Origin: a bacterium 1XD21-70
GTDB taxonomy: Bacteria; Bacillota; Clostridia; Lachnospirales; Lachnospiraceae
DNA: 64,000 nucleotides
Assembly: GCA_003669055.1 (NCBI GenBank)
Contig: RAYB01000016.1
Span: 1-64,000 of the forward strand
Direction of reading: 5' to 3'
A program made the position numbers and the translations under genes. The notes under the pieces were generated by a model. That model saw only the letters and a program-made list of their open reading frames with translations, did no database searches and was not told the origin of the DNA. This document shows, piece by piece, positions 1-64,000 of this stretch (positions are counted from its first letter, which is position 1; each line of letters starts with the position of its first letter).

Positions 1-154
1 CCAGTGAGGAGTTGTTTTATTTTGTGACAAAGAGAATCCCGTATTTATGCGGGTTCTGGCGTTTCGCAAACGCCTATGGGAGAAAAAGGATAGAAAGGAG
101 CGGCTGCCGTACAGGGCTTATTGTCCTCAAGCCCGGGCAGCAGAATGATGTTTT
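1..154 (+). promoter_or_regulatory. Structured leader before the hemerythrin-REC gene
   Basis: This non-coding stretch holds three stems. Bases 34-57 form an imperfect GAATCCCG/CGGGTTC hairpin. Bases 56-74 form GGCGTTT-CGC-AAACGCC. Bases 103-141 form a two-part stem, GCTGCC/GGCAGC outside and GGGCTT/AAGCCC inside. An AAGGAG ribosome-site-like sequence at 95-100 lies just before the last stem, and no such site lies directly before the ATG at 155. The order of elements loosely recalls a cyclic-dinucleotide (GEMM-like) riboswitch, but I could not match the consensus. It may also include the tail of an upstream transcript. Confidence 0.35.
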
Positions 155-1516
155 ATGAATACTCAGTTTGTATGGAAGGAAGAGTATAATATTGGGGTAG
201 AACTCATTGACAAGGAGCATCAGGAACTTTTTCAATATATCAACAGGCTTTTCCAACTTACACAGAAGAAATGGGGATGGAACAACAGTCGGCAGTCGTG
301 CAGGAAAGGGATTGAATTTTTCAAAAAACACGCGGTAGAGCATTTTGCGGATGAGGAAGCTTACATGATTTCCATCGGCTATAAGGGAGTGGAGCAGCAT
401 CGGAGGATCCATGAGGGATTTCTGAAAAACACGCTCCCTGCCCTTGAGCAGGAACTGAAGCAGACAGACTATTCTCCGGAGGCAGTGGAGCATTTTTTGG
501 GTGTCTGTGCCGGATGGCTGATCGGGCATACCACGATGGACGACCTTTCCATTACCGGAAAAAACGACAGAAAATGGGAGCATCTTCTTCCTGGGGAAGA
601 ACAGGCAGCCTTGAGGAAGGCCATTGCCCAGCTGATGTATGATATGTTCCTTTTAAGGCCTCAGATGGTCAGTGATTCTTACCGGGGGGAAAAATTCGGG
701 AAGGGAATCTATTACCGCATGCTTTTCGGCTCGGAGCAGTCGGATAAAAAGAAGGAAATTTTTTTGGTTTTTGAAGAGAAGCTGCTGTTTTGCACTGTTG
801 GAAGGAAGATGGGAGCCAATCCGGCCAGGCTGAGCAACAGCCTGCTCCATGCTGCCAGGCTTACCATGCAGCGCTTCACCAAAAGGATACAGGAATTTTT
901 GGCAGAAGAATATAGCAAACTGGAGGAGGAAAACTTCCTGCCCTATGAGGACTTCCAGGAAGCATTGGAAAATGAAAAACTGCTGGCCAGCCTGCTGTTC
1001 AATTCCGGAGAGGGATATTTTGCCTATTGTGTTCTGGACTCCCACTCGCCCCAGAAAGACTTAGGAACCCCCATTGATGCCCAAAATGCCACGGCTGAGG
1101 TGGAAAAGTACCTTAACAAACGGGAGGAGCAGGAAAAGGCGGCTCCGAAGCGGAAGATCCTCCTGGTAGATGATTCCCTTATGATCCGGCAGGGCATGGA
1201 AAAGCTGTTGGGGAAAGACTATGAGATCTTCCAGGCAGAATCCGGAGTAGCGGCTCTTAATATACTCCGCATCAACCGGCCGGATTTGGTACTGCTGGAT
1301 TATGATATGCCGATTTGCAACGGAAAGCAGACATTGGAACTGATCCGCTCCCAAAAGGATTTCTTAGATATCCCGGTTATATTCCTGACCGGAAGAGATG
1401 ATGCGGAGACAGTGAATAATGTATTAGCCCTAAAGCCTACCGGATATATGTTAAAGAGTTTGAAGCAGTCGGATATTAAGAACAGGATTGATGCATTTTT
1501 TGAGAAAAAGAACTAA
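155..1516 (+). CDS. Bacteriohemerythrin domain fused to a response-regulator receiver domain
   Basis: Residues 1-135 are a bacteriohemerythrin: WKEEYNIGVELIDKEH, then HAVEHFADEE, QHRRIH and GHTTMDD supply the expected iron ligands (H22, H59 or H63, E67, H82, H86, H125, D130). Residues 333-450 are a CheY-like receiver domain with the acidic pair in LLVDD, the phospho-acceptor in LLDYDMP (D382), T412 and K434. The middle 160-320 is an unassigned alpha/beta region that may be CheX-like. There is no DNA-binding output domain. The family suggests an oxygen- or redox-sensing iron protein that signals through phosphotransfer or protein contact. The start is forced, because TGA at 146-148 is in frame just upstream, and the ATG lacks an adjacent ribosome site. 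No partner kinase lies in the window. Confidence 0.85.
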   Translation: MNTQFVWKEEYNIGVELIDKEHQELFQYINRLFQLTQKKWGWNNSRQSCRKGIEFFKKHAVEHFADEEAYMISIGYKGVEQHRRIHEGFLKNTLPALEQELKQTDYSPEAVEHFLGVCAGWLIGHTTMDDLSITGKNDRKWEHLLPGEEQAALRKAIAQLMYDMFLLRPQMVSDSYRGEKFGKGIYYRMLFGSEQSDKKKEIFLVFEEKLLFCTVGRKMGANPARLSNSLLHAARLTMQRFTKRIQEFLAEEYSKLEEENFLPYEDFQEALENEKLLASLLFNSGEGYFAYCVLDSHSPQKDLGTPIDAQNATAEVEKYLNKREEQEKAAPKRKILLVDDSLMIRQGMEKLLGKDYEIFQAESGVAALNILRINRPDLVLLDYDMPICNGKQTLELIRSQKDFLDIPVIFLTGRDDAETVNNVLALKPTGYMLKSLKQSDIKNRIDAFFEKKN

Positions 1517-1524
1517 TGTTTTGA

Positions 1525-1563
1525 AACAAACGCCAGGCCAGGAAGCTTGGCGTTTGTTTTTTT
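1525..1563 (+). terminator. Rho-independent terminator after the hemerythrin-REC gene
   Basis: AACAAACGCCA at 1525-1535 pairs perfectly with TGGCGTTTGTT at 1548-1558 and runs into a T tract. Confidence 0.9.
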
Positions 1564-1604
1564 GCCGCCTGCCACTCTCTTTTGCTTCCATAAAAGCAAA
1601 GGTA

Positions 1605-1633
1605 TTGACATTGCGTATTCTGTGAAATAAGAT
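1605..1633 (+). promoter_or_regulatory. Sigma-A promoter of the alanyl-tRNA editing gene
   Basis: TTGACA at 1605-1610, a 17-base spacer and TAAGAT at 1628-1633. The -10 box covers the upstream in-frame ATG at 1632, so that codon cannot be the start. This supports the ATG at 1683. Confidence 0.8.
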
Positions 1634-1682
1634 GGAGGGGATAGTTTTTTGGTATACAAAGCATAGAAGGAGAAGCAGGTTT

Positions 1683-2867
1683 ATGACTGAGAAATTGTAT
1701 TATCAGGACAGCTACCAGAAGGAATTCACGGCGCTGGTAGTTGGATGTGAGTGGGACGAAAAGAAAGGGTGCTATGGGATTGTGCTGAACCGGACGTGTT
1801 TCTTTCCGGAAGAGGGCGGGCAATATGCTGACTCGGGCACGGTCCGGGGGATCTTGGTGGAGGACGTGCGGGAGAAGGACGGGGTTATTATCCATTATAT
1901 GAAAGAAGCGCTGGCGGAGGGGAGCGAAGTCTGCGGCCGGATTGATTTTGGGGAACGGTTTTCCCAGATGCAGCAGCATTCGGGGGAGCATATCGTATCG
2001 GGGCTGGTACATCGACATTTCGGCTATGATAACGTGGGCTTCCACTTAGGGAGGGAGTTGGTAACTATGGATTTTAATGGCAGCTTTACAAGGGAGCAGC
2101 TGCAGACAGTGGAACAGGAAGCCAACGAGGCTGTGGCGGCGAACCTGGTGATTCGTGCAGAATATCCTTCGCCGGAGGAACTGGCACAGATGGATTACCG
2201 CAGCAAGAAAGAATTAAGCGGGCAGGTGCGTATCGTGACGGTGCCGGGATATGATGTATGTGCCTGCTGTGCCCCGCACGTAAAGCGCACAGGGGAGATC
2301 GGCATGGTTCGGCTGATTGATGCCGCCAGGCATAAGGGCGGGACGCGGGTGACGATGGTGTGCGGATTCCGGGCATTGGCAGATTACCGGGTAAAGGAAG
2401 ACAATGTGCTGGAGATTTCGCGCCTTTTGTCAGCAAAGCCGTATGAGGCGGCCGAGGCAGTAAAGCGGCTGCAGCGGGAGGTGCAGCAATGGAAGGATAA
2501 ACTGTTTCACATGCAGAGCCGTTACCTGAACCAGAAGGCAGAGGAGTTGGGGGCGGGCGTGGAAGGACAGCATTTTTTACTGTTTGAGGAGGATTTAGAC
2601 AAGAATACCGCCCGGCGTTTTGTGGATACCGGCATGCGCCGCTGCGGGGGGATCTGCGGTATCTTCCTGGGCAATGACCGGCAGGGGTATCAGTACATCC
2701 TGGGCAGCCAGCATATAAACTTAAAAGATTTGCTAATAGATTTCCATGGAAAGTTCCCCGGCAAAGGCGGCGGGAAACCCGAGATGGTACAGGGCACGGT
2801 GACGGGGGACTGCCAGGGGTTAAGCTTATGGTTTGAGGAAAACGGCAGAAGGGGAAAGGAAAAATAA
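1683..2867 (+). CDS. Stand-alone alanyl-tRNA editing protein (AlaX type)
   Basis: This resembles the editing half of alanyl-tRNA synthetase and should hydrolyse mischarged Ser- or Gly-tRNA(Ala) in trans. Zinc-site motifs are visible: HSGEH (HxxxH) near residue 100 and CCAPH (CxxxH) near residue 195. The N-terminal FFPEEGGQYADSG segment matches the AlaRS-like OB/editing start, and the C-terminal part resembles a DHHA1 domain, so this is the long AlaX form. AGAAGGAG precedes the ATG at 1683, and the promoter overlaps the alternative start at 1632. The gene is 394 aa. It appears monocistronic, or runs into the exonuclease gene. Confidence 0.88.
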   Translation: MTEKLYYQDSYQKEFTALVVGCEWDEKKGCYGIVLNRTCFFPEEGGQYADSGTVRGILVEDVREKDGVIIHYMKEALAEGSEVCGRIDFGERFSQMQQHSGEHIVSGLVHRHFGYDNVGFHLGRELVTMDFNGSFTREQLQTVEQEANEAVAANLVIRAEYPSPEELAQMDYRSKKELSGQVRIVTVPGYDVCACCAPHVKRTGEIGMVRLIDAARHKGGTRVTMVCGFRALADYRVKEDNVLEISRLLSAKPYEAAEAVKRLQREVQQWKDKLFHMQSRYLNQKAEELGAGVEGQHFLLFEEDLDKNTARRFVDTGMRRCGGICGIFLGNDRQGYQYILGSQHINLKDLLIDFHGKFPGKGGGKPEMVQGTVTGDCQGLSLWFEENGRRGKEK

Positions 2868-2918
2868 CAGAAAAACAGCAACCGGACAAGAGGGATAGGC
2901 AAAATCCCCGCTTTATGG

Positions 2919-2924
2919 TATAAT
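2919..2924 (+). promoter_or_regulatory. -10 box (TATAAT) placed for a leaderless exonuclease mRNA
   Basis: A perfect TATAAT ends ten bases before the ATG at 2934, so transcription should begin at about 2931. A weak -35-like TAGGCA lies 17 bases upstream at 2896-2901. No Shine-Dalgarno sequence lies between the box and the start. Confidence 0.6.
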
Positions 2925-2933
2925 CGTTCTATT

Positions 2934-3938
2934 ATGAGGAATTACATTATATTCGACTTGGAATGGAATCAAAGTATATATGGAAAAGCAGATTCCATAG
3001 AAGATTTCCCGTTTGAAATTATAGAGATCGGGGCAGTAAGGATGGATCAGGATTGCATGATGGGAGGCGAATTCCACCGTCTGATCCGTCCGCAGGTTTA
3101 TACGCAGATGCATTATGCAATCTCAGAAGTTACGCATATGGACATGGGCGAACTGTGGAGCCATGGGGAGGAGTTTGCGGTTGCTGCCAGGGACTTTTTG
3201 GGCTGGTGCGGGGAGGAAAGCATTTATTGTACCTGGGGGGCTATGGATTTGACGGAACTGCAGAGGAATATGAGATATTTTTCCGTGGAGAACCCGTTCC
3301 CGAAGCCTTTGTTTTATTACGATATTCAGAAATTGTACGGCCTTTTTTATAAAGACGGGGTAAAGCCTTCCCTGGATACGGCAGTGGAGGAAATGGGGCT
3401 TTTGGAGAACCGTCCTTTCCACCGGGCTTTGGATGATGCGTACTATACCGGGAAGGTTTGGGCGCGGATGATGGAGGAATGGGGGGAGGAACGCCTGCTG
3501 CCCTACCGGTCGGTCGATTATTACCGGATCCCGGATAACAAAAAGGAAGAAGTCCGTATGGTCTTCCCCAGTTATTCCAAATATGTTTCGCGGGGCTTCC
3601 CCTCCAAAGAGGATGCCATGAAGGAACGTTCCGTGGCGGAGATGAAGTGCTACAAGTGTGGGCGTATGCTGCGCAAAAAAGTGCGGTGGTTTACCCCTAA
3701 CCAGAAGATATACTATGGTTTGGCACTTTGCCCAGAGCATGGATACCTGAAAGGGAAGATCCGGATGAAGAGGATTGACGATACCCAGGTCTATGTGGTC
3801 AAAACCTTAAAGCTGACGGATGAGGACGGGGCATTGGAGATAATGGCGCGCAAGGACGACATGCGCAAGAAAAGGGCACAGCGCAGCCGGGAAAAGAAAA
3901 AGCGCATGAAGAGCGGGCAAAATAAGAAAACCAGGTAG
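2934..3938 (+). CDS. DEDD-family 3'-5' exonuclease with C-terminal zinc motif (KapD-like)
   Basis: The N-terminal FDLEWNQ (D8, E10), the internal IEIGAVRMD and the later HRALDDAYYTGKV give the DEDDh exonuclease signature of the RNase T/DNA pol III epsilon superfamily. A Cys/His cluster near residues 239-268 (CYKCG and CPEHG) looks like a zinc ribbon, followed by a very basic tail (KKRAQRSREKKKR) that fits nucleic-acid binding. The family includes sporulation inhibitor KapD and RNA exonucleases, and the substrate here cannot be told from sequence. The start agrees with the family, and the ATG sits about three bases after the predicted transcription start. Confidence 0.82.
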   Translation: MRNYIIFDLEWNQSIYGKADSIEDFPFEIIEIGAVRMDQDCMMGGEFHRLIRPQVYTQMHYAISEVTHMDMGELWSHGEEFAVAARDFLGWCGEESIYCTWGAMDLTELQRNMRYFSVENPFPKPLFYYDIQKLYGLFYKDGVKPSLDTAVEEMGLLENRPFHRALDDAYYTGKVWARMMEEWGEERLLPYRSVDYYRIPDNKKEEVRMVFPSYSKYVSRGFPSKEDAMKERSVAEMKCYKCGRMLRKKVRWFTPNQKIYYGLALCPEHGYLKGKIRMKRIDDTQVYVVKTLKLTDEDGALEIMARKDDMRKKRAQRSREKKKRMKSGQNKKTR

Positions 3939-3960
3939 CCGAAAGGCATACCTGGTTTTT
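3927..3960. terminator. Shared bidirectional terminator
   Basis: AAAACCAGGTA at 3927-3937 pairs with TACCTGGTTTT at 3949-3959. A/T tracts flank both sides, so it can serve the exonuclease gene and the converging carboxypeptidase gene. It overlaps the exonuclease stop codon. Confidence 0.85.
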
Positions 3961-3962
3961 GG

Positions 3963-6158
3963 TTAATAATGCTTATATCTCTTGCCTGGCCGCCGCCTGG
4001 CACCGTCTAACAGGGAAGGCCTTTTCCGCTTTTGCTCCAGTAAATGCTGAAATTCATCATTGGAAATCCCGATATCTTGAAGCCGCTGCTGGCGGCGCTG
4101 GCGGCGGAGCATCCGGTTGGCGGATTCACGCTTCCTCTGGTTCAGGAACCAGCACAGAAGGGCATATCCGATAACGGCGCTGGCGGCGGCTGCCAACAGG
4201 ATCCAGAAAGCAGCCATAACCTGCGGGGGGATATGGAAAGCCAGTGCGCTGCTTTTCTCTGCCGCAGACTCTGCCGGGATTTCGGAGCCGGGGGACTCTT
4301 CTGAAAGCAGGCTTTGCGGCTCTATGAGCGGAACCTCCCTCAAGGGGGGAGAAGATTCCGGCTCTGTATGCCCGACGAGCAGATAGGTGGAACCTACTAA
4401 GTGCCCTCCGTAATCATAGCGGATCCAGGCGGCAGCATGCTTTGGTGCCCCTGCGGGCAGTTCATAGGAGATCGAAGAGGCAGTGTCAGAAAATTCTGCA
4501 TTGTTAGGCAGTGTAATCTGCCGGTTTTCCTGAACCCGTAGTATAGACAAATCGGTAGTGGGCAGACCCGCAACCGTCAGGTCATTTTCAATAGAGGCAT
4601 ATGTGGAGTCATAATCCGAGATCTCCAGGCAGCGGAAATTGCGGAAACCGAAATTCAGCATAGCCCGTGTGTCGCTATAATGGGTCTGATGGCCATTTAA
4701 AACAACCGTAATCAGCTGCATCCCATTCCGCCGTGCACAAGTGACGAGGGTATTGCCTGCAAGCGTAGTATAACCTGTTTTACCGCCGACAGCGCCTGCA
4801 TAATAATTGGGGCTGTTCTTTTTTATCATCTGATGCCCCGGGTAGATACGCAGGCCCTCACGGTTTCTTTTGGTCGGGGGCAGATCGTAGTAAAGGGTAG
4901 ATACAATCTGGGAAAAGACTTCATTTTGGAAGGCCGCCTGTGCAATCAGAGCCATATCGTGGGCGGAAGTATAATGGTCGGGGTTGTTGAGGCCGCTGGG
5001 ATTGCTGAAATGGGAATCCGTGCAGCCTAGCGAGAGAGCCTTGGCATTCATCATGGCAGAGAATGCTTCCGTGGAACTTGCGGCATGCTCGGCAAGCGCA
5101 TTGGCGGCTTCGTTTGCCGACTTTAGCATCATGGCATAGAGGCAGTCAAGGACAGTGAGCCGGTCGCCTTCTTCTAGATTGGCGTTGCTGCTGTTTGTTT
5201 CCACATTATAAACGGCATTGTGGGAAAAGGTCACGACCTCATCTAAGGAACAGTTCTCGATAATAATCAGGGCTGTCAGGATCTTGGTGATACTGGCAGG
5301 GAAATACTGTTCGTGGATATTTTTCCCATATAGGACGGCGCCGGAATTGCCGTCTATCAAAATCCCTCCCTCCGCCATGATGGAGGGGCCGTTCGGCCAG
5401 GCAGGGGCAGCATAGGCAGGCTGGGCAAACAGCCCAAAACACAGGGAAAGGCAAAGGAAAAAGGATAAAATGCTTTTCTTGGCAGTCCGCAGCATGCATC
5501 CGCAGCTGGCTAAGAATACCACCAGGACACTGGCGCCGTAGGTAATTGCGATCCGGGCCGCCGTATCCATGAAGAATGGCTCCGGGACAATATTGATCAG
5601 AAGATCCGTCCTCGGATCCAGCATCCACAGGTCATTGTTAAAAAAGATGTGGTGGAACACGATAAAATACCTGGAAAAATCGCTGGCGATAATGGCAGCC
5701 AGCACTGCCAGCAGGGCAAAAAACAGCAATGTCCCTGCGCATAGCGTCCGGGGCAGGAGGCGTTTTAGGTTTGCGCGGGTATAAAGCAGGATGGCCAAGG
5801 AGGCCATGATGATAATCAGGCAGCCCTGGCGGACGGCGATTGCGCCCAGGAATAACCCCCGCACGTCTTCCATATGGGCAATTTCCCGCTCGTTGAAGAA
5901 TTCCCTGGGCTGGCCGTTGACGGTCGTGGGGACATGCAGGTCCTCGCGGCGCCCGCGCAGGTATGCCATCATTTCCGAGGTCACATCCAAAAGGTCGTCC
6001 ATCTCCATATGGACATTTTCTAACACATTGTATTTGCGGTATTCTTTTTCGTAATAGCCGGGGGTCCAGTAGGTGACTGCCTCCACGGAGGTAATCAGCA
6101 GGGTGACCATCAGGGCAAATGCACATAGGAGGCCGAGTATAGTCTGGATAAGTTTCAT
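3963..6158 (-). CDS. DUF1461-type membrane domain fused to a D-alanyl-D-alanine carboxypeptidase (S11)
   Basis: Residues 1-225 match a TIGR01906/DUF1461-type integral membrane protein: four hydrophobic segments with WTPGYYEKEYRKYNV after the first. Residues 228-251 look like an internal signal peptide ending AYA-A. Residues 255-530 are a penicillin-binding S11 peptidase with SITK (S289, K292), SAN (347-349) and KTG (460-462), all catalytic motifs intact. A Pro/Ser/Glu-rich linker, a transmembrane helix near 665-690 and a basic cytoplasmic tail follow. Known S11 enzymes trim D-Ala from peptidoglycan pentapeptides outside the cell. Fusion of the two domains in one 731-aa protein is unusual, and the internal signal peptide suggests processing. 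Confidence 0.85.
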   Translation of the reverse strand: MKLIQTILGLLCAFALMVTLLITSVEAVTYWTPGYYEKEYRKYNVLENVHMEMDDLLDVTSEMMAYLRGRREDLHVPTTVNGQPREFFNEREIAHMEDVRGLFLGAIAVRQGCLIIIMASLAILLYTRANLKRLLPRTLCAGTLLFFALLAVLAAIIASDFSRYFIVFHHIFFNNDLWMLDPRTDLLINIVPEPFFMDTAARIAITYGASVLVVFLASCGCMLRTAKKSILSFFLCLSLCFGLFAQPAYAAPAWPNGPSIMAEGGILIDGNSGAVLYGKNIHEQYFPASITKILTALIIIENCSLDEVVTFSHNAVYNVETNSSNANLEEGDRLTVLDCLYAMMLKSANEAANALAEHAASSTEAFSAMMNAKALSLGCTDSHFSNPSGLNNPDHYTSAHDMALIAQAAFQNEVFSQIVSTLYYDLPPTKRNREGLRIYPGHQMIKKNSPNYYAGAVGGKTGYTTLAGNTLVTCARRNGMQLITVVLNGHQTHYSDTRAMLNFGFRNFRCLEISDYDSTYASIENDLTVAGLPTTDLSILRVQENRQITLPNNAEFSDTASSISYELPAGAPKHAAAWIRYDYGGHLVGSTYLLVGHTEPESSPPLREVPLIEPQSLLSEESPGSEIPAESAAEKSSALAFHIPPQVMAAFWILLAAAASAVIGYALLCWFLNQRKRESANRMLRRQRRQQRLQDIGISNDEFQHLLEQKRKRPSLLDGARRRPGKRYKHY

Positions 6159-6230
6159 GGTTTGGTTCCTTTCCTGTACATCGGGTACCCCTTACAAAGG
6201 GGGCAATATGGTTTAAAGCTATCATACACC

Positions 6231-6275
6231 AAATAAGAGATTTTTTATAGTCCAAATTTTTAATATCTCTTATTT
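6231..6275. repeat. Inverted repeat in a divergent promoter region
   Basis: AAATAAGAGAT at 6231-6241 and ATCTCTTATTT at 6265-6275 are perfect 11-base arms separated by 23 bases. They lie between the divergent carboxypeptidase-fusion and TRIC-like genes, six bases before the -35 box of the latter. This is a candidate operator. Confidence 0.55.
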
Positions 6276-6280
6276 ATTGG

Positions 6281-6308
6281 TTGACGAAACGCCTGGTCAT
6301 GCTATAAT
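6281..6308 (+). promoter_or_regulatory. Sigma-A promoter of the TRIC-like gene
   Basis: TTGACG at 6281-6286, a 16-base spacer and TATAAT at 6303-6308. Confidence 0.8.
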
Positions 6309-6349
6309 CAATGGAATATGAGACTTAGGAAGAGACGGGGGATTGTATT

Positions 6350-6994
6350 ATGCCACAACAAATTACGGTATTTTTTATCATAGAGATGGCCGGGACAGCT
6401 GCCTTTGCCTGTTCCGGCGGCATGGTGGCCATCAAAAAACATCTGGATCTGCTGGGCATTATCGTGCTGGGGGTGACCACGGCCGTTGGAGGGGGGATGC
6501 TTCGTGACCTTATTATCGGGATCCATCCGCCGACGCTGTTTGTGAAGCCTATCTATGTGTGGATGGCTTTTCTGTCGGTTCTTGTTTTGTTTTTTATAGT
6601 GAGGTTTTGCCGGATTACTTTGGAAGTGCTGGAGTCGGATCTCTATGAACGGGTGATGAACCTTTTAGATGCCATCGGGCTGGGGGCATTTACGGTAGTG
6701 GGCATTGATACTGCGATTGAGGCGGGCTTTGGCGAGTACCATTTCCTGATGATATTTTTGGGGACCATTACCGGGGTCGGCGGCGGCATCCTGCGGGACA
6801 TGATGGCAGGGCAGACCCCGGCAGTGCTGAAAAAGCATGTATATGCCTGTGCATCGATCGCCGGGGCTATGTGTTATGTCGGGCTTCTCCACTGGCTGGG
6901 CAATGACCTTTCCATGGTGCTTAGCGCCCTGCTGGTAGTTGTTATCCGGATATTAGCCCGCAGATACCGTTGGAACCTGCCGACGGCAATGTAG
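6350..6994 (+). CDS. TRIC/UPF0126-family membrane protein (YicG/YadS-like)
   Basis: About seven hydrophobic segments and two related glycine-rich signatures, GGGMLRDLIIG (near residue 47) and GGGILRDMMAG (near 143). These mark the two internal repeats of the trimeric intracellular cation channel family. Bacterial members conduct monovalent cations, and some have been linked to glycine uptake, so the substrate is uncertain. At 214 aa it is full length. It is probably co-transcribed with the PAP2 gene 12 bases downstream. Confidence 0.85.
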   Translation: MPQQITVFFIIEMAGTAAFACSGGMVAIKKHLDLLGIIVLGVTTAVGGGMLRDLIIGIHPPTLFVKPIYVWMAFLSVLVLFFIVRFCRITLEVLESDLYERVMNLLDAIGLGAFTVVGIDTAIEAGFGEYHFLMIFLGTITGVGGGILRDMMAGQTPAVLKKHVYACASIAGAMCYVGLLHWLGNDLSMVLSALLVVVIRILARRYRWNLPTAM

Positions 6995-7006
6995 AAAGGA
7001 GTTTAT

Positions 7007-7546
7007 ATGGGGATTTTAGGGTTTTTCTGGCAGCTAGACAGTGCGCTCCTATTGTGGTTCCAGTCCATCCGCCAGGAGTGGATGACCCCGTTTTGGAAGC
7101 TGGTTACTTCCCTGGGGGACGGAGGATGGTTTTGGATTGCCCTGGCACTGCTGCTGTGTTTTTGCAAAACGAGGAAAGCCGGCCTTGCCGCCCTGCTGGC
7201 ATTGGCGGTTGGTGCACTTATTACCAATATCCTCCTTAAGCCGGCCTTTGCCAGGATCCGGCCTTACGAGGTGATTGACGGATTGACTTTGCTTGTTGAG
7301 GCGCAGAAGGATTTTTCTTTCCCTTCCGGCCATTCTTGTGCGTCTTTTGCCGCCGCCATAGCACTCTGGGGGCATCTTCCGCGGCGGGTCTGCACGGGGC
7401 TGCTTCTTTTGGCTGTATTGGTTGCCCTTTCCCGCCTATATGTCGGTGTCCACTATCCGAGTGATGTGCTGGGCGGGATAATGGTCGGGACAGCCGCAGG
7501 ATGCCTTGCGCACAAAGCGGTCAAGCCCCCTTCTTGGAGCGCTTGA
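7007..7546 (+). CDS. PAP2-family membrane phosphatase
   Basis: This is a six-helix type-2 phosphatidic acid phosphatase. The three signature motifs are KPAFARIRP (motif 1), PSGHSCASF (motif 2) and SRLYVGVHYPSDV (motif 3), with the catalytic histidines in motifs 2 and 3. Family members remove phosphate from undecaprenyl pyrophosphate, phosphatidylglycerophosphate or phosphatidic acid, and the true substrate cannot be assigned. AGAAAGGAG precedes the ATG. Its last 26 bases overlap the 3' end of the converging V-ATPase subunit D gene, with no terminator between. Confidence 0.87.
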   Translation: MGILGFFWQLDSALLLWFQSIRQEWMTPFWKLVTSLGDGGWFWIALALLLCFCKTRKAGLAALLALAVGALITNILLKPAFARIRPYEVIDGLTLLVEAQKDFSFPSGHSCASFAAAIALWGHLPRRVCTGLLLLAVLVALSRLYVGVHYPSDVLGGIMVGTAAGCLAHKAVKPPSWSA

Positions 7547-8141
7547 TCACCTTAAGGCGGGTGAATTCTTCCCGGTCCTTTTCTTCCAGGGCATTGGTAA
7601 TATCGGTTACTAAGGTGCGGTACATGGGGATCGTGATATTTTTGAGGGCATTTGCCCGCTTTTGGGTCTTGCGGATGCTGGCGGCAAGCCGGTAGGCAGA
7701 ATTTTCTACCATGGACAGCCTGATGGTTAAATCCTTAACTTTATCAAAATGCAGCCGCGCCTCGTCTAGGGACTCCCGGGTGCTGTGGAAGGCATAGGAC
7801 AGCTTCATGGGAACAGGTTCATGCTGGACAAGGGGGATTTCCGTGCCCATGATGCTGCGGGTTTTAATACGGATGGAATCCTCGGCCGGCACGGAGGCGG
7901 CCATTTCCTCAACGAAATGGATCCCCAGTTCCATATTGGCATGCTGCAGTGCCTTGTAGGCCTCTGTGAAGGTAGTGTCGATTTCCGATTGGATCTCCCT
8001 GGCCAGGTCGATCAGGCCCATCAGCTCCCGCAGCAGGATGTTCCTCTTTTTATCCATCAGTTCATAGCCCTGGCTGGCAAGGGCAAGTGAATTCTTTGCC
8101 AGAATCAGGTTGCCCTTGGTGGGGAAGGTGTTTGGGTTCAT
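7521..8141 (-). CDS. atpD: V-type ATP synthase subunit D
   Basis: Subunit D forms the central rotor stalk that carries torque from the A3B3 head to the membrane ring. The N-terminal [30 protein letters not shown] is characteristic, and the 206-aa protein is mostly coiled coil. A second basic segment, [14 protein letters not shown], closes the C-terminal helix. It is the last gene of the nine-gene operon; its start overlaps the end of subunit B by four bases, so translation is probably coupled. The 3' end overlaps the converging PAP2 gene by 26 bases. Confidence 0.95.
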
Positions 8142-9520
8142 AATTGCCCCTCCTGGTAATACTGATCCAGAAGCTTGGTGTCGATCCGGTCTAACTCTTC
8201 ACGCGGCAGCATCCGCAAAAGCTTCCATCCAATGTTTAATGTCTCTATAATGTTCCGGTTATCATGGGGATCCTGCCCCACAAATTGTTTTTCAAATTCA
8301 CGCCCAAATTCCAGGTATTTTTTGTCAAGCGGCGACAGTTCATCCTCACCGATTACCGAGGCCAGGGCACGGGCGTCACCGACTTTGGCATAACAGGAAA
8401 ACAGCTGGTTTGCCACTGCCTGGTGGTCTGCACGGGTGTAGCCTTCCCCGATGCCGTCCTTCATCAGCCGGGAAAGGCTGGGGAGCACATGGATCGGGGG
8501 ATAGATGGACTGGCCGTTTAAGCTGCGGTCCAGCACGATCTGGCCTTCCGTGATATAGCCGGTCAGATCCGGGATCGGGTGGGTAATATCATCGTTTGGC
8601 ATGGTCAGGATGGGAATCTGGGTCACAGAGCCGTTGACACCCCGGACAATGCCTGCGCGTTCGTAGAGAGCCGCCAATTCACTGTAAAGGTAGCCTGGGA
8701 AGCCTTTCCGGGAGGGGATTTCCCCTTTTGAGGAGGAAACTTCACGCATGGCTTCGGCGAACGAGGTCATATCCGTCAAGATTACCAGGATATGCATATT
8801 TTTCTCAAAAGCCAGGTACTCTGCCAGGGTTAAGGCCACCTTTGGGGTGATCAGGCGTTCTACTACAGGGTCATTTGCCAGGTTGATAAACATTGCCACA
8901 TGGGAGGAGACGCCGCTCTCCTCAAAGGTACGGCGGAAAAAGTCCGCCACATCGTGTTTGACGCCCATTGCGGCGAACACAATGGCAAACTCCTCGTCGG
9001 AATCATCGCCTAGGGATGCCTGCTGGACAATCTGGGCGGCAAGCTGGTCATGGGGCAGCCCGTTGCCGGAAAAGATAGGCAGTTTCTGCCCGCGGATCAG
9101 GGTCATCAGCCCGTCGATGGCCGAGATGCCGGTACGGATATAGTTTCTGGGGTACTCACGGGTGACGGGGTTTAGGGGCTGTCCGTTGACATCCAGCATT
9201 TTGTCCGGAATTACATCTCCCAGCCCGTCAGCAGGGAGGCCGATTCCGTTGAAGGTACGCCCCAGCATTTCCTCCGACACTCCCAGTTCCATGGGATGGC
9301 CGGTCAGGCGGGTGTGTACGCCGTGGAGGGACATCCCTTCTGTCCCCTCGAACACCTGGATCACGGCATGGTCCTCATCTACCTCGATCACACGTCCGAG
9401 CCTCTTTTTCCCGTCATTGGTGGCCATCTCTACAATTTCGTCATAGGCAGCGCCCTGGACGCCCTCCAATACAACCATGGGACCATTGATGGAACTTAAG
9501 CCTAAATATTCAATTGCCAT
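8138..9520 (-). CDS. atpB: V-type ATP synthase subunit B
   Basis: Non-catalytic nucleotide-site subunit of the A3B3 hexamer. It shows the family start ([18 protein letters not shown]), a degenerate P-loop region [10 protein letters not shown] in place of a true Walker A, and [17 protein letters not shown] near the C terminus. At 460 aa it is the normal length. It lies 13 bases after subunit A and overlaps subunit D. The symbol follows bacterial V-type naming (also ntpB) and should not be confused with the F-type a subunit. Confidence 0.96.
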
Positions 9521-9533
9521 TTCAGATCCCTCC

Positions 9534-11315
9534 TTACGCGTTCCGTTCTATGACAGCGTCATAGAAGCGGTCAATCTGTTTTTTGTAATCTTCCAGAAGT
9601 TCCGGGCGGTCGTTCGGCACATCGTATTTGATGGCGATCACTTTATCGAAAATGGGGTCTTCTTTCAGTACCGACATCGGCATGCCCATGGAAATCAGGG
9701 AACGGGAACGGCGGTACAGGTACAGGATAACATCCATCATTTTGAACTGCTTTTCCATCGGCACACAGGTATCGTCCTTATGGAAGGCATTCTGCTGGAG
9801 AAATCCCACACGGATTACCTTGGCAATCTCTAAAATCAGCTTCTGGTCATCCGGCAGCACATCGCTGCCGATCAGCTTTACGATCTCCATCAGGCTGCTC
9901 TCCTGAGAGAGGAGAGACACAATCTGGTTGCGGTAATCCACGAATTTATGGTCTACATGTTCCGAATACCAGGAACCCAAGTCGTTTAAGTACTCAGAAT
10001 AGCTGGTCAGCCAGGAGATAGCCGGGAAATGGCGGGCATAGGCAAGGCTTTTGTCCAGCCCCCAGAAGCAGCGGACGAAACGCTTTGTATTCTGGGTTAC
10101 CGGCTCAGAAAAGTCGCCGCCCTGGGGGGAGACCGCCCCGATGATGGTGACACTCCCGTCGGTTCCGTTTAAATTCTGCATCATGCCTGCCCGCTCATAG
10201 AATGCGGACAGCTTGGAGGCCAGGTAAGCGGGGAAGCCTTCCTCGGCCGGCATTTCCTCCAGGCGCCCGGAAAGTTCCCGGAGAGCCTCTGCCCAGCGGG
10301 AGGTGGAGTCTGCCATGATGGCCACATGGTATCCCATATCCCGGTAATACTCCGCCAGCGTAAGCCCGGAATAAAGGCTGGCCTCACGGGCGGCCACCGG
10401 CATGTTGGAAGTATTGGCGATCAGGGTGGTGCGGTCCATCAGGGGCTTGCCCGTCTTGGGGTCGATCAGTTCGCTGAATTCTTCCAGCACCTGGGTCATC
10501 TCATTGCCTCGCTCGCCGCAGCCGATATAGATGATGATATTGGCATCCGACCATTTGGCGATCTGATGCTGGGTCATGGTCTTGCCGGTACCGAAACCGC
10601 CTGGGATGGCGGCCGTGCCCCCCTTGGCAAGCGGGAAGAGGGTATCCAGGATCCTCTGCCCGGTGACTAAGGGATGGCTGGCCGGGAAACGCCTGGCAGT
10701 AGGGCGTGCCTGGCGGATCGGCCATTTTTGGGCCATGGTCAGCTTTTCCATGCTGCCGTCGGGCAGCTGCAAGGTCAGGAGCGGTTCACTGATGGTGTAT
10801 TCGCCGTCAGGAACCACATCCAGGACATATCCCTCCTTGTCAGGGGGAACCATGACCTTGTGGAGGATCGCCTGGGTCTCCGGTACCTCTGCAATGATGG
10901 TGCCGCCCATAACCCGGTCCCCTTTTTTGACAGTCATGTGGGTCTGCCATTTTTTTGCGGTATCCAGGGAATCCACACTGACCCCCCGGTTGATGTAGGC
11001 GCCGCCGGTTTTGGCAATTTCACTTAACGGGCGTTCAATGCCGTCGAAAATATTGGTGAGGATCCCAGGTGCCAACGTCACGGACACCGGGGCGCCGGTT
11101 CCGTAGACAACCTCGCCGGGCCGGATGCCGGTGGTCTCTTCATAAACCTGGATGGTGGTGCGGTCAGAGGTCAGGCCGATCACTTCGCCGACCAGCCGTT
11201 CCGGTCCCACATAGACCATCTCATTCATCATAAACCCGGCATCTTCTTTCAGATAGACGATGGGGCCGTTGATCCCATAGACGGCTCCGGTTTTTTGCGT
11301 TCTGTTTTCCGTCAT
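9534..11315 (-). CDS. atpA: V-type ATP synthase catalytic subunit A
   Basis: Catalytic head subunit that hydrolyses or makes ATP. Visible features are the N-terminal beta barrel ([15 protein letters not shown]), the long non-homologous insert typical of V/A-type A subunits, and Walker A GGFGTGKT with the preceding AIP segment. Later come [27 protein letters not shown] and [13 protein letters not shown]. At 593 aa it is full length. The start overlaps the end of subunit E by four bases (ATGA-type coupling). Confidence 0.97.
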
Positions 11316-11953
11316 CCCTGTACCCTCCCTTCCGGGGCAGCCTGTGTGGCCGTGCTGCCGGTTCTGCCTGCTGGTGTGTACAGGCTGAAATGAAAATGTT
11401 CTTTTGCCTCCGCCAGCCGTGTCCGGAAAGATTTGTCAATCAGGATATTGCGGGAAGGGATGACGGCACGCGTGCCGCCCAAAAAGGGATAATCGCTTTG
11501 CTTAAGCAGAGCCTTGGGATGGCGGAGCGCCAGGCGCTCCAGCTTATCTGCATCCGCAGGATCCAGATAGACCACCACCTCGTTACCCTTGGCAAAATCG
11601 ACGGCTTCCGTGATCTGGCGCTCCAGCAGTTCCTGGTATTTTGGTGTTTCCAGATATTCTGCCAGGCGGCTTTCAAGTTCCACAAAAAGCTTTTCCTTCA
11701 ATTCCTCCTGCCTGTGCCCCAGGGTGCGTTTTTGCTCCAGCTGGGCGGCAGAAAGCTTCTTATTTAGTTCGCGTTCAATCTTTTCTGTCTCCTGGCGGAC
11801 CTGCATCTGAGCCTGGCGCCTAGCCTCCTGTTTGTGCTCTTCAAAGGATTTCTTAAGGGCAGCAGTGTATTCGTCAAGCATGCGGCTGCTCCTTATACGG
11901 GCATCCTCCATGCAGGTATCCAGAAAATGTTTTAATTTCTCCTCTGTTGTCAA
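11312..11953 (-). CDS. atpE: V-type ATP synthase subunit E (peripheral stalk)
   Basis: Peripheral-stalk subunit with a long charged N-terminal helix (residues 1-110, rich in Glu, Lys and Gln) and a globular C-terminal part ending in FRTRLAEAKEHF. I chose the TTG at 11951-11953 because AGGTGA, a good Shine-Dalgarno sequence, lies five bases before it. A GTG nine bases upstream (11962) would add three residues and lies inside that site. The gene follows subunit F by about 33 bases. Confidence in the family comes from operon position plus the coiled-coil pattern. Confidence 0.88.
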   Translation of the reverse strand: MTTEEKLKHFLDTCMEDARIRSSRMLDEYTAALKKSFEEHKQEARRQAQMQVRQETEKIERELNKKLSAAQLEQKRTLGHRQEELKEKLFVELESRLAEYLETPKYQELLERQITEAVDFAKGNEVVVYLDPADADKLERLALRHPKALLKQSDYPFLGGTRAVIPSRNILIDKSFRTRLAEAKEHFHFSLYTPAGRTGSTATQAAPEGRVQG

Positions 11954-11986
11954 AGGGATCACCTGCTTTCTTTTATGTGATTATGG

Positions 11987-12295
11987 TTATAGCTTTAATC
12001 CGATGGCTTCATTCACATAGGAGGTGATAAAGTCTGGCTTGCGGCCGGTTCCATGGCGGTCGGGTATCTCCACAAACAAAGGGAGTTTATGGTTCAGTCT
12101 CACATCATTGACCAAATCAGGAAATTCTTTCCCGAATTTTTCGGTCAGGAGGACGATTCCGATCTCCTTGTCGGCAAGAACCTTGTCAAGCTCCTGTTGA
12201 AGCTCATGTTTTTCGTGGACAACGGCACCTTCGACCCCGGCCAGGCGCATGCCGGTCCAGGTGTCGATGTTGTCGCTGATCAGATACATCTTCAT
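11987..12295 (-). CDS. atpF: V-type ATP synthase subunit F
   Basis: Small rotor-associated subunit of 102 aa. YLISDNIDTWTGMRLAGVEG and the central IGIVLLTEKFG match the Rossmann-like fold of bacterial V-type subunit F (NtpG). It lies four bases after the end of subunit K. Two in-frame ATGs (12295 and 12289) are possible starts. Confidence 0.92.
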   Translation of the reverse strand: MKMYLISDNIDTWTGMRLAGVEGAVVHEKHELQQELDKVLADKEIGIVLLTEKFGKEFPDLVNDVRLNHKLPLFVEIPDRHGTGRKPDFITSYVNEAIGLKL

Positions 12296-12299
12296 GGAA

Positions 12300-12734
12300 T
12301 TACAGCTTTCCGAGGATCATAAAGGAAATGATCAGCCCGTACAGGCAGACACCTTCGGCAAGGCCGACGAAGATGAGGGATTTACCAAGGATGGAGCCGT
12401 CTTCACTGATTGCCCCCAAAGCTGCGGAAGCTGCCGCCGACACGGCGATGCCGCCGCCGATACAGGACATGCCGGTGGAAAGTGCAGCAGCAAGGTAACC
12501 CCAGCCGGCAGCGCCGTTAGCTGCTGCGGTTTCTGCGGCTTCTGCTGCGGAAGAATTGCCGGTAAACATGAGCCCGGCAGCTACTAAAAGGGTGCCGGCA
12601 AACAACAGGGTATTGGCAGCAAGTGCCGTTTTATAGCGTTTCCGGGATTTCTCCCCGGCGGCAAAAGCGCCGAAAGGAACGGCGATACTGATCAAGAGTG
12701 CAATGGATAATGTGATTTTTGTTAGTAAAGTCAT
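12300..12734 (-). CDS. atpK: V-type ATP synthase subunit K (membrane rotor ring)
   Basis: Proteolipid of the membrane ring, 144 aa, with two helical hairpins. A glycine-rich segment (residues 83-108) precedes the last helix, FVGLAEGVCLYGLIISF. E127 in that helix is the ion-carrying carboxylate. The first hairpin lacks an equivalent acid, as in other bacterial V-type K subunits with one site per protomer. Whether H+ or Na+ is moved cannot be decided by eye. Between the hairpins lies an unusually Ala-rich loop (residues 60-76). Confidence 0.93.
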   Translation of the reverse strand: MTLLTKITLSIALLISIAVPFGAFAAGEKSRKRYKTALAANTLLFAGTLLVAAGLMFTGNSSAAEAAETAAANGAAGWGYLAAALSTGMSCIGGGIAVSAAASAALGAISEDGSILGKSLIFVGLAEGVCLYGLIISFMILGKL

Positions 12735-12770
12735 GATTCAAATCCTCCTAGAATGTTTATGGTTTTGTAA

Positions 12771-14726
12771 TTAAGAATCTGTTCTTCCATAAGGGGTAAA
12801 CTCACGCCCGGTTCCGCGGTAAAAGCGGCTGAACAATTCATAATATTCGAGGCGCAGTACCTGGATACCGACGATCAGGCCTTCCATGCCGCAGACGAAC
12901 AGGTTGCCTAAGATGATGACAAGCCAGTTCGGTGACCCTGACTCGATCCCTCCGAGCATCAGCACGACTTCCATCATCGCTGCATGGCTGACGGCAAAGG
13001 CGCCGACACGGACGAACGACAGGGTATTGGAAAAGTAACTCAGCAATACTTCAAACAGTTCAAAGAAGCCCTGGACAAAAAACATCCCTTTTTCTTTCGG
13101 CATGGCCTCGGCCTTCTTTTCTACGAGTGCTGCCAGTGGTTCTTTGAAGAAAATAACCAACAGCGGGAGCAGGAACATAACGGCCATTATTGCGGCAGCC
13201 GGCAGCGGGTGGCCGCCCATATACAAAAATACCATGGCAGCCATCGCGGCATAGAAGACGATCCCGGCCACGCCGTTGGTGTCAAACCATGCCTTTTCCA
13301 CATCCTGAAAACGGAGGCTGTTGGCCACATTGAGAAGCATGGTTACCAGCACAATCCCCATGCCCAGTGCTATGGCCACCACAAAAACGGTATTGAGGTT
13401 GCCGATAAAGGGCAGCTGCATCATGGCTTCCTTTGGGTGCAGCCAGAGAGGCTTAAAGACATCTTCAAAGCCGAATACACTGCCAAACAGGAATCCAAAG
13501 ATTGTGGAAAAGAACCCGCAGCAGGAGATAATGGCCGCCAGGTTCATTTTCTTTGCCCGGTAGAGGAAAAATCCGCCAAACAGCAGGCAAAGCCCCTGGC
13601 CGGCGTCCCCGAACATGAAGCCGAAAAGGAAGGAGTAGGTCAGCCCGAGGAGCATGGTTGGGTCAATCTCGCCGTAGGCAGGCAGCCCATACATCTTGAT
13701 AAACATTTCAAAGGGCTTAAAAATACCAAAGTTTTTCAGCTTGGTGGGCGGCGTGCTTGTAATATTATTGTGGTCGTCCTCGACAAAGCAGAAGGTCTCG
13801 GGGTCATTATCCAGTTCAGCCCGGAAGGCGGAGGCATCGGCCTCGCTCATCCAGCCGCACAGGATATAAAAAGTGTGGTTTTCATGGCTGGTGCAGGCAG
13901 CCAGCCTGCGCACGTCAAAGTTGGTAGAAAAACGTTTCAGCTTTTGGTGGGCGGCCAGCAGTTTATTTTTCTGGGACTGAATCCGCGCAATGATTTTCTG
14001 GTTGATTTCCTGGATCTGCATCTGTACGGCCTCGATTTTGCCGTCCAGCAGCAGGGAAGCCTCCGTTGGCGTGCCTTCATATTCGTCCGGCAGAAAGAAC
14101 CGTTCAAAATGGAGGGAAGCCAGGATGGCGTCGATTTTGTCTGCCAGTATATCAGGCACAAAATAGACCACCCAGATATATTGCTCATCGTCCTGGCATC
14201 TGTGCATCACCACATCGATGGTATCGTATACATAATCCATGAATTTTTGGTAGTATTCATGGGGGATGCGCCCAAACCGGAACCGCACGTATTTAAACTG
14301 CATAATGGAACTGACGCTGTAGTTGAGGTCGCGAAACGGCTGGATTTGGTTTTTTGATACCTGCAGCTGGTCGAGCCCTTTTTGGAGTTCTGCTTTTTCT
14401 GCGCATAGTGTTTGGACTTCCTGATCCAGGCCTTCCACAATCTGTACGGCGTCCTCGACGGAAAGATCCTGGCTTAGCTTTGGATCTTCGGGCAAGGGGA
14501 TCTTTTCCAGGCTGCCTTCCCAATAACTGGCAAGCAGTTCTTCTGCGGCCTGTAACTGCCCTTTATAGGGGTTATTCTCGGTAAAAGGCTTTAGGTTTGT
14601 AACGGTCTTTAACTCGGACAATGCATTTTCCAGATGGATTTCATATTTGGAGAGATATTGGTCAACAACCCGGTCGATGTCGCCTTTATGCCCGGTTATG
14701 CTTAGGAACTTCATTTTTTCTATCAC
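12771..14726 (-). CDS. atpI: V-type ATP synthase subunit I (membrane stator)
   Basis: The 651-aa 'a'-type stator subunit. The cytoplasmic N-terminal half (to about residue 330) has coiled coils that contact the peripheral stalks. The C-terminal half has about seven to eight membrane helices, with LLGLTYSFLFGFMFGDAGQGL opening the channel region and SYFSNTLSFVRVGAFAVSHA holding the conserved arginine that works with the K-ring glutamate. It lies between subunits C and K, as in other clostridial ntp operons. Confidence 0.95.
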   Translation of the reverse strand: MIEKMKFLSITGHKGDIDRVVDQYLSKYEIHLENALSELKTVTNLKPFTENNPYKGQLQAAEELLASYWEGSLEKIPLPEDPKLSQDLSVEDAVQIVEGLDQEVQTLCAEKAELQKGLDQLQVSKNQIQPFRDLNYSVSSIMQFKYVRFRFGRIPHEYYQKFMDYVYDTIDVVMHRCQDDEQYIWVVYFVPDILADKIDAILASLHFERFFLPDEYEGTPTEASLLLDGKIEAVQMQIQEINQKIIARIQSQKNKLLAAHQKLKRFSTNFDVRRLAACTSHENHTFYILCGWMSEADASAFRAELDNDPETFCFVEDDHNNITSTPPTKLKNFGIFKPFEMFIKMYGLPAYGEIDPTMLLGLTYSFLFGFMFGDAGQGLCLLFGGFFLYRAKKMNLAAIISCCGFFSTIFGFLFGSVFGFEDVFKPLWLHPKEAMMQLPFIGNLNTVFVVAIALGMGIVLVTMLLNVANSLRFQDVEKAWFDTNGVAGIVFYAAMAAMVFLYMGGHPLPAAAIMAVMFLLPLLVIFFKEPLAALVEKKAEAMPKEKGMFFVQGFFELFEVLLSYFSNTLSFVRVGAFAVSHAAMMEVVLMLGGIESGSPNWLVIILGNLFVCGMEGLIVGIQVLRLEYYELFSRFYRGTGREFTPYGRTDS

Positions 14727-14738
14727 GGCGTATACCTC

Positions 14739-15782
14739 CTATTGTTTTTCTGCCATGGCGATGATCTCGTCAGGGGGCAGGCCATAACGGATACCCTCAA
14801 TAGTGGCAATGATTTTGCGGATCTCCAGTTCCTTGGCGTAGAGGTAGGAGTCCAGCACCGCAATCGTATAGGGATGCCTGCGCCCGGCATTGCTATAGAT
14901 CTGGTTCAGCGTTTGATGGTATAGTTTTTCCAGATCCGGCTGCTGGTTCCATTCGTCTTCTGGGATCCGGCCATAGTAAGTGGAGTTTAGGACGGAAAAG
15001 AAAACTTCCAGGGAATCTGCCTCGGCCATCATGCGGATCTGGTCTGCACTCAGTTTATACCTTACCGGGATCAACAGTGAATAGATGTCGGCAGCCGGTA
15101 ACCGGTAATATTTTATGGACCGGTAAATCCATTGGATATTTAACAGATCCAAACGGCAGCCAAAGCAGTGTTTGATAATTTCCCGCTCTTTGCCGCCTAA
15201 CACCTGGTCTGTGACCTTCCACATGGTTTTAAAATAAAGAAGGTCAAGACGGATTTCGTAGCCGGAAAGAGACAAAGGCTTTTCGGCCGAAAGGCTTTGA
15301 ACCAGGCTGTAATAAGCGGATCCCTCCAGCCCGGCAATAAATTCGTCTGCATTCCTGGCCTGCGCCAGCTTTACCAGGTCAATGGAGGAATGCTGGTCAA
15401 AAAAAGCCTGGAAATCGGACAGGTCCATGGGCTGGCGCATCCCACCAAGGACATTATGCAGAACCTGTTTGATGATGGTGATCTCATAATGCATGAAATA
15501 GAGATCCAAAAACCGGCGCTGGGAAAGACTGGAAAAACGGTATAGGCGGGCAAAATCCTGATATTCCGAGTAGGCAAGCAGATGTTCGATATGGCCGCGG
15601 TGCAGCAGGGTATCGTCCAGCCCTGAAAAGATTGCGGTGTAGGCAGGCTGCTGTTTTAAGTAATCGGCAGCGCTCCGCACATCTTCCAAGGCAGCCATCT
15701 CCTGGAACTGGCGCGGGGAGAACAAACGGCTTTCCATGGCACGGATCTTAGTGGCAATGCCGCTATATGTCAACAATCCCAT
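14739..15782 (-). CDS. atpC: V-type ATP synthase subunit C
   Basis: Socket subunit (347 aa; V1 C / A-type C, d-subunit family) linking the central stalk to the membrane ring. It is all-helical by appearance, starting GLLTYSGIATKIRAMESRLF. Family features are the repeated LRR-less helical halves and a conserved TIAVLDSYLYAKELEIRKI stretch near the end. It begins four bases after the end of the small stalk subunit and is followed by subunit I after 12 bases. Confidence 0.93.
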   Translation of the reverse strand: MGLLTYSGIATKIRAMESRLFSPRQFQEMAALEDVRSAADYLKQQPAYTAIFSGLDDTLLHRGHIEHLLAYSEYQDFARLYRFSSLSQRRFLDLYFMHYEITIIKQVLHNVLGGMRQPMDLSDFQAFFDQHSSIDLVKLAQARNADEFIAGLEGSAYYSLVQSLSAEKPLSLSGYEIRLDLLYFKTMWKVTDQVLGGKEREIIKHCFGCRLDLLNIQWIYRSIKYYRLPAADIYSLLIPVRYKLSADQIRMMAEADSLEVFFSVLNSTYYGRIPEDEWNQQPDLEKLYHQTLNQIYSNAGRRHPYTIAVLDSYLYAKELEIRKIIATIEGIRYGLPPDEIIAMAEKQ

Positions 15783-15786
15783 AATC

Positions 15787-16098
15787 TTACTCCCCTGTCA
15801 GTTCCTGGAACAGCTGGCCGATATATTGGCTGCGGGATTTTTCATAATCCTGTTCCATTTTTTGCAGCAGGCGGTCTGACTCTAAACGCTGCTGCTCTAA
15901 CTTTTGATCCATTTCAGCTTCCATACGTTTTCGGAATTCTTCGATGCCTTGATTGGTATGCACCTCCAGGTCTTGGTCAAATTCCCTGATATGCACCTCC
16001 ATTTCCTGTGCGAAAGCCTTTTTAGAGGCATTTGCGCTTTCCATGATGGCGGAGGCGGCATCTTCGATCTCGGAAATCTTTTTGATTACCGTATTCAT
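15787..16098 (-). CDS. V-type ATP synthase small stalk subunit (G/H-type)
   Basis: First gene of the operon, 103 aa. It is almost entirely charged coiled coil (Glu, Gln, Lys and Met repeats), as expected for the G/H peripheral-stalk partner of subunit E. The ATG at 16098 is preceded by GGGAGG and gives MNTVIKKISEIEDAAS. A longer reading frame to 16167 would run through the folded leader and has no ribosome site. Assignment rests on operon position and coiled-coil character. Confidence 0.8.
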   Translation of the reverse strand: MNTVIKKISEIEDAASAIMESANASKKAFAQEMEVHIREFDQDLEVHTNQGIEEFRKRMEAEMDQKLEQQRLESDRLLQKMEQDYEKSRSQYIGQLFQELTGE

Positions 16099-16127
16099 AG
16101 TAAACCTCCCTATGTGGTTAATGATAT

Positions 16128-16227
16128 ATATTAAAGAACCATACCCTCCGTGGACAAAGGGACGCACGCCTTCCTAATCTGCGGAGGGCATGGTTTATAT
16201 GGACGAAATTGGTTCTTTAACATCATA
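16128..16227 (-). promoter_or_regulatory. Folded 5' leader and promoter of the V-ATPase operon
   Basis: On the minus strand, TATGAT (16222-16227) is a -10 candidate with a poor -35. The transcript would start near TTAAAGAACCA (16209-16219) and end its fold with TGGTTCTTTAA (16132-16142), which pairs with it. Inside, ACCATGCCCTCCG and CGGAGGGTATGGT (16182-16194 and 16138-16150) form a 13-base stem with one G-U pair. The two stems share the TGGT segment, so they can stack or compete. The loop is about 31 bases. The fold ends 34 bases before the ribosome site. This may be a cis-regulatory RNA, but no consensus was matched. Confidence 0.6.
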
Positions 16228-16325
16228 CTCTATTTTGAGGAAAATTCCATAGTGAAAATCGTTAAAAAACAGTAAAAATGAAAAAAGTTTTGGTGATTGT
16301 GTGAAAAAGACGAAAAAGCAGCGGC

Positions 16326-16366
16326 AAAAAGAAGGGAACACCCGCCAAAAGGCGCCGCGTTCCCTT
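16326..16366 (-). terminator. Terminator of the SH3/HEPN-like gene
   Basis: On the minus strand AAGGGAAC (16359-16366) pairs with GTTCCCTT (16332-16339), with an inner GCC/GGC stem, followed by CTTTTT. Confidence 0.8.
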
Positions 16367-16378
16367 GGGATTGGCTGC

Positions 16379-17263
16379 TTATTGGGTTGTCAGGTATTGG
16401 CTGGCCACATAGGCTTCCTGGCCGTCATATAGAATGACTGCCCACTCGTCGTTTTCGCTGCGCACGTATTCCACGGTGACACCGGCGTTCAGCTTCCCCA
16501 AACGGTTGCTCTCCGTGCTGGGGGCAGAACGGACATTTAAAGTGTCCGTGGTGCGGTAGACAGGCTGAGAAGGTTCTGTGCTTGGATCTGTCACCGGTTC
16601 AGTAGGCGGCTCGGTTGGGCTGACGGTGACTCCGGTTGTTGCTTCTGTGGAGACAACAGCGGCGCTGGAGGATTCTGCCTCGTCCGTCTTTGGCTTAATC
16701 AGCCGGATCACGAAAACCACAAGGGCAATGCAGACGACCGGGATCAGCAGCTTCATTAGGTCATAAGGCGAGAAGCGGCGGCGCCTTCTTTTCTGGTAAC
16801 GCCTGCGGCCATTGCGTGAGGAGCGGGATGCAGGCTGGCGCGATGCGGGCTGGCGGGAAGAAACAGGGCGGGAGGAATTCCGTGAGGATCCCCTCCTCCT
16901 GTTTAGGTAGTCGTTTGAAAAAACGGCAATCTCCTGGGAGAGAAGATGAAATGCCAAGTTGGCATTGGAGGCGGAGTTATCCCCCTCATGGGCGGCCTTG
17001 TTCCCCATCATGCGGATCTTGTGGTAGCGGTCGCAGCTGGCCTTGGTGATCTGGCGGTTCTGGTAAAGGGCATCGATCATATCCTTCAAATCATCATCGT
17101 CCATGGAACCGGTCTGGCCAATCAAAGCCCGCACCATGAATTCCACCGTCTGGCGGGCTTTGACCATGGCTGAATTGTAATCTTTTTGCCGGATCAGGCG
17201 CTCTGTGTTCCTGACACCGGCCTGGATTCGATCCCAACTGTTATTTGTATTGCTGCCTGCCAT
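16379..17263 (-). CDS. Membrane-anchored protein with HEPN/DUF4145-like N-terminus and C-terminal SH3 domain
   Basis: Residues 1-125 are helical and end with KIRMMGNKAAHEG, resembling DUF4145/HEPN-type helical bundles. A very basic Arg/Ser stretch (130-170) and one transmembrane helix (about 175-195, LLIPVVCIALVVFVIRLI) follow. A Thr/Glu/Pro-rich extracellular linker then leads to a bacterial SH3 domain (about 228-294, DTLNVRSAPSTESNRLGKL). SH3 domains of this kind usually bind cell wall. The basic stretch marks the inner face, so the helical domain is cytoplasmic. GAGGAGG precedes the ATG at 17263; a longer frame has no ribosome site. Function is unknown; it may link wall state to the cytoplasm. 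Confidence 0.75.
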   Translation of the reverse strand: MAGSNTNNSWDRIQAGVRNTERLIRQKDYNSAMVKARQTVEFMVRALIGQTGSMDDDDLKDMIDALYQNRQITKASCDRYHKIRMMGNKAAHEGDNSASNANLAFHLLSQEIAVFSNDYLNRRRGSSRNSSRPVSSRQPASRQPASRSSRNGRRRYQKRRRRRFSPYDLMKLLIPVVCIALVVFVIRLIKPKTDEAESSSAAVVSTEATTGVTVSPTEPPTEPVTDPSTEPSQPVYRTTDTLNVRSAPSTESNRLGKLNAGVTVEYVRSENDEWAVILYDGQEAYVASQYLTTQ

Positions 17264-17456
17264 AGTAGTCCTCCTCTGTGTTTTGATAAAACCCATACAA
17301 ACCAACCCGGATGGTTTGGGGGCATATTGTCGGAATGTGCAAAAATAAAACTAGGAATTGTCAAAATAATTATACAACATATTCTAAGATTATGCACGGG
17401 AAAAATAAAAGATATTTTGAGATATTTGCCGGGGGGTGAAATCCTGCCCGGAAGCC

Positions 17457-17485
17457 TTGCAAAGCGGCCAAAGGTCTGCTAGAAT
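17457..17485 (+). promoter_or_regulatory. Sigma-A promoter of trmB
   Basis: TTGCAA at 17457-17462, a 17-base spacer and TAGAAT at 17480-17485. The rest of the 17264-17528 gap is AT-rich and holds the divergent start region of the SH3/HEPN-like gene. No other gene is seen there. Confidence 0.65.
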
Positions 17486-17528
17486 AGAAAAGTACAAACT
17501 ACATCGGGTATGACAGGAGGATAAATAG

Positions 17529-18164
17529 ATGAGGCTGCGCCATATTCCAGGCTCGGAGGATGCCGTTTTTGCCAGCCCTTATGTGCTTGCGGCGCCGGAG
17601 CAGCACCGTGGGAAGTTTGGGGCGGTTTTCGGCAATGCGAACCCCATTGAGATCGAGATCGGCATGGGGAAAGGGAAATTTATTATGGAGCAGGCCGGGC
17701 GCCATCCAGAGGTGAACTTCCTGGGGATTGAACGCTACCCAAGTGTCCTGCTGCGGGCCATCAAGAAACAAGAGCAGTCCCGGCTGGCGAATCTGTTTTT
17801 TTTATGCGTGGATGCGAAACTGCTGCCGGAGATTTTTGCGCAGGGGGAGATATCGCGGATCTATCTGAACTTTTCGGATCCCTGGCCGAAAGACCGCCAT
17901 GCGAAACGCCGGCTGACTTCCCCGGAGTTCATGAAGGCTTATGGCAGCGTGCTGAAGAGGGAAGGGACGGTGGAGTTTAAGACCGATAACCAGGGGCTTT
18001 TTGAGTATTCCCTGGCATCGATCCCGGAGGCCGGATGGCAGATCCGCTGGTATACGAAGGATCTGCACCACACAGATGCGGCAGAGGGTAATGTGATGAC
18101 CGAATACGAGGAAAAATTTTCTTCTATGGGAAATCCCATCTGCAAACTGATAGCGGGCCGGTGA
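17529..18164 (+). CDS. trmB: tRNA (guanine-N7)-methyltransferase
   Basis: This SAM-dependent methyltransferase makes m7G46 in tRNA variable loops. The SAM motif IEIGMGKGKF (near residue 41), NFLGIERY, and the catalytic block NFSDPWPKDRHAKRRL (near 115) are all present. The C-terminal FKTDNQGLFEYSL is also typical. Length is 211 aa, as expected. AGGAGG precedes the ATG. Confidence 0.96.
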   Translation: MRLRHIPGSEDAVFASPYVLAAPEQHRGKFGAVFGNANPIEIEIGMGKGKFIMEQAGRHPEVNFLGIERYPSVLLRAIKKQEQSRLANLFFLCVDAKLLPEIFAQGEISRIYLNFSDPWPKDRHAKRRLTSPEFMKAYGSVLKREGTVEFKTDNQGLFEYSLASIPEAGWQIRWYTKDLHHTDAAEGNVMTEYEEKFSSMGNPICKLIAGR

Positions 18165-18195
18165 ACTGCATATACTGGTAAGGAAAAAATTTGCG

Positions 18196-18342
18196 GTGGT
18201 TGGCGTGGATCTGAAAACAAAGATGGTGAAAAGCTTGCGCAGCGCTACCAGTGACAAGGAAAGCATGAACCGGCAGATACTGAAGCTGCATAAAAGCTTC
18301 AAAGAGGTGGAGAAGGTATTGAACCGGGGAAAGGGAAAGTAA
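18196..18342 (+). CDS. Possible small basic protein (48 aa)
   Basis: An open frame from a GTG at 18196 to TAA at 18340-18342 fills the trmB-trxA gap. It encodes a lysine-rich helical peptide (MVGVDLKTKMVKSLRSATSD to the end RGKGK). An AGG at 18181 is a weak ribosome site and rather far away. The frame is open from 18154. It could be a real small protein or the remnant of a lost gene. I recognise no family. Confidence 0.35.
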   Translation: MVGVDLKTKMVKSLRSATSDKESMNRQILKLHKSFKEVEKVLNRGKGK

Positions 18343-18372
18343 CAGGCAAACAGATCAAAGGAGAGAAAAAAT

Positions 18373-18684
18373 ATGGAGAAAAAATTCACAACAGAAAATT
18401 TTGAAGCTGAGGTTTTGCAGGCGGATAAGCCGGTTTTAGTCGATTTTTATGCTGACTGGTGCGGCCCCTGCCGGATGATGGCGCCCCTGGTGGAGGAACT
18501 GGCGAATGACATGGCAGGCGAGGCGGTGGTCGGCAAGCTGAATGTGGATGACTGTGAGGAGATTGCAGTCAGATACGGTGTTATGAATATCCCGACCCTG
18601 ATCGTGTTTAAAAACGGCAAGGAGGCCAGCCGGGTGCTGGGCGTACAGTCCCGCGATGTGCTGGAACGTATGATCCGGGAGTGA
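18373..18684 (+). CDS. trxA: Thioredoxin
   Basis: A thiol-disulfide oxidoreductase of 103 aa, the usual length. The active site DWCGPCRMM (C30, C33) and the cis-proline segment MNIPTLIVFKNGK are both present. AGGAGAG precedes the ATG. No thioredoxin reductase lies nearby. Confidence 0.95.
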   Translation: MEKKFTTENFEAEVLQADKPVLVDFYADWCGPCRMMAPLVEELANDMAGEAVVGKLNVDDCEEIAVRYGVMNIPTLIVFKNGKEASRVLGVQSRDVLERMIRE

Positions 18685-18740
18685 TAAAATACCAAAAAAA
18701 CCGGCTTAACGAAAAAAAGCCAAATTTGTAAAAAAAGGGG

Positions 18741-18769
18741 TTGACTTTTTTTTTACAATGCGATAGAAT
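18741..18769 (+). promoter_or_regulatory. Promoter of tRNA-Lys
   Basis: TTGACT at 18741-18746, a 17-base spacer with a T tract, and TAGAAT at 18764-18769. Confidence 0.8.
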
Positions 18770-18809
18770 ATTGTTCGTGCCACAGAGAAAACGTGTCACG
18801 AACATAAAA

Positions 18810-18882
18810 GCGCCCTTAGCTCAGTTGGTAGAGCAGTAGACTCTTAATCTATTTGTCCAGGGTTCGAGTCCCTGAGGGCGCA
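18810..18882 (+). tRNA. tRNA-Lys (anticodon CTT)
   Basis: The cloverleaf folds fully: acceptor GCGCCCT/AGGGCGC, D arm GCTC/GAGC, anticodon stem GTAGA/TCTAT (one G-U pair) around loop CTCTTAA, and T arm with GGTTCGAGTCC. CCA is not encoded. Confidence 0.96.
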
Positions 18883-18885
18883 TTT

Positions 18886-18936
18886 AAAGTTCTGATTTTG
18901 CAGGCTGCGAACTGCGGGGTCGGGGCTTTATTTTTT
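18886..18936 (+). terminator. Probable terminator after tRNA-Lys
   Basis: AAAGTTCTGA (18886-18895) can pair with TCGGGGCTTT (18920-18929) using several G-U pairs, followed by ATTTTTTATT. Confidence 0.5.
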
Positions 18937-18956
18937 ATTGTCAGCGGGGGAGACAT

Positions 18957-20735
18957 ATGCTTGATTTAATGGACATCAGTGATTTTATCCAGAAAATCGC
19001 CCAGGGAATTACGCTTGCCATCGGCATTGACACACAAGTGATCGATTTTAAGCTTCAGCGGGTGGCAGGCACCGTCTATAAACCGATACCCCAGAACGGC
19101 GGGGTGGTAAAACGGGTGATTGAAACAGGGGAATATGCAATCAGCACGGCAGTAGACCGGACAAGCCCGGCCTGCTTAAGCTGCAACCAGAGAAGCAACT
19201 GCAAAGAGATGGGGTATCTCCATTGCCCGATCGTTTATGGCAATATGGTTATCGGGGTTATGGGGCTGATCTGCTATGAGCCGGAGCATATAGAGAAGAT
19301 CAAGGATGAACGCCGCGGCCTGCTGAATTTTATCCAGAGCATGTGCGAACTGATCGGGCTGAAGCTGAAGGAGGAAGAAGTACGGAAAAAAGAACAGGAG
19401 ATCTACCGGAAGCTGGACAGCCAGAATCAGGTGCTCAACCAGGTGCTGGAACAGATTTCTGACGGGTACGTCCTTTTAGATGCCGATAACATTATCCGTA
19501 ATGTCAATAAAAAAGCGTTGAATATCTTTAAGACGGACAGCGGGGCTATTTTGGGGAAAAATATCCTGGAACTGATCCCGGATCCCATTTTCCACAAGAT
19601 GATCGAAACGGAAAGCGTAAATGTCTATGAAAAGATCAAGATCGGGGAGGAAAGTTACGGAGCTTTGTTTTACAAGGTGGCAGAACGCCGGGAAGATTTG
19701 GTAAAAATATTAAATTTTAAAACGATTATCAATATCGGGAGCCGTATTGCCGGGGAGGCTTTCCGGGAGAACCAGATTACCTTTGGCAATATCTTAGGCA
19801 GCAGCCCGAGGATGAGGCATTTGAAGGAAATTGCCCAGAAGGTGGCCAGGACGATGCCCAACATCCTGCTGACCGGGGAGACCGGCACGGGGAAGGAGAT
19901 GTTTGCCAGGGCAATACACAATGCCTCCGACCGCTGCGGAAACCCGTTTATCACGATTAACTGTGCGGCCATCCCCATGGAACTTCTGGAGTCGGAACTT
20001 TTCGGGTATGAGGAAGGGGCTTTCACGGGGGCAAAAAAGGGCGGGAAGATCGGGAAGTTTGAACTGGCGGATACGGGCACGATCTTTCTTGACGAAATCG
20101 GGGAGATGCCTTTCCATCTCCAGGCAAAGCTTCTGCGGGTACTGCAGGAACGCCGCCTGGAGCGGGTGGGCGGGAATAAGCAGATCCGCCTGAATATCCG
20201 CATTATCTCCGCCACCAACCGGGACTTAGAGAAGATGGTGGAGGAGGGGAAATTCCGGGAGGATTTATATTACAGGCTGAATATATTTGAGATCCATCTG
20301 CCGCCCCTGCGCGAGCGCCCGGAGGACATCCCGCTGCTGGTTCACTACTTTATAGAAAAGTACCGTTCCTTTTTTGAGGTGGATGTTTCGGGGATTGACC
20401 CGGAAGCGATGGAGCATTTGTGCCGTTACCAGTGGAAAGGCAATATACGGGAACTTGAGAATGTGGTGCAATACATGATCTCCATGAGTTCGGACAGCAT
20501 GTCGGGGATTATCGGCAAGGCGGCTTTGCCGGCGCAGGTCATGGAGGGCAAAAATCTCGACCCTGCCGGGAGGGAGGCGGAGGATATCCCGCTGGATTTT
20601 AAGGAGCGGGAGGCTCTCCAGATGAAAAAGCTGCTGGCGCAGTACGGCAATACCACGGAGGGCAAGCGGCAGGTTGCCCGGCAGATGGGGATCAGCTTAG
20701 CAACCTTGTACCGGCGCATAGGGAAAATGAAATAA
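18957..20735 (+). CDS. Sigma-54-dependent activator with N-terminal sensor and PAS domain
   Basis: An enhancer-binding protein of 592 aa. Residues 1-140 are a sensory region with a four-cysteine cluster (C73, C76, C82, C90; C-x2-C-x5-C-x7-C) that could bind metal or an iron-sulfur centre. Residues about 155-260 look like a PAS domain. The AAA+ domain has Walker A GETGTGKE (307-314), the sigma-54 contact loop GAFTGA (354-359) and FLDEIGEMP. The C-terminal helix-turn-helix is Fis-type (RQVARQMGISLATLYRRIGK). No receiver domain is present, so it should respond to a ligand or redox signal. A consensus sigma-54 promoter lies 109 bases downstream, making the following operon the likely target. Confidence 0.93.
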   Translation: MLDLMDISDFIQKIAQGITLAIGIDTQVIDFKLQRVAGTVYKPIPQNGGVVKRVIETGEYAISTAVDRTSPACLSCNQRSNCKEMGYLHCPIVYGNMVIGVMGLICYEPEHIEKIKDERRGLLNFIQSMCELIGLKLKEEEVRKKEQEIYRKLDSQNQVLNQVLEQISDGYVLLDADNIIRNVNKKALNIFKTDSGAILGKNILELIPDPIFHKMIETESVNVYEKIKIGEESYGALFYKVAERREDLVKILNFKTIINIGSRIAGEAFRENQITFGNILGSSPRMRHLKEIAQKVARTMPNILLTGETGTGKEMFARAIHNASDRCGNPFITINCAAIPMELLESELFGYEEGAFTGAKKGGKIGKFELADTGTIFLDEIGEMPFHLQAKLLRVLQERRLERVGGNKQIRLNIRIISATNRDLEKMVEEGKFREDLYYRLNIFEIHLPPLRERPEDIPLLVHYFIEKYRSFFEVDVSGIDPEAMEHLCRYQWKGNIRELENVVQYMISMSSDSMSGIIGKAALPAQVMEGKNLDPAGREAEDIPLDFKEREALQMKKLLAQYGNTTEGKRQVARQMGISLATLYRRIGKMK

Positions 20736-20775
20736 AAATTCGCATTATGAGAAAAATTATCATAATGCGAATTTT
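20735..20775 (+). promoter_or_regulatory. Perfect 16-base inverted repeat: candidate enhancer (UAS) and/or terminator
   Basis: AAAATTCGCATTATGA (20735-20750) and TCATAATGCGAATTTT (20760-20775) are exact inverted arms around 9 bases. The centre is about 115 bases upstream of the predicted sigma-54 transcription start, the normal place for an enhancer-binding site. The second arm runs into a T tract, so it might also terminate the activator transcript. Two AAATTGAGAAA direct repeats follow at 20784-20805. Confidence 0.7.
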
Positions 20776-20843
20776 TTTACGCCAAAATTGAGAAAAATTG
20801 AGAAACGGCCATGGAAAAACCGTGGAAAAGCGTAATGTTTTTT

Positions 20844-20859
20844 TGGCACGGAATTTGCT
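20844..20859 (+). promoter_or_regulatory. Sigma-54 (-24/-12) promoter of the dehydrogenase/ABC/DhaKL operon
   Basis: TGGCAC (20844-20849), five bases, then TTGCT (20855-20859). The GG and GC doublets are exactly 12 bases apart, matching the TGGCAC-N5-TTGCW consensus fully. The start is predicted near 20871, leaving a leader of about 98 bases. Confidence 0.92.
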
Positions 20860-20968
20860 CATTAATATAAATGAAAGCTGAAAGGCTGCAGGTATCCGTG
20901 CACCATTGCACTTTATCCGGACACGGAAAGAGGAGGCAGCGGTGTGCCAGAAAAACAGGAGGGACAGG

Positions 20969-21979
20969 ATGAAGACAAGGATTGTAGTGACAAGAGAGCC
21001 CAATGAGGTGGTTGTGGAGGAGCATGATTTAAGGCCGGGGGATAATGAGGTATTGGTAAAAACATATCTGGCCTCCATATGTGGGACAGATAAGAACTAT
21101 TCGGAAGGGAAAATGCCCCGGGAGGTACAGGTGGAGCGGGTGGACGGGAACAATGAAGCCCATCATGCGTACCCCCTGAAGATGGGGCATGAGGCAGCAG
21201 GTACCGTGGTGGAGGTCGGGAAAAATGTCACCGACTTCAAAGTGGGCGACAAGGTTATGTCCTTTGGATGGTACAACACCATGGCAGACTACTTTGTGGC
21301 CCCGGTGGTGCATAACGGCTACGGGGTGGTGAAGGTGCCTGAAGGGATGAGTATGGAAGCGGCGTCTTTAGGGGAACCTACTGCCTGTGCAATCTATGCC
21401 GGGATGCAGTCCGGCGTGGAACTCGGGGACGTGGTTGTTGTGGTAGGCGTAGGCTTTGCGGGGCAGGTCATTGCCCAGGTCGTGAAAAAAATGGGGGCGG
21501 CAAAGGTGATCTGCGTGGATGTGGTGGACGGCAAGCTGAACTTAGCCAGGAAAATGGGGGCGGATATCGTGCTCAACCCGAACCGCGACGATGTGGTAGC
21601 GAGGGTGCTGGAGGAGACGAACAACCAAGGGGCAGACGTCGTGATTGAGGTTGCCGGGAACGATACGGCGATCCAGCTGTGCAGCGATATCCTCAAGCAT
21701 GGCGGCATCATGGGGCTGTATAGCTGGGTGCTGGAACCGGCACAGCTTTATATCAACCGTTGGCATAATGACGGCTTTGATATCCGTACGCTGGCTTTGA
21801 TGCACCGTATCAAGATAGACCGCCCATGGTGGATTGAGAAGACCATGCAGAACGTGGCGAACGGGATGGTGCAGATTGACCCGCTGATTTCCCATGTGTT
21901 TGACTTGGCAGACGCGGCAAAGGCGTTTGATGTGGCCTGCAATGACCCGGATGCCTGCAAGGTAATGTTGAAACCGTGA
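20969..21979 (+). CDS. Zinc-type medium-chain dehydrogenase (sorbitol/threonine dehydrogenase-like)
   Basis: A 336-aa MDR-family dehydrogenase. Catalytic-zinc motifs are SICGTDKN (Cys, with the following Asp/Thr) and KMGHEAAGTV (His-Glu). GEPTACA supplies the later Glu. The NAD(P) fold has GVGFAGQV with an acidic residue at ICVDVVD, favouring NAD+. The four-cysteine structural zinc loop of classical alcohol dehydrogenases is not seen. Such enzymes oxidise secondary alcohols of polyols or amino alcohols. AGGAGG before the ATG at 20969 fixes the start; an upstream TTG frame lacks a ribosome site. As first gene of the operon, it probably converts the imported substrate to a ketone that DhaKL phosphorylates. 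Confidence 0.88.
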   Translation: MKTRIVVTREPNEVVVEEHDLRPGDNEVLVKTYLASICGTDKNYSEGKMPREVQVERVDGNNEAHHAYPLKMGHEAAGTVVEVGKNVTDFKVGDKVMSFGWYNTMADYFVAPVVHNGYGVVKVPEGMSMEAASLGEPTACAIYAGMQSGVELGDVVVVVGVGFAGQVIAQVVKKMGAAKVICVDVVDGKLNLARKMGADIVLNPNRDDVVARVLEETNNQGADVVIEVAGNDTAIQLCSDILKHGGIMGLYSWVLEPAQLYINRWHNDGFDIRTLALMHRIKIDRPWWIEKTMQNVANGMVQIDPLISHVFDLADAAKAFDVACNDPDACKVMLKP

Positions 21980-22009
21980 TAACAAAAGCAAAAGGAAGGA
22001 GATGCTAGG

Positions 22010-23278
22010 ATGAAAAAGCAAATGGCAATGATTTTATCGGCAGTTCTGGTGACAGGGATGGCAGGCGGCTGCTCCGGGAATAACACCCCGAATTCAGCAG
22101 CCGGGGGAGCAGCGTCTTCCCAGGCGCAGGAAACAGCCAAGGAGACAGCCAAAGAGGCAGACGGGGAGACGGCGGGCAGCGGCAGCTTTGACGGGACCGT
22201 CGTGCTTGGGGCAACGGCGCCCCTGACCGGCCCGAACCAGCTGACCGGGGAATATTACGTGAATGGCATGAAGCAGGCCGTGGATGAAATCAATGCGGCC
22301 GGAGGCATTTTGGGGAAGGAACTGGTGCTGGATGTCCAGGACGAGGGGACAGACCAGTCTATTGCCATCAATGCCACGATTAAACTGATTGAGAGCGGGG
22401 TACCGGCCATCATTGGTTCGTATTTTTCGACGAATTGCATGGCAGTCCTGCCGGAGATTGAAAAGAACAAGGTTCCTTATTTTGCCAATGGCTCTAACCC
22501 GGATATCTCCGCATCAAAGAACCCGTACGTATGGCAGATCCGGGTGACGGATGATTTTACCGGCCCGATCATGGCGGATGTGGCTTTAAATGAACTGAAC
22601 ATGAAGAACCCGGCAGTGCTTTATACAACGGCTTCTTCCACGACTATCCAGAAGGATAACTTTGTAAAGGCGATGGAGGAGCGGGGGAGCGTGATCCCGG
22701 ACAGCAATATTTACGGTGCGCCGGAAAACGAATCCAATTTCGGTTCCATCATAAACCAGATTTTGGGGAGCGATGTGGACGGCTTGGTGGTTATGGGCGT
22801 CAGCGAGGCCTGGGACGTGGCCTTGGCGCAGCAGCTCCAGTCCGCGGGCTGCGACATCCCCTTGATGGGCTCTTCCAGCTTTGCCAGCGCTCCCTTTATC
22901 GAGGTAGCCAAGGATGCGGCCAACGGTTGGTTTACGGTAGCAGACTGGTCGCCGAACATTCTGGGGCAGGATCTGGATGTGGCGGAACGTGCAGCGGAAT
23001 TTGAAACGAACTATGAGAACCTGTACGGCGCCAAAAGCGCAATGCAGTCGGCCTGGGGCTATGATTGTGTCTACCTGTTCAAGGAGGCCTGCGAGCGTGC
23101 AGGCACGACGGAGGACAGGGAGAAAATCAATGAGGCGATGAACGGCACGGATGTCCAGGGCGCGAACAATTATTATAAGATCTATGAGGACAGCTACCAT
23201 GTTATGTCCACTTATATTATGCTGTGCGAGACGACGGACGGGGAAGCTGTGCCGGTAAGGACAGTGAACTTCAGGTAA
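22010..23278 (+). CDS. LIV-type ABC transporter substrate-binding lipoprotein
   Basis: The signal peptide ends at a lipobox (GMAGGC, Cys near 22), followed by a Ser/Ala/Glu/Thr-rich linker. The rest is a Peripla_BP_6/LivJ-like binding protein: VVLGATAPLTGPNQLTGEYYVNGMKQAVDEINAAGGI is typical of the family. The family binds branched-chain amino acids, amides, urea and aromatic compounds. The operon context suggests a ligand that can be oxidised and phosphorylated, so the amino-acid label should not be assumed. AAGGAGATGC precedes the ATG. Confidence 0.9.
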   Translation: MKKQMAMILSAVLVTGMAGGCSGNNTPNSAAGGAASSQAQETAKETAKEADGETAGSGSFDGTVVLGATAPLTGPNQLTGEYYVNGMKQAVDEINAAGGILGKELVLDVQDEGTDQSIAINATIKLIESGVPAIIGSYFSTNCMAVLPEIEKNKVPYFANGSNPDISASKNPYVWQIRVTDDFTGPIMADVALNELNMKNPAVLYTTASSTTIQKDNFVKAMEERGSVIPDSNIYGAPENESNFGSIINQILGSDVDGLVVMGVSEAWDVALAQQLQSAGCDIPLMGSSSFASAPFIEVAKDAANGWFTVADWSPNILGQDLDVAERAAEFETNYENLYGAKSAMQSAWGYDCVYLFKEACERAGTTEDREKINEAMNGTDVQGANNYYKIYEDSYHVMSTYIMLCETTDGEAVPVRTVNFR

Positions 23279-23292
23279 CAGGCAGGTATTTT

Positions 23293-23319
23293 GGGGATGC
23301 TGCATGGGGCGGCATCCCC
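23293..23319 (+). promoter_or_regulatory. Intergenic hairpin between binding protein and permease
   Basis: GGGGATGC (23293-23300) pairs with GCATCCCC (23312-23319). No T tract follows, so it is more likely an mRNA stabiliser or processing site that favours the binding protein over the permeases. Confidence 0.55.
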
Positions 23320-23344
23320 GGATAACAAAAACGGAGGCATAAAA

Positions 23345-24238
23345 GTGAATTTTAGCATATTTTTTTCAATGCTGGTCAACGGGCTTTCCATGGGGATGAT
23401 TTATGCCATGATTGCCATGGGGCTTATCCTTTTGATCCGGGCAGTGGGAGTCCTTAATTTTGCCCAGGGGGATCTGCTGATGGTGGGGGCGTATATTGCG
23501 TGCGTACTGATTATGGACCTGAGCCTGCCATTTTATATAGCGGTGCCCTTGTCCCTGGTTCTTTACGCCTTATTAGGGCTGGTGTTCATGCTGGCCACAT
23601 ACTGGCCTTTGAGGAAGGCATCCTACCCGGTGGCGCCGATCATAGCTACCATGGGGGCGTCCCTTGTCCTGTCAGAGGGTACCATGATCCTGTTCGGCTC
23701 CTGGCCCAGGATCATTTCGCCTGTCTTAAAAAATGCGCAGGGGAAAGCATTGACCGTTAACCTTTTTGGGACAAGGCTGCAGGTGCAGTTTTTGCTGATT
23801 ATCGTAGTTGCCATAGTGGCCATGGCCTTGATTTACCTTTTGTTTGAGAAATCTTATATCGGCATTATGATGCAGGCGGCGGCGCAGGACAAGCCGACGG
23901 CAGAACTGATAGGGATCTCCACCTTGATGACGACGGCGGCCACCTACATGCTGGTGGTTGTTTTGGTCTCCATAGGGGGATATATGGTGGCTCCCGTGTA
24001 CACGGTTACCACATCATTGTCGTCTTTGAACCTGCGGGCGTTTGCGGGGACCGTGATCGGTGGGTTTGGGAGCATCAAGGGCGCGATTATCGGATGCCTC
24101 TTGGTTGGGGTGGTGGAGTCCTTTGCCACAATCCGGTTTTCTTCTTACAAGGATGCGATCGTCTTTTTGATATTGATTGTTTTTTTGATCTTCCGGCCGC
24201 AGGGATTGATCATTGACAAGGTCGCTGATAAAGCTTAA
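23345..24238 (+). CDS. LIV-type ABC transporter permease (LivH-like)
   Basis: An integral membrane protein with about eight helices, beginning VNGLSMGMIYAMIAMGLILL with VGVLNFAQGDLLMVGAYIA, the standard LivH signature. The start is the GTG at 23345, preceded by ACGGAGG; the frame upstream runs through the hairpin and has no better start. It pairs with the second permease 11 bases downstream. Protein length is 297 aa. Confidence 0.92.
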   Translation: MNFSIFFSMLVNGLSMGMIYAMIAMGLILLIRAVGVLNFAQGDLLMVGAYIACVLIMDLSLPFYIAVPLSLVLYALLGLVFMLATYWPLRKASYPVAPIIATMGASLVLSEGTMILFGSWPRIISPVLKNAQGKALTVNLFGTRLQVQFLLIIVVAIVAMALIYLLFEKSYIGIMMQAAAQDKPTAELIGISTLMTTAATYMLVVVLVSIGGYMVAPVYTVTTSLSSLNLRAFAGTVIGGFGSIKGAIIGCLLVGVVESFATIRFSSYKDAIVFLILIVFLIFRPQGLIIDKVADKA

Positions 24239-24249
24239 GGGGGGATGAC

Positions 24250-25227
24250 ATGGATATGCTGAAAAAAGCCCCGAAGGCAGGGGCTATCGTTGCTTTTTTG
24301 GTTTTGTTTTCTTTGGCCGTGACATGGAAAATGAATAACTATACGGTTCTTGTGGTGAATATGGCGCTGATCAACATGATTACGGCCTACGGGCTTTCCA
24401 TTATGCTGGGGATGTGCGGCCAGCTGGTTTTTTCGGGCGTGGCCTTTATGGGGATCGGTGCCTATATCACTGCCAACCTCTGTTCCGGGCGCTTAGGGTT
24501 TTTCCTTCCCGGGCATGCGGCGGTTGTAGCGGCAGTGGCATTGACTGCCCTCATTGCCTGGGCGGCAGGGATTTTGTTTTTAAGGCTGAAAAATTCGTTC
24601 TGTACCTTTGCGACGCTGGGGTTTGTCCAGGTGCTGTATGTGCTTTTCTTAAACTATGAACCGGCTTTCGGCGGGCCGAAGGGCATACCGGAGATCCGGA
24701 CGCTTTCCGTGGGCGGGTTTGTTTTTGACAGCTACAAGAAATGGTATTTTTTGCTCCTTGGGATCGTGCTTTTGATTGCCCTTATTGTGGAACGCATCCG
24801 CAGGACAAACCTCGGCAGGTCGCTGGCTTCCATCCGGGACAATGAAATCGCTGCCCAGAGCCTTGGGGTAAATATCTACCGCACGAGGGTGATCGCCTTT
24901 GTGATTGCCGGGGCTTTTGCCGGGCTTTCGGGCTCCCTCCTAGCCCAGCACAACCGTTTTATCTCCGGTGACCAGTTCAGCTTTGCCAAGAGCACCACCA
25001 TTGTCATCATGTCAATGCTAGGAGGGATCAACAGCACCCCGGGTATCTTTGTGGGCGCCTTGATCGTAACCTTTTTGCCGGAGGTTTTAAGGGGGCTTGA
25101 CAAATACCTGATGCTTATTTACGGCTTTGCGGTCATCATCATGATGATTTTTATGCCCATGGGAATCGGCGGTGCAGTCTCTGATTTTCTAAAGACCATG
25201 AGAAGGAAGCACAAAGTAAAATCATAA
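24250..25227 (+). CDS. LIV-type ABC transporter permease (LivM-like)
   Basis: A 325-aa membrane protein with the LivM signature: SIMLGMCGQLVFSGVAFMGIGAYITA, then the later IRDNEIAAQSLGVNIYRTRVIAFVI and MLGGINSTPGIFVGALIVTFLPE. Some ten hydrophobic segments are visible. GGGGGG precedes the ATG at 24250; a second ATG six bases on is also possible. It forms the heterodimeric channel with the LivH-like partner. Confidence 0.92.
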   Translation: MDMLKKAPKAGAIVAFLVLFSLAVTWKMNNYTVLVVNMALINMITAYGLSIMLGMCGQLVFSGVAFMGIGAYITANLCSGRLGFFLPGHAAVVAAVALTALIAWAAGILFLRLKNSFCTFATLGFVQVLYVLFLNYEPAFGGPKGIPEIRTLSVGGFVFDSYKKWYFLLLGIVLLIALIVERIRRTNLGRSLASIRDNEIAAQSLGVNIYRTRVIAFVIAGAFAGLSGSLLAQHNRFISGDQFSFAKSTTIVIMSMLGGINSTPGIFVGALIVTFLPEVLRGLDKYLMLIYGFAVIIMMIFMPMGIGGAVSDFLKTMRRKHKVKS

Positions 25228-25246
25228 CAAATCATTGGAGGATAGT

Positions 25247-26008
25247 ATGGGCGAGGCAATATTAAAGCTGGAAGGGGTATGCAAAAGCTTTGGGGGCGTT
25301 GTGACGGCGAAAAACGTGGACCTAAAGGTCATGCCTGGTGAGATCCATGGGCTGATCGGGCCAAATGGAGCCGGGAAGAGCACCATGATGAACCTGATCA
25401 GCGGCATTTATGAGGTCGATGAGGGAAAGATTTATTTTCAGGGGGAAGATATTACGGGAACCCCTTCCCATATGCGGGCGAGGAAGGGGATTGGAAGGAC
25501 GTTCCAGACACCGCGCTTTTTGTACCGTTCCAATATCCGGGATAATTTGATGCTGGGGGTAGATTTGCAGGACCAGCTGGGGTATTTCAAAAGCTTTATC
25601 GGGAAAAAGGGCAGTGATTTTTTGAAGGAACTGGATGAACTGATGGAACTGGCAGGCTTTGCGATTGACTGGGATGAGGACATCACGGCCATTCCTTTCG
25701 GACAGAGGAAAATCCTCGAGATTGTCCGGTCGATGCTGGGGCATCCGAAGGTGATGCTTGTGGACGAACCAGCCGCAGGGCTGACCACGCAGGAGATCGG
25801 GCAGGCAAGGGATCTTTTGATGTTTGCAGCCAAGAAAAGGAATATCGGAATCCTGCTGATCGAGCATCAGATGGACCTTGTGATGAGCACTTGTGAAAAT
25901 ATTGACGTTCTTGTGTTCGGCGAAATCCTCGCAAGGGGGCTGCCGCAGGAGATTGCGGCAAACCCGATTGTTTTGGAGGCGTATCTGGGGAGGGACTTTG
26001 ATGATTAA
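25247..26008 (+). CDS. LIV-type ABC transporter ATPase (LivG-like)
   Basis: ATP-binding subunit with Walker A GPNGAGKST, the LivG-type insertion after GRTFQTPRFLY, signature region IPFGQRKILEIVRS (degenerate LSGGQ, as in many LivG proteins) and Walker B VMLVDEPAAGL. GGAGG precedes the ATG at 25247; an upstream TTG in frame is less likely. The last eight bases overlap the next ATPase gene. The protein is 253 aa. Confidence 0.93.
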   Translation: MGEAILKLEGVCKSFGGVVTAKNVDLKVMPGEIHGLIGPNGAGKSTMMNLISGIYEVDEGKIYFQGEDITGTPSHMRARKGIGRTFQTPRFLYRSNIRDNLMLGVDLQDQLGYFKSFIGKKGSDFLKELDELMELAGFAIDWDEDITAIPFGQRKILEIVRSMLGHPKVMLVDEPAAGLTTQEIGQARDLLMFAAKKRNIGILLIEHQMDLVMSTCENIDVLVFGEILARGLPQEIAANPIVLEAYLGRDFDD

Positions 26009-26732
26009 AATTAAGGAGCTGCACGCATATTATGATCTGATCGAGGCTCTCAAGGGGATTGACATGGTGGTTGAGAAAGGGAAGATCACCTGCCTGATCG
26101 GCAGCAACGGGGCGGGGAAAAGCACATTGATGAACTCCATATCCGGCGTAATTGCCCACAAGGGATCCATCATGGTGGACGGACAGACCGAAATAGCCAA
26201 AAAAAACAGCCGCCAGATTGCCCGCATGGGGATTATCCAGGTTCCGGAAGGGCGCCATGTGTTTCCCGGGCTTTCCGTGGAAGAAAACCTCCAGACCGGG
26301 ACGATTGTGTGGCATGGGTATTTTGGCAGGAAATCTTATGAGGCAGAACTGGAAATGGTATATGAACTTTTTCCAAGGCTGAAGGAACGGCGGCGGCAGC
26401 TGGCATGGAGCATGAGCGGCGGGGAGCAGCAGATGCTGGCAATCGGGAGGGCGCTGATGGCCAGGCCGAAGGTGCTTCTCTTGGACGAGCCGTCCATGGG
26501 GCTGTCCCCTCTGCTGGTTGGAGAAATGTTTGAAAAGATCGTGGAGATCAATAAAAGCGGGATGACAATCCTTTTGAACGAGCAGAATGCAAGGCTTGCG
26601 ATGAAGATTTCGGATTTTACTTATGTGATCGAGCAGGGGCGGATCAAGATGAGCGGCATTTCAGCTCAAATGCAAAATAACCCCCAGATTGCAGAGGCGT
26701 ACCTGGGAAAACAGGCAGCGGCACAGGCGTGA
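26001..26732 (+). CDS. LIV-type ABC transporter ATPase (LivF-like)
   Basis: Second ATP-binding subunit, 243 aa: Walker A GSNGAGKST, VPEGRHVFPGLSVEENL (typical of LivF), signature MSGGEQQMLAIGRALM and Walker B VLLLDEPSMGLSPLL. The ATG at 26001 overlaps the LivG-like gene and is preceded by GGGAGG, showing translational coupling. With the two permeases and the binding protein it makes a complete importer. Confidence 0.94.
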   Translation: MIKIKELHAYYDLIEALKGIDMVVEKGKITCLIGSNGAGKSTLMNSISGVIAHKGSIMVDGQTEIAKKNSRQIARMGIIQVPEGRHVFPGLSVEENLQTGTIVWHGYFGRKSYEAELEMVYELFPRLKERRRQLAWSMSGGEQQMLAIGRALMARPKVLLLDEPSMGLSPLLVGEMFEKIVEINKSGMTILLNEQNARLAMKISDFTYVIEQGRIKMSGISAQMQNNPQIAEAYLGKQAAAQA

Positions 26733-26761
26733 GGAAACCAGCGGGAAGGAGACAGCAAACA

Positions 26762-27772
26762 ATGAAAAAACTGATTAACAAACCAGAAGATTTTGTACGG
26801 GAGACCATGGAGGGGATCATTGCCGCTTATGGGGATAAGGTAAAGCTGCTTGACGGTGATTACCGTATCCTGTTAAGCAACTATGGTGCCAGGGACGGGA
26901 AGGTAGGGATTGTCACGGCAGGCGGCTCCGGGCACCTGCCGGTGTTCCTGGGCTATGTGGGCCAGGGGCTTTTGGACGGGTGCACGGTCGGGAATGTATT
27001 TGCCTCCCCGGCAGCATCGAAAATGGCGGATATGATCCGTGCCTGTGACAGGGGAAGCGGGGTCTTGGTGCTGTTTGGGAATTACGGCGGGGATAAGATG
27101 AATTTTGAACTTGCTTGTGAGACAGTGGATATGGAGGACGACATCAAGACGAAAATGGTATTGGTAAAGGACGATGTCGCCAGCGCCCCGAAGGAGGAAG
27201 CCCAGAGGCGCAGGGGCGTGGCAGGGATGGTCTATGCCTTTAAAGTGGCAGGGGCAAAGGCAGAAAACGGCGGGAGTTTAGAGGAGGTGGCAGCAGCGGC
27301 GCAGCATGCCCTGGATAACATCCGGACGATGGGGGTGGCATTGTCCTCGTGCATTGTTCCCCAGGTAGGGGAGCCGACATTTTCCATTGCCGAAGACGAG
27401 ATTGAGATCGGGATGGGGATCCACGGGGAACCCGGGCTGGAGGTGAAAAAAATGATGGCAGCCGATGAGGTTGCAGAGACCCTCCTGGGGAAAATCATGG
27501 AAGACATGCCCCTTCATGCAGGGGACGAGGTGTCGGTGATGGTCAACGGCCTGGGGGCAACCCCGCTGGAGGAGCAGCTGATACTTTACCGCCGGGTGCA
27601 CCAGATGCTGGCAGGCCTGGGGGTCAGCATCTATATGCCCCATATCGGGGAGTATGCCACATCCATGGAGATGGCCGGGGTTTCGCTCACGGTCATGAAG
27701 CTTGACGGGGAATTAAAAGGGCTGCTGGGGCAGGTTGCCAAATCCCCGTTCTATACCAATTATAATAAATGA
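26762..27772 (+). CDS. dhaK: Dihydroxyacetone-kinase-like subunit DhaK (possibly another ketose kinase)
   Basis: DhaK holds the keto substrate as a covalent hemiaminal on a histidine, here H221 in GMGIHGEPG. The conserved glycine-rich site reads AGGSGHLP (H58), where E. coli DhaK has GGGSGHEP; the Glu to Leu change is a departure from the dihydroxyacetone kinase. GHLP-type DhaK relatives include, as I recall, kinases for four-carbon ketoses such as erythrulose, so the true substrate may differ. AGGAGA precedes the ATG at 26762; a longer frame to 26729 overlaps the LivF-like gene and lacks a ribosome site. The protein is 336 aa. Confidence 0.88.
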   Translation: MKKLINKPEDFVRETMEGIIAAYGDKVKLLDGDYRILLSNYGARDGKVGIVTAGGSGHLPVFLGYVGQGLLDGCTVGNVFASPAASKMADMIRACDRGSGVLVLFGNYGGDKMNFELACETVDMEDDIKTKMVLVKDDVASAPKEEAQRRRGVAGMVYAFKVAGAKAENGGSLEEVAAAAQHALDNIRTMGVALSSCIVPQVGEPTFSIAEDEIEIGMGIHGEPGLEVKKMMAADEVAETLLGKIMEDMPLHAGDEVSVMVNGLGATPLEEQLILYRRVHQMLAGLGVSIYMPHIGEYATSMEMAGVSLTVMKLDGELKGLLGQVAKSPFYTNYNK

Positions 27773-27784
27773 GGTGAATACAGG

Positions 27785-28399
27785 ATGAACGTAAAGGATT
27801 TGGCAGAAGCCGTCAAGAGGATCAGCAGAAAGATCGAGGAAAATAAAGATTACCTGGTGAAACTGGACCAGCAGAACGGGGACGGGGATCTGGGGATCTC
27901 CATGGACGAGGGGTTCAAGGCAGTTGAAATGCTTTTGGAATTGACAGAGGAGCAGGATCTGGGGAAGGTTCTCATGAAAGCGGGGAATGCCTTCAACGAG
28001 GCGGCGCCTTCCAGCCTGGGGACGATCCTGTCCTTTGGCTTTATGGGGATGGCAAGGAACTTAAAGGGCGTGACGGATGCGGACCAGCTGCAGGTGGTGG
28101 CTGCTTTTAAGGCAGGGGTAGAGAAAATCATGGAAAAGGCCGGGTCAAAGCCCGGTGAGAGGACGGTTCTGGACTCCTTGTGCCCGGCAGCCGAGGCTTG
28201 GGAGAAGAGCGCCCGGGAAGGGGCCGGCTGGGGGGAGGCATTGGGATGTGCGGCCAAGGCTGCGGCTTGGGGAGCAGAGGCGACGAAGCAGATGCTGCCG
28301 GTTCATGGCAGGGCTGCCTACTATGGGGAGAAAAGCCTGGGGCATCCGGACGGCGGGGCGGTTGTCGGAAAGCTGGTATTTGAGGCATTGGGGCGGTAG
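27785..28399 (+). CDS. dhaL: Dihydroxyacetone-kinase-like subunit DhaL (nucleotide-binding)
   Basis: DhaL binds the nucleotide (ADP/ATP) with two magnesium ions and transfers phosphate to the DhaK-bound substrate. The magnesium-binding aspartates appear in QQNGDGDLGISM (near residue 35). TERTVLDSLCPA-like (GERTVLDSLCPAAEAW) and GHPDGGAVVG segments are also family features. In PTS-type systems DhaM rephosphorylates DhaL. No DhaM lies in this operon or window, so DhaL either exchanges free ATP or uses a distant DhaM. GAGGTG before the ATG is the ribosome site. Protein length 204 aa, last gene of the operon. Confidence 0.9.
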   Translation: MNVKDLAEAVKRISRKIEENKDYLVKLDQQNGDGDLGISMDEGFKAVEMLLELTEEQDLGKVLMKAGNAFNEAAPSSLGTILSFGFMGMARNLKGVTDADQLQVVAAFKAGVEKIMEKAGSKPGERTVLDSLCPAAEAWEKSAREGAGWGEALGCAAKAAAWGAEATKQMLPVHGRAAYYGEKSLGHPDGGAVVGKLVFEALGR

Positions 28400-28410
28400 G
28401 TACGCCATGG

Positions 28411-28464
28411 AAAAAGGGAGGGCAGAAGGCACCTTGGCAGGGGCCTTCTGCCCTCCCTTTTTCT
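28411..28464 (+). terminator. Very strong terminator of the sigma-54 operon
   Basis: A perfect 20-base stem: AAAAAGGGAGGGCAG with the following AAGGC (28411-28430), pairing with 28443-28462, loop of 12 bases, then T-rich sequence. It closes the dehydrogenase/ABC/DhaKL operon. Confidence 0.93.
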
Positions 28465-28579
28465 ATAGCCGGCTATTGGGGGCGGCTGGGATGGCTGGAA
28501 AGAGGCGAACCGGGCATTGGCTTTGGGGGTGGGTAAGGGGGGAGGATATTATGGAAGACGGGGAAATTTAGGTATTGGC

Positions 28580-28608
28580 TTGAATAATGGGAGAAAAAAG
28601 AATATACT
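28580..28608 (+). promoter_or_regulatory. Sigma-A promoter of topB
   Basis: TTGAAT at 28580-28585, a 17-base spacer and TATACT at 28603-28608. The rest of the 28465-28657 gap is G-rich and shows no gene. Confidence 0.75.
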
Positions 28609-28657
28609 AGGGATAATCAGGATTAGCGTGAGAATTGGCATGGCGGGAGGTTTTTTG

Positions 28658-30868
28658 ATGAAGTCGTTGATTATTGCGGAAAAACCGTCAGTGGGGCGGG
28701 ATATTGCGCGGGTGATGAATTGCCCGAAGGCGGGAAATGGGTGCCTGGAGGGATCTAAGTATATTGTGACCTGGGGGCTTGGGCATTTGGTAGAACTGGC
28801 TGGCCCGGAGGAATATAATGCCGGTTTTAAGCAGTGGAGGATGGAGGATCTGCCGATGCTTCCGGATCCGTTTAAGCTGGCGGTGATCCCGCAGACGGCA
28901 AGGCAGTATTCGGCGGTGAAGGCGCAGATCCACCGGAAGGATGTGGATGAGATCATTATCGCCACGGATGCAGGGCGGGAAGGGGAACTGGTTGCCCGGC
29001 TGATATTGAAAAAGGCGGGCAGCAAAAAGCCGGTTCGGCGGCTGTGGATTTCTTCCGTGACGGACAAGGCGATCCGGGAAGGGTTTGCCCGGCTGAGGGA
29101 CGGGCGGGAGTATGAGAACCTTTACGATGCCGCGATGTGCCGGGCGGAGGCAGATTGGCTGGTGGGCATTAATGCCACAAGGGCATTGACCTGTAAGTAT
29201 AATGCCCAGCTTTCCTGCGGGCGGGTGCAGACACCGACTCTGGCGATGATTGCCAAGAGGGAGGCGGCAATCCGTAATTTTGTGCCGCAGGCCTATTACG
29301 GGCTCCAGGCCAAAAGCCTGTCACCGGCTCTGGTGCTGGCCTGGCAGGACGGAGCGGGGGGCGGCAGCCGCTGCTTTGACAAAAAGAGGATAGAAGGGCT
29401 GCAGGCAGTGCTGGACGGCAGCCCGGCGTCTGTGGAGGAGGTACGGCGTATCCCGAAAAAGGTTCCGGCGCCGCTGCTTTATGACCTGACGGAACTGCAG
29501 CGGGAGGCCAGCAGGCGTTTTAACTATTCGGCAAAAGAGACGCTAAATATTATGCAGAGGCTTTATGAGAACCATAAGGTGCTTACCTATCCGCGCACGG
29601 ATTCCCGTTATTTAAGCCAGGACATTGTCCCGACTTTAAAGGAGCGGCTGCGCGCCTGCGGGGTGGGGCCTTACCGGCAGATGGCGTCCAAGCTGGCCAG
29701 CCAGCCGTTGCCGCCGAAGCTTTTCTTTGTAGATAACAGCAAGGTTTCAGACCACCATGCCATTATCCCCACGGAGCAGTTTGTGCAGCTGGAACATATG
29801 ACGGTGGATGAACGCCGGATCTATGACCTGGTGGTGCGGCGTTTTTTGGCAGTGCTGTATCCGCCCTATGAGTATGAGCAGACCAGGGTGACGGCGCTGA
29901 TCGGCCGGGAACGGTTCACCGCCCATGGGAATGTGGTGAAAAGTGCGGGCTGGAGAGAGGCATATGGGGCAGAACTTGCGGTGGAGGAAGAGGCGGAGGA
30001 ACTGCCGGAGGAGAAGGAACAGCAGCTTCCCCCGCTGAAAAAGGGGGATGTGCTTGCCGGGCTGAAAGTTGCCGTCACGCAGGGCAAGACCAAACCGCCT
30101 GCGCCGTTTAATGAAGCGACATTGCTCAGCGCCATGGAAAACCCGGCGGCGTATATGGAATCCGGGAGCCGGGAGATGGCCAAAACGTTGGGGGAGACGG
30201 GCGGACTGGGGACAGTGGCGACCCGCGCGGACATTATAGAGAAGCTTTTCTCCAGCTTTTTGCTGGAGAAAAGGGGCAAGGACATTTTCCTTACCTCGAA
30301 GGCAAAACAGCTGCTGGAACTGGTGCCGGAGGACTTAAAGAAGCCGGAACTGACGGCGGACTGGGAGATGAAGCTTTCCAGGATCTCTGAGGGGAAGCTG
30401 CGGCGGTCTGCTTTTATGGCGGACATCCGGGATTATTCCTGCAAGCTGACCGGGCAGATTAAGGCCGGTGGGGGAAGCTTCCGCCATGATAACCTGACCA
30501 ACACCAAGTGCCCGGTGTGCGGTAAGAGGATGCTGGCGGTTAAGGGGAAAAATTGTGAGATGCTGGTGTGCCAGGACCGGGAGTGCGGGCACCGGGAGAC
30601 CGTTTCCCGCACATCGAATGCCCGCTGCCCGGTATGCCATAAGAAGATGCAGCTGCGCGGCAAGGGGGACGGGCAGGTCTTTGTGTGCAGCTGCGGCCAT
30701 AAGGAAAAGCTGAAGGCATTCCAGGAGAGGCGGAAGAAGGAAGGCGCGGGCGTGTCTAAGAAGGATGTGGCAAGGTACATGAACCAGCAGAAAAAAGAAG
30801 CGCAGGAGCCGGTGAACAATTCCCTGGCACAGATGCTGGCCGGAATTTGCCTGGATGACAAGGAATAA
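28658..30868 (+). CDS. topB: DNA topoisomerase III
   Basis: A type IA topoisomerase that decatenates and relaxes DNA through a single-strand break. The TOPRIM domain begins SLIIAEKPSVGRDIARV and has IATDAGREGEL. The active-site tyrosine lies in LTYPRTDSRYL. C-terminal zinc ribbons are visible (CPVCGKRM with CQDRECGH, and CPVCHKKM with CSCGH). The start at 28658 matches the family and is preceded by GGGAGG; a long upstream frame has no ribosome site and would cover the promoter. Protein length is 736 aa. It is followed after 12 bases by the sortase gene. Confidence 0.95.
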   Translation: MKSLIIAEKPSVGRDIARVMNCPKAGNGCLEGSKYIVTWGLGHLVELAGPEEYNAGFKQWRMEDLPMLPDPFKLAVIPQTARQYSAVKAQIHRKDVDEIIIATDAGREGELVARLILKKAGSKKPVRRLWISSVTDKAIREGFARLRDGREYENLYDAAMCRAEADWLVGINATRALTCKYNAQLSCGRVQTPTLAMIAKREAAIRNFVPQAYYGLQAKSLSPALVLAWQDGAGGGSRCFDKKRIEGLQAVLDGSPASVEEVRRIPKKVPAPLLYDLTELQREASRRFNYSAKETLNIMQRLYENHKVLTYPRTDSRYLSQDIVPTLKERLRACGVGPYRQMASKLASQPLPPKLFFVDNSKVSDHHAIIPTEQFVQLEHMTVDERRIYDLVVRRFLAVLYPPYEYEQTRVTALIGRERFTAHGNVVKSAGWREAYGAELAVEEEAEELPEEKEQQLPPLKKGDVLAGLKVAVTQGKTKPPAPFNEATLLSAMENPAAYMESGSREMAKTLGETGGLGTVATRADIIEKLFSSFLLEKRGKDIFLTSKAKQLLELVPEDLKKPELTADWEMKLSRISEGKLRRSAFMADIRDYSCKLTGQIKAGGGSFRHDNLTNTKCPVCGKRMLAVKGKNCEMLVCQDRECGHRETVSRTSNARCPVCHKKMQLRGKGDGQVFVCSCGHKEKLKAFQERRKKEGAGVSKKDVARYMNQQKKEAQEPVNNSLAQMLAGICLDDKE

Positions 30869-30880
30869 GGGAGAGGAAGC

Positions 30881-31672
30881 ATGGAAGGCAATTCAAAAAA
30901 GGAAACAAGCAGGAAAAACCAGGTGATCCTGGTGATTGTGCTGCTGGCGGCGGCGCTGATTGGCGGCCTGGCCGTTCTAAAATCCTGGAAGGCTGACACG
31001 CAGGAACTGGCAGAGATGCCGGAGACCGAGACCGAGACTGAGGCAATCCATATCGAGCCGGAAACCGAACCAGAGACCGAGACCGAGCCGGAGACGGAAC
31101 CGCCCTATGTGCCGCCGGTTGATTTTGAGGCTTTGCGGGAACAGAACCCGGATACGGTCGGATGGATCCGCATACCGGATACCATGATTGATTATCCGAT
31201 TGTACATGACCCGGAAGATAATGAACATTACCTGCATACAGATTTTGACGGCAACAAGAGTGTCTATGGGGCGATCTATTTGGACTGCGACAGTGAGCCG
31301 GACTTTTCCGGGCGCAATAACCCGATATACGGGCATCATATGAAGGACGGCTCTATGTTTAAAGGGCTGGAATATTTTAAAAAAGAGGATTACTTTAAGG
31401 AACATCAGTATTTTGAGATCTATACGCCAAAGAGAACCATCCATCTTAAAGCAGTGGCATGTTACTACAGCAGTGCGTCAGGCATTGTCCGGCAGACACA
31501 GTTTTCATCGCAGGAGGCATTTGACGAGTGGGTGAAGGCGCGGCTGGAGAAATGTTCCTTTGCAGAGATGCCGGAAGAGCCGGTAGAGTCCATGTTTGTG
31601 CTGGTGACCTGCAGCTATGAGATGCCGGATGCGCGGACGCTGCTGTTTGCGGTGGAAGAACGGCAGGATTAG
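30881..31672 (+). CDS. Class B sortase
   Basis: A membrane-anchored cysteine transpeptidase of 263 aa. An N-terminal anchor helix (14-33) is followed by an acidic Thr/Glu/Pro repeat region (47-75, ETETE- and ETEPE-type), then the sortase fold starting NPDTVGWIRIPDTMIDYPIVH. Catalytic residues are the His of IYGHHMKDGSMF (152/153), Cys in LVTCSYE (C244) and Arg in DARTLLF (R252). Class B enzymes attach NPQTN-like or related substrates to peptidoglycan or assemble pili. No substrate with a sorting signal is seen nearby. AGAGGAAGC precedes the ATG. It is likely co-transcribed with topB. Confidence 0.92.
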   Translation: MEGNSKKETSRKNQVILVIVLLAAALIGGLAVLKSWKADTQELAEMPETETETEAIHIEPETEPETETEPETEPPYVPPVDFEALREQNPDTVGWIRIPDTMIDYPIVHDPEDNEHYLHTDFDGNKSVYGAIYLDCDSEPDFSGRNNPIYGHHMKDGSMFKGLEYFKKEDYFKEHQYFEIYTPKRTIHLKAVACYYSSASGIVRQTQFSSQEAFDEWVKARLEKCSFAEMPEEPVESMFVLVTCSYEMPDARTLLFAVEERQD

Positions 31673-31734
31673 GGTGACGGAAAACCAGGTAAAGGCCATG
31701 AAAATAAAAAATTTTAAAAATATGAAATTTCCTG

Positions 31735-31763
31735 TTGAAATTTTCCGGGCTTTATAGTATAAT
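31735..31763 (+). promoter_or_regulatory. Promoter of tRNA-Gly(CCC)
   Basis: TTGAAA at 31735-31740, a 17-base spacer and TATAAT at 31758-31763, ten bases before the tRNA. Confidence 0.9.
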
Positions 31764-31773
31764 GAGGAAGTTC

Positions 31774-31844
<71 letters not shown>

Positions 31845-31856
31845 TTAGAGAATCAT

Positions 31857-31894
31857 ATGCCAGGCCTTATTTTATAGGGTTCCTGGCATTTTTG
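31857..31894 (+). terminator. Terminator of tRNA-Gly(CCC)
   Basis: ATGCCAGG (31857-31864) pairs with CCTGGCAT (31882-31889), followed by T residues. Confidence 0.85.
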
Positions 31895-31940
31895 TTGGAG
31901 ATAAGTCTCATTGGGGCGGTGAGGGATGGTACCAGGCAAT

Positions 31941-31972
31941 AAAAAACCGGCTTTCCTGTACGGAAACCCGGT
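31941..31972 (-). terminator. Terminator of tRNA-Gly(GCC)
   Basis: On the minus strand ACCGGGTTTCC pairs with GGAAAGCCGGT (one mismatch) around GTACA, followed by TTTTT. Confidence 0.85.
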
Positions 31973-31980
31973 AATAACAG

Positions 31981-32053
31981 AGCGACAGACGGGACTCGAA
32001 CCCGCGACCCCGACCTTGGCAAGGTCGTACTCCACCAACTGAGCCACTGTCGC
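31981..32053 (-). tRNA. tRNA-Gly (anticodon GCC)
   Basis: On the minus strand: acceptor GCGACAG/CTGTCGC, D arm with GGCTCAGTTGGTGGAG, anticodon loop TTGCCAA between CGACC/GGTCG, and T loop GGGTTCGAGTCCC. CCA is not encoded. It converges with tRNA-Gly(CCC), the two genes being 136 bases apart. Confidence 0.96.
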
Positions 32054-32092
32054 ATATAAGATATGTGGCAGATAATATCTGCAACGTAGATT

Positions 32093-32121
32093 ATTCTAGC
32101 ATAATTGGCCTTAAAAATCAA
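32093..32121 (-). promoter_or_regulatory. Promoter of tRNA-Gly(GCC)
   Basis: On the minus strand TTGATT (32116-32121), a 17-base spacer and TAGAAT (32093-32098). A perfect palindrome GCAGATAATATCTGC (32068-32082) lies between promoter and tRNA. Confidence 0.8.
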
Positions 32122-32205
32122 CCCTGTTTTTTGATTTAATTTGAAAATTTAGGGAGCAGGGAGGGAAGAAGCAGAAGAAGGAAGCCAGGCAGGAAGGAGG
32201 TAACG

Positions 32206-33042
32206 ATGGCAGAGATAATTGAGATCACGGATCTCTCAGCACCGGAATTGGATCTTTATGCGCGTTGTACGGAGACGGGGCTGCTCCGTTTCCATGAGCC
32301 GGAGGAAGGATTTTTTATTGCAGAGAGCCCCAAGGTGATTGCACGTGCGCTGGATGCCGGGTATACACCGGTGTCGTTTCTGCTGGAGCGGTCACAGATT
32401 TGCGGGCCGGCGGGGGAGGTGATTGCCCGGTGCGAAAAAGTACCGGTCTATACCGCAGGTTCTGAGGTTTTGGCAACGCTGACGGGGTTTCATCTGACGC
32501 GGGGCGCCTTGTGTGCGATGCGGCGCCGGAAGCTGCCGGGGGCGGAGGAGGTCTGTGCAGGTGCCCGCCGGGTTGCCGTATTGGAAAATGTTGTAAACCC
32601 TACGAATGTGGGGGCAATTTTCCGTTCTGCCGCAGCGCTGAACATGGATGCGGTGCTGCTGACGCCCGGCTGCAGCGATCCGTTATACCGGCGGGCCATC
32701 CGGGTCAGCATGGGTACGGTATTCCAGATTCCATGGACATATCTGGGAAAGAAGGCAGCGGACTGGCCGCAGCCGGGAATGGGTATTTTGCACAGGCTGG
32801 GATTTAAGGCAGTGGCAATGGCTTTGAACGAGGAGGCTGCCAGCATCCGTGACCCGCGGCTGGCGGCAGAAGAGCGGCTGGCAATCGTGCTGGGGACGGA
32901 GGGCGAAGGTTTGTCCGGGGATACGGTGGCGGATTGTGACTATACCGTGTGCATTCCGATGTCCCACGGGGTGGATTCCCTGAACGTGGCGGCGGCCAGT
33001 GCGGTGGCGTTTTGGGAGTTGGGAAACCAGCCTGGAAAATAG
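32206..33042 (+). CDS. SpoU/TrmH-family RNA 2'-O-methyltransferase
   Basis: A knotted (SPOUT) methyltransferase of 278 aa. The three family motifs are VVNPTNVGAIFRSAAAL, IVLGTEGEGLSGDTV and IPMSHGVDSLNVAAASAV; the last two build the SAM-binding knot. The N-terminal part (1-100) resembles the substrate-binding domain of rRNA 2'-O-ribose methyltransferases. The exact rRNA or tRNA target cannot be told. GGAAGGAGG precedes the ATG. Confidence 0.9.
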   Translation: MAEIIEITDLSAPELDLYARCTETGLLRFHEPEEGFFIAESPKVIARALDAGYTPVSFLLERSQICGPAGEVIARCEKVPVYTAGSEVLATLTGFHLTRGALCAMRRRKLPGAEEVCAGARRVAVLENVVNPTNVGAIFRSAAALNMDAVLLTPGCSDPLYRRAIRVSMGTVFQIPWTYLGKKAADWPQPGMGILHRLGFKAVAMALNEEAASIRDPRLAAEERLAIVLGTEGEGLSGDTVADCDYTVCIPMSHGVDSLNVAAASAVAFWELGNQPGK

Positions 33043-33082
33043 TAGCTGAATAGGCGCTATCGATTTGGCCCATACTATCCCT

Positions 33083-33517
33083 ATGAGCAGACTAAAAGAC
33101 CTACCCGTCAATTTTTTTAAATGTGGTATCACCGGCTGGTGCCTGGAAGTAATGTTTACCTCCATGGAGTCGGTTCTGGCCAGGGACTGGAGGCTGATTG
33201 GGCGGACATCCCTGCTGATGTTCCCCATCTATGGGATGGGGGCGCTGCTGTCACCGATCAGCACTCTGGCGGACCGTTGGATCGGTGAGGTTTACCTGCG
33301 CCCGGGCGACCGTTTTGTGCGGCATGGGATGCTGGATATGGTGCTGATCTTTACAGCCGAATATTTATCAGGGATGTGGCTGCGGGCGCGGGGGATATGT
33401 CCCTGGGACTATAGCGGGCGGATTGCCAGCATCAATGGGCTGATCCGGCTGGATTTTGCGCCGCTGTGGTTTATGACAGGGCTGCTGTTTGAACAGATTA
33501 CGAGGAAGAAGGGATGA
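33083..33517 (+). CDS. Integral membrane protein, putative ABC-transporter type IV family (CmpB-like)
   Basis: A 144-aa membrane protein with about four hydrophobic segments. The start FFKCGITGWCLEVMFTS and the ending GLLFEQI match the family annotated as putative ABC-transporter type IV (PF06541), whose function is not established. WDYSGRIASINGLIRLDFAPLW is another family feature. No clear ribosome site lies before either ATG (33065 or 33083); I chose 33083 by likeness to the family start. No ATPase partner lies nearby. Confidence 0.7.
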   Translation: MSRLKDLPVNFFKCGITGWCLEVMFTSMESVLARDWRLIGRTSLLMFPIYGMGALLSPISTLADRWIGEVYLRPGDRFVRHGMLDMVLIFTAEYLSGMWLRARGICPWDYSGRIASINGLIRLDFAPLWFMTGLLFEQITRKKG

Positions 33518-33617
33518 TAATATCGGCAGGCACAGATCCTGCCGGTATTTTGCCGGGGCTATGGCTTTGGGGTGCCGGGGATCCCCCTGCCAAAACCCGG
33601 AACGGCTGCGAAACATG

Positions 33618-33659
33618 AAAAGAAGCGCAAAAGACTCTTGTGTTTGCGCTTCTTTTTTT
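33618..33659 (+). terminator. Terminator with a promoter overlapping it
   Basis: AAAAGAAGCGCAAA (33618-33631) pairs with TTTGCGCTTCTTTT (33643-33656) and runs into T residues. A weaker hairpin (CGGCAGG/CCTGCCG, about 33523-33543) lies upstream. Confidence 0.88.
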
Positions 33660-33666
33660 ATATACT
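33638..33666 (+). promoter_or_regulatory. Candidate promoter of the acyltransferase gene, embedded in the terminator
   Basis: TTGTGT at 33638-33643, a 17-base spacer and TATACT at 33661-33666. The spacer is the right arm and T tract of the terminator. Confidence 0.5.
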
Positions 33667-33702
33667 GAAAGGAACAGCAATCGAATGGAGAGGGACAGAC
33701 AA

Positions 33703-34485
33703 ATGATACGTTTTTTATTGGTGGTAATCGCACTTTTTGGATTTCTAGGAGCCAGTATCCCGCTGGTGGCGGCAGAATATCTGATAAGGAAATTCAACCC
33801 ACAGCGGCAGCAGGAGCACAGCTTACGGATAGTCCAGGCGATGTTCCGCATGATCTTCCGGATCACCGGTTCCACGTTGGTCGTGAAGGGCCAGGAACGG
33901 GTGCCGGAGGGTGCGGTGCTGTATGTTGGGAACCACCGGAGTTACTTTGATATCATAGTAGGGTATGCGGTAGTGCCCCATCTGGCTGGGTTTGTGGCAA
34001 AGAAAGAGATGACCAGGTACCCAATCTTGGTGAATTGGATGGAACTGGTCAATTGCTTGTTTTTGAACCGGCAGGATATCAAGGAAGGGTTAAAGACGAT
34101 CCTTGAGGGGGTGGAAAAGATGAAGCAGGGGATTTCCCTGTGGATTTTCCCTGAGGGAACCCGCAACGAGAATGAAGATTTGCTGGATCTGATGCCATTT
34201 AAGGAAGGAAGCTTAAAGATTGCGGAAAAAAGCGGCCGTCCGGTAGTGCCGGTGGCGTTTACGGGGACAGCGGATATATTTGAGAACCATATTCCGTTCA
34301 TGAGGCCGTCGCAGGTGACGATTGAGTTTGGGGAGCCGATTTATCTGAAGGAACTTCCGCGGGAATTGAAGAAGTGTTCAGGGGCATACACGCGGGAGAG
34401 GATCATCGAGATGCTGCGGGCAGAACAGGAGTTTAGGCAGACGCACACAGAGGCGATCGGGGGGCAGCGGATCCAAAAAGCATAA
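33703..34485 (+). CDS. plsC: 1-acyl-sn-glycerol-3-phosphate acyltransferase
   Basis: Makes phosphatidic acid from lysophosphatidic acid. An N-terminal membrane helix (about 1-25) precedes the acyltransferase motifs NHRSYFD (HX4D), an LNRQD motif-II region and the FPEGTRNE motif III; motif IV is VVPVAFTGT. Protein length is 260 aa. GGAGAGGG lies before the ATG at 33703, and further in-frame ATGs upstream sit in the terminator and promoter. Confidence 0.9.
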   Translation: MIRFLLVVIALFGFLGASIPLVAAEYLIRKFNPQRQQEHSLRIVQAMFRMIFRITGSTLVVKGQERVPEGAVLYVGNHRSYFDIIVGYAVVPHLAGFVAKKEMTRYPILVNWMELVNCLFLNRQDIKEGLKTILEGVEKMKQGISLWIFPEGTRNENEDLLDLMPFKEGSLKIAEKSGRPVVPVAFTGTADIFENHIPFMRPSQVTIEFGEPIYLKELPRELKKCSGAYTRERIIEMLRAEQEFRQTHTEAIGGQRIQKA

Positions 34486-34529
34486 AAAAGAGGCCGGGAA
34501 CAAGGGCAGATACGGAGGATACACGGAGC

Positions 34530-35657
34530 ATGGATTTACTGGAATGCAGGAAGCAGCTGGATGGGATTGACCGGCAGCTGGTGGAGTTGTTTGAAGAGCG
34601 GATGAGAATCTGCGGTGATGTGGCAGAGTATAAGATCGGAGCCGGGAAGCCCGTCTATGACGGGGAACGGGAACAGCAGAAGCTGGCAGCCGTAGCAGCC
34701 TTGGCGCATGGGGAATACAATCAGGCAGCGGTGCAGGAACTATTCACGCAGCTGATGACGATCAGCCGCCGCTACCAGTACCGGATGATGGCAGGGCATG
34801 GGCAGCAGGAGAAGCTGGGGTACGAACAGGTGGAGAGGCTTCCTATGGATGGGGTACGGGTGGTATACCAGGGCGTGGAGGGGGCTTACAGCCATGCCGC
34901 TGCCCTGCAGTATTTTGGTGAAGGGACGGATCTTTGCCATGTGCTGACCTTTGAGGAGGCCATGCAGGAGGTGCAGGAAGGCCGGGCAGACTATGGCGTG
35001 CTGCCGATTGAGAATTCTACGGCCGGTGCGGTGATCGATAATTATGATTTACAAATCAAGTATAACAACCATATCGTGGCGGAAACCTTTGTGAAAGTCC
35101 GGCATGCGCTTTTGGGCTGCCCGGGTGCAAAGGCAGAGAACATCAAAACAGTGTTTTCCCATCCGCAGGCGCTGATGCAGTGTGCAGGATTTTTGAACGG
35201 AAACCGGGAGATGAAACAGATCAGCTTGGAGAACACGGCAGTGGCGGCCAAGAAGGTGGTGGAAGATGGGGATCCGGCCCAGGCGGCGATTGCCAGTGAG
35301 ATGGCAGGCAAGCTTTATGGGCTGCAGGTTCTAAAGCCGCAGATCCAGGATAATATTAATAATACGACCCGCTTTATTGTTTTGGCGAGGCGCCCATTAT
35401 ACCGCAAAGATGCGGTGAAGGTCAGCCTCACCTTTGAACTGCCGCACCGGAGCGGTACGCTTTATAACATCCTGGGGCATTTCATTTTCAATGGGGTGAA
35501 TATGCGGATGATTGAGTCCAGGCCGATCCCGGGGCGGAGCTGGGAATACCGGTTTTTTGTGGATATCGAGGGCAATCTGGCGGATGCGGCTATTCAGAAT
35601 GCCTTAAAGGGAGTGGCGGCGGAGGCTCAGAATATGCGGATCCTCGGGAATTATTGA
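34530..35657 (+). CDS. pheA: Bifunctional chorismate mutase / prephenate dehydratase
   Basis: The P-protein converts chorismate to prephenate and on to phenylpyruvate for phenylalanine. Residues 1-90 are an AroQ-type chorismate mutase (LDGIDRQLVELFEERMRICGDVAEYK). Residues about 108-290 are prephenate dehydratase (VYQGVEGAYSHAAA, the catalytic Thr-Arg-Phe in NNTTRFIVL). Residues about 295-375 are an ACT regulatory domain (FELPHRSGTLYNIL and MIESRPIPG, the ESRP phenylalanine-binding motif), so feedback inhibition by Phe is expected. ACGGAGG and a following GGAG precede the ATG. Confidence 0.95.
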   Translation: MDLLECRKQLDGIDRQLVELFEERMRICGDVAEYKIGAGKPVYDGEREQQKLAAVAALAHGEYNQAAVQELFTQLMTISRRYQYRMMAGHGQQEKLGYEQVERLPMDGVRVVYQGVEGAYSHAAALQYFGEGTDLCHVLTFEEAMQEVQEGRADYGVLPIENSTAGAVIDNYDLQIKYNNHIVAETFVKVRHALLGCPGAKAENIKTVFSHPQALMQCAGFLNGNREMKQISLENTAVAAKKVVEDGDPAQAAIASEMAGKLYGLQVLKPQIQDNINNTTRFIVLARRPLYRKDAVKVSLTFELPHRSGTLYNILGHFIFNGVNMRMIESRPIPGRSWEYRFFVDIEGNLADAAIQNALKGVAAEAQNMRILGNY

Positions 35658-35736
35658 CGGGGATATTCTGTGCAGTTTCCCGGCATTTAGCCTGGATAGC
35701 GACAAAAGATCATGAAAGAAGAAGGGAGTGAGCAGC

Positions 35737-37302
35737 ATGGTACGCACATTTGCGGCAATCGATGTAGGTTCTTCTGGCCTGGAAATGGGGATTTATGAAT
35801 TGTCAGAGAAGTTTGGCATCCGTCTCATCGACCAGGTGCGGTATCCGATTGCCTTGGGCGAGGATGCCTGGAGAAACGGGAAGATCAGCTACCGCCAGGT
35901 AGACGAGATGTGTGAGGTGCTGGCAGAATATGCCCGTATCATGAAGGGATACCAAGTGGAGAACTGCCGTGCCTATGCTACCAGCGCCCTGCGGGAGGCG
36001 CAAAACAGCAAGATTGTGGTGGATCAGATCCGGGTGAGGGCCGGGATCGATGTCCGGGTAATCAGCAATTCGGAACAGCGCTTTATCAGCTACAAGGCGA
36101 TTGCTTATAAAGATGCAGAATTCCAGAAAGTCATCCAGAAGGGGACGGCGATCCTGGATGTGGGGAACGGGAGCACCCAGATATCGCTGTTTGACAAGGA
36201 CTCGCTGGTGTCCACCCAGAACCTGCCGTTGGGGGCTGTCCGCCTGATGGAAATCATGAGGCACATGAAGACCACGGCGGAGAAGGAGAGGAAGCTGATC
36301 CAGGAACTTGTAGACAATGAACTGGTCACTTTCCGCAAGATTTATCTGAAGGACAAAAAGATAGAGAACCTGATCGGAGTCGGCAAGGTCACATTAGTCC
36401 TGTACCAGAGGATCATGGAAGAGGTGAACCACCGGGACCGGATTACATGGGAGGAATTCAACCACTTTTATGATGTCCTGGGGCGCATGACCCTGGATCA
36501 GATGGAAGATACCTTCGGGGTTAACGCAAACTATGCATCCCTGCTGCTCCCTGCTGCCACCATCATCCGCCAGGTGCTGGAGGTAACCGGTGCAGACAGC
36601 ATCTGGGTTCCTGGCACGCTTATGATTGACGGGATTGCGGCGGAATATGCGGAGGAACGGAAGCTTTTGAAGTTCAACCACAATTTTGCCAATGACATCA
36701 TCGTTACATCCCGGAACATGGCCAAGCGCTATAAGTGCCATATGCCCCATATCCAGGCGGTAGAGAATGCGGCGCTGCAGGTGTTTGACAGCCTGAAAAA
36801 ATACCATGGTTTAAAGGAACGGGAGCGGCTGCTTCTGCAGATCTCGGCAGATTTGCATTCCTGCGGGAAATTTGTGACTATGCGCAATGCCACGGAGTAT
36901 GCTTACAATATTATCATGGCGACGGAGATCATTGGCTTGTCCCATGTGGAGCGGGAGATCGTGGCCAATGTGGTCCGCTACCACCTAAAAGCCTTCCAGT
37001 ACAATGATATCAAGATCGATGCCAAGCCATCCCGGAACTCACGTCTGGCCACGCCGGACAATCTCACATTGACGGTGGCAAAGCTGACGGCGATCCTGCG
37101 GCTGGCCAACTCCATGGACCGCAGCCATAACAACAAATTGGATGGCTGCCGGATTGTGGTTAAGAATAACAAGCTGGTCATTAACACGGATTATATGGGG
37201 GACGTGACGCTGGAGGCGCTGTCAATTGAGGAGAAGGCGGATTTCTTTGAGGAGATTTTCGGGCTGCGCCCGGTGCTGAAACAAAAAAAGGGGAACCGAT
37301 AG
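35737..37302 (+). CDS. ppx: Exopolyphosphatase / guanosine pentaphosphatase family (Ppx/GppA)
   Basis: The N-terminal actin-like ATPase fold (FAAIDVGSSGLEMGIYEL, then AILDVGNGSTQISLF) is the Ppx/GppA signature. The C-terminal half, with DLHSCGKFV and VRYH motifs, looks like an HD-type domain as in longer Ppx proteins. The enzyme removes terminal phosphate from polyphosphate, or converts pppGpp to ppGpp. GAAGGGAG before the ATG at 35737 decides the start over a TTG nine bases upstream. It is followed by ppk1 60 bases later. Protein length 521 aa. Confidence 0.9.
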   Translation: MVRTFAAIDVGSSGLEMGIYELSEKFGIRLIDQVRYPIALGEDAWRNGKISYRQVDEMCEVLAEYARIMKGYQVENCRAYATSALREAQNSKIVVDQIRVRAGIDVRVISNSEQRFISYKAIAYKDAEFQKVIQKGTAILDVGNGSTQISLFDKDSLVSTQNLPLGAVRLMEIMRHMKTTAEKERKLIQELVDNELVTFRKIYLKDKKIENLIGVGKVTLVLYQRIMEEVNHRDRITWEEFNHFYDVLGRMTLDQMEDTFGVNANYASLLLPAATIIRQVLEVTGADSIWVPGTLMIDGIAAEYAEERKLLKFNHNFANDIIVTSRNMAKRYKCHMPHIQAVENAALQVFDSLKKYHGLKERERLLLQISADLHSCGKFVTMRNATEYAYNIIMATEIIGLSHVEREIVANVVRYHLKAFQYNDIKIDAKPSRNSRLATPDNLTLTVAKLTAILRLANSMDRSHNNKLDGCRIVVKNNKLVINTDYMGDVTLEALSIEEKADFFEEIFGLRPVLKQKKGNR

Positions 37303-37362
37303 GGCTGCAAGTAGAAAAAGCAAGATTTCAGGGAGGAAAGCCAGGAGGGCTTGAGGACAGAT

Positions 37363-39504
37363 ATGGCAGAAATAGAAAATATTTACACTGATCCGAAGAA
37401 TTATGTAAACAGGGAACTGAGTTGGCTGGAGTTCAATTACCGGATTCTGCATGAAGCCAGGGATAAGGCGATTCCGCTGTTTGAGCGGCTGAAATTTCTG
37501 AGCATTACGGCATCAAACCTTGACGAATTTTGCATGGTGCGGGTGGCATCCTTAAAAGACCAGGTCCATGCCAAATATAAAAAGACGGACATTGCCGGGC
37601 TGCGGGCAGAAGAGCAGCTGGCGCTGATATCGGAGAAGAGCCACCGGCTGGTGGAACTGCAATATTCGACTTACGGCAGATCCCTGCTCCCGGCGTTAAA
37701 GCAGAAGGGGCTGGTGGTTTTGTGGGAGCATGAGGAACTGACGGAAAAAGAGCAGGCATTTGTGGACGGCTATTTTCGGGAGAACGTCTATCCGGTGCTG
37801 ACCCCGATGGCAGTGGATTCTTCGCGCCCATTTCCGCTGATCCGCAACAAATCGTTAAACATTGCGGCACTGGTACAGAAAAAATCCGGCGACGATACCT
37901 TGGAATTTGCCATGGTGCAGGTGCCTTCGGTGCTTCCGCGGATTGTGGAACTGCCCTGTGCCGAGGATGGCGCACGCCGGGTCATTTTGTTGGAGGAGGT
38001 TATCGAGCGCAATATCCATGAACTGTTCCTGAATTATAATATTGTGTCTGCACATCCGTTCCGGATCATGAGGAATGCCGATTTTACCCTGGATGAGGAA
38101 GAGGCAGTGGATTTGCTGGAAGAGATCCAGAAACAGCTCAAAAAGCGCCAGTGGGGAGAGGTAATCCGCCTGGAGATTGAAGAAAAGGTAGATAAACGGC
38201 TTTTGAAAATTCTGCGCAAGGGGCTTTCGGTGGGCAGTGAGGATATCTATGAGATCAGCGGCCCGTTGGATCTGACATTTTTGATGAAGCTATACGGCAT
38301 GGGCGGGTTTGGGCATTTAAAGGAGACGCCCTATACGCCGCAGCCAGTCCCGGCACTGATGAATGACGATGATATCTTTACCAATATACGGAGGCAGGAT
38401 ATTTTGCTGCACCATCCCTACCAGACCTTTGACCCGGTGGTAAGCTTGGTACGCCAGGCCGCCAAGGATCCGGAGGTGCTGGCTATTAAGCAGACCCTGT
38501 ACCGGGTCAGCGGGCATTCGCCTATCATAGCGGCGCTGGCCGAGGCGGCAGACAATGGCAAACAGGTGTCGGTGCTGGTGGAATTAAAGGCACGTTTTGA
38601 CGAGGAGAATAACATTAACTGGGCAAAGAAGCTAGAGAAGGCCGGCTGCCATGTCATCTATGGCCTGATGGGCTTAAAGACCCACTGCAAGATCACTTTG
38701 GTGGTGCGCCGGGAGGAAGACGGCATCCGCCGATATGTCCATTTAGGAACCGGAAACTATAACGATTCCACGGCCAGGCTGTACACAGACTGCGGCCTGA
38801 TGACTTGCAACCCCAAGATTGGCCAGGACGCCACGGCAGTGTTCAACATGCTGTCCGGCTATTCGGAGCCGCCGACCTGGAACAAGCTTTCGCTGGCGCC
38901 TTTGTGGCTGCGGGGCAAATTCATCAAGATGATCCGCCGGGAGACCGAACATGCCCGCGCGGGCGGCTATGCCCATATTATGGCAAAGATGAACTCCCTG
39001 TGTGACAAAGAAATCATTGCCAGCCTTTATGAGGCCTCCTGTGCCGGGGTGAAAGTAGAATTAGTGATACGGGGGATCTGCTGCCTAAAGGCAGGTATCC
39101 CTGGGCTCAGCGAAAACATCAGCGTCCATTCCATCGTAGGGAATTTCCTGGAGCATGCCCGTATTTTTTACTTTGAAAATGATGGGAGCCCGGAGGTTTA
39201 TATGGGCAGCGCCGACTGGATGCCGCGGAACCTCGACAAGCGAGTGGAAATTATGTTCCCGGTGGAAGACCTTGATTTAAAAGAACAGGTAATCCACATC
39301 CTGCGCGTCCAGTTAGAAGACAATGTCAAAGCCCACATCCTCCAGGCGGACGGAAGTTATGAAAAGATTGACAAACGGGGTAAGGAACTGGTAACGGCCC
39401 AACAACAGTTCTGTGAGGAAGCGGTGGCGGCCGCGGCTGCCCAGAAACAAAAACTCAGCCCCGACATACAGGACACACGTAGATTCCAGCCTGCAGAAGG
39501 CTAA
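37363..39504 (+). CDS. ppk1: Polyphosphate kinase 1
   Basis: Makes polyphosphate from ATP by way of a phosphohistidine. Family motifs are NRELSWLEFNYRILHEA (N domain), LLHHPYQTFDPV, the catalytic-histidine block GLKTHCKITLVVRRE, and YVHLGTGNYNDSTARLYTD. The second phospholipase-D-like half has GSADWMPRNLDKRVE. GAGGA lies before the ATG at 37363; a TTG at 37351 is an alternative. Length is 713 aa. With ppx directly upstream, synthesis and breakdown of polyphosphate are encoded together, as in many bacteria. Confidence 0.96.
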   Translation: MAEIENIYTDPKNYVNRELSWLEFNYRILHEARDKAIPLFERLKFLSITASNLDEFCMVRVASLKDQVHAKYKKTDIAGLRAEEQLALISEKSHRLVELQYSTYGRSLLPALKQKGLVVLWEHEELTEKEQAFVDGYFRENVYPVLTPMAVDSSRPFPLIRNKSLNIAALVQKKSGDDTLEFAMVQVPSVLPRIVELPCAEDGARRVILLEEVIERNIHELFLNYNIVSAHPFRIMRNADFTLDEEEAVDLLEEIQKQLKKRQWGEVIRLEIEEKVDKRLLKILRKGLSVGSEDIYEISGPLDLTFLMKLYGMGGFGHLKETPYTPQPVPALMNDDDIFTNIRRQDILLHHPYQTFDPVVSLVRQAAKDPEVLAIKQTLYRVSGHSPIIAALAEAADNGKQVSVLVELKARFDEENNINWAKKLEKAGCHVIYGLMGLKTHCKITLVVRREEDGIRRYVHLGTGNYNDSTARLYTDCGLMTCNPKIGQDATAVFNMLSGYSEPPTWNKLSLAPLWLRGKFIKMIRRETEHARAGGYAHIMAKMNSLCDKEIIASLYEASCAGVKVELVIRGICCLKAGIPGLSENISVHSIVGNFLEHARIFYFENDGSPEVYMGSADWMPRNLDKRVEIMFPVEDLDLKEQVIHILRVQLEDNVKAHILQADGSYEKIDKRGKELVTAQQQFCEEAVAAAAAQKQKLSPDIQDTRRFQPAEG

Positions 39505-39529
39505 AACAGGAAGACAGCAGACAATATAG

Positions 39530-39568
39530 CAGCCAGGGGAACGAAGAGCCGTTCCCCTGGCTGTTTTT
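39530..39568. terminator. Bidirectional terminator between ppk1 and the DHHW gene
   Basis: CAGCCAGGGGAACG (39530-39543) pairs perfectly with CGTTCCCCTGGCTG (39550-39563), followed by TTTTT on the plus strand. Confidence 0.92.
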
Positions 39569-40698
39569 CAATAGATCGCCCGGATCCCCAAATCATCATC
39601 GAGTGTATTCATATTATAGAGGATCAGCACATCCGTGACGCTCTCATGGCTTTTGATAAAGCCCGAAGGCCCCAATTTGTAATACCGGGTATCAAGCACA
39701 TAGATTTTCTTAAAATGCCGGACCAAAAACGGCACCATGGAATTAGCATAGCTATCCTTGATCAGAACCAGTTCCCTTTCGGATTCTGCGGTTTCGTTGG
39801 TAATCTCAACCAAAGGATGGAGGTTATTTAAAAATAGCGAATACTTATCCTTTTTCTTTGTATATTCCAGGTTGTAAAGGCTGTCGGAAGTTTCCTTCGT
39901 ATCTTCGTAAAAGACCGTCAGCTTATCAGCAGGGTTCCGGTAAAGGATAATAGGATCCCCTTTTTGGCTGTAATCCTTTACTTTAGAATAGATTGTCCCG
40001 CAAAAGCCATCGGCAGCTGTTTCGGCCTCCAGGGCTTCTAAAGAAACCGGTGTGAGCCCTTTTTCACGGCAGAAGGCCAGATACCCGATATAAGCGCCAA
40101 ACGTAGTCCAGTGGTGGTCCGTGCGGTAGTAAAGGGGAGATTCTTCTTTGTGTGCCAGCAAATCCTGGCTGCAGTCGATCGCCGGGATATTTGACATTTG
40201 GTAAATCTGGTTTGCCGTATCCATCTGATTCCGGGCGGGGGCAAATTTAGGAAGCTTATCCTGGTATGCATAGACGGCTGTGGGTATTAGCATCAGGTGC
40301 AGATCAACCTGTTGGAGTTCCTCCTTTTGGGAAAAGGACTGCATGATGCGGGAAATCTGTTCGGTATTCTTAGGGCGCTTGTACTCTTCGATCAGATAGC
40401 CATCGCTGCAGAGGTATACCTGGTTGATTTCCTTTTTTCCGATTGCGGTTTCTGCATTGGCCTTTAGGCTGACGAAAAAATCACGAAGGGGAAAATGGTC
40501 ACAGAGATAGGCGTTGAGCCCTTTCATGTATTCTCCGCTTTTGACGGTTTCCCATTTGAGGGCTGGGAACGGTTCCAGGTAACGGTTTTCATTTTCGGAA
40601 AATTCCTGTTTCTCTAAAACCAGGAAACCGATAGAAAGCACCAGGATAACGGCGCTCAGCAGGACGGAGGTCATAGTGCGGATCGTTGTCTCATTCAT
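39568..40698 (-). CDS. DHHW-family exported protein, partner of the MBOAT
   Basis: An N-terminal membrane anchor (residues 8-30) is followed by an extracellular AlgX/DltD-like SGNH-type domain. The signature YYRTDHHWTTFGAY gives the family its name, and LIKDSYANSMVPFL is the downstream Ser/Asp-like block. Partners of MBOAT acyltransferases with this fold carry acyl groups to cell-envelope polymers. AGAGGAC before the ATG at 40698 sets the start. It is the last gene of the four-gene operon. Length is 376 aa. Confidence 0.85.
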   Translation of the reverse strand: MNETTIRTMTSVLLSAVILVLSIGFLVLEKQEFSENENRYLEPFPALKWETVKSGEYMKGLNAYLCDHFPLRDFFVSLKANAETAIGKKEINQVYLCSDGYLIEEYKRPKNTEQISRIMQSFSQKEELQQVDLHLMLIPTAVYAYQDKLPKFAPARNQMDTANQIYQMSNIPAIDCSQDLLAHKEESPLYYRTDHHWTTFGAYIGYLAFCREKGLTPVSLEALEAETAADGFCGTIYSKVKDYSQKGDPIILYRNPADKLTVFYEDTKETSDSLYNLEYTKKKDKYSLFLNNLHPLVEITNETAESERELVLIKDSYANSMVPFLVRHFKKIYVLDTRYYKLGPSGFIKSHESVTDVLILYNMNTLDDDLGIRAIY

Positions 40699-40739
40699 GG
40701 TTAAGTCCTCTTTTTGCAAAAAGCCTTGTGTGGCGGCTT

Positions 40740-42218
40740 TTAGAAACGGAAATACAGAAACGGGTTATAGCTGTCATTGACCAGGCAGGCGGTAGTCAGC
40801 AGAAACAGGCCAAGATAGCCGATAAGGGATAACAGGGAACAGAGGGCTTTTTTGCTGTTTCCCAGTTTTTCGTATTTTCGGCAAAGCCAGGGGTAAACAG
40901 GAAGCGCCAGGAGGAGGGCTGCCAACAGCAGCATGCCATAATTGCCCAGGTACCAGAAAAATTCCGTCCCCCACCAGGCATTGCCTGCGATTTTAAACAT
41001 GGAACAGAGGTAACTGCCCAACAGCTGCATGTCATCAAACACAAACAGGACAAAGCCTGTCACTACGATGGCAATAGTGTAGAGATGGCCAAAAAGGCTT
41101 GGAAGCAGCTTTAGCTTTTCTCCCCAGATATATTTTTCTAAGGTTAAAAGGACGCCGTAATAAAGCCCCCACAGGACGAAGTTCCATGCCGCGCCATGCC
41201 ATAAGCCGGTGAGGAACCAGACGGCACCCATGTTAAAGAGATGCCTCTTTACGCCCCTCCGGTTGCCTCCGAGGGGGATATAGACATAATCCCGGAACCA
41301 GGAGGATAAGGAAATATGCCACCTCCGCCAGAAGTCCGTGACAGATACTGCCCACAGAGGGTAGCGGAAATTTTCCGGGAAATGGAATCCCAACATCCAT
41401 CCCATCCCGATTGCCATATCGCTATAGGCACTGAAATCAAAATAAAGCTGCAGGGTGAATGCGGCGGCGCCCAGCCAGCAAGTAGCTACGGAGGCCTGCC
41501 CGGGTTCCAGCATGCGGATCTCTTCCCAAAGCAGCCCCATCTGGTTGGCAATCAATACTTTTTTGAACAGGCCCTGCATCAGACGGAATAAGCCGCCCTG
41601 GAAACCGTCCCGGCTGACGGTGCGCTGGCGGAGTTCCTGGTTCACCGTGGAAAAACGGACAATCGGCCCCGCTACCAGCTGGGGGAACATGGATACGTAG
41701 GTTAAGTAGGTGAGGTAGCTGTGCTCTGTGGGAACTTCCTTCCGGTAGAGGTCAATGATATAACTCATGGTCTGGAAGGTAAAAAAGCTGATTCCGATAG
41801 GAAGTCCGATATGGGGGAGGGGGAAAGCCGTGCCAAAAAGTGCATTGACTGTCCCGACCGCAAAATCGGCATATTTAAAAAACGCCAGCATGGATAAGTT
41901 GACCACGATGGAGCAGGCCAGAAAAAGCTGGCGCTTCCCCTTTGTATTGCCGAAACGTTCCATCAGCAGCCCGTTTGCAAAGTCAACGGCAGAGGCAAAC
42001 AGCATCAGAAGGATGTAGACAGGTTCCCCCCAAGCGTAAAAAATCAGGCTGAAGACAAGTAAAATCCCGTTCCTTAATGAAATCAGGGACGGGCACTTTA
42101 TGGAAGAAATCCGGCAGGGCACACCGGGGATGTGCTTTGCCGGACAGGATATGCCATAATATAGAACCAGGCACAGAGGCAGAAAGAAAAACAAAAACGG
42201 GATACTGCTAAAAACCAT
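40740..42218 (-). CDS. MBOAT-family membrane O-acyltransferase with in-frame palindrome insert
   Basis: A multi-spanning acyltransferase like AlgI/PatA. Typical blocks are FYAWGEPVYILLMLF, QLVAGPIVRF, FWRRWHISLSSWFRDYVYIPLGGNR and FLTGLWHGAAWNFVLWG with the catalytic histidine. It moves acyl groups across the membrane for O-acylation of a polysaccharide or peptidoglycan. Between residues 22 and 48 there is an extra segment (including CPAKHIPGVPCRI) which I do not expect in the family, and its DNA contains a REP-like palindrome at 42110-42144. The frame stays open, so the protein is probably still made. Length is 492 aa. Confidence 0.9.
   Translation of the reverse strand: MVFSSIPFLFFFLPLCLVLYYGISCPAKHIPGVPCRISSIKCPSLISLRNGILLVFSLIFYAWGEPVYILLMLFASAVDFANGLLMERFGNTKGKRQLFLACSIVVNLSMLAFFKYADFAVGTVNALFGTAFPLPHIGLPIGISFFTFQTMSYIIDLYRKEVPTEHSYLTYLTYVSMFPQLVAGPIVRFSTVNQELRQRTVSRDGFQGGLFRLMQGLFKKVLIANQMGLLWEEIRMLEPGQASVATCWLGAAAFTLQLYFDFSAYSDMAIGMGWMLGFHFPENFRYPLWAVSVTDFWRRWHISLSSWFRDYVYIPLGGNRRGVKRHLFNMGAVWFLTGLWHGAAWNFVLWGLYYGVLLTLEKYIWGEKLKLLPSLFGHLYTIAIVVTGFVLFVFDDMQLLGSYLCSMFKIAGNAWWGTEFFWYLGNYGMLLLAALLLALPVYPWLCRKYEKLGNSKKALCSLLSLIGYLGLFLLTTACLVNDSYNPFLYFRF
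42110..42144. repeat. REP-like palindrome, copy 1, inside the MBOAT gene
   Basis: TCCGGCAGGGCACA (42110-42123) and TGTGCTTTGCCGGA (42131-42144) form a stem with two G-T wobbles. It matches the element at 56481-56514 in both arms, in the loop motif GGGGATG, and in orientation. Confidence 0.75.
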
Positions 42219-42232
42219 GACTGCCCCCTAAC

Positions 42233-42961
42233 CTAACGGATTCCGTCCAGGATAATCTGGCTGATGGAATCTGCGTGCTCAGAGATGACCAGATAGACAT
42301 AATTGCCTTCCACATGGACGGAACTCTTATCCACAATCTGGAACTGATCCGGAAGGTAATTTTCCATCTCGGAACGTTTCTGGTCGATTACGGTCTGGAG
42401 GGATGCGGCCAGGGCATCGGTGCTGCCGGAGTCCTTGGATTTTAAGATGGCAATGGTCTCGGCAGAAACCGCCGTCTCGGACATGGAGAATACATATTCA
42501 TCCAGGGTGCTTACATCAACCCCATAATAGTTGGAAATGAACTCATCCGGCAAAACCATGGGGGAGTTTAAGGCTACCTTGCCGGTGATCTCGTCATAAA
42601 TGTCCTGGACACTCTTTTTAGGCGCCGGAACGTCGGCAGGCGGAGCCTCCGGGGCAGGTTCTTCCGAGGAGGCCGGTTGATTGTCACCGCCAGAAGGAGC
42701 GGGCTGGGAGGGAGCCTCCCCAGCCGGTTCGGATGCGGGTGTCTCCGTGCCGGGAGCCGTGGTTTCTGCGGTCTCGTCTTCTGTGGTTTCGGCGTCCGCT
42801 TGGCCGGAGGAAGGCGTGGCGGCTTCTGTCGTGTCGGCAGCCGTGGTTACGGCAGCAGGCGTATCAGGTACAGCCGGTGTTTCAGGCTGGCCGCAGGAGC
42901 CTAGGATAAGGGCGGCGGATACGGCGCAGGCGCATAAGCATAAAAGGTTTGTTCTTTTCAT
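42233..42961 (-). CDS. DUF4358 lipoprotein
   Basis: A lipobox (LGSCG, Cys near 23) ends the signal peptide. A long disordered Ala/Thr/Pro/Glu-rich linker runs to about residue 120. The C-terminal domain (YDEITGKVALNSPMVLPDEF to the end, including EYVFSMSETAVSAETIAILKS) matches DUF4358, a clostridial lipoprotein family of unknown function. It is found with MBOAT/DHHW genes in related organisms, as here, so a role in envelope acylation is inferred. It ends 14 bases before the MBOAT gene starts. Confidence 0.85.
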   Translation of the reverse strand: MKRTNLLCLCACAVSAALILGSCGQPETPAVPDTPAAVTTAADTTEAATPSSGQADAETTEDETAETTAPGTETPASEPAGEAPSQPAPSGGDNQPASSEEPAPEAPPADVPAPKKSVQDIYDEITGKVALNSPMVLPDEFISNYYGVDVSTLDEYVFSMSETAVSAETIAILKSKDSGSTDALAASLQTVIDQKRSEMENYLPDQFQIVDKSSVHVEGNYVYLVISEHADSISQIILDGIR

Positions 42962-42987
42962 AATGGTTTCCCCTTTGGTTTATAAAT

Positions 42988-43944
42988 TTATAATGTATGG
43001 CCGGTTTCCGTTTCAGGAGATCCGGCAGCTGATTCTGCGGTACCAGGGCCTGCCGGGGCAGTTTCCTCTTGCGGGCCTATCACCGGTGAACTGCCGGTTT
43101 CGGCAGATTGCTGTGTTTCTTCTGCCTCAGATGCCGCGGTCTCTTCCTCTGGTGCGGCAGGGGGCGTGGCCGGGAAAGCAGAAGTCCCCTCCAGCTGGGA
43201 TTTGGCATACTCCCTTAATACGGCAGCCCATACATCATATGCAGCATTGGTCTGGTGGACATAATTATCGCTGCAATAGGCGGCGGCAAGATCTCCGTTG
43301 CCGTCCGCAAGCGGATTGGCGATATCAACAAATCCCCATCCGCTGTCCGATGCCATCTGCCGGAGCATATCGTTGAACTGCCGGATGGTCGGGTTGTTCA
43401 GCTTCCCCTTCCCTTTCCCCTGTTTGGTATAGGTCATGCTCATAATATGGATCTCGGCATCCGGGCAGGCAGCCTTAATGTTGGCGATGACCTGGGCATA
43501 GCGGCCGCAGGTGCTTTCCAAAGACCCCATATTGAGGTCGTTCAGGCCAAAAAACAGGAAAACTTTTTTGGCCTGGAGCATCCCCAGCGATTCCCAGACA
43601 AGCCGTTGCTGCCCCTGGTAGACAGGATGTACGCTCTTGGAGGAGACAGGCAGCAGGGCGTTGTATACGGAGAAGCTGCCGGCGGCAAGAAACTGCATAC
43701 GCCCCAGGCAGGAGCCGCCTCTTTTCATGGCATAATTCCGAAATCCCATCAGTACCGAATCCCCTACAAAAACAGATCCATCAAAATAGGCGTCAAGATC
43801 CTCTTCCGAGACAGAGGATGCTTCTGCCGCCTCATCTATTGCCTCTGTGTTGTCAGCTTTGGCATAGATCAGTGCCGGTTCGGCACTGGCAATCAGCAAT
43901 GCAAAAAATCCGCATAACAGACGGCGCTTCCATTCCTTTTTCAT
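42988..43944 (-). CDS. SGNH/GDSL-family exported hydrolase
   Basis: A signal peptide or anchor (residues 5-28) precedes an SGNH-hydrolase fold: VFVGDSVLMGF carries the catalytic Ser (block I), FLFFGLNDLNMGS is the Gly/Asn block, and SDNYVHQTNAAYDVW near residue 230 holds the Asp/His dyad. The last 65 residues are a low-complexity Ala/Glu/Thr/Pro tail, probably a wall-spanning or disordered stretch. Such enzymes add or remove acetyl groups on envelope sugars. First gene of the operon with DUF4358, MBOAT and DHHW genes. Confidence 0.85.
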   Translation of the reverse strand: MKKEWKRRLLCGFFALLIASAEPALIYAKADNTEAIDEAAEASSVSEEDLDAYFDGSVFVGDSVLMGFRNYAMKRGGSCLGRMQFLAAGSFSVYNALLPVSSKSVHPVYQGQQRLVWESLGMLQAKKVFLFFGLNDLNMGSLESTCGRYAQVIANIKAACPDAEIHIMSMTYTKQGKGKGKLNNPTIRQFNDMLRQMASDSGWGFVDIANPLADGNGDLAAAYCSDNYVHQTNAAYDVWAAVLREYAKSQLEGTSAFPATPPAAPEEETAASEAEETQQSAETGSSPVIGPQEETAPAGPGTAESAAGSPETETGHTL

Positions 43945-43975
43945 CTTTATTGCTCCTTTGCAAAATTTGTCTTAT

Positions 43976-44004
43976 AGTATAACGCGGATGAGAAGGTTTT
44001 TCAA
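43976..44004 (-). promoter_or_regulatory. Promoter of the O-acylation operon
   Basis: On the minus strand TTGAAA (43999-44004), a 17-base spacer and TATACT (43976-43981). Confidence 0.82.
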
Positions 44005-44037
44005 GGGAAAAATGATGCCTGAAACGGTGAATAACCG

Positions 44038-44066
44038 TTGCCATGTCGTTAAAAATCCGTTATAAT
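44038..44066 (+). promoter_or_regulatory. Promoter of glgB
   Basis: TTGCCA at 44038-44043, a 17-base spacer and TATAAT at 44061-44066. The leader of about 90 bases holds an ATTCTGGA/TCCAGAAT hairpin (about 44099-44130). Confidence 0.82.
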
Positions 44067-44158
44067 AATAATCAGAAATAAGAGTGTGGCGAGTGGAATA
44101 TTCTGGAAGTTCTTATCAGGATCCAGAATTGACCATCCGGCAGTAAAGGGGGTTCCTA

Positions 44159-46684
44159 ATGGACAAAGTATTATATGATTTGATGGATTGGGCGGCAATT
44201 GAGGAACTGGTGTATTCGGAGGCGGCCAGGCCGCAGGATCTGCTGGGGCCACATGTGACAGAGGCAGGGCTGCTGATCCAGGCGTTTATCCCGACCGCAG
44301 CAAAGATGTCAGTAAAACTGGCGGGCACCGGGGACGAGTATCCCATGGAGATGCAGGATGAGAACGGCTTTTTTGCCGTGTTGGTGCCGGGGAAGGATGC
44401 CGCCGATTACACCCTGTTAGTAACTTATGACAATGGCAGCCAGGCTGAGATGTATGACCCATACGCGTTTGGAACCCAGTACAGTGAAGCGGAACTAAAG
44501 AAGTTTGAGGCAGGCATCTATTATGACGTCTACAAGAAGATGGGCGCACATCCCATGGAGATCGGGGGCGTGAAGGGAGTGCTGTTCTCTGTCTGGGCGC
44601 CATGTGCCATGCGGGTCAGCGTGGTGGGTGAGTTCAACCAGTGGGACGGGCGGCGCCATCAGATGAAGCTGCTGGATGGCTATGGGGTATTTGAACTGTT
44701 TATCCCCGGGCTGGATGTGGGGACGGTCTACAAGTATGAGATTAAGAACCGGAAGGGGGAGCCGATGCTCAAGGCCGACCCTTACGCAAATTATGCAGAA
44801 CTGCGCCCGAATAATGCATCCGTGGTATGGGATATTGGGAAGTTTGCCTGGACAGACAGCCAATGGATGAACGAGCGGAAAAAAGGCGATACCAAGACGA
44901 AGCCCATGGCGATCTATGAGATGCATTTAGGCTCCTGGATCCGCAAGCCTATCCAGGTGGATGAGGAGGGCAAGGAGGTTATCGGCTCCGAATTCTACAA
45001 TTACCGCGAGATTGCGCCGCGCCTGGCGGAGTACGTAAAGGAGATGGGGTATACCCATGTGGAACTGATGCCGGTGATGGAGCATCCGCTGGATGCATCC
45101 TGGGGATACCAGGTGACCGGGTATTATGCGCCTACCAGCCGCTATGGGACGCCGGATGATTTCATGTATTTTATGAATTACCTGCATGAGCAGGGGGTTG
45201 GCGTGATCCTGGACTGGGTTCCGGCCCATTTCCCGAGGGATGCTTACGGGATGGCTTGTTTTGACGGCAGCTGCGTATATGAACATAAGGATCCGCGGCA
45301 GGGTTCGCACCCCCACTGGGGAACGCTGATTTATAATTACGGGCGGCCGCAGGTGAAGAATTTCCTGATTGCCAACGCGCTGTTCTGGGCGGAGCAGTAT
45401 CATGCGGACGGGATCCGTATGGATGCGGTGGCTTCGATGCTCTATCTGGACTATGGCAAGAATGACGGGGAGTGGGTGGCGAATATTTACGGCGGCCATG
45501 AAAACCTGGAGGCAGTCGAGTTCTTAAAGCACTTGAATTCGGTGTTTAAGGGGCGCAAGGACGGCGCACTGCTGATTGCGGAGGAATCCACGGCCTGGCC
45601 GCAGATTACCGGTGATGTAAAGGACAACGGCCTGGGCTTTGATTATAAATGGAATATGGGCTGGATGAATGATTTCATCGGCTATATGTCTTATGACCCA
45701 TATTTCAGGAACCACCATTATGGGGAACTGACCTTCAGCATGCTGTATGCATACAGTGAGGACTTTGTGCTGGTGTTCTCGCATGACGAGGTGGTGCATG
45801 GCAAATACTCCATGCTGTGCAAGATGCCGGGCGAGGCGTATGAGGCGAAGGCCAATAACCTGCGGGCGGCCTACGGTTTTATGTACGGCCATCCGGGCAA
45901 GAAGCTGATGTTTATGGGGCAGGATTTTGCGCAGGTATCGGAGTGGAACGAGAATGAGGAACTGCCCTGGAATGTGCTGGAATACCCGGTGCACAAAAAG
46001 ACCCAGGATTACGTGAAGGCATTAAACTGGCTGTACCGGACACAGCCTGCATTGTACCAGAAGGATTTCCATCCCGATGGCTTTGAGTGGGTCAACTGTT
46101 CACGGAGCGAGGACAATATCGTATCGTTCCTGCGCAAGACCGAAAAACCCGAAGAGACATTGCTCTTTATCTGTAATTTTGCCCCGGTGGAGCATGAGAA
46201 ATTCCAGGTAGGTGTGCCGTTTTATGGAAAATATAAGGAGATTTTGAACAGTGACGCGGAAAACTTTGGCGGCAGCGGCAAAGGCAACCCGCGGGCGAAG
46301 ACGAGCAGGCAGGAGGAGTGGGATGACAGGGAGAATTCCCTGGTGATAGACCTGCCGCCGATGTGTACATTGGTATTTTCCTGCACCCCGATGAAGGCAC
46401 CAAAGAAGGTGGAGAAAAAGGCCGAGGCTGCAGGAAAGAGTGCCGCGGCAGGCAAAAAGGCCGGGACAGCAGGAAAGAGTGCCGCGGCAGGGAAAAAGGC
46501 TGAGGCAGCAGGCAAGAGTGCCGCGGCAGAGAGGAAAGGGAAAGTAACCGTGGCAAAAAAGGCTGCTGGGGAGAGCGGGATAAAGAGAGCCGTGAAAGAA
46601 AAAGCCGAGAATAGCCCGGTGAAAAAAGCCGCCGAAAAAGTTGCAGCAAGAAAGAAGGCAGCAACAAAAAAGCAGGACAAATAA
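44159..46684 (+). CDS. glgB: 1,4-alpha-glucan branching enzyme with lysine/alanine-rich tail
   Basis: Makes alpha-1,6 branches in glycogen. N-terminal CBM48-type modules (two related beta domains, about 1-220, with LFSVWAPCAMRVSVVGEFNQWDG) precede the GH13 barrel: HVELMPVMEHP, the nucleophile Asp in DGIRMDAVASMLYLDY, the acid Glu in LLIAEESTAWP and FSHDEVVHGK. Catalytic residues are intact. Residues about 745-841 are an added tail of Lys, Ala and Gly, including three 13-aa repeats (AAGKSAAAGKKA-type), strikingly like histone H1 or HU tails. Typical GlgB proteins end near the beta domain. No other glycogen gene lies nearby. Confidence 0.95.
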   Translation: MDKVLYDLMDWAAIEELVYSEAARPQDLLGPHVTEAGLLIQAFIPTAAKMSVKLAGTGDEYPMEMQDENGFFAVLVPGKDAADYTLLVTYDNGSQAEMYDPYAFGTQYSEAELKKFEAGIYYDVYKKMGAHPMEIGGVKGVLFSVWAPCAMRVSVVGEFNQWDGRRHQMKLLDGYGVFELFIPGLDVGTVYKYEIKNRKGEPMLKADPYANYAELRPNNASVVWDIGKFAWTDSQWMNERKKGDTKTKPMAIYEMHLGSWIRKPIQVDEEGKEVIGSEFYNYREIAPRLAEYVKEMGYTHVELMPVMEHPLDASWGYQVTGYYAPTSRYGTPDDFMYFMNYLHEQGVGVILDWVPAHFPRDAYGMACFDGSCVYEHKDPRQGSHPHWGTLIYNYGRPQVKNFLIANALFWAEQYHADGIRMDAVASMLYLDYGKNDGEWVANIYGGHENLEAVEFLKHLNSVFKGRKDGALLIAEESTAWPQITGDVKDNGLGFDYKWNMGWMNDFIGYMSYDPYFRNHHYGELTFSMLYAYSEDFVLVFSHDEVVHGKYSMLCKMPGEAYEAKANNLRAAYGFMYGHPGKKLMFMGQDFAQVSEWNENEELPWNVLEYPVHKKTQDYVKALNWLYRTQPALYQKDFHPDGFEWVNCSRSEDNIVSFLRKTEKPEETLLFICNFAPVEHEKFQVGVPFYGKYKEILNSDAENFGGSGKGNPRAKTSRQEEWDDRENSLVIDLPPMCTLVFSCTPMKAPKKVEKKAEAAGKSAAAGKKAGTAGKSAAAGKKAEAAGKSAAAERKGKVTVAKKAAGESGIKRAVKEKAENSPVKKAAEKVAARKKAATKKQDK
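46424..46540 (+). repeat. Three 39-bp tandem repeats encoding the GlgB tail
   Basis: Units at 46424-46462, 46463-46501 and 46502-46540 share the core GGAAAGAGTGCCGCGGCAG with minor changes. Each encodes a 13-aa Ala/Gly/Lys unit. They may vary in number between strains. Confidence 0.85.
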
Positions 46685-46703
46685 AAATAAACTGGCAGAT
46701 ATG

Positions 46704-46754
46704 CAAAGATACCTCAACTGGCTGGCACAGGCCGGTTGAGGTATCTTTGTTTTT
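46704..46754. terminator. Bidirectional terminator between glgB and pyrC
   Basis: A 19-base stem between 46704-46722 and 46731-46749 (CAAAGATACCTCAAC in the left arm), one G-U pair, followed by TTTTT on the plus strand and an A/T-rich flank on the minus side. Confidence 0.92.
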
Positions 46755-48066
46755 ATGGCTGCATTTTCTGAGGCGTATCCTGGTATACAATTCGCCCGCC
46801 GCAGATGGTATATTTTACTTTTCCAAATAGCCGTTCCCCGATAAACGGTGAATTGGAGGCCTTTGAGGCGAATTCCGTCACGGTCCAAAGTTCATTGGGG
46901 TCAAAGAGCACGACGTCCGCATCGGCGCCGACGGCCAAAAAGCCTTTATCCAGGCGGTACAGACGGGCGGGGTTGAGGCTCATTTTTTCAATCACCTGCA
47001 GCAGGGAGAGATAGCCAGGATGGATGAGATTGGTGACAGCCAGTGCCAATGCGGTCTCCAGGCCGATTATGCCGCTGGGCGCTTCTGTCAGCGGAAGGGC
47101 TTTTTCCTCTGCGCTGTGTGGGGCATGGTCAGTGGCAATGATGTCAATCACGCCCTTTTGGAGCCCCGTTAAGATTTCTTCCCGGTCCTGTTGTGTGCGC
47201 AGGGGAGGGTTCATTTTTGCCAGGGAGCCGTATTTGAGAACGGCATTTTCATCTAGGGAGAAGTGGTGCGGGGTGACCTCGGCCATGATATTGGCTCCTA
47301 ACTGCTTCGCCAGTTCCACCATGCGGACAGAATTGCCGGAACTGATATGCTGGATGTCAACGGCAGCCCCGGTGTGCAGAGCCAGCATGCAATCCCGGGC
47401 CACCATCACGTCCTCAGCCAGGGAAGGAGAGCCGCCGATGCCCAGCTGGCGTGAGACATCTCCCTGATGGATGCCATTGTTTTGGATGAAGGCAGGGTCT
47501 TCCTCATGGAAGCTTAGAGGGACATCCAGGCGGACAGCTTCCTCCATGGCTCGTTTTACCAGGGCAGCATCACGAAGCGGAAGGCCGTCATCGGTAAACC
47601 CGGCAGCGCCGTGCTGTTTTAACAGTTCCATATCAGTCAGTTCTTCACCTTTCATGCCAATGGTGATTGCAGCGGCAGGAAGGACGTGGATGCCGGTCTT
47701 TTGGCCTTCCGACAGGATATATTCCACGGTTTTTACATTGTCTGCCGGAGGCTTGGTGTTAGCCATGCAGACAACGGTAGTAAAGCCGCCTTTGGCGGCA
47801 GCCTTCGCGCCGGTGTGGATGTCTTCCTTATAAGTCAGGCCCGGATCACGGAAATGGACATGGACATCGACCAGCCCGGGGGCGACGATGAGGCCTTCTG
47901 CATCCAGAAGTACCATGTCCGGGTTTTCGGCATCCTGCCCGGAGAGGAATTTGCTGCCGATGCCTGCACCCATGGCGATGATTTTGCCCTGGTCAACAGC
48001 CAGGTCCATGATGGCATCGGTTTGGGACAGGGGGTCGATGATGCGGCCGTTTTGGATGATAATCAT
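46753..48066 (-). CDS. pyrC: Dihydroorotase
   Basis: Cyclises carbamoyl aspartate to dihydroorotate in pyrimidine synthesis. It is the class I (long) type: zinc-site DVHVHFRDPG near residue 60, HHFSLDE, and ATDHAPHSAEEK with the catalytic Asp. GGAGG before the ATG at 48066 gives the 437-aa protein; a longer frame upstream overlaps the exporter gene and is not used. No other pyr genes adjoin it. It is probably co-transcribed with the exporter genes upstream. Confidence 0.95.
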   Translation of the reverse strand: MIIIQNGRIIDPLSQTDAIMDLAVDQGKIIAMGAGIGSKFLSGQDAENPDMVLLDAEGLIVAPGLVDVHVHFRDPGLTYKEDIHTGAKAAAKGGFTTVVCMANTKPPADNVKTVEYILSEGQKTGIHVLPAAAITIGMKGEELTDMELLKQHGAAGFTDDGLPLRDAALVKRAMEEAVRLDVPLSFHEEDPAFIQNNGIHQGDVSRQLGIGGSPSLAEDVMVARDCMLALHTGAAVDIQHISSGNSVRMVELAKQLGANIMAEVTPHHFSLDENAVLKYGSLAKMNPPLRTQQDREEILTGLQKGVIDIIATDHAPHSAEEKALPLTEAPSGIIGLETALALAVTNLIHPGYLSLLQVIEKMSLNPARLYRLDKGFLAVGADADVVLFDPNELWTVTEFASKASNSPFIGERLFGKVKYTICGGRIVYQDTPQKMQP

Positions 48067-48106
48067 AGTTTTCCTCCATATAATAAATAAGCATATCGCC
48101 TGATTT

Positions 48107-48544
48107 TCAGGGACGTCTGCGGCTGTGGAACCATTTTTCCGGAAGTTCAAACACAAATACAATCCCCAGCACAATGGCGACCGCCGCCTTGACAGCACCG
48201 TATCCGGTTTCCAGCGCCATCTGCAGTTGGTTGCTGACGGCATAATAGGCGGCCCAGTATACGCCGGCTCCCGGCACCAGGGGAAAGATCCCGGAGATCA
48301 GAAAGAGGGTGGCCGGGCAGCGTTTACGGACGGCGAACCAGCGCGACAGCAATATGACGACTACCGTGGCGCAGAAGGTGGCGATGGTGGCAGAGGTTCC
48401 GGGCAGCAGGCACAGATAGACCAGCCAGCCGATGCCGCCGATCAGCCCGCAGTAAGGATAGTAGAGGGCAGGGACGCCAAAAAGCAGGGAAAAACCTACC
48501 GTGCCTGCGCCTGCGGCCAATACCTGCAGGATCAGCTTTATCAT
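48107..48544 (-). CDS. Threonine/serine exporter small subunit (ThrE_2-type, DUF3815)
   Basis: A 145-aa membrane protein with about four to five helices (VLAAGAGTVGFSLLFGVP at the start, FPLVPGAGVYWAAYY in the middle). This pattern matches the small half of split ThrE-type exporters, whose other half is the adjacent gene. In other bacteria the two halves are fused as ThrE. Confidence 0.88.
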   Translation of the reverse strand: MIKLILQVLAAGAGTVGFSLLFGVPALYYPYCGLIGGIGWLVYLCLLPGTSATIATFCATVVVILLSRWFAVRKRCPATLFLISGIFPLVPGAGVYWAAYYAVSNQLQMALETGYGAVKAAVAIVLGIVFVFELPEKWFHSRRRP

Positions 48545-48595
48545 GGGTATTAAACTCCTTTCAAGGGGAACTGGAAAATTCGTTAGGATATGCGG

Positions 48596-49387
48596 CTATA
48601 ACAGCACTCCGCCGGTCATCGTATGATATAGTGCCATCATAAACCCAACCCCCATTGCAATGCAGAAAAAGACGAGCACGGCATCCAGCATCCGCACGGA
48701 ACCGGAGATATAGTCCCCGTCCGCCATATCACGGATGGCGTTGGTAAAGGCAACACCTGGGACCATAATGATAATGCCGCCCACCAGCATGGATTCCAGA
48801 TGGGTTCCCGGGAACATGCGGTGGCAGAGGATGCTCAGGAAAGTCACCCATGCGCTCCCCACAATATTACAGACGATCTTGGAAAAATGCGGCTTGCCGA
48901 TTCTTAAAAGATACAAATAAAGCAAGATGCCGATCCCTACCGTGCAGAGGGCATCCTGCCAGCCGCCCCCAAACAGATAACTAAAGCAGGCTCCGGAAAA
49001 CCCTGCGGCAGCGGTCTGAAGCCGTTGGGGGAAGTCAGGCATGTTCTGGATCCGTTTTAGTTCCTGCTGCACCTGCTCTAAGGTATAGGTGCCGTTTTCG
49101 ATCTGGCGGGAAAGCTGGTTTACTTCTGCCACCCGTCCTAAGTTGGCGCCGTTGACAGGGATCAGCAGCACCTTGGCAAACTGGGCTTCCTTCCCCTCCT
49201 CGTCCCCGGAAGTGAGGAAGATTCCGTTGCTGAGCACAAAAGCACTGGCTGATGTGAGGCCAAAATGCCTGCAGATCCGATAAATAGTTTCTTCTACACG
49301 GAAGATTTCCGCTCCGTTTTCCAGCAGGAGTTTTCCTGCCTCCAAAGCGGCCAACAGAACCTCCCGGTCGTTCCCTGATTGTTCCAT
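48596..49387 (-). CDS. Threonine/serine exporter large subunit (ThrE_1-type, DUF1212)
   Basis: A cytoplasmic N-terminal domain (ENGAEIFRVEETIYRICRHFG) precedes five hydrophobic segments (FSGACFSYLFGGGW and GIIIMVPGVAFTNAIRDMADGDYISG) typical of DUF1212/ThrE. It works with the small subunit 51 bases downstream to export Thr and Ser or related small metabolites. Length is 263 aa. Confidence 0.9.
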   Translation of the reverse strand: MEQSGNDREVLLAALEAGKLLLENGAEIFRVEETIYRICRHFGLTSASAFVLSNGIFLTSGDEEGKEAQFAKVLLIPVNGANLGRVAEVNQLSRQIENGTYTLEQVQQELKRIQNMPDFPQRLQTAAAGFSGACFSYLFGGGWQDALCTVGIGILLYLYLLRIGKPHFSKIVCNIVGSAWVTFLSILCHRMFPGTHLESMLVGGIIIMVPGVAFTNAIRDMADGDYISGSVRMLDAVLVFFCIAMGVGFMMALYHTMTGGVLL

Positions 49388-49441
49388 AAGATGACTGCCT
49401 TTCTTTACAGACTGCCTTGCCCACTGAGGATAGGGAAAACC

Positions 49442-50152
49442 CTAAACCAGGAAGCTTTGCCCCTCCTGCCGGATATCAGCGATTTTATCCCGGTAAGGCT
49501 CGGAGCAGGGCAGTTCCTTTAAGCGTTTGATGAGTCCGTAATCCTCCCAGAAATGCATGGGAAATACCGTTCCGGCGCCTACGGTTTCCATAAATTCGTG
49601 GAACCCAAGATAAAACCATTCTTCCTGCCGCCCGTCCAGAGGAAGCATGGCAACATCCGGGATAATCCCATGGTCGCGGATGTTTTGAAGTTCCCGGCGG
49701 TAGTTGGCATTGATGTTATTGTTCCAGGCTTTGGATTCACCGTTCCATTTCCAGTTGTTTAGGTCACCGGCATGAAAGAGGGTGTGTCCGCTGTTTTCTG
49801 CCAGGAAAGCGACGCCTTCATCCGTGGAGTGGAAAGCAGTAATGCGGGTGCCGCCGCCCTCCGCCAGTGTCAGCGTGGTACCTGGGTCAATATATTCGGT
49901 CCGGCAGAAATGCTTCTCCGGCACCCGGTTCTGCCAGATATCATCGGAGAGGATATAACGGATATGCGGGTATTGCTTGGCAAGATTCCAAATGGCAGAA
50001 GAGAAATGGTCCTGATGCCGGTGGCTGACCAAGACAAGCAGATCCTTGTCCGGGGAAAGGGCAGGGAGCGCTCCCCCGATATAGTCAAAGAGAAGATATA
50101 ACTGATCCAGTTCGGCAAGGAAGCTGCTGTGATGGATATAGGTTATTTTCAT
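49442..50152 (-). CDS. Metallo-beta-lactamase-fold hydrolase
   Basis: A 236-aa UlaG/YtnP-like metal hydrolase. SHRHQDHF is the HxHxDH zinc motif, FHAGDLNNW holds the bridging Asp, and FPMHFWEDYGL near residue 205 supplies the last histidine. The fold is clear, but the substrate is not known. GGAGG before the ATG at 50152 sets the start. It may lead an operon with the exporter genes and pyrC, since the gap to the first is only 54 bases. Confidence 0.85.
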   Translation of the reverse strand: MKITYIHHSSFLAELDQLYLLFDYIGGALPALSPDKDLLVLVSHRHQDHFSSAIWNLAKQYPHIRYILSDDIWQNRVPEKHFCRTEYIDPGTTLTLAEGGGTRITAFHSTDEGVAFLAENSGHTLFHAGDLNNWKWNGESKAWNNNINANYRRELQNIRDHGIIPDVAMLPLDGRQEEWFYLGFHEFMETVGAGTVFPMHFWEDYGLIKRLKELPCSEPYRDKIADIRQEGQSFLV

Positions 50153-50249
50153 AAAACACCTCCGTGACATGAATTTTGTGAACCCATTTTATCATAGTTA
50201 AAGCGAAAAAAACAGAGGGGGAAATATTTTTTATCCATGTAAAATAACA

Positions 50250-50293
50250 AAAGGGCAGCAATCCCCACAAAGAGAAGGGGATCACTGCCTTTA
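50250..50293 (-). terminator. Terminator of the DUF378 gene
   Basis: On the minus strand AAAGGCAGTGATCCCC pairs with GGGGATTGCTGCCCTTT (with one offset), followed by TGTTATTTT. Confidence 0.8.
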
Positions 50294-50306
50294 CATCAGC
50301 CAGTTC

Positions 50307-50522
50307 TTAAGACTGCGTGCGGACATCTCCGTTTTGCATATAAAAGCTGATCAGGTAAATTCCACACAGGCCTACCAGACCGTAAATAATTCGGGAAAGC
50401 CAGCTCATGCCCCCAAACAGGGAAGCTACCAGGTTGAAATCGAAAAATCCGATCAGCCCCCAGTTCACAGCCCCGATGATTGCGAGGGTCAATGCTGTGT
50501 TGTCTAAAGCTTTATTTCTCAT
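50307..50522 (-). CDS. DUF378-family small membrane protein (YuzA-like)
   Basis: A 71-aa protein with two hydrophobic helices and the family signature LAIIGAVNWGLIGFFDFNLV. Function is unknown in the family. AGGAGG lies immediately before the ATG, but the site is buried in a perfect inverted repeat (see the hairpin entry). A terminator follows. It lies 78 bases after potD, and may be read through from it or started independently. Confidence 0.9.
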   Translation of the reverse strand: MRNKALDNTALTLAIIGAVNWGLIGFFDFNLVASLFGGMSWLSRIIYGLVGLCGIYLISFYMQNGDVRTQS

Positions 50523-50526
50523 AATG

Positions 50527-50569
50527 CCACCTCCTGTGAAAGTAGTATATGCAGGAGGTGGAAATTATA
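50527..50569 (-). promoter_or_regulatory. Hairpin burying the ribosome site of the DUF378 gene, with overlapping -10 box
   Basis: CCACCTCCTG and CAGGAGGTGG are perfect 10-base arms around 15 bases (50527-50536 and 50552-50561). On the minus strand the second arm carries the Shine-Dalgarno sequence. TATAAT (50564-50569) and TATACT in the loop are competing -10 candidates, so the extent of the arm in the mRNA depends on which start is used. Confidence 0.65.
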
Positions 50570-50600
50570 AAGATGGGAAAAGATGGAAAATGAAGGGATT

Positions 50601-51734
50601 CTAATTTGACTTCACTTCTTTCCACAAGTCATTATAGATGCTGTCCACCTCATCCCCGAGATAGGTAAACACTTCACAATTTACCAGTGAATCGGTATCC
50701 GGGAATATGGATTTATTGTTTTTCAGTTCCTCATCCAACAGGTCGAAAGCCCCTTTGTTTGGTGTGGGATAGGTGATATATTCAAAATTTGCCTTGGCAA
50801 TCTCGGGGCGGCAGAGGAAGTCCATCCACTTCTCGGCATTTTCCTTGTTTTTGGCATTTTTCGGGATGACCCAGCAATCCAGCCACAGATTTGTGCCTTC
50901 TGCAGGCAGCACATATTCCAGGGTGTAATCCAGCCCTAAGTTAGCCACTTCCTCCTGGATATAAAGCATTTCCCCGGAATAGATCACGCCGACGGCGGCT
51001 TCCCCGCCGATCATCTTATCCCTCACCTGGTCAATGACATATGCCTGCACCAGGGGCTTCTGGTCAATCAGCGCCTGCCTGGCCTGCCCGAGTTCTTCTG
51101 CATCGGTGCTGTTCATGGAAAATCCGTCCTTTTTCAACGCCACCATGAAAGCATCGCGCACACTGTCCTGCATAAGGATTTCGCCGCTCAGCTTTTCATC
51201 CCACAGATCTGCCCATTTGGTAGGGGGCGCCACGCCGAGTTCCTCTAAACGTTTGGTATTATATAGAATGCCGACGGTTCCCCAGCAGTACGGTACGGAA
51301 TATTTATTTTCCGGGTCAAAGGCTTTGGACATTTCCATGTACGCCGGGTCAATCTGGCTGATGTTGGGGACATTGTCAAAATTAACCTCAGCCAGCAGGT
51401 CGTTTTCCACCATTTTCTGGATCATATAATCGGAAGGGCAGACCACATCATAGGTGACGGCACCGGCTTCAATGATTGGGTACATTTCCTCATTGGTCTC
51501 AAACAGGTCATAGACCACCCGGATGCCGGTCTCCTCCTCGAACTGGGTGATGACATCCTCATCGATGTATTCGCCCCAGTTATAGACATACAATTCATCC
51601 GAAGCCTCCTTGCCCTCCCCGGCAGCAGAGGTGCCGCCGCCATTTGCCGGACCGTCTAAGGCCATGCCTTTGCAGCCTGCTAAACTGACGGCCAGAGCCG
51701 CCGCCATGCCACATACCATCACATTTTTTTTCAT
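50601..51734 (-). CDS. potD: Spermidine/putrescine-binding lipoprotein
   Basis: The signal peptide ends in a lipobox (SLAGCKG, Cys near 21). The mature protein opens ELYVYNWGEYIDEDVITQFEEETGI, the PotD/PotF signature, and later has YSGEMLYIQEE and TNLWLDCWVIPKNAKN. It delivers polyamines to PotABC. Length 377 aa. It is the last pot gene, as usual in PotABCD operons. Confidence 0.95.
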   Translation of the reverse strand: MKKNVMVCGMAAALAVSLAGCKGMALDGPANGGGTSAAGEGKEASDELYVYNWGEYIDEDVITQFEEETGIRVVYDLFETNEEMYPIIEAGAVTYDVVCPSDYMIQKMVENDLLAEVNFDNVPNISQIDPAYMEMSKAFDPENKYSVPYCWGTVGILYNTKRLEELGVAPPTKWADLWDEKLSGEILMQDSVRDAFMVALKKDGFSMNSTDAEELGQARQALIDQKPLVQAYVIDQVRDKMIGGEAAVGVIYSGEMLYIQEEVANLGLDYTLEYVLPAEGTNLWLDCWVIPKNAKNKENAEKWMDFLCRPEIAKANFEYITYPTPNKGAFDLLDEELKNNKSIFPDTDSLVNCEVFTYLGDEVDSIYNDLWKEVKSN

Positions 51735-51771
51735 AATTGTATCCTCCTTATTTGAGCCTTGCTTATATGCC

Positions 51772-52566
51772 CTATTTCTCGGCTCTTTTCCGCGGTGCGA
51801 AATTCGTAAAAAGCAGAAGTGCCAGCACTGTTATAAAAATCACCGTAGACAATGCATACATGGAAGGCCGGATCCCCCGGCGTACTTCACTGTATATTAA
51901 CGTGGACAAGGTGTTGATCCCTGCCCCTTTGGTAAAATGGGTGATAATAAAATCATCAAGCGACATGGTAAATGCCAGCAAAAACCCAGACAGCACACCA
52001 GGAAGGATGTCCGGGAAGACCACCTTAAAAAAGGCATAAACCGGTCCGGCTCCCAGATCCATGGCAGCCTCGTAGGTGGAACGGCTGGTCTGTTTTAGCT
52101 TAGGCATCACACTCAGGATCACATACGGGATATTAAACGTGATATGGGCGATCAGGATCGTCTGAAAGCCCAGGGAAATCCCGAAGGCGATAAAGGCCAG
52201 CATGAGGGAAATCCCGGTCACGATATCGGCATTCAGCATGGGGATGTTGGTAATGCCCATGACAATGGCCCGGGGCACGGTCTTCATGCTGTTGATAGCG
52301 ATACAGGCGGCTACCCCGATGACAGTGGCGATAAGTGCCGATAAAAAAGCGATTAAAAGCGTGTTATGCAGCGCCGCTGTGATATTGCGGCTGGCAAACA
52401 TATCCTGGTACCAGCGCAGGGTAAAACCTCCCCACTGGGTCCGGGATTTGGAGGAGTTGAAAGACAAAACCATCATGGTTGCGATGGGCGCATACAAAAA
52501 GACCATGATCAAAACAAGGTAAAAATCCTGCCAGGTTCGCCGCAGGAAACGTTGCAGCCGGTTCAT
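51772..52566 (-). CDS. potC: Polyamine ABC transporter permease
   Basis: A 264-aa inner-membrane permease with six helices and the conserved EAA-type loop EAAMDLGAGPVYAFFKVVFPDI. It starts with the ATG overlapping the PotB stop by one base. WYQDMFASRNITAALHNTL is a PotC-like segment. It forms the heterodimer with PotB. Confidence 0.94.
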   Translation of the reverse strand: MNRLQRFLRRTWQDFYLVLIMVFLYAPIATMMVLSFNSSKSRTQWGGFTLRWYQDMFASRNITAALHNTLLIAFLSALIATVIGVAACIAINSMKTVPRAIVMGITNIPMLNADIVTGISLMLAFIAFGISLGFQTILIAHITFNIPYVILSVMPKLKQTSRSTYEAAMDLGAGPVYAFFKVVFPDILPGVLSGFLLAFTMSLDDFIITHFTKGAGINTLSTLIYSEVRRGIRPSMYALSTVIFITVLALLLFTNFAPRKRAEK

Positions 52567-53378
52567 CAGAATGCACTCCCCTCTCCGTTTTTATCGTATT
52601 TGGCGATCACTGCCATGCTGAAAAGGATAAATACCATCAGTACCAGTGAAAGCCCTGAGCCCAGATGCCAGTTGCTGCCCCTGGTAAATTCCTGTTCGAT
52701 CACATTGCCGATCAGCAGGATCTTGCTGCCTCCTAGCAGGTTGGAAATGACAAATGTGGTAAGCGCAGGGACAAACACCATGGTAATGCCGCTGATAACG
52801 CCAGGCACACTTAACGGGAACCAAATCCTCAGCAGGGTCTGCACGGAATTTGCCCCCAGATCCCGGGCGGCATTGATCGTGTCATCGTCAATCTTGCAGA
52901 GCACATTATAAATCGGCAATACCATAAACGGCAGGAAATTGTATACCATGCCCAGGATAATGGCGCCGGCCGTATTGATCAGGCTCTGGCTCGGCAGGCG
53001 GAGCAGGGAGAGAATGCCGTTGATAACCCCGTTCTTTTCCAGGAGTGTCTGCCAGGCCATCGTCCGCAGCAGAAAATTCATCCACATCGGCAGGATAAAG
53101 ATAAAAACAATAAAGCTTCCCCGCCCGACCCCGCGGTTGCGCAGGATCATTGCCAGGGGATAGGCAAGAACCAGGCAGATCAGAGTGCTGATGAGTGACA
53201 GCCACAAGGACAGCCACAGAGCCTTGACATGCTCAGGTGTTGTGATGGACACTACATTGGCAAACGTGAAGGCGCCGTCCCGGCCTGTCAGGCCGTAATA
53301 GACGATCAATGCCAGGGGGATGATAATAAATCCTACCATCCATATCAAATAAGGCGCAGCTAATAATTTTTTACTCAT
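52566..53378 (-). CDS. potB: Polyamine ABC transporter permease
   Basis: A 270-aa permease with six helices and the EAA loop [23 protein letters not shown]. The ATG at 53378 overlaps the end of potA; a GTG six bases upstream is an alternative start. [17 protein letters not shown] is typical of PotB. Confidence 0.94.
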
Positions 53379-54447
53379 TGACACCCACGGCCTCCTCGTC
53401 CTCTGAAGCAGGTTTGTTCATGATCTGGATATCAAAGGGATCCACGTGGATGCCGACTTCCTTGCCCACAGGGCAGAGATCCGTGCTGTGGACCAGCCAT
53501 TCAAAACCGTCAGGGGTCGTAACCTCCATCTCATAATGGACACCCTTAAAAATCAGGTGGGTACATATGCCGGTGAGTGTTCCGGCCGACGGCTCCACTA
53601 AGTCGATGTCCTCAGGCCGGATCACTACATCCACGGGGCGGTTGTTGCCGAAGCCTTTGTCCACACAGGCAAAGCGGGCGCCAAAAATTTCTACCAGTTC
53701 ATCCCGGATCATGGTTCCGGGGACGATGTTGCTCTCCCCGATGAAATCTGCGACAAAGGCATTCTCCGGCTCGTTGTAGATCTGTTCGGGAGTGCCCATC
53801 TGCTGGATATAGCCCTGGTTCATGACCACAATCGTATCGGACATGGTTAAGGCTTCCTCCTGGTCGTGGGTCACATAGATAAAGGTGATGCCCAGTTCAT
53901 TTTTCAGGCGGATCAGTTCGTACTGCATGTCCTGGCGCAGTTTTAAGTCGAGGGCGCCTAACGGCTCGTCTAAAAGCAGCACCCGCGGTTCATTGACGAT
54001 GGCGCGGGCGATGGCAATCCGCTGCTGCTGGCCACCGCTTAGGGAACTGACGGAACGGTTCCCATAGCCGTCTAAGTTCACCAGTTTTAAGGCATATTTG
54101 ATCTTATCCTGGATATAGGACTTGGACTTGCCTTTGATTTTCAGCCCGAAGGCAATATTTTCCGCGATATTCATATGGGAAAACAGGGCATACTTCTGGA
54201 ATACGGTGTTTAGCTGGCGCTTGTTGGGCGGAAGTTTGCTTATATCCTCGCCGTCAAAGATGATCTGCCCTTTGTCAGCTGTCTCAAAGCCCCCGATGAT
54301 CCTCAGGGTGGTAGTTTTGCCGCAGCCGCTGGGGCCTAACAGTGTTACGAAGGTATTCTCCGCCACGGCAAGGTTTAAGTCGTCTAAGACGACAGTGCCG
54401 TCAAAGCTTTTGGTTATTTTTTTTAAATCAATCAAGGGCTGGCTCAT
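53371..54447 (-). CDS. potA: Polyamine ABC transporter ATPase
   Basis: A 358-aa ATPase: Walker [10 protein letters not shown], signature [15 protein letters not shown], Walker [13 protein letters not shown] and the switch His in [11 protein letters not shown]. The C-terminal third is a TOBE-type regulatory domain ([16 protein letters not shown]). It drives the uptake of spermidine or putrescine. Its start lies about 50 bases after the regulator gene. Confidence 0.95.
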
Positions 54448-54498
54448 AGTATGGTTCCTCCTGCGTATTTACAATCCGGATGAAAGGTGTAATCCGGC

Positions 54499-55032
54499 TT
54501 AGAAACTTGGCGGTGAACTGACCCACAAAAGGACAGCGCCTGCCTTGCTGGATAAATAATGTTTTTTATCCGGGGAAAAATAAAAGGATTCTCCCTTTTT
54601 TGCCCGGAATACCCGTTTCCCGATATGGATGGAGACGGAGCCTTGCAGCACATAGCCAAATTCTTCCCCTTCGTGGGGATTGTCCGGGTAAGTCTCCCCA
54701 CCGGCCTCTAAAGTCAGGAGGATGGGCTCCATCACATTCTTCTGGGCGTTGGGGATGATCCACTTGATCTCGTTTTTCAGTTCCGGGTCATATTTTTCAA
54801 AATAGTCTGTTTTGCCGAACACGATCTGCTCCTCGGGGCTTTCGTAAAAAAACTCGCCCAAAGTCGTGCCCAGGCACTGTAAGATATCTGTCAGGGTCGC
54901 GATCGAAGGAGAAGTCAGGTTCCGTTCCAGCTGGGAGATGAATCCCTTGGACAGTTCGGAGCGGTCGGCGAGTTCTTCCTGGGTGAGGCCTTTCTGCACC
55001 CGGAGTTCCTTGAGTTTTAAACCGATATCCAT
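54499..55032 (-). CDS. XRE-family regulator with C-terminal cupin (PuuR-like)
   Basis: Residues 5-60 form a helix-turn-helix (KLKELRVQKGLTQEELADRSELSKGFISQLERN). Residues about 105-175 are a cupin domain (NPHEGEEFGYVLQGSVSIHIG) that probably binds a small effector. Regulators of this type, such as PuuR, control polyamine genes, and this one lies at the head of the pot operon. GGGAGG before the ATG at 55032 sets the start; the longer upstream frame runs through the folded leader. Length is 177 aa. Autoregulation is likely. Confidence 0.88.
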   Translation of the reverse strand: MDIGLKLKELRVQKGLTQEELADRSELSKGFISQLERNLTSPSIATLTDILQCLGTTLGEFFYESPEEQIVFGKTDYFEKYDPELKNEIKWIIPNAQKNVMEPILLTLEAGGETYPDNPHEGEEFGYVLQGSVSIHIGKRVFRAKKGESFYFSPDKKHYLSSKAGAVLLWVSSPPSF

Positions 55033-55054
55033 GCTTTGCCTCCCGTACTTTGCG

Positions 55055-55121
55055 GTGTCCCCCCGGTAAGCCGGAAAGCCTGCAAATCTTCCCGGATGAA
55101 AAAGCTTCCCGAAGGGGACAC
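55055..55121 (-). promoter_or_regulatory. Folded leader of the regulator-pot operon
   Basis: GTGTCCCC (55055-55062) and GGGGACAC (55114-55121) are perfect arms enclosing about 51 bases with further short stems (CCGGTAAGCCGG-like). It ends about 22 bases before the regulator start. No known riboswitch is recognised. Confidence 0.45.
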
Positions 55122-55200
55122 TAACCATAAAGTTTACAAATACTAACTGACTGTGAAAATAAGTAAAAAGTTTAGTAATAATAAACAGGCAGCAACTACC

Positions 55201-55228
55201 ATTATACAGAAAAATATTTGCATGTCAA
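55201..55228 (-). promoter_or_regulatory. Sigma-A promoter of the regulator-pot operon
   Basis: On the minus strand TTGACA (55223-55228), a 16-base spacer and TATAAT (55201-55206), both perfect. AT-rich repeats (TAAACTTT twice; TACTAA/TTAGTA) just downstream at about 55132-55185 are candidate operator sequences for the regulator. The leader is about 160 bases. Confidence 0.88.
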
Positions 55229-55370
55229 TACATTGTGAATGGATTTTTTCAGAAAAATGTGGTATGATGGGGATAGTCCGGTTTGGCTCCGGGAAAACAG
55301 CCCCCAAGAATCCGGCGGACGTGGTTTTCTAGGGTGCGGGCGGGAGTAATGGCATGAGGAGGAGTAAGTT

Positions 55371-56423
55371 ATGGCAAAGTATATGGCATATGTAGGGTCT
55401 TATTCCTACACAGGTAAAGCAAAGGGAATTACGGTTTACGATGTAGATGTGGAGCACGGGAAATTTGAGAAACGCTGTGAGGTGGAGGTGGACAACTCTT
55501 CCTATGTGATTGCTTCTAAGAATGGGGATACCTTGTATTCCATTGCGGACGAAGGCGTGGTGGCATTCCGGATTCTCCAAAACGGCAGCCTGTCCCGCTT
55601 GAACAGTGCAAAGATCAATGGCATGAGAGGGTGCCATCTGTCAACGGATACCGGGGATAAGTATATATTCGTTTCCGGCTACCATGACGGCAAGACCACG
55701 GTTCTGCGCCTGCGCAAGGACGGCGGCGTAGGAGGGATCGTAGACGGCGTGTTCCACAAAGGCTTAGGCAGCGTGGCTGAGCGGAATTTCCGCCCCCATA
55801 TTACCTGTACCCGCAGGACGCCGGACCATAAGTATGTGATGACAGCAGATTCGGGGATGGATCAGGTGCAGATATACCGCTTTAATGAGAAGGAGGAGCG
55901 CCTGGTGCAGGTGGATGCGATCCGCTGTGAACTGGAGTCGGCTCCCCGGCACTTCCGGTTCAGTGCCGACGGCAGATTTATCTACCTGATGTATGAGCAG
56001 AAGAATGTTATTGATGTATTTACCTATGAAGGAAAAGACCGCGTCCCGGTGATCGAGAAGGTTCAGACGATATCGACGATGGGGCCGAAACATAAGCAGA
56101 TTGCTTCCGCATGCTGCATGCGGTTTTCGGAGGATCAGCAGTACATGTACTGCGGCAATGCGGGGGATGAGACGGTGTCCGTCTTTAAGAGGAATGCCGA
56201 GACAGGAATGCTAGAACAGCTCTGCAGCCTTCCGCCCAGCGGGGAATATCCAAAGGATATTGCCGTGTTCCCGGACAATAAGCATATTGCAGTGATGAAC
56301 CATGAGAGCGGGAATATTACCTTCTTTGCGGTGGATTATGAGAAGGGCTTGATGGTGATGTGTGCAAAGGAACTGAAATGCAACCAGCCGAACTGCTGCG
56401 CGATTGTAAGGGTGGCTCCGTAG
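55371..56423 (+). CDS. Lactonase-family beta-propeller (6-phosphogluconolactonase-like)
   Basis: A 350-aa seven-bladed propeller related to YbhE/Pgl (PF10282). MAYVGSYSYTGKAKGITVYDVD opens the first blade. PHITCTRRTPDHKYVMTADSGMDQVQIYRF and the later LPPSGEYPKDIAVFPDNKHIAVMNHESGNITFF are typical. It may hydrolyse 6-phosphogluconolactone or a related lactone, but no pentose-phosphate gene adjoins it except the RpiB-type gene 1.3 kb downstream. GAGGAGG before the ATG fixes the start. Confidence 0.85.
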   Translation: MAKYMAYVGSYSYTGKAKGITVYDVDVEHGKFEKRCEVEVDNSSYVIASKNGDTLYSIADEGVVAFRILQNGSLSRLNSAKINGMRGCHLSTDTGDKYIFVSGYHDGKTTVLRLRKDGGVGGIVDGVFHKGLGSVAERNFRPHITCTRRTPDHKYVMTADSGMDQVQIYRFNEKEERLVQVDAIRCELESAPRHFRFSADGRFIYLMYEQKNVIDVFTYEGKDRVPVIEKVQTISTMGPKHKQIASACCMRFSEDQQYMYCGNAGDETVSVFKRNAETGMLEQLCSLPPSGEYPKDIAVFPDNKHIAVMNHESGNITFFAVDYEKGLMVMCAKELKCNQPNCCAIVRVAP

Positions 56424-56480
56424 GGGCAGGCGCAGCAGGGGCAGGGAAGTAAGAACGAGGGCATAAGGGACGGCAAGGTA

Positions 56481-56514
56481 TCCGGCAGGGCGCATGGGGA
56501 TGCGCTTTGCCGGA
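56481..56514. repeat. REP-like palindrome, copy 2, before aroC
   Basis: TCCGGCAGGGCGCAT (56481-56495) and ATGCGCTTTGCCGGA (56500-56514) form a 15-base stem with G-T wobbles around GGGG. Compared with copy 1 the stem shows a matched G-C to A-T change on both arms. Confidence 0.75.
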
Positions 56515-56587
56515 TTGTGGGTTGCCGGGCAAGGCGTACCGGCAAGGCGTTTTGAGCCGCAGTTTTTTAGGATAGGCAGGAGGGATT

Positions 56588-57664
56588 ATGGCAGGGTCAA
56601 CTTTGGGAACCGTATTTCGGATCATGACATGGGGGGAGTCCCACGGAAAAGGCGTCGGTGTGACGATCGATGGCTGCCCGGCGGGGCTTTCTTTGCATGA
56701 GGAGGATATCCAGCAGTATTTAAACCGGAGAAAACCGGGGCAGAGCAGCTTGACCACCGCACGGCAGGAGGGGGATCAGGTCGAGATCCTGTCAGGGGTT
56801 TTTGAGGGGAAGACGACAGGGACGCCGATTGCGCTGATAGTAAAAAACCTTGACCAGCGGTCGAGGGATTACCGGGCAATTATGGACATATACCGGCCAG
56901 GGCATGCAGACTATTGTTTTGATGCCAAATATGGATTCCGGGATTACCGGGGCGGCGGCCGTTCCTCGGGCAGGGAGACAACCGGCAGAGTGGCAGCAGG
57001 CGCAGTGGCATGCCGTTTGCTGGCGCATTACGGGATCCGTGTGGATGCCTATACCAAGAGCATCGGGGACATCGAGATCGACCCTGTGCGCTTTGACCTG
57101 GCGGAACGGGAGAAAAACAGGCTCTATATGCCGGATGCAGCGGCAGCGGCGGCGGCAGAAGCATATGTGGAGGAACTGATCCGGGAACAGGATTCCTGCG
57201 GGGGCATCGTGGAATGCAGGATTAAGGGGCTTCCAGCCGGCGTGGGGGAACCTGTTTTTGATAAGCTGGATGCCTGCCTGGCAAAGGCGGTCATGTCCAT
57301 CGGGGCGGTGAAAGGGATTGAGATCGGGGATGGGTTTGCTGCCGCCAGGAGCCGGGGCTCTGAAAATAATGACGCATTTTATAAAGGGGCAGACGGTGCG
57401 GTCTGCAAGAAGACCAACCATTCGGGAGGGATTCTGGGCGGCATCAGCGACGGGGATGACATCATCCTGCGGGCGGCATTTAAGCCTACTCCGTCGATCG
57501 CACAGCATCAGCAGACGGTGAACCGTGCAGGGGAGGATGTGGAGATCGAGGTTAAGGGGCGCCATGACCCGGTTGTAGTGCCGCGGGCGGTAGTAGTGGT
57601 GGAAGCGATGGCCGCGCTTACCGTGGCGGATCTTTTGCTGACGGGGCGTTGTGCCAAACGATAG
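56588..57664 (+). CDS. aroC: Chorismate synthase
   Basis: Uses reduced FMN to make chorismate, the precursor of aromatic amino acids. The start STLGTVFRIMTWGESHGKGVGVTIDGCPAG, RPGHADYCFDAKYGFRDYRGGGRSSGRETTGRVAAGA and the final GRHDPVVVPRAVVVVEAM are all signatures. Length 358 aa. AGGAGGG before the ATG is the ribosome site. pheA, which uses its product, lies about 21 kb away. The stop overlaps a frame upstream of the RpiB-family gene. Confidence 0.96.
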   Translation: MAGSTLGTVFRIMTWGESHGKGVGVTIDGCPAGLSLHEEDIQQYLNRRKPGQSSLTTARQEGDQVEILSGVFEGKTTGTPIALIVKNLDQRSRDYRAIMDIYRPGHADYCFDAKYGFRDYRGGGRSSGRETTGRVAAGAVACRLLAHYGIRVDAYTKSIGDIEIDPVRFDLAEREKNRLYMPDAAAAAAAEAYVEELIREQDSCGGIVECRIKGLPAGVGEPVFDKLDACLAKAVMSIGAVKGIEIGDGFAAARSRGSENNDAFYKGADGAVCKKTNHSGGILGGISDGDDIILRAAFKPTPSIAQHQQTVNRAGEDVEIEVKGRHDPVVVPRAVVVVEAMAALTVADLLLTGRCAKR

Positions 57665-57696
57665 GAATTTCGGGTTTATTGGGAAAGGAGGCTATT

Positions 57697-58137
57697 TTGA
57701 AAATAGGGTTAGGAAATGACCATTCGGCAGTGGAGATGAAGAGGGTGATCCTGGAACATTTGGAGTCGAAAGGATATGAGGTCGTGGATTTTGGGACGAA
57801 TTCCAATGAAAGCTGCGACTATCCGCTGTATGGGGAGAAGGTGGGGCGTGCCGTGGTGTCCGGCGAGACGGATTATGGCATTGCCATCTGCGGCACGGGC
57901 ATCGGCATTGGCATCGCGGCCGGGAAGGTGAAAGGGATCCGGGTCTGTACGTGCAGCGAGCCCTACAGTGCCCGGCTGTCACGGATGCACAATAATACAA
58001 ATGTCCTGACGTTCGGCGCCCGGGTGGTTGGCACGGAGATGGCGAAAATGATAGTGGACGAATGGCTGGAGAATGCCTATGAGGGCGGCCGCCATGAACG
58101 GCGGGTAACACAGCTGATGGAGATAGAAAAGCGGTAG
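57697..58137 (+). CDS. rpiB: RpiB/LacAB-family sugar-phosphate isomerase
   Basis: Interconverts ribose-5-P and ribulose-5-P, or a related aldose/ketose pair. GNDHSAVEMKRVILEHLESKGYEVVDFG, the active-site Cys region ICGTGIGIGIAAGKVKGIR and NNTNVLTFGARVVG are family blocks. The start is a TTG at 57697 preceded by AAAGGAGG; the upstream frame overlaps aroC. Length is 146 aa. Some RpiB homologues act on allose- or erythrulose-phosphate, so a link to the DhaKL operon is possible but unproven. Confidence 0.88.
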   Translation: MKIGLGNDHSAVEMKRVILEHLESKGYEVVDFGTNSNESCDYPLYGEKVGRAVVSGETDYGIAICGTGIGIGIAAGKVKGIRVCTCSEPYSARLSRMHNNTNVLTFGARVVGTEMAKMIVDEWLENAYEGGRHERRVTQLMEIEKR

Positions 58138-58171
58138 GGCAAACAAGGCATGCCGGACAGGATAAAGACGG

Positions 58172-58221
58172 CACCGGCAAGGAGGAAGCTGCTGATAAGG
58201 CTTCCTCCTTGCCGGTGTTTT
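58172..58221 (+). terminator. Terminator after the RpiB-family gene
   Basis: CACCGGCAAGGAGGAAGC (58172-58189) pairs perfectly with GCTTCCTCCTTGCCGGTG (58200-58217), followed by TTTT. Confidence 0.93.
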
Positions 58222-58227
58222 CTATGC

Positions 58228-59235
58228 TTATAGAAGAATAATATGGTTCTCACGGCATGCCCGGCGCATGTCTGCCGGCCACAGGCTGGCTTGCACCTCC
58301 CCGACATGGGCACGGTTTAGCAGCAGCATGCATAAGCGGGACTGGCCGATACCGCCGCCGATGGTATATGGGAGTTCACCGTTAAGCAGCATCTTGTGGT
58401 AGGGGAGTTCCCGGCGGTCGTTGCATCCGGCCTTGCTTAGCTGTTCGTCAAGGGACTTCTCATCAACCCGGATGCCCATGCTGGAGATCTCTAAGGCACA
58501 GCCGAGCAGGTCATACCAAAACAGGATATCTCCGTTTAGCTGCCAGTCGTCATAGTCCGGCGCACGGCCGTCGTGCGGCTTGCCGTTTTTCAGTTTTTCA
58601 CCGATTTTCATTAAAAATACACAGCCATGCTCACGGGTGGCCAGATTTTCGCGTTCTTTGGGGGTCTTATCCGGGTAGCGCTCTTCCAACTCCTCAGAGG
58701 TGACAAAGACGATATCTTTTGGCAGGTGCTTGACGGCCTCCGGATATTTGTACCATACTTCATGCTGCATATGTTTGATAATTTTGAAGATGGTACGCAC
58801 GGTTTCTTTCAGGGTTTCTGTGTTCCTCTGCTCTTTGGTGATGACTTTTTCCCAGTCCCACTGATCGACATAGCAGGAATGGAGGTTATCCAATTCTTCA
58901 TCCCGCCGGATCGCGTTCATGTTGGTATATAATCCCTCGCCCGGCTGGAAGCCGTATTCTTTCAGTGCCATGCGCTTCCACTTGGCAAGGGACTGGACGA
59001 CCTCGATGTTTTCGCCGGGAAAGGCTTGCATATCAAACCCTACCGGGCGCTCAATGCCGTTTAAGTTATCATTGAGGCCGCTTGACTGCTCTACGAACAG
59101 AGGGGCAGAGATCCTCTCAAGATGCATCTCACGGCCAAACTCCTTTTGGAATGTATCGCGGATGTATTTGATGGCCTCCTGGGTCTCGCGGACCGTCAGA
59201 TGAGGGTCATAGTTTTTGGGTATGATCAGTCCCAT
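58228..59235 (-). CDS. asnA: Aspartate-ammonia ligase (asparagine synthetase A)
   Basis: Makes asparagine from aspartate, ammonia and [32 protein letters not shown] is the family start. [12 protein letters not shown], the aminoacyl-tRNA-synthetase-like core [11 protein letters not shown] and [14 protein letters not shown] are diagnostic. Length 335 aa. GGGAGGAAAG precedes the ATG. On the minus strand TTGTAT and TACGAT about 17 bases apart (near 59280-59310) may be its promoter. Confidence 0.95.
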
Positions 59236-59316
59236 GTGTCTTTCCTCCCAAATTTTCCTATAGAATAATTTATCTTGCCTATCGTATCATTATTCCGGTA
59301 AATATACAAGGACAAT

Positions 59317-59367
59317 TTGCCCTCAGAGGACAAGAGGAAACGGTTTTCCCTTGCCTTCTGAGGGCAA
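59317..59367 (-). promoter_or_regulatory. Long imperfect hairpin between DUF4397 and asnA genes
   Basis: TTGCCCTCAGA (59317-59327) and TCTGAGGGCAA (59357-59367) pair perfectly and the stem continues inward for about 13 more positions with two mismatches. No strong T tract follows on either strand. It may be a terminator of the DUF4397 gene or a processing site. Confidence 0.5.
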
Positions 59368-59400
59368 TGTTCTGCCGGGAGGCCTGCACAGGCGCCTGGC

Positions 59401-60039
59401 TTAGCCGCGGCGGTCTTCCACCAGGAAGGTCTGGATTGCATCGGAGGAGGGGTTCCAGTTCATGAGGTAAAGGGTATAAATCCGGTTGGCATTTAGGTTG
59501 ACAGGGACGGACAGAAGCGTGTTGCCAGGGTTCTGGGGCCTGCTGATGCGGGCGGTATAATTCCCGGCGGAGACACGGCTAAAGGAGGTGACATCCCTAA
59601 AGGGGACAGAAGAGAATACCAGGTTGCCAAGCCCGACGTTGATCGGGCCGCTATAATAGGCCAGGTTTGCCACACGGATACAGGCGCTGAAGGAGTTGGT
59701 GGCACATGCAGTATCGGAAATGGCCATCACGTCCAGGCCGGAGGCAGCATTGATGATGGCGACCGTTGTCATGCCGTCACCGATATAGACGGGTTTTTGC
59801 AGATAAATGTAGCCGTTGGAACCTGAGAGGGTAACGGTCTGGTATCCCTGGTTCATCTGGCTGTAGCGGGTGATGGAACCCTGGTCGAGGCTGGTTGCCA
59901 TATTGGTATTGCCGACGGTGACGGAAAAAGGGTTATAGTTGACAGCTGCATTCAGTACACGGACGCCTGCCGGGATCCATTGGTTAAAGTTGCAGAATCG
60001 ACAGTTGCTGCTGGTCTGTGGAAGTAAGACATCATTCAT
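59401..60039 (-). CDS. DUF4397-domain protein
   Basis: A 212-aa all-beta protein with two DUF4397-like repeats: GVRVLNAAVNYNPFSVTVGN (near residue 27) and ACIRVANLAYYSGPINVGLGN (near 113). No signal peptide is visible. CRFC near residue 13 is a possible metal or disulfide pair. The function of this family is unknown; it is often surface-associated. The ATG is preceded by AGAGGAC. Confidence 0.8.
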   Translation of the reverse strand: MNDVLLPQTSSNCRFCNFNQWIPAGVRVLNAAVNYNPFSVTVGNTNMATSLDQGSITRYSQMNQGYQTVTLSGSNGYIYLQKPVYIGDGMTTVAIINAASGLDVMAISDTACATNSFSACIRVANLAYYSGPINVGLGNLVFSSVPFRDVTSFSRVSAGNYTARISRPQNPGNTLLSVPVNLNANRIYTLYLMNWNPSSDAIQTFLVEDRRG

Positions 60040-60125
60040 AGGAAAGTCCTCTCAAGGGTTAAATTATAGTGTATGATATTCGGTGGGATTTGCTGTGTGT
60101 GCCAATCCTCTGCGGAAAAAAGATA

Positions 60126-60152
60126 TTAGCACTCACCTATTGACATTGCTAA
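60126..60152 (+). promoter_or_regulatory. CIRCE-like HrcA operator upstream of clpB
   Basis: TTAGCACTC (60126-60134), nine bases, then CATTGCTAA (60144-60152). The left arm matches CIRCE perfectly and the right arm differs from GAGTGCTAA at three positions. It overlaps the -35 box. Confidence 0.75.
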
Positions 60153-60168
60153 CAACATGTGTTATAGT
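60140..60168 (+). promoter_or_regulatory. Sigma-A promoter of clpB
   Basis: TTGACA at 60140-60145, a 17-base spacer and TATAGT at 60163-60168. The operator overlaps its -35. Confidence 0.9.
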
Positions 60169-60225
60169 TCGGATAGAACAAAGAGGGAAACAGCATTCCG
60201 GTATATCCGGGAGGGAGGTACATTC

Positions 60226-62817
60226 ATGAATATAAATAAGTTTACACAAAAATCAATGGAGGCGGTGCAGAACTGTGAAAAGCTGGCTTATGAATTCGGC
60301 AACCAGCAGATTGAGCAAGAGCATTTGTTTTGCAGCCTGCTGACCTTGGATGACAGCCTGATCTTGAAACTGCTGACTAAGATGGGGGTCGGGAAGGAAC
60401 AGATCCTGAATGAAGCAAACCACCGGCTTGCAGGCCTTCCTAAGGTGAGCGGGAGCGGCCAGGTGTATATCAGCGGGGACCTGAATAAGGTGCTGATCAA
60501 CGCGGAGGATGAATCGCGGGCTATGGGCGATGAATATGTCTCGGTTGAGCATATTTTTCTTTCCATGTTAAAGCATGCGGACCGGACAATGAAGGAACTG
60601 TTCCGGCAGTATGGGATCAGCCGGGACAGCTTTTTGCAGGCGCTGTCTACGGTGCGGGGGAACCAGCGGGTGGTCAGCGACAACCCGGAGGCGACGTATG
60701 ATACACTCGAAAAATACGGTTATGACCTGGTGGAGCGGGCAAGGAACCAGAAGCTAGACCCGGTGATTGGCCGGGACGGCGAGATCCGGAATGTGGTTCA
60801 GATCTTATCGCGGAAGACGAAAAATAACCCGGTGCTGATCGGGGAACCCGGTGTAGGCAAGACGGCTGTCGTGGAAGGGCTGGCGCAAAGGATTGTCCGG
60901 GGAGACGTGCCGGAAGCGTTAAAGGACCGTAAGCTGTTTGCCCTTGATATGGGGGCGCTGGTGGCCGGTGCCAAGTACCGGGGGGAATTTGAGGAAAGGC
61001 TGAAGGCAGTCCTGGAGGAGGTAAAAAAGAGCGACGGGCAGATCATCCTCTTTATTGACGAACTGCACACAATTGTGGGGGCGGGCAAGACGGAAGGCTC
61101 CATGGATGCCGGGAATTTGTTAAAGCCGATGCTGGCTCGGGGCGAACTGCACTGCATCGGAGCCACGACCCTTGATGAATACCGCAAATATATTGAAAAG
61201 GATGCAGCGCTGGAAAGAAGATTCCAGCCGGTGGTGGTGGATCAGCCGACGGTGGAGGATACGATCTCTATCCTGAGGGGGATCAAAGACCGGTATGAAG
61301 TATTCCATGGGGTTAAAATCACGGATTCGGCGCTGGTGGCTGCGGCTACGCTGTCTGACCGCTATATCACAGACCGGTTCCTTCCGGATAAAGCGATTGA
61401 TTTGGTGGATGAGGCCTGCGCCCTGATTAAGACGGAACTGGATTCGATGCCGTCAGAACTGGATGAACTTTCCCGGAGGATTATGCAGCTGGAAATTGAG
61501 GAGACAGCCCTGAAAAAGGAGACCGACCACCTAAGCCAGGAACGTTTACAGGACCTGCAGAGGAACCTGGCAGAACTGCACGATGAGTTTGCCAGCCGCA
61601 AGGCACAGTGGGAGAACGAAAAAGCATCGGTAGATAAGCTGTCGGCCCTGCGTGAGGAGATCGAACAGGTGGGGCGGGATATCGCCCAGGCACAGCAGCA
61701 GTATGACCTTAATAAGGCGGCAGAACTTCAGTATGGCAGGCTGCCGCAGCTCAAGAAGGAATTGGCGGCGGCTGAGGGGCAGGTGAAGAGCCAGGACCTG
61801 AGTTTGGTGAGGGAGAGCGTCAGTGACGATGAGATTGCCCGGATTATTTCCCGCTGGACGGGTATTCCGGTCAGCAAACTCAATGAAAGCGAGCGAAGCA
61901 AGATCCTCCACCTGGATGAAGTGCTGCATAAGCGTGTGGTTGGCCAGGATGAGGGCGTGGAGAAGGTGACAGAGGCGATTCTCCGGTCCAAGGCAGGAAT
62001 CAAGGATCCCAGCAAGCCGATCGGCTCCTTCCTCTTCCTGGGGCCTACCGGTGTCGGCAAGACCGAGTTGGCAAAAGCACTGGCGGAGGCATTATTTGAT
62101 GACGAGAATAATATGGTGCGGATCGATATGAGTGAGTATATGGAGAAGCATTCCGTAGCACGCCTGATCGGGGCGCCCCCAGGGTATGTGGGATACGATG
62201 AGGGCGGGCAGCTGACCGAGGCAGTCAGGCGCAAGCCGTATTCTGTGGTGCTGTTTGATGAGGTGGAAAAGGCACATCCGGATGTGTTTAACGTGCTGCT
62301 CCAGGTGCTGGATGACGGGCGGATCACCGATTCTGCCGGGAAGACCGTAGATTTTAAAAATACGATCCTTATTATGACATCAAACATCGGCTCCCAATAC
62401 CTGCTGGATGGGATCGGAGAAGACGGTGCGATCCGGCCAGAGGCAGGGCAGATGGTGCTGGCAGATTTGCGGAACCATTTCCGCCCGGAGTTTTTGAACC
62501 GGCTGGATGAGACCATTCTGTTTAAGCCCCTGACGAAGGACAATATCGGCCATATCGTGGAACTGATGGTGGCAGATGTGAACCGCAGGCTGGAGGATAA
62601 GGAACTCCGGGTGGAACTGACCGGGCAGGCGAAGGATTATATTACCGAAAACGGTTATGATCCGGCGTATGGCGCACGGCCATTGCGCAGGTACCTGCAA
62701 AAACATGTGGAGACGCTGGCGGCAAGGATTATCCTGCAAGGGGATATCCGCCAGGGGCAGGCAATTGTGGTTGATGTGGCAGCGGACGGCGGACGTTTGA
62801 TTGCATTTGCGGAGTAA
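60226..62817 (+). CDS. clpB: ATP-dependent disaggregase ClpB
   Basis: A Hsp100 chaperone that extracts proteins from aggregates. Residues 1-145 are the double Clp-N domain ([27 protein letters not shown]). AAA1 has [13 protein letters not shown] and [12 protein letters not shown]. The middle coiled coil (about 400-525, [20 protein letters not shown]) marks ClpB rather than ClpC. AAA2 has [19 protein letters not shown] and the C-terminal [24 protein letters not shown]-like GGGAGG before the ATG at 60226 fixes the start over an upstream frame to 60157. Length 863 aa. Regulation by HrcA is suggested by the CIRCE-like site. Confidence 0.97.
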
Positions 62818-62958
62818 ATGTGGTTATTGGTAAAATCCACGGGAGATAAAAGATATGAGAGCAGGGAAAATTGTCGTGGAAAAAAGGGGGGAAGTGTAGT
62901 AAAATAGAAAAATCATGGATGGTTGGCCATGAATCATGGAGATAAAGAGGAGAGGGTT

Positions 62959-64000
62959 ATGGGACATAAGGGGCGGTTTTGCCGTGTTTTGGCGTGGGTG
63001 CTGGTTGCTGCATTGTCTGGTTCGGCGGCATCTTGCGGCGGGCGGACTGAGGCAGCCAGCATGAAGCTTAGGAAAACAGAGGGCAAGGTTGAGGTAGAGG
63101 ACAGCAAGGGGAAGGATATCGAGCCGGAGGAACAGATGCATCTGTACAGCGGGTATCTGGTGGGCACGAGGAAGGAAAGCTATGCCTGGATCGACTTAGA
63201 CCATGTGAAGCTGACAAAGGTGGACGCTAAGAGCGAGGTCGAGATAAAAAAGAAAAAGGATAAGCTGGAGATTGTAGTAAATTCCGGCAATCTGTTTTTT
63301 AATATAACCGAACCCCTGGGGGAGGACGAGACATTGGATATCCGTTCTTCATCGATGGTGGTGGGGATCCGGGGAACCTGCGGCTGGGTTGAGGTGGAGG
63401 ATGACTCACGGATGAGGGTTTATATCCTCGAAGGAAAGGTAAAATGCTCGGTTGCAGGAGAGGAATCCGCGGACGGGGTTACGACATCTGTGCTGGCAGG
63501 CGAGATGGCGGAGATGAAGGTCTCCAAAGGGAAGGCGGATATTTCCGTGGAAGAGATTGCGGCGAACCAGATCCCGGATTTCGTGATGGAGGAGTTGGAG
63601 GACGATGAAAAACTGCATGAACGGATCTTGGATGATTCGGGGCTGGATGTCTGGGAGGAGTTAGAGGAGGATGCGGCCGGGCAGGAAGGGGGGGAGGAAG
63701 ACACGGTGGGGGACACCGGAGAGGAGGATTGGCAGGAAGAGGAATCTTTGGGCCAAGGGGGAGTATCTTTTGGGAGTTCGTCTTCCTATGGGCTGCCTGT
63801 GACGGAAACGTATGACCCGGCAACCAGGATCCGCCGGGTTACGCTGGATCCGCCGGGATATCAGCTGGAGGTCTACCACGAAATCCCTGTTTTTGAGGAA
63901 ACTACTGTGGGGTATCAGAAGATAAACCAGCACTTCCGGGAACTGGAGAAGGTTTTTTTTGGACCGAACGGGGAGGCGCAGTCTGTCTGGGGATATGTTA
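62959..64000 (+). CDS. FecR-domain exported protein, cut by the window end
   Basis: The open frame starts with ATG at 62959 after GAGGAGAGGG and has no stop to 64000. A signal peptide (residues 1-30, RVLAWVLVAALSGSAASC) may end in a lipobox-like Cys or be an Ala-X-Ala cleavage. Residues about 35-180 are a FecR-like beta domain (LRKTEGKVEVEDSKGKDIEP, then IRSSSMVVGIRGTCGWVEV and VYILEGKVKCSV). An acidic linker (about 195-265) leads to YHEIPVFEETTVGYQKIN, which resembles the start of an RsiV/DUF3298-type domain. The rest lies outside the window, so the function is not assignable. Confidence 0.8.
   Translation, partial: MGHKGRFCRVLAWVLVAALSGSAASCGGRTEAASMKLRKTEGKVEVEDSKGKDIEPEEQMHLYSGYLVGTRKESYAWIDLDHVKLTKVDAKSEVEIKKKKDKLEIVVNSGNLFFNITEPLGEDETLDIRSSSMVVGIRGTCGWVEVEDDSRMRVYILEGKVKCSVAGEESADGVTTSVLAGEMAEMKVSKGKADISVEEIAANQIPDFVMEELEDDEKLHERILDDSGLDVWEELEEDAAGQEGGEEDTVGDTGEEDWQEEESLGQGGVSFGSSSSYGLPVTETYDPATRIRRVTLDPPGYQLEVYHEIPVFEETTVGYQKINQHFRELEKVFFGPNGEAQSVWGYV

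Follow-up and report, generated by a model that had tools for sequence, protein, structure and literature searches.

The Lachnospiraceae bacterium 1XD21-70 carries, within the 64,000 nucleotides of contig RAYB01000016.1 analysed here (the window), a sigma-54 operon that plausibly imports, oxidises and phosphorylates a C3-C4 polyol, a reading to which we give about even weight. Behind it stand the gene content, the promoter and terminator, the group of the DhaK protein, and a gene frame that is conserved in [Clostridium] asparagiforme with a swapped importer. In the proposed route, a binding protein of the LIV fold and its ABC importer would take up a neutral C3-C4 polyol, our first guess being a tetritol (erythritol or threitol) and our second a glycerol-like triol; the zinc-type MDR dehydrogenase would then oxidise a secondary alcohol to a ketose, DhaK and DhaL would phosphorylate this ketose with ATP, and the product would enter central metabolism via enzymes encoded elsewhere. 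The polyol substrate, the direction of the dehydrogenase, ATP as the donor and the size of the ketose are putative. A LIV-type importer is unusual for polyol uptake; the parts themselves are of known kinds.

Table 1. Features of the operon and its activator gene in the window.
Feature	Position	Strand	Evidence
Sigma-54 enhancer-binding activator (PAS + AAA), GAFTGA	18957..20735	+	Sigma54_activat 9.9e-74
Hairpin 3' of activator gene, probable terminator	20734..20776	+	-19.6 kcal/mol, z -6.8
Putative activator half-site ATGAGAAAAAT	20747..20757	+	1 mismatch to TTGAGAAAAAT; near-identical stretch aligned in L002
Putative activator half-site TTGAGAAAAAT	20788..20798	+	Exact match; identical in L002
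Sigma-54 -24/-12 promoter TGGCACGGAATTTGCT	20844..20859	+	0 mismatches; conserved in L002
Zinc-type MDR dehydrogenase	20969..21979	+	Pfam ADH_N/ADH_zinc_N (ADH_zinc_N 6.9e-22)
LIV-type substrate-binding lipoprotein	22010..23278	+	Peripla_BP_6 1.3e-46
Permease 1, LivH-like	23345..24238	+	BPD_transp_2 4.7e-28; GTG start after GGAGGC (our reading)
Permease 2, LivM-like	24250..25227	+	BPD_transp_2 5.2e-34
ATPase 1, LivG-like	25247..26008	+	ABC_tran 1.2e-27, LIV-specific tail BCA_ABC_TP_C 7e-9; ATG start (our reading)
ATPase 2, LivF-like	26001..26732	+	ABC_tran 3.5e-28; 8-base overlap with ATPase 1; ATG start (our reading)
DhaK, SGHLP/GNY group	26762..27772	+	Dak1 2.6e-113; alignments, motifs, tree group
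DhaL	27785..28399	+	Dak2 2.5e-41; motif DQQNGDGD intact
Intrinsic terminator	28407..28466	+	-49.6 kcal/mol, z -7.5

The sequence-only reading had described one sigma-54 unit of eight consecutive genes, with a -24/-12 promoter preceded by its own activator and a single strong terminator after DhaL, and each of these points is borne out. Pfam confirmed the families of all nine proteins, the activator and the eight same-strand operon genes, which run in the order MDR dehydrogenase, LIV-type binding protein, two permeases, two ATPases, DhaK and DhaL. From the dehydrogenase to DhaL the spacing ranges from an 8-base overlap to a gap of 66 bases when permease 1 is read from GTG 23345 and ATPase 2 from ATG 26001, starts that are our own choice and whose codons were checked, and because of this spacing the eight genes probably form a single transcript. 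The perfect promoter site lies 109 bases 5' of the dehydrogenase start, the activator encoded next to it has the GAFTGA loop, and the genome (96.7% complete) contains an RpoN match; these are the features of a sigma-54-dependent operon. The terminator hairpin was equalled by none of 200 shuffles. A second hairpin lies immediately 3' of the activator gene, which is therefore likely to be transcribed as a separate unit; the palindrome of this hairpin is conserved in the C. asparagiforme locus (L002) and may hold an activator half-site too.

For the exact pattern TGGCAY-N5-TTGCT, 0.09 occurrences would be expected in the window and three are found; as two of them are intragenic (26876, antisense in dhaK, and 57006, inside the frame 56588-57664), the argument for the promoter rests on its position and conservation; a related pattern at 2 mismatches was no commoner in the window than chance (28 found, 38.5 expected). 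When sigma-54-like sites were sought at 21 loci with at most one mismatch, no exact match in promoter position was seen outside L002, the exact matches elsewhere lying inside a later gene (L005:12708) and on the opposite strand (L166:9682).

A close counterpart is the cluster of C. asparagiforme, which keeps the activator (79%), the dehydrogenase (84%), DhaK and DhaL (86% and 70%) and the promoter in matching order. Its promoter (TGGCATGGATTTTGCT, L002:3271-3286) lies 58 bases before the dehydrogenase start. Where the window has the LIV importer, this cluster has a sugar importer of the Peripla_BP_4/ribose type, and it adds an Amidohydro_2 protein. Importers of the ribose type usually carry neutral sugars. 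The presence of a sugar importer in the same frame of activator, dehydrogenase and DhaKL favours a polyol- or sugar-like substrate.

That the pairing of a LIV-type importer with DhaKL is unique is a view that we reject given its recurrence across Clostridia, at 14 of the 80 named DhaK loci and, in an even Clostridia sample, for 6 of the 72 matches examined; outside the own genome there were 80 Dak1 matches, of which 30 were read by their ~1.5 kb flanks and 42 in 40 regions, with 8 low-scoring ones left out. A LIV importer and DhaKL occur together with an ATC_hydrolase-like gene at 13 loci (L004, L005, L006, L059, L063, L067, L068, L070, L077, L155, L157, L159 and L166), and L004, L063, L067 and L068 also have an SDH_alpha gene. 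As in the window, the importer of such operons (for example, L063, L067 and L155) directly precedes dhaK and dhaL; they differ in that many have the hydrolase-like gene and in that all 8 activator-like proteins near them are without GAFTGA. By neighbour count, an SDR lies near LIV-DhaKL only in L005 and L067. The combination of importer, dehydrogenase and DhaKL itself recurs as LIV with SDR (L005), as ribose-type with SDR (L182), and as ribose-type with SDR and RpiB (L162, L168, L171, L173 and L175). A title and abstract search, with few subscription journals covered, found no paper on LIV importers with DhaKL. As to whether the trxA-topB junction of the window marks an island, regions of seven relatives were read for topB, several ending at contig ends, and only L185 among them has another window neighbour of topB, a sortase gene.

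DhaKL of the ordinary dihydroxyacetone type proved to be the wrong default for this operon. Its DhaK keeps His58, Asp111 and His221, aligned with E. coli His56, Asp109 and His218, which we take to be the covalent-site His and the catalytic His and Asp, and the DhaL motif presumably binds metal; these residues and the DxxxGDGD motif of DhaL are those of kinases of the Dak1/Dak2 superfamily. Gly106, however, replaces E. coli Lys104, and the motifs read SGHLP and GNYGGD against the canonical SGHEP and KNYxGD, as we defined these from E. coli, Lactococcus and 81 rows; against TIGR02363 the protein scores 353, under the cut-off of 406. In a tree that includes the motif columns of the window, and in which long branches were flagged, DhaK falls into a distinct group, separate from the dihydroxyacetone kinases that are linked to DhaM. 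DhaM and GlpF lie near 47 and 13 of the 81 Lys104-type rows, respectively, and near none of the 44 rows of the window's group, and DhaM (TIGR02364) has no match in the own genome, 96.7% complete, with controls matched in 3 genomes. Sigma-54 control of dhaK and dhaL has a parallel in the DhaQ regulon of Clostridiales, where Table 1 of PMC6615313 gives a sigma-54-regulated dhaKLM unit with dhaM and ptsI; that unit has another activator, and the window has another DhaK group and no DhaM match.

A related DhaK group with the same Lys104-to-Gly change is accompanied by RpiB in 10 of 33 rows and by TIM-like isomerases in 8 of 33, each of which is found in 0/81 rows of the Lys group. DerI and LerI are presumably enzymes of these two kinds, and by analogy the related group would have the neighbourhood expected of tetrulose kinases. 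The window's own group has RpiB with just 1 of 44 rows and so need not be a tetrulose kinase; class II aldolases accompany 12/44 and ATC-hydrolase-like genes 8/44. The operon contains no linked RpiB- or TIM-type isomerase; a LacAB_rpiB gene lies far from it, at 57667-58137. LerK is, we assume, a DhaK-type protein. In the tetritol route of EltD, LerK, LerI and DerI, as outlined in PMC10733421 and PMC12780249, the dehydrogenase makes a tetrulose that the kinase phosphorylates. The proposed route of the window would likewise run from dehydrogenase to tetrulose to kinase; it differs in its transporter, in its sigma-54 control and in the absence of isomerases from the operon.

The importer has the complete LIV/HAAT make-up known from LivKHMGF and UrtABCDE, namely a Peripla_BP_6 protein of the LIV-BP fold, two BPD_transp_2 permeases and two ABC_tran ATPases, but each of the five falls clearly short of the NCBIfam cut-offs set for Liv and Urt proteins. 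In LIV-binding proteins, an acidic residue and a Tyr pair bind the amino group of amino acids. In an alignment of 19 rows, among them two copies of the window protein and segments of two solved chains, the binding protein has Ser at the acidic position (Asp) and VSEA where YYPE or YYNE is expected, without the Tyr-Tyr motif. By its make-up the importer is of the LIV type; the residues expected of a branched-chain amino acid importer are missing. Nor is the loss of the acidic residue peculiar to polyol binding, for it is shared by the own LIV paralogue (C39) and by 12 of the 13 further binding proteins from LIV-DhaKL loci. The modelled binding protein (mean pLDDT 82, residues 1-54 low) best matches 3td9 (TM by target 0.91), and the fold search led to the LIV-BP fold at large, with ligands of several kinds; since the matches include aromatic acid and urea binding proteins by title, the importer type alone is no pointer to amino acids. 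No kin of the binding protein were found at E 1e-45 in 390 other genomes, and its ligand class is therefore not readable from relatives.

That an ordinary branched-chain amino acid importer is co-transcribed by chance with sugar genes is very improbable, even with leucine-type binding proteins leading the fold matches: the amino-group ligands are missing, the importer genes lie between those of the dehydrogenase and the kinase, and two further strong Peripla_BP_6 proteins are encoded elsewhere in the genome. It is also improbable, if less so, that the operon belongs to a wider LIV-DhaKL system for the uptake of a small ketone conjugated to an amino acid, in which the dehydrogenase here replaces a ring-opening hydrolase. 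The 13 loci with an ATC_hydrolase-like gene speak for such a conjugate; the binding protein is just 18-26% identical to 13 of theirs, C. asparagiforme has a sugar importer, and ATC_hydrolase has no match in the own genome, although no control genome matched either.

Somewhat less remote, but still unlikely, is a substrate of the C4 sugar acid or lactone kind: the dehydrogenase would form a 3-keto acid from it, and loss of CO2 would then yield dihydroxyacetone or a tetrulose for DhaKL. The dehydrogenase retains Cys38, His74, Glu75 and Glu136 at the motif positions, presumably the catalytic zinc ligands, and no four-Cys structural-zinc lobe was seen in its sequence. At E 1e-60 its kin are confined to 2 of 390 other genomes and an own-genome paralogue, one of them at a contig end, and the nearest relatives beyond 60% identity are 47% (G217) and 45% (own genome) identical. 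The paralogue adjoins a Pfam GntP permease, with a class II aldolase and a DUF1537-type kinase near, and the G217 relative adjoins a permease judged GntP-like by eye; these neighbours hint at sugar acids and count against the polyol reading. In favour of a sugar acid are also L011, which joins a DUF1537-like kinase and a class II aldolase to DhaKL of the window's group (labels by BLAST cluster), and the Amidohydro_2 protein of C. asparagiforme, whose only PDB matches are weak ones to pyrone-dicarboxylate hydrolases (E 1.4e-4 and 5.9e-4). Against a sugar acid stand the low identity of the paralogue, the neutral sugars usual for the C. asparagiforme importer and the lack of a decarboxylase in the operon. 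The least unlikely alternative, in our view, is entry of glycerol or dihydroxyacetone, the dehydrogenase converting glycerol to dihydroxyacetone and DhaKL yielding DHAP with no further enzyme. The conserved His and Asp residues fit this, as does the absence of an isomerase or aldolase among the nine proteins, which tells against the polyol reading; the DhaM and GlpF neighbourhoods, however, belong to the Lys104-type kinases, and glycerol needs no ABC importer.

The uptake and phosphorylation of a polyol remains our preferred reading, drawing on the C. asparagiforme frame with its ribose-type importer, the recurring combination of importer, dehydrogenase and DhaKL, the isomerases near relatives with the Lys104-to-Gly change, the lack of DhaM and a binding protein without the acidic ligand. 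The order of import, oxidation and phosphorylation first proposed is supported by that frame and by the ribose-type loci with SDR and DhaKL.

More speculatively, and with considerable doubt, the LIV-DhaKL modules might be an undescribed uptake-and-phosphorylation family of Clostridia, whose commoner form also encodes a thiazoline-hydrolase-like protein together with a cysteine-desulfidase-like lyase and would import and split adducts of cysteine with small ketones or aldehydes, passing the cysteine to the lyase and phosphorylating the triose; the window would then be a variant turned to a polyol, its hydrolase swapped for a dehydrogenase. Should the ligand be a polyol, the range of LIV-type importers would widen beyond amino acids, amides, urea and aromatic acids, and the SGHLP branch of DhaK, whose members are currently named dihydroxyacetone kinases, would gain a function. 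The recurring LIV-DhaKL operons offer a testable entry to a nutrient of gut-type Clostridia.

The nine proteins encoded by the activator and the eight operon genes belong to the families first named for them, as confirmed by Pfam domain searches, and every NCBIfam match shown for them lies below its curated cut-off. The proposal that eight consecutive genes form one unit is borne out, the widest intergenic gap from the dehydrogenase to DhaL being 66 bases; gene order and spacing are, as read from the DNA, those of a single operon. The strong terminator expected after DhaL is present as a predicted hairpin, and a separate hairpin closes the activator gene.

Features of the operon and of the dehydrogenase paralogue cluster in the same genome
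Feature	Position	Strand	Basis or content
Sigma-54 promoter TGGCACGGAATTTGCT	20844-20859	+	exact pattern and conservation
Dehydrogenase	20969-21979	+	gene order and spacing
Binding protein	22010-23278	+	gene order and spacing
Permeases 1 and 2	23345-24238; 24250-25227	+	start of permease 1 chosen by us
ATPases 1 and 2	25247-26008; 26001-26732	+	both starts chosen by us
DhaK	26762-27772	+	gene order and spacing
DhaL	27785-28399	+	gene order and spacing
Terminator, strong	28407-28466	+	predicted hairpin
Own MDR paralogue cluster (G000:C22)	L106:2712-10958		sigma-54-type activator, GntP permease, MDR (45%), class II aldolase

The sequence-only reading of a consensus -24/-12 promoter with its own activator also stands: the site is exact, the activator contains GAFTGA, rpoN is present in the genome, and TGGCATGGATTTTGCT lies between the same two genes (activator and dehydrogenase) in [Clostridium] asparagiforme. 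This conservation is stronger evidence than the match count, in which the window holds three exact TGGCAY-N5-TTGCT matches against 0.09 expected, two of the three within genes, and a related pattern at two mismatches occurs at chance level. A palindrome upstream of the promoter is also kept in [Clostridium] asparagiforme, and the TTGAGAAAAAT repeat common to both upstream regions may be an activator site. Another sigma-54-like site (57006-57021, + strand), within the reading frame 56588-57664, is probably due to chance.

The sequence-only reading knew of no standard pathway that pairs a LIV-type importer with DhaKL; across genomes the pairing recurs. A DhaK scan of named genomes, with neighbour genes called by script and then clustered, places a LIV importer beside DhaK in 14 of the best 80 of 274 loci (L004, L005, L006, L044, L052, L056, L059, L063, L065, L067, L068, L070, L077 and L081), and both LIV ATPases are seen at L086, among 17 DhaK matches in 10 relatives. 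In an even sample of the class (391 genomes, own included), 61 genomes carry Dak1; their 81 matches include that of the window, and 72 of the remaining 80 were inspected. LIV genes are in view at none of the 30 best-scoring matches, whose flanks span only ~1.5 kb each side and one of which (L131) breaks off within an ABC ATPase gene of unspecified kind, and occur in 6 of the 40 regions holding the next 42 (L145, L153, L155, L157, L159 and L166). GAFTGA is missing from all eight activator-like proteins at other LIV-DhaKL operons (L004, L052, L059, L063, L065, L067, L068 and L077), which suggests that sigma-54 control of this pairing may be special to the window.

An ATC_hydrolase-like gene is present in many LIV-DhaKL operons, and SDH_alpha, the fold of cysteine desulfidases, in some; Pfam confirms PF14196 on L004 and L006 and PF03313 on L003 and L004, other such labels being BLAST clusters or tblastn matches. 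The recurrent combination of LIV, ATC_hydrolase-like (PF14196) and DhaKL genes (L004, L005, L006, L059, L063, L067, L068, L070, L077, L155, L157, L159 and L166), several of these 13 with SDH_alpha, has no obvious substrate, and cysteine adducts of a small carbonyl would explain all its parts. At L003, a TRAP-type binding protein stands in place of LIV; this locus (L003:1961-11645) joins a TRAP-type importer, two ATC_hydrolase-like genes, SDH_alpha and a GntR-like gene (by eye) with Lys-type and SGHLP-type DhaKL, the two DhaK types side by side.

Alignment with the solved E. coli and Lactococcus DhaK shows that the residues equivalent to the catalytic E. coli His56, Asp109 and His218 are kept in the window DhaK, with Leu replacing the Glu that follows His56 and Gly replacing Lys104 (E. 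coli numbering). On a FastTree tree of 166 DhaK rows (motif columns included, some long branches flagged, seven rows unassigned), the three motif types require two changes, the least possible number; the Lys group and the window's group each form one side of a branch (local support 99% and 98%), and the third group needs two changes. Most rows of the window's group have SGHLP, and a few are GHIP variants. A stricter automatic neighbour count covered 165 rows (81 Lys-type, 44 from the window's group, 33 from the third and 7 with other motifs), and its counts are lower bounds because flank lengths differ. In the order Lys-type, third and window's group, DhaM adjoins 47/81, 6/33 and 0/44 rows, GlpF 13/81, 0/33 and 0/44, RpiB 0/81, 10/33 and 1/44, class II aldolase 0/81, 3/33 and 12/44, and LIV permeases 12/81, 0/33 and 6/44, the last overlooking L006 and L153, whose permeases fall below the cut; L007 has an HPr-sized gene in a DhaM cluster, yet without a match in this count. 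DhaM has no match in the window's own genome, which has a single DhaK match, and with 0/44 in the group, ATP is therefore the likely phosphate donor.

The third group, which at L054 has RpiB (PF02502) and TIM-type (PF00121) partners by Pfam, appears to correspond to the tetrulose kinases known from tetritol catabolism (PMC10733421; PMC12780249). The window has a LacAB_rpiB isomerase gene (57667-58137, after the reading frame 56588-57664) that could supply an isomerase from outside the operon, although it has the look of a housekeeping rpiB. The company of the window's group is mixed, comprising PTS with class II aldolase, ribose-type importers, and LIV with ATC hydrolase. A PTS importer (galactitol-like by eye) with class II aldolase and SGHLP-type DhaKL makes a second recurrent unit, at L007, L013, L014, L015, L016, L018, L021, L032, L058 and L154. 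At L024:3091-12841, SGHLP-type DhaKL lies amid ribose-type importer, GPI, OMPdecase/HUMPS, SIS, ROK and Fe-ADH genes. Together, HUMPS and SIS are reminiscent of the formaldehyde-fixing enzymes HPS/PHI, as would be expected if erythrulose 1-phosphate were split into DHAP and formaldehyde. No linked catabolic gene was recognised beside the SGHLP-type DhaK of Pelagibacteraceae (L017, L020, L023, L025 and L029).

The binding protein gives a good structural model (mean pLDDT 82), which best matches 3td9 (TM by target 0.91); its LIV-type fold matches include proteins that bind leucine, urea or aromatic acids. In LIV-binding proteins an Asp and a Tyr-Tyr motif hold the amino group; alignment places Ser in the window protein where 3td9 and 4gnr have the Asp, and the Tyr-Tyr motif is also missing, making ordinary amino acids unlikely ligands. 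Of the own paralogues C74 keeps the Asp and C39 lacks it, and it is kept in only one (L056) of 13 other LIV-DhaKL binding proteins aligned; no kin of the window protein was found at E 1e-45 among the 390 other genomes. [Clostridium] asparagiforme keeps the order of activator (79%), dehydrogenase (84%), DhaK (86%) and DhaL (70%), with an added Amidohydro_2 gene; sigma-54 control is common to both clusters, whereas the LIV genes are the window's only, a ribose-type importer (Peripla_BP_4 protein) replacing them. Exchange of the importer with retention of the enzymes speaks for similar, sugar-like substrates of the two importers.

A sugar acid is also a possible substrate, by analogy with relatives of the dehydrogenase, which has the catalytic zinc ligands by sequence motif and in whose sequence no structural zinc lobe was seen. 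The nearest kin seen for it beyond [Clostridium] asparagiforme are at 62% (at a contig end), 47% and 45% identity. The 47% relative adjoins a similar permease (read by eye), with an activator next; the 45% paralogue, in the own genome, lies beside genes for a class II aldolase and a GntP permease and near an activator gene, in what is probably a C4 sugar-acid cluster that also holds a divergent DUF1537-type kinase and a DRL-type oxidoreductase.

A sigma-54 regulon reconstruction in 57 Clostridiales species, with 39 activator groups, places DhaQ with dhaKLM and ptsI in its Table 1, and that table names no operon as LIV with DhaKL (PMC6615313). No description of a LIV and DhaKL operon was found in the literature searched, judged by titles and abstracts; the pairing recurs, yet appears to be undescribed in that literature. 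The window's unit is a real, well-delimited sigma-54 operon made of parts of known kinds, and its most likely job, to which we give an even chance, would be to take up a small polyol, oxidise it and phosphorylate the product.
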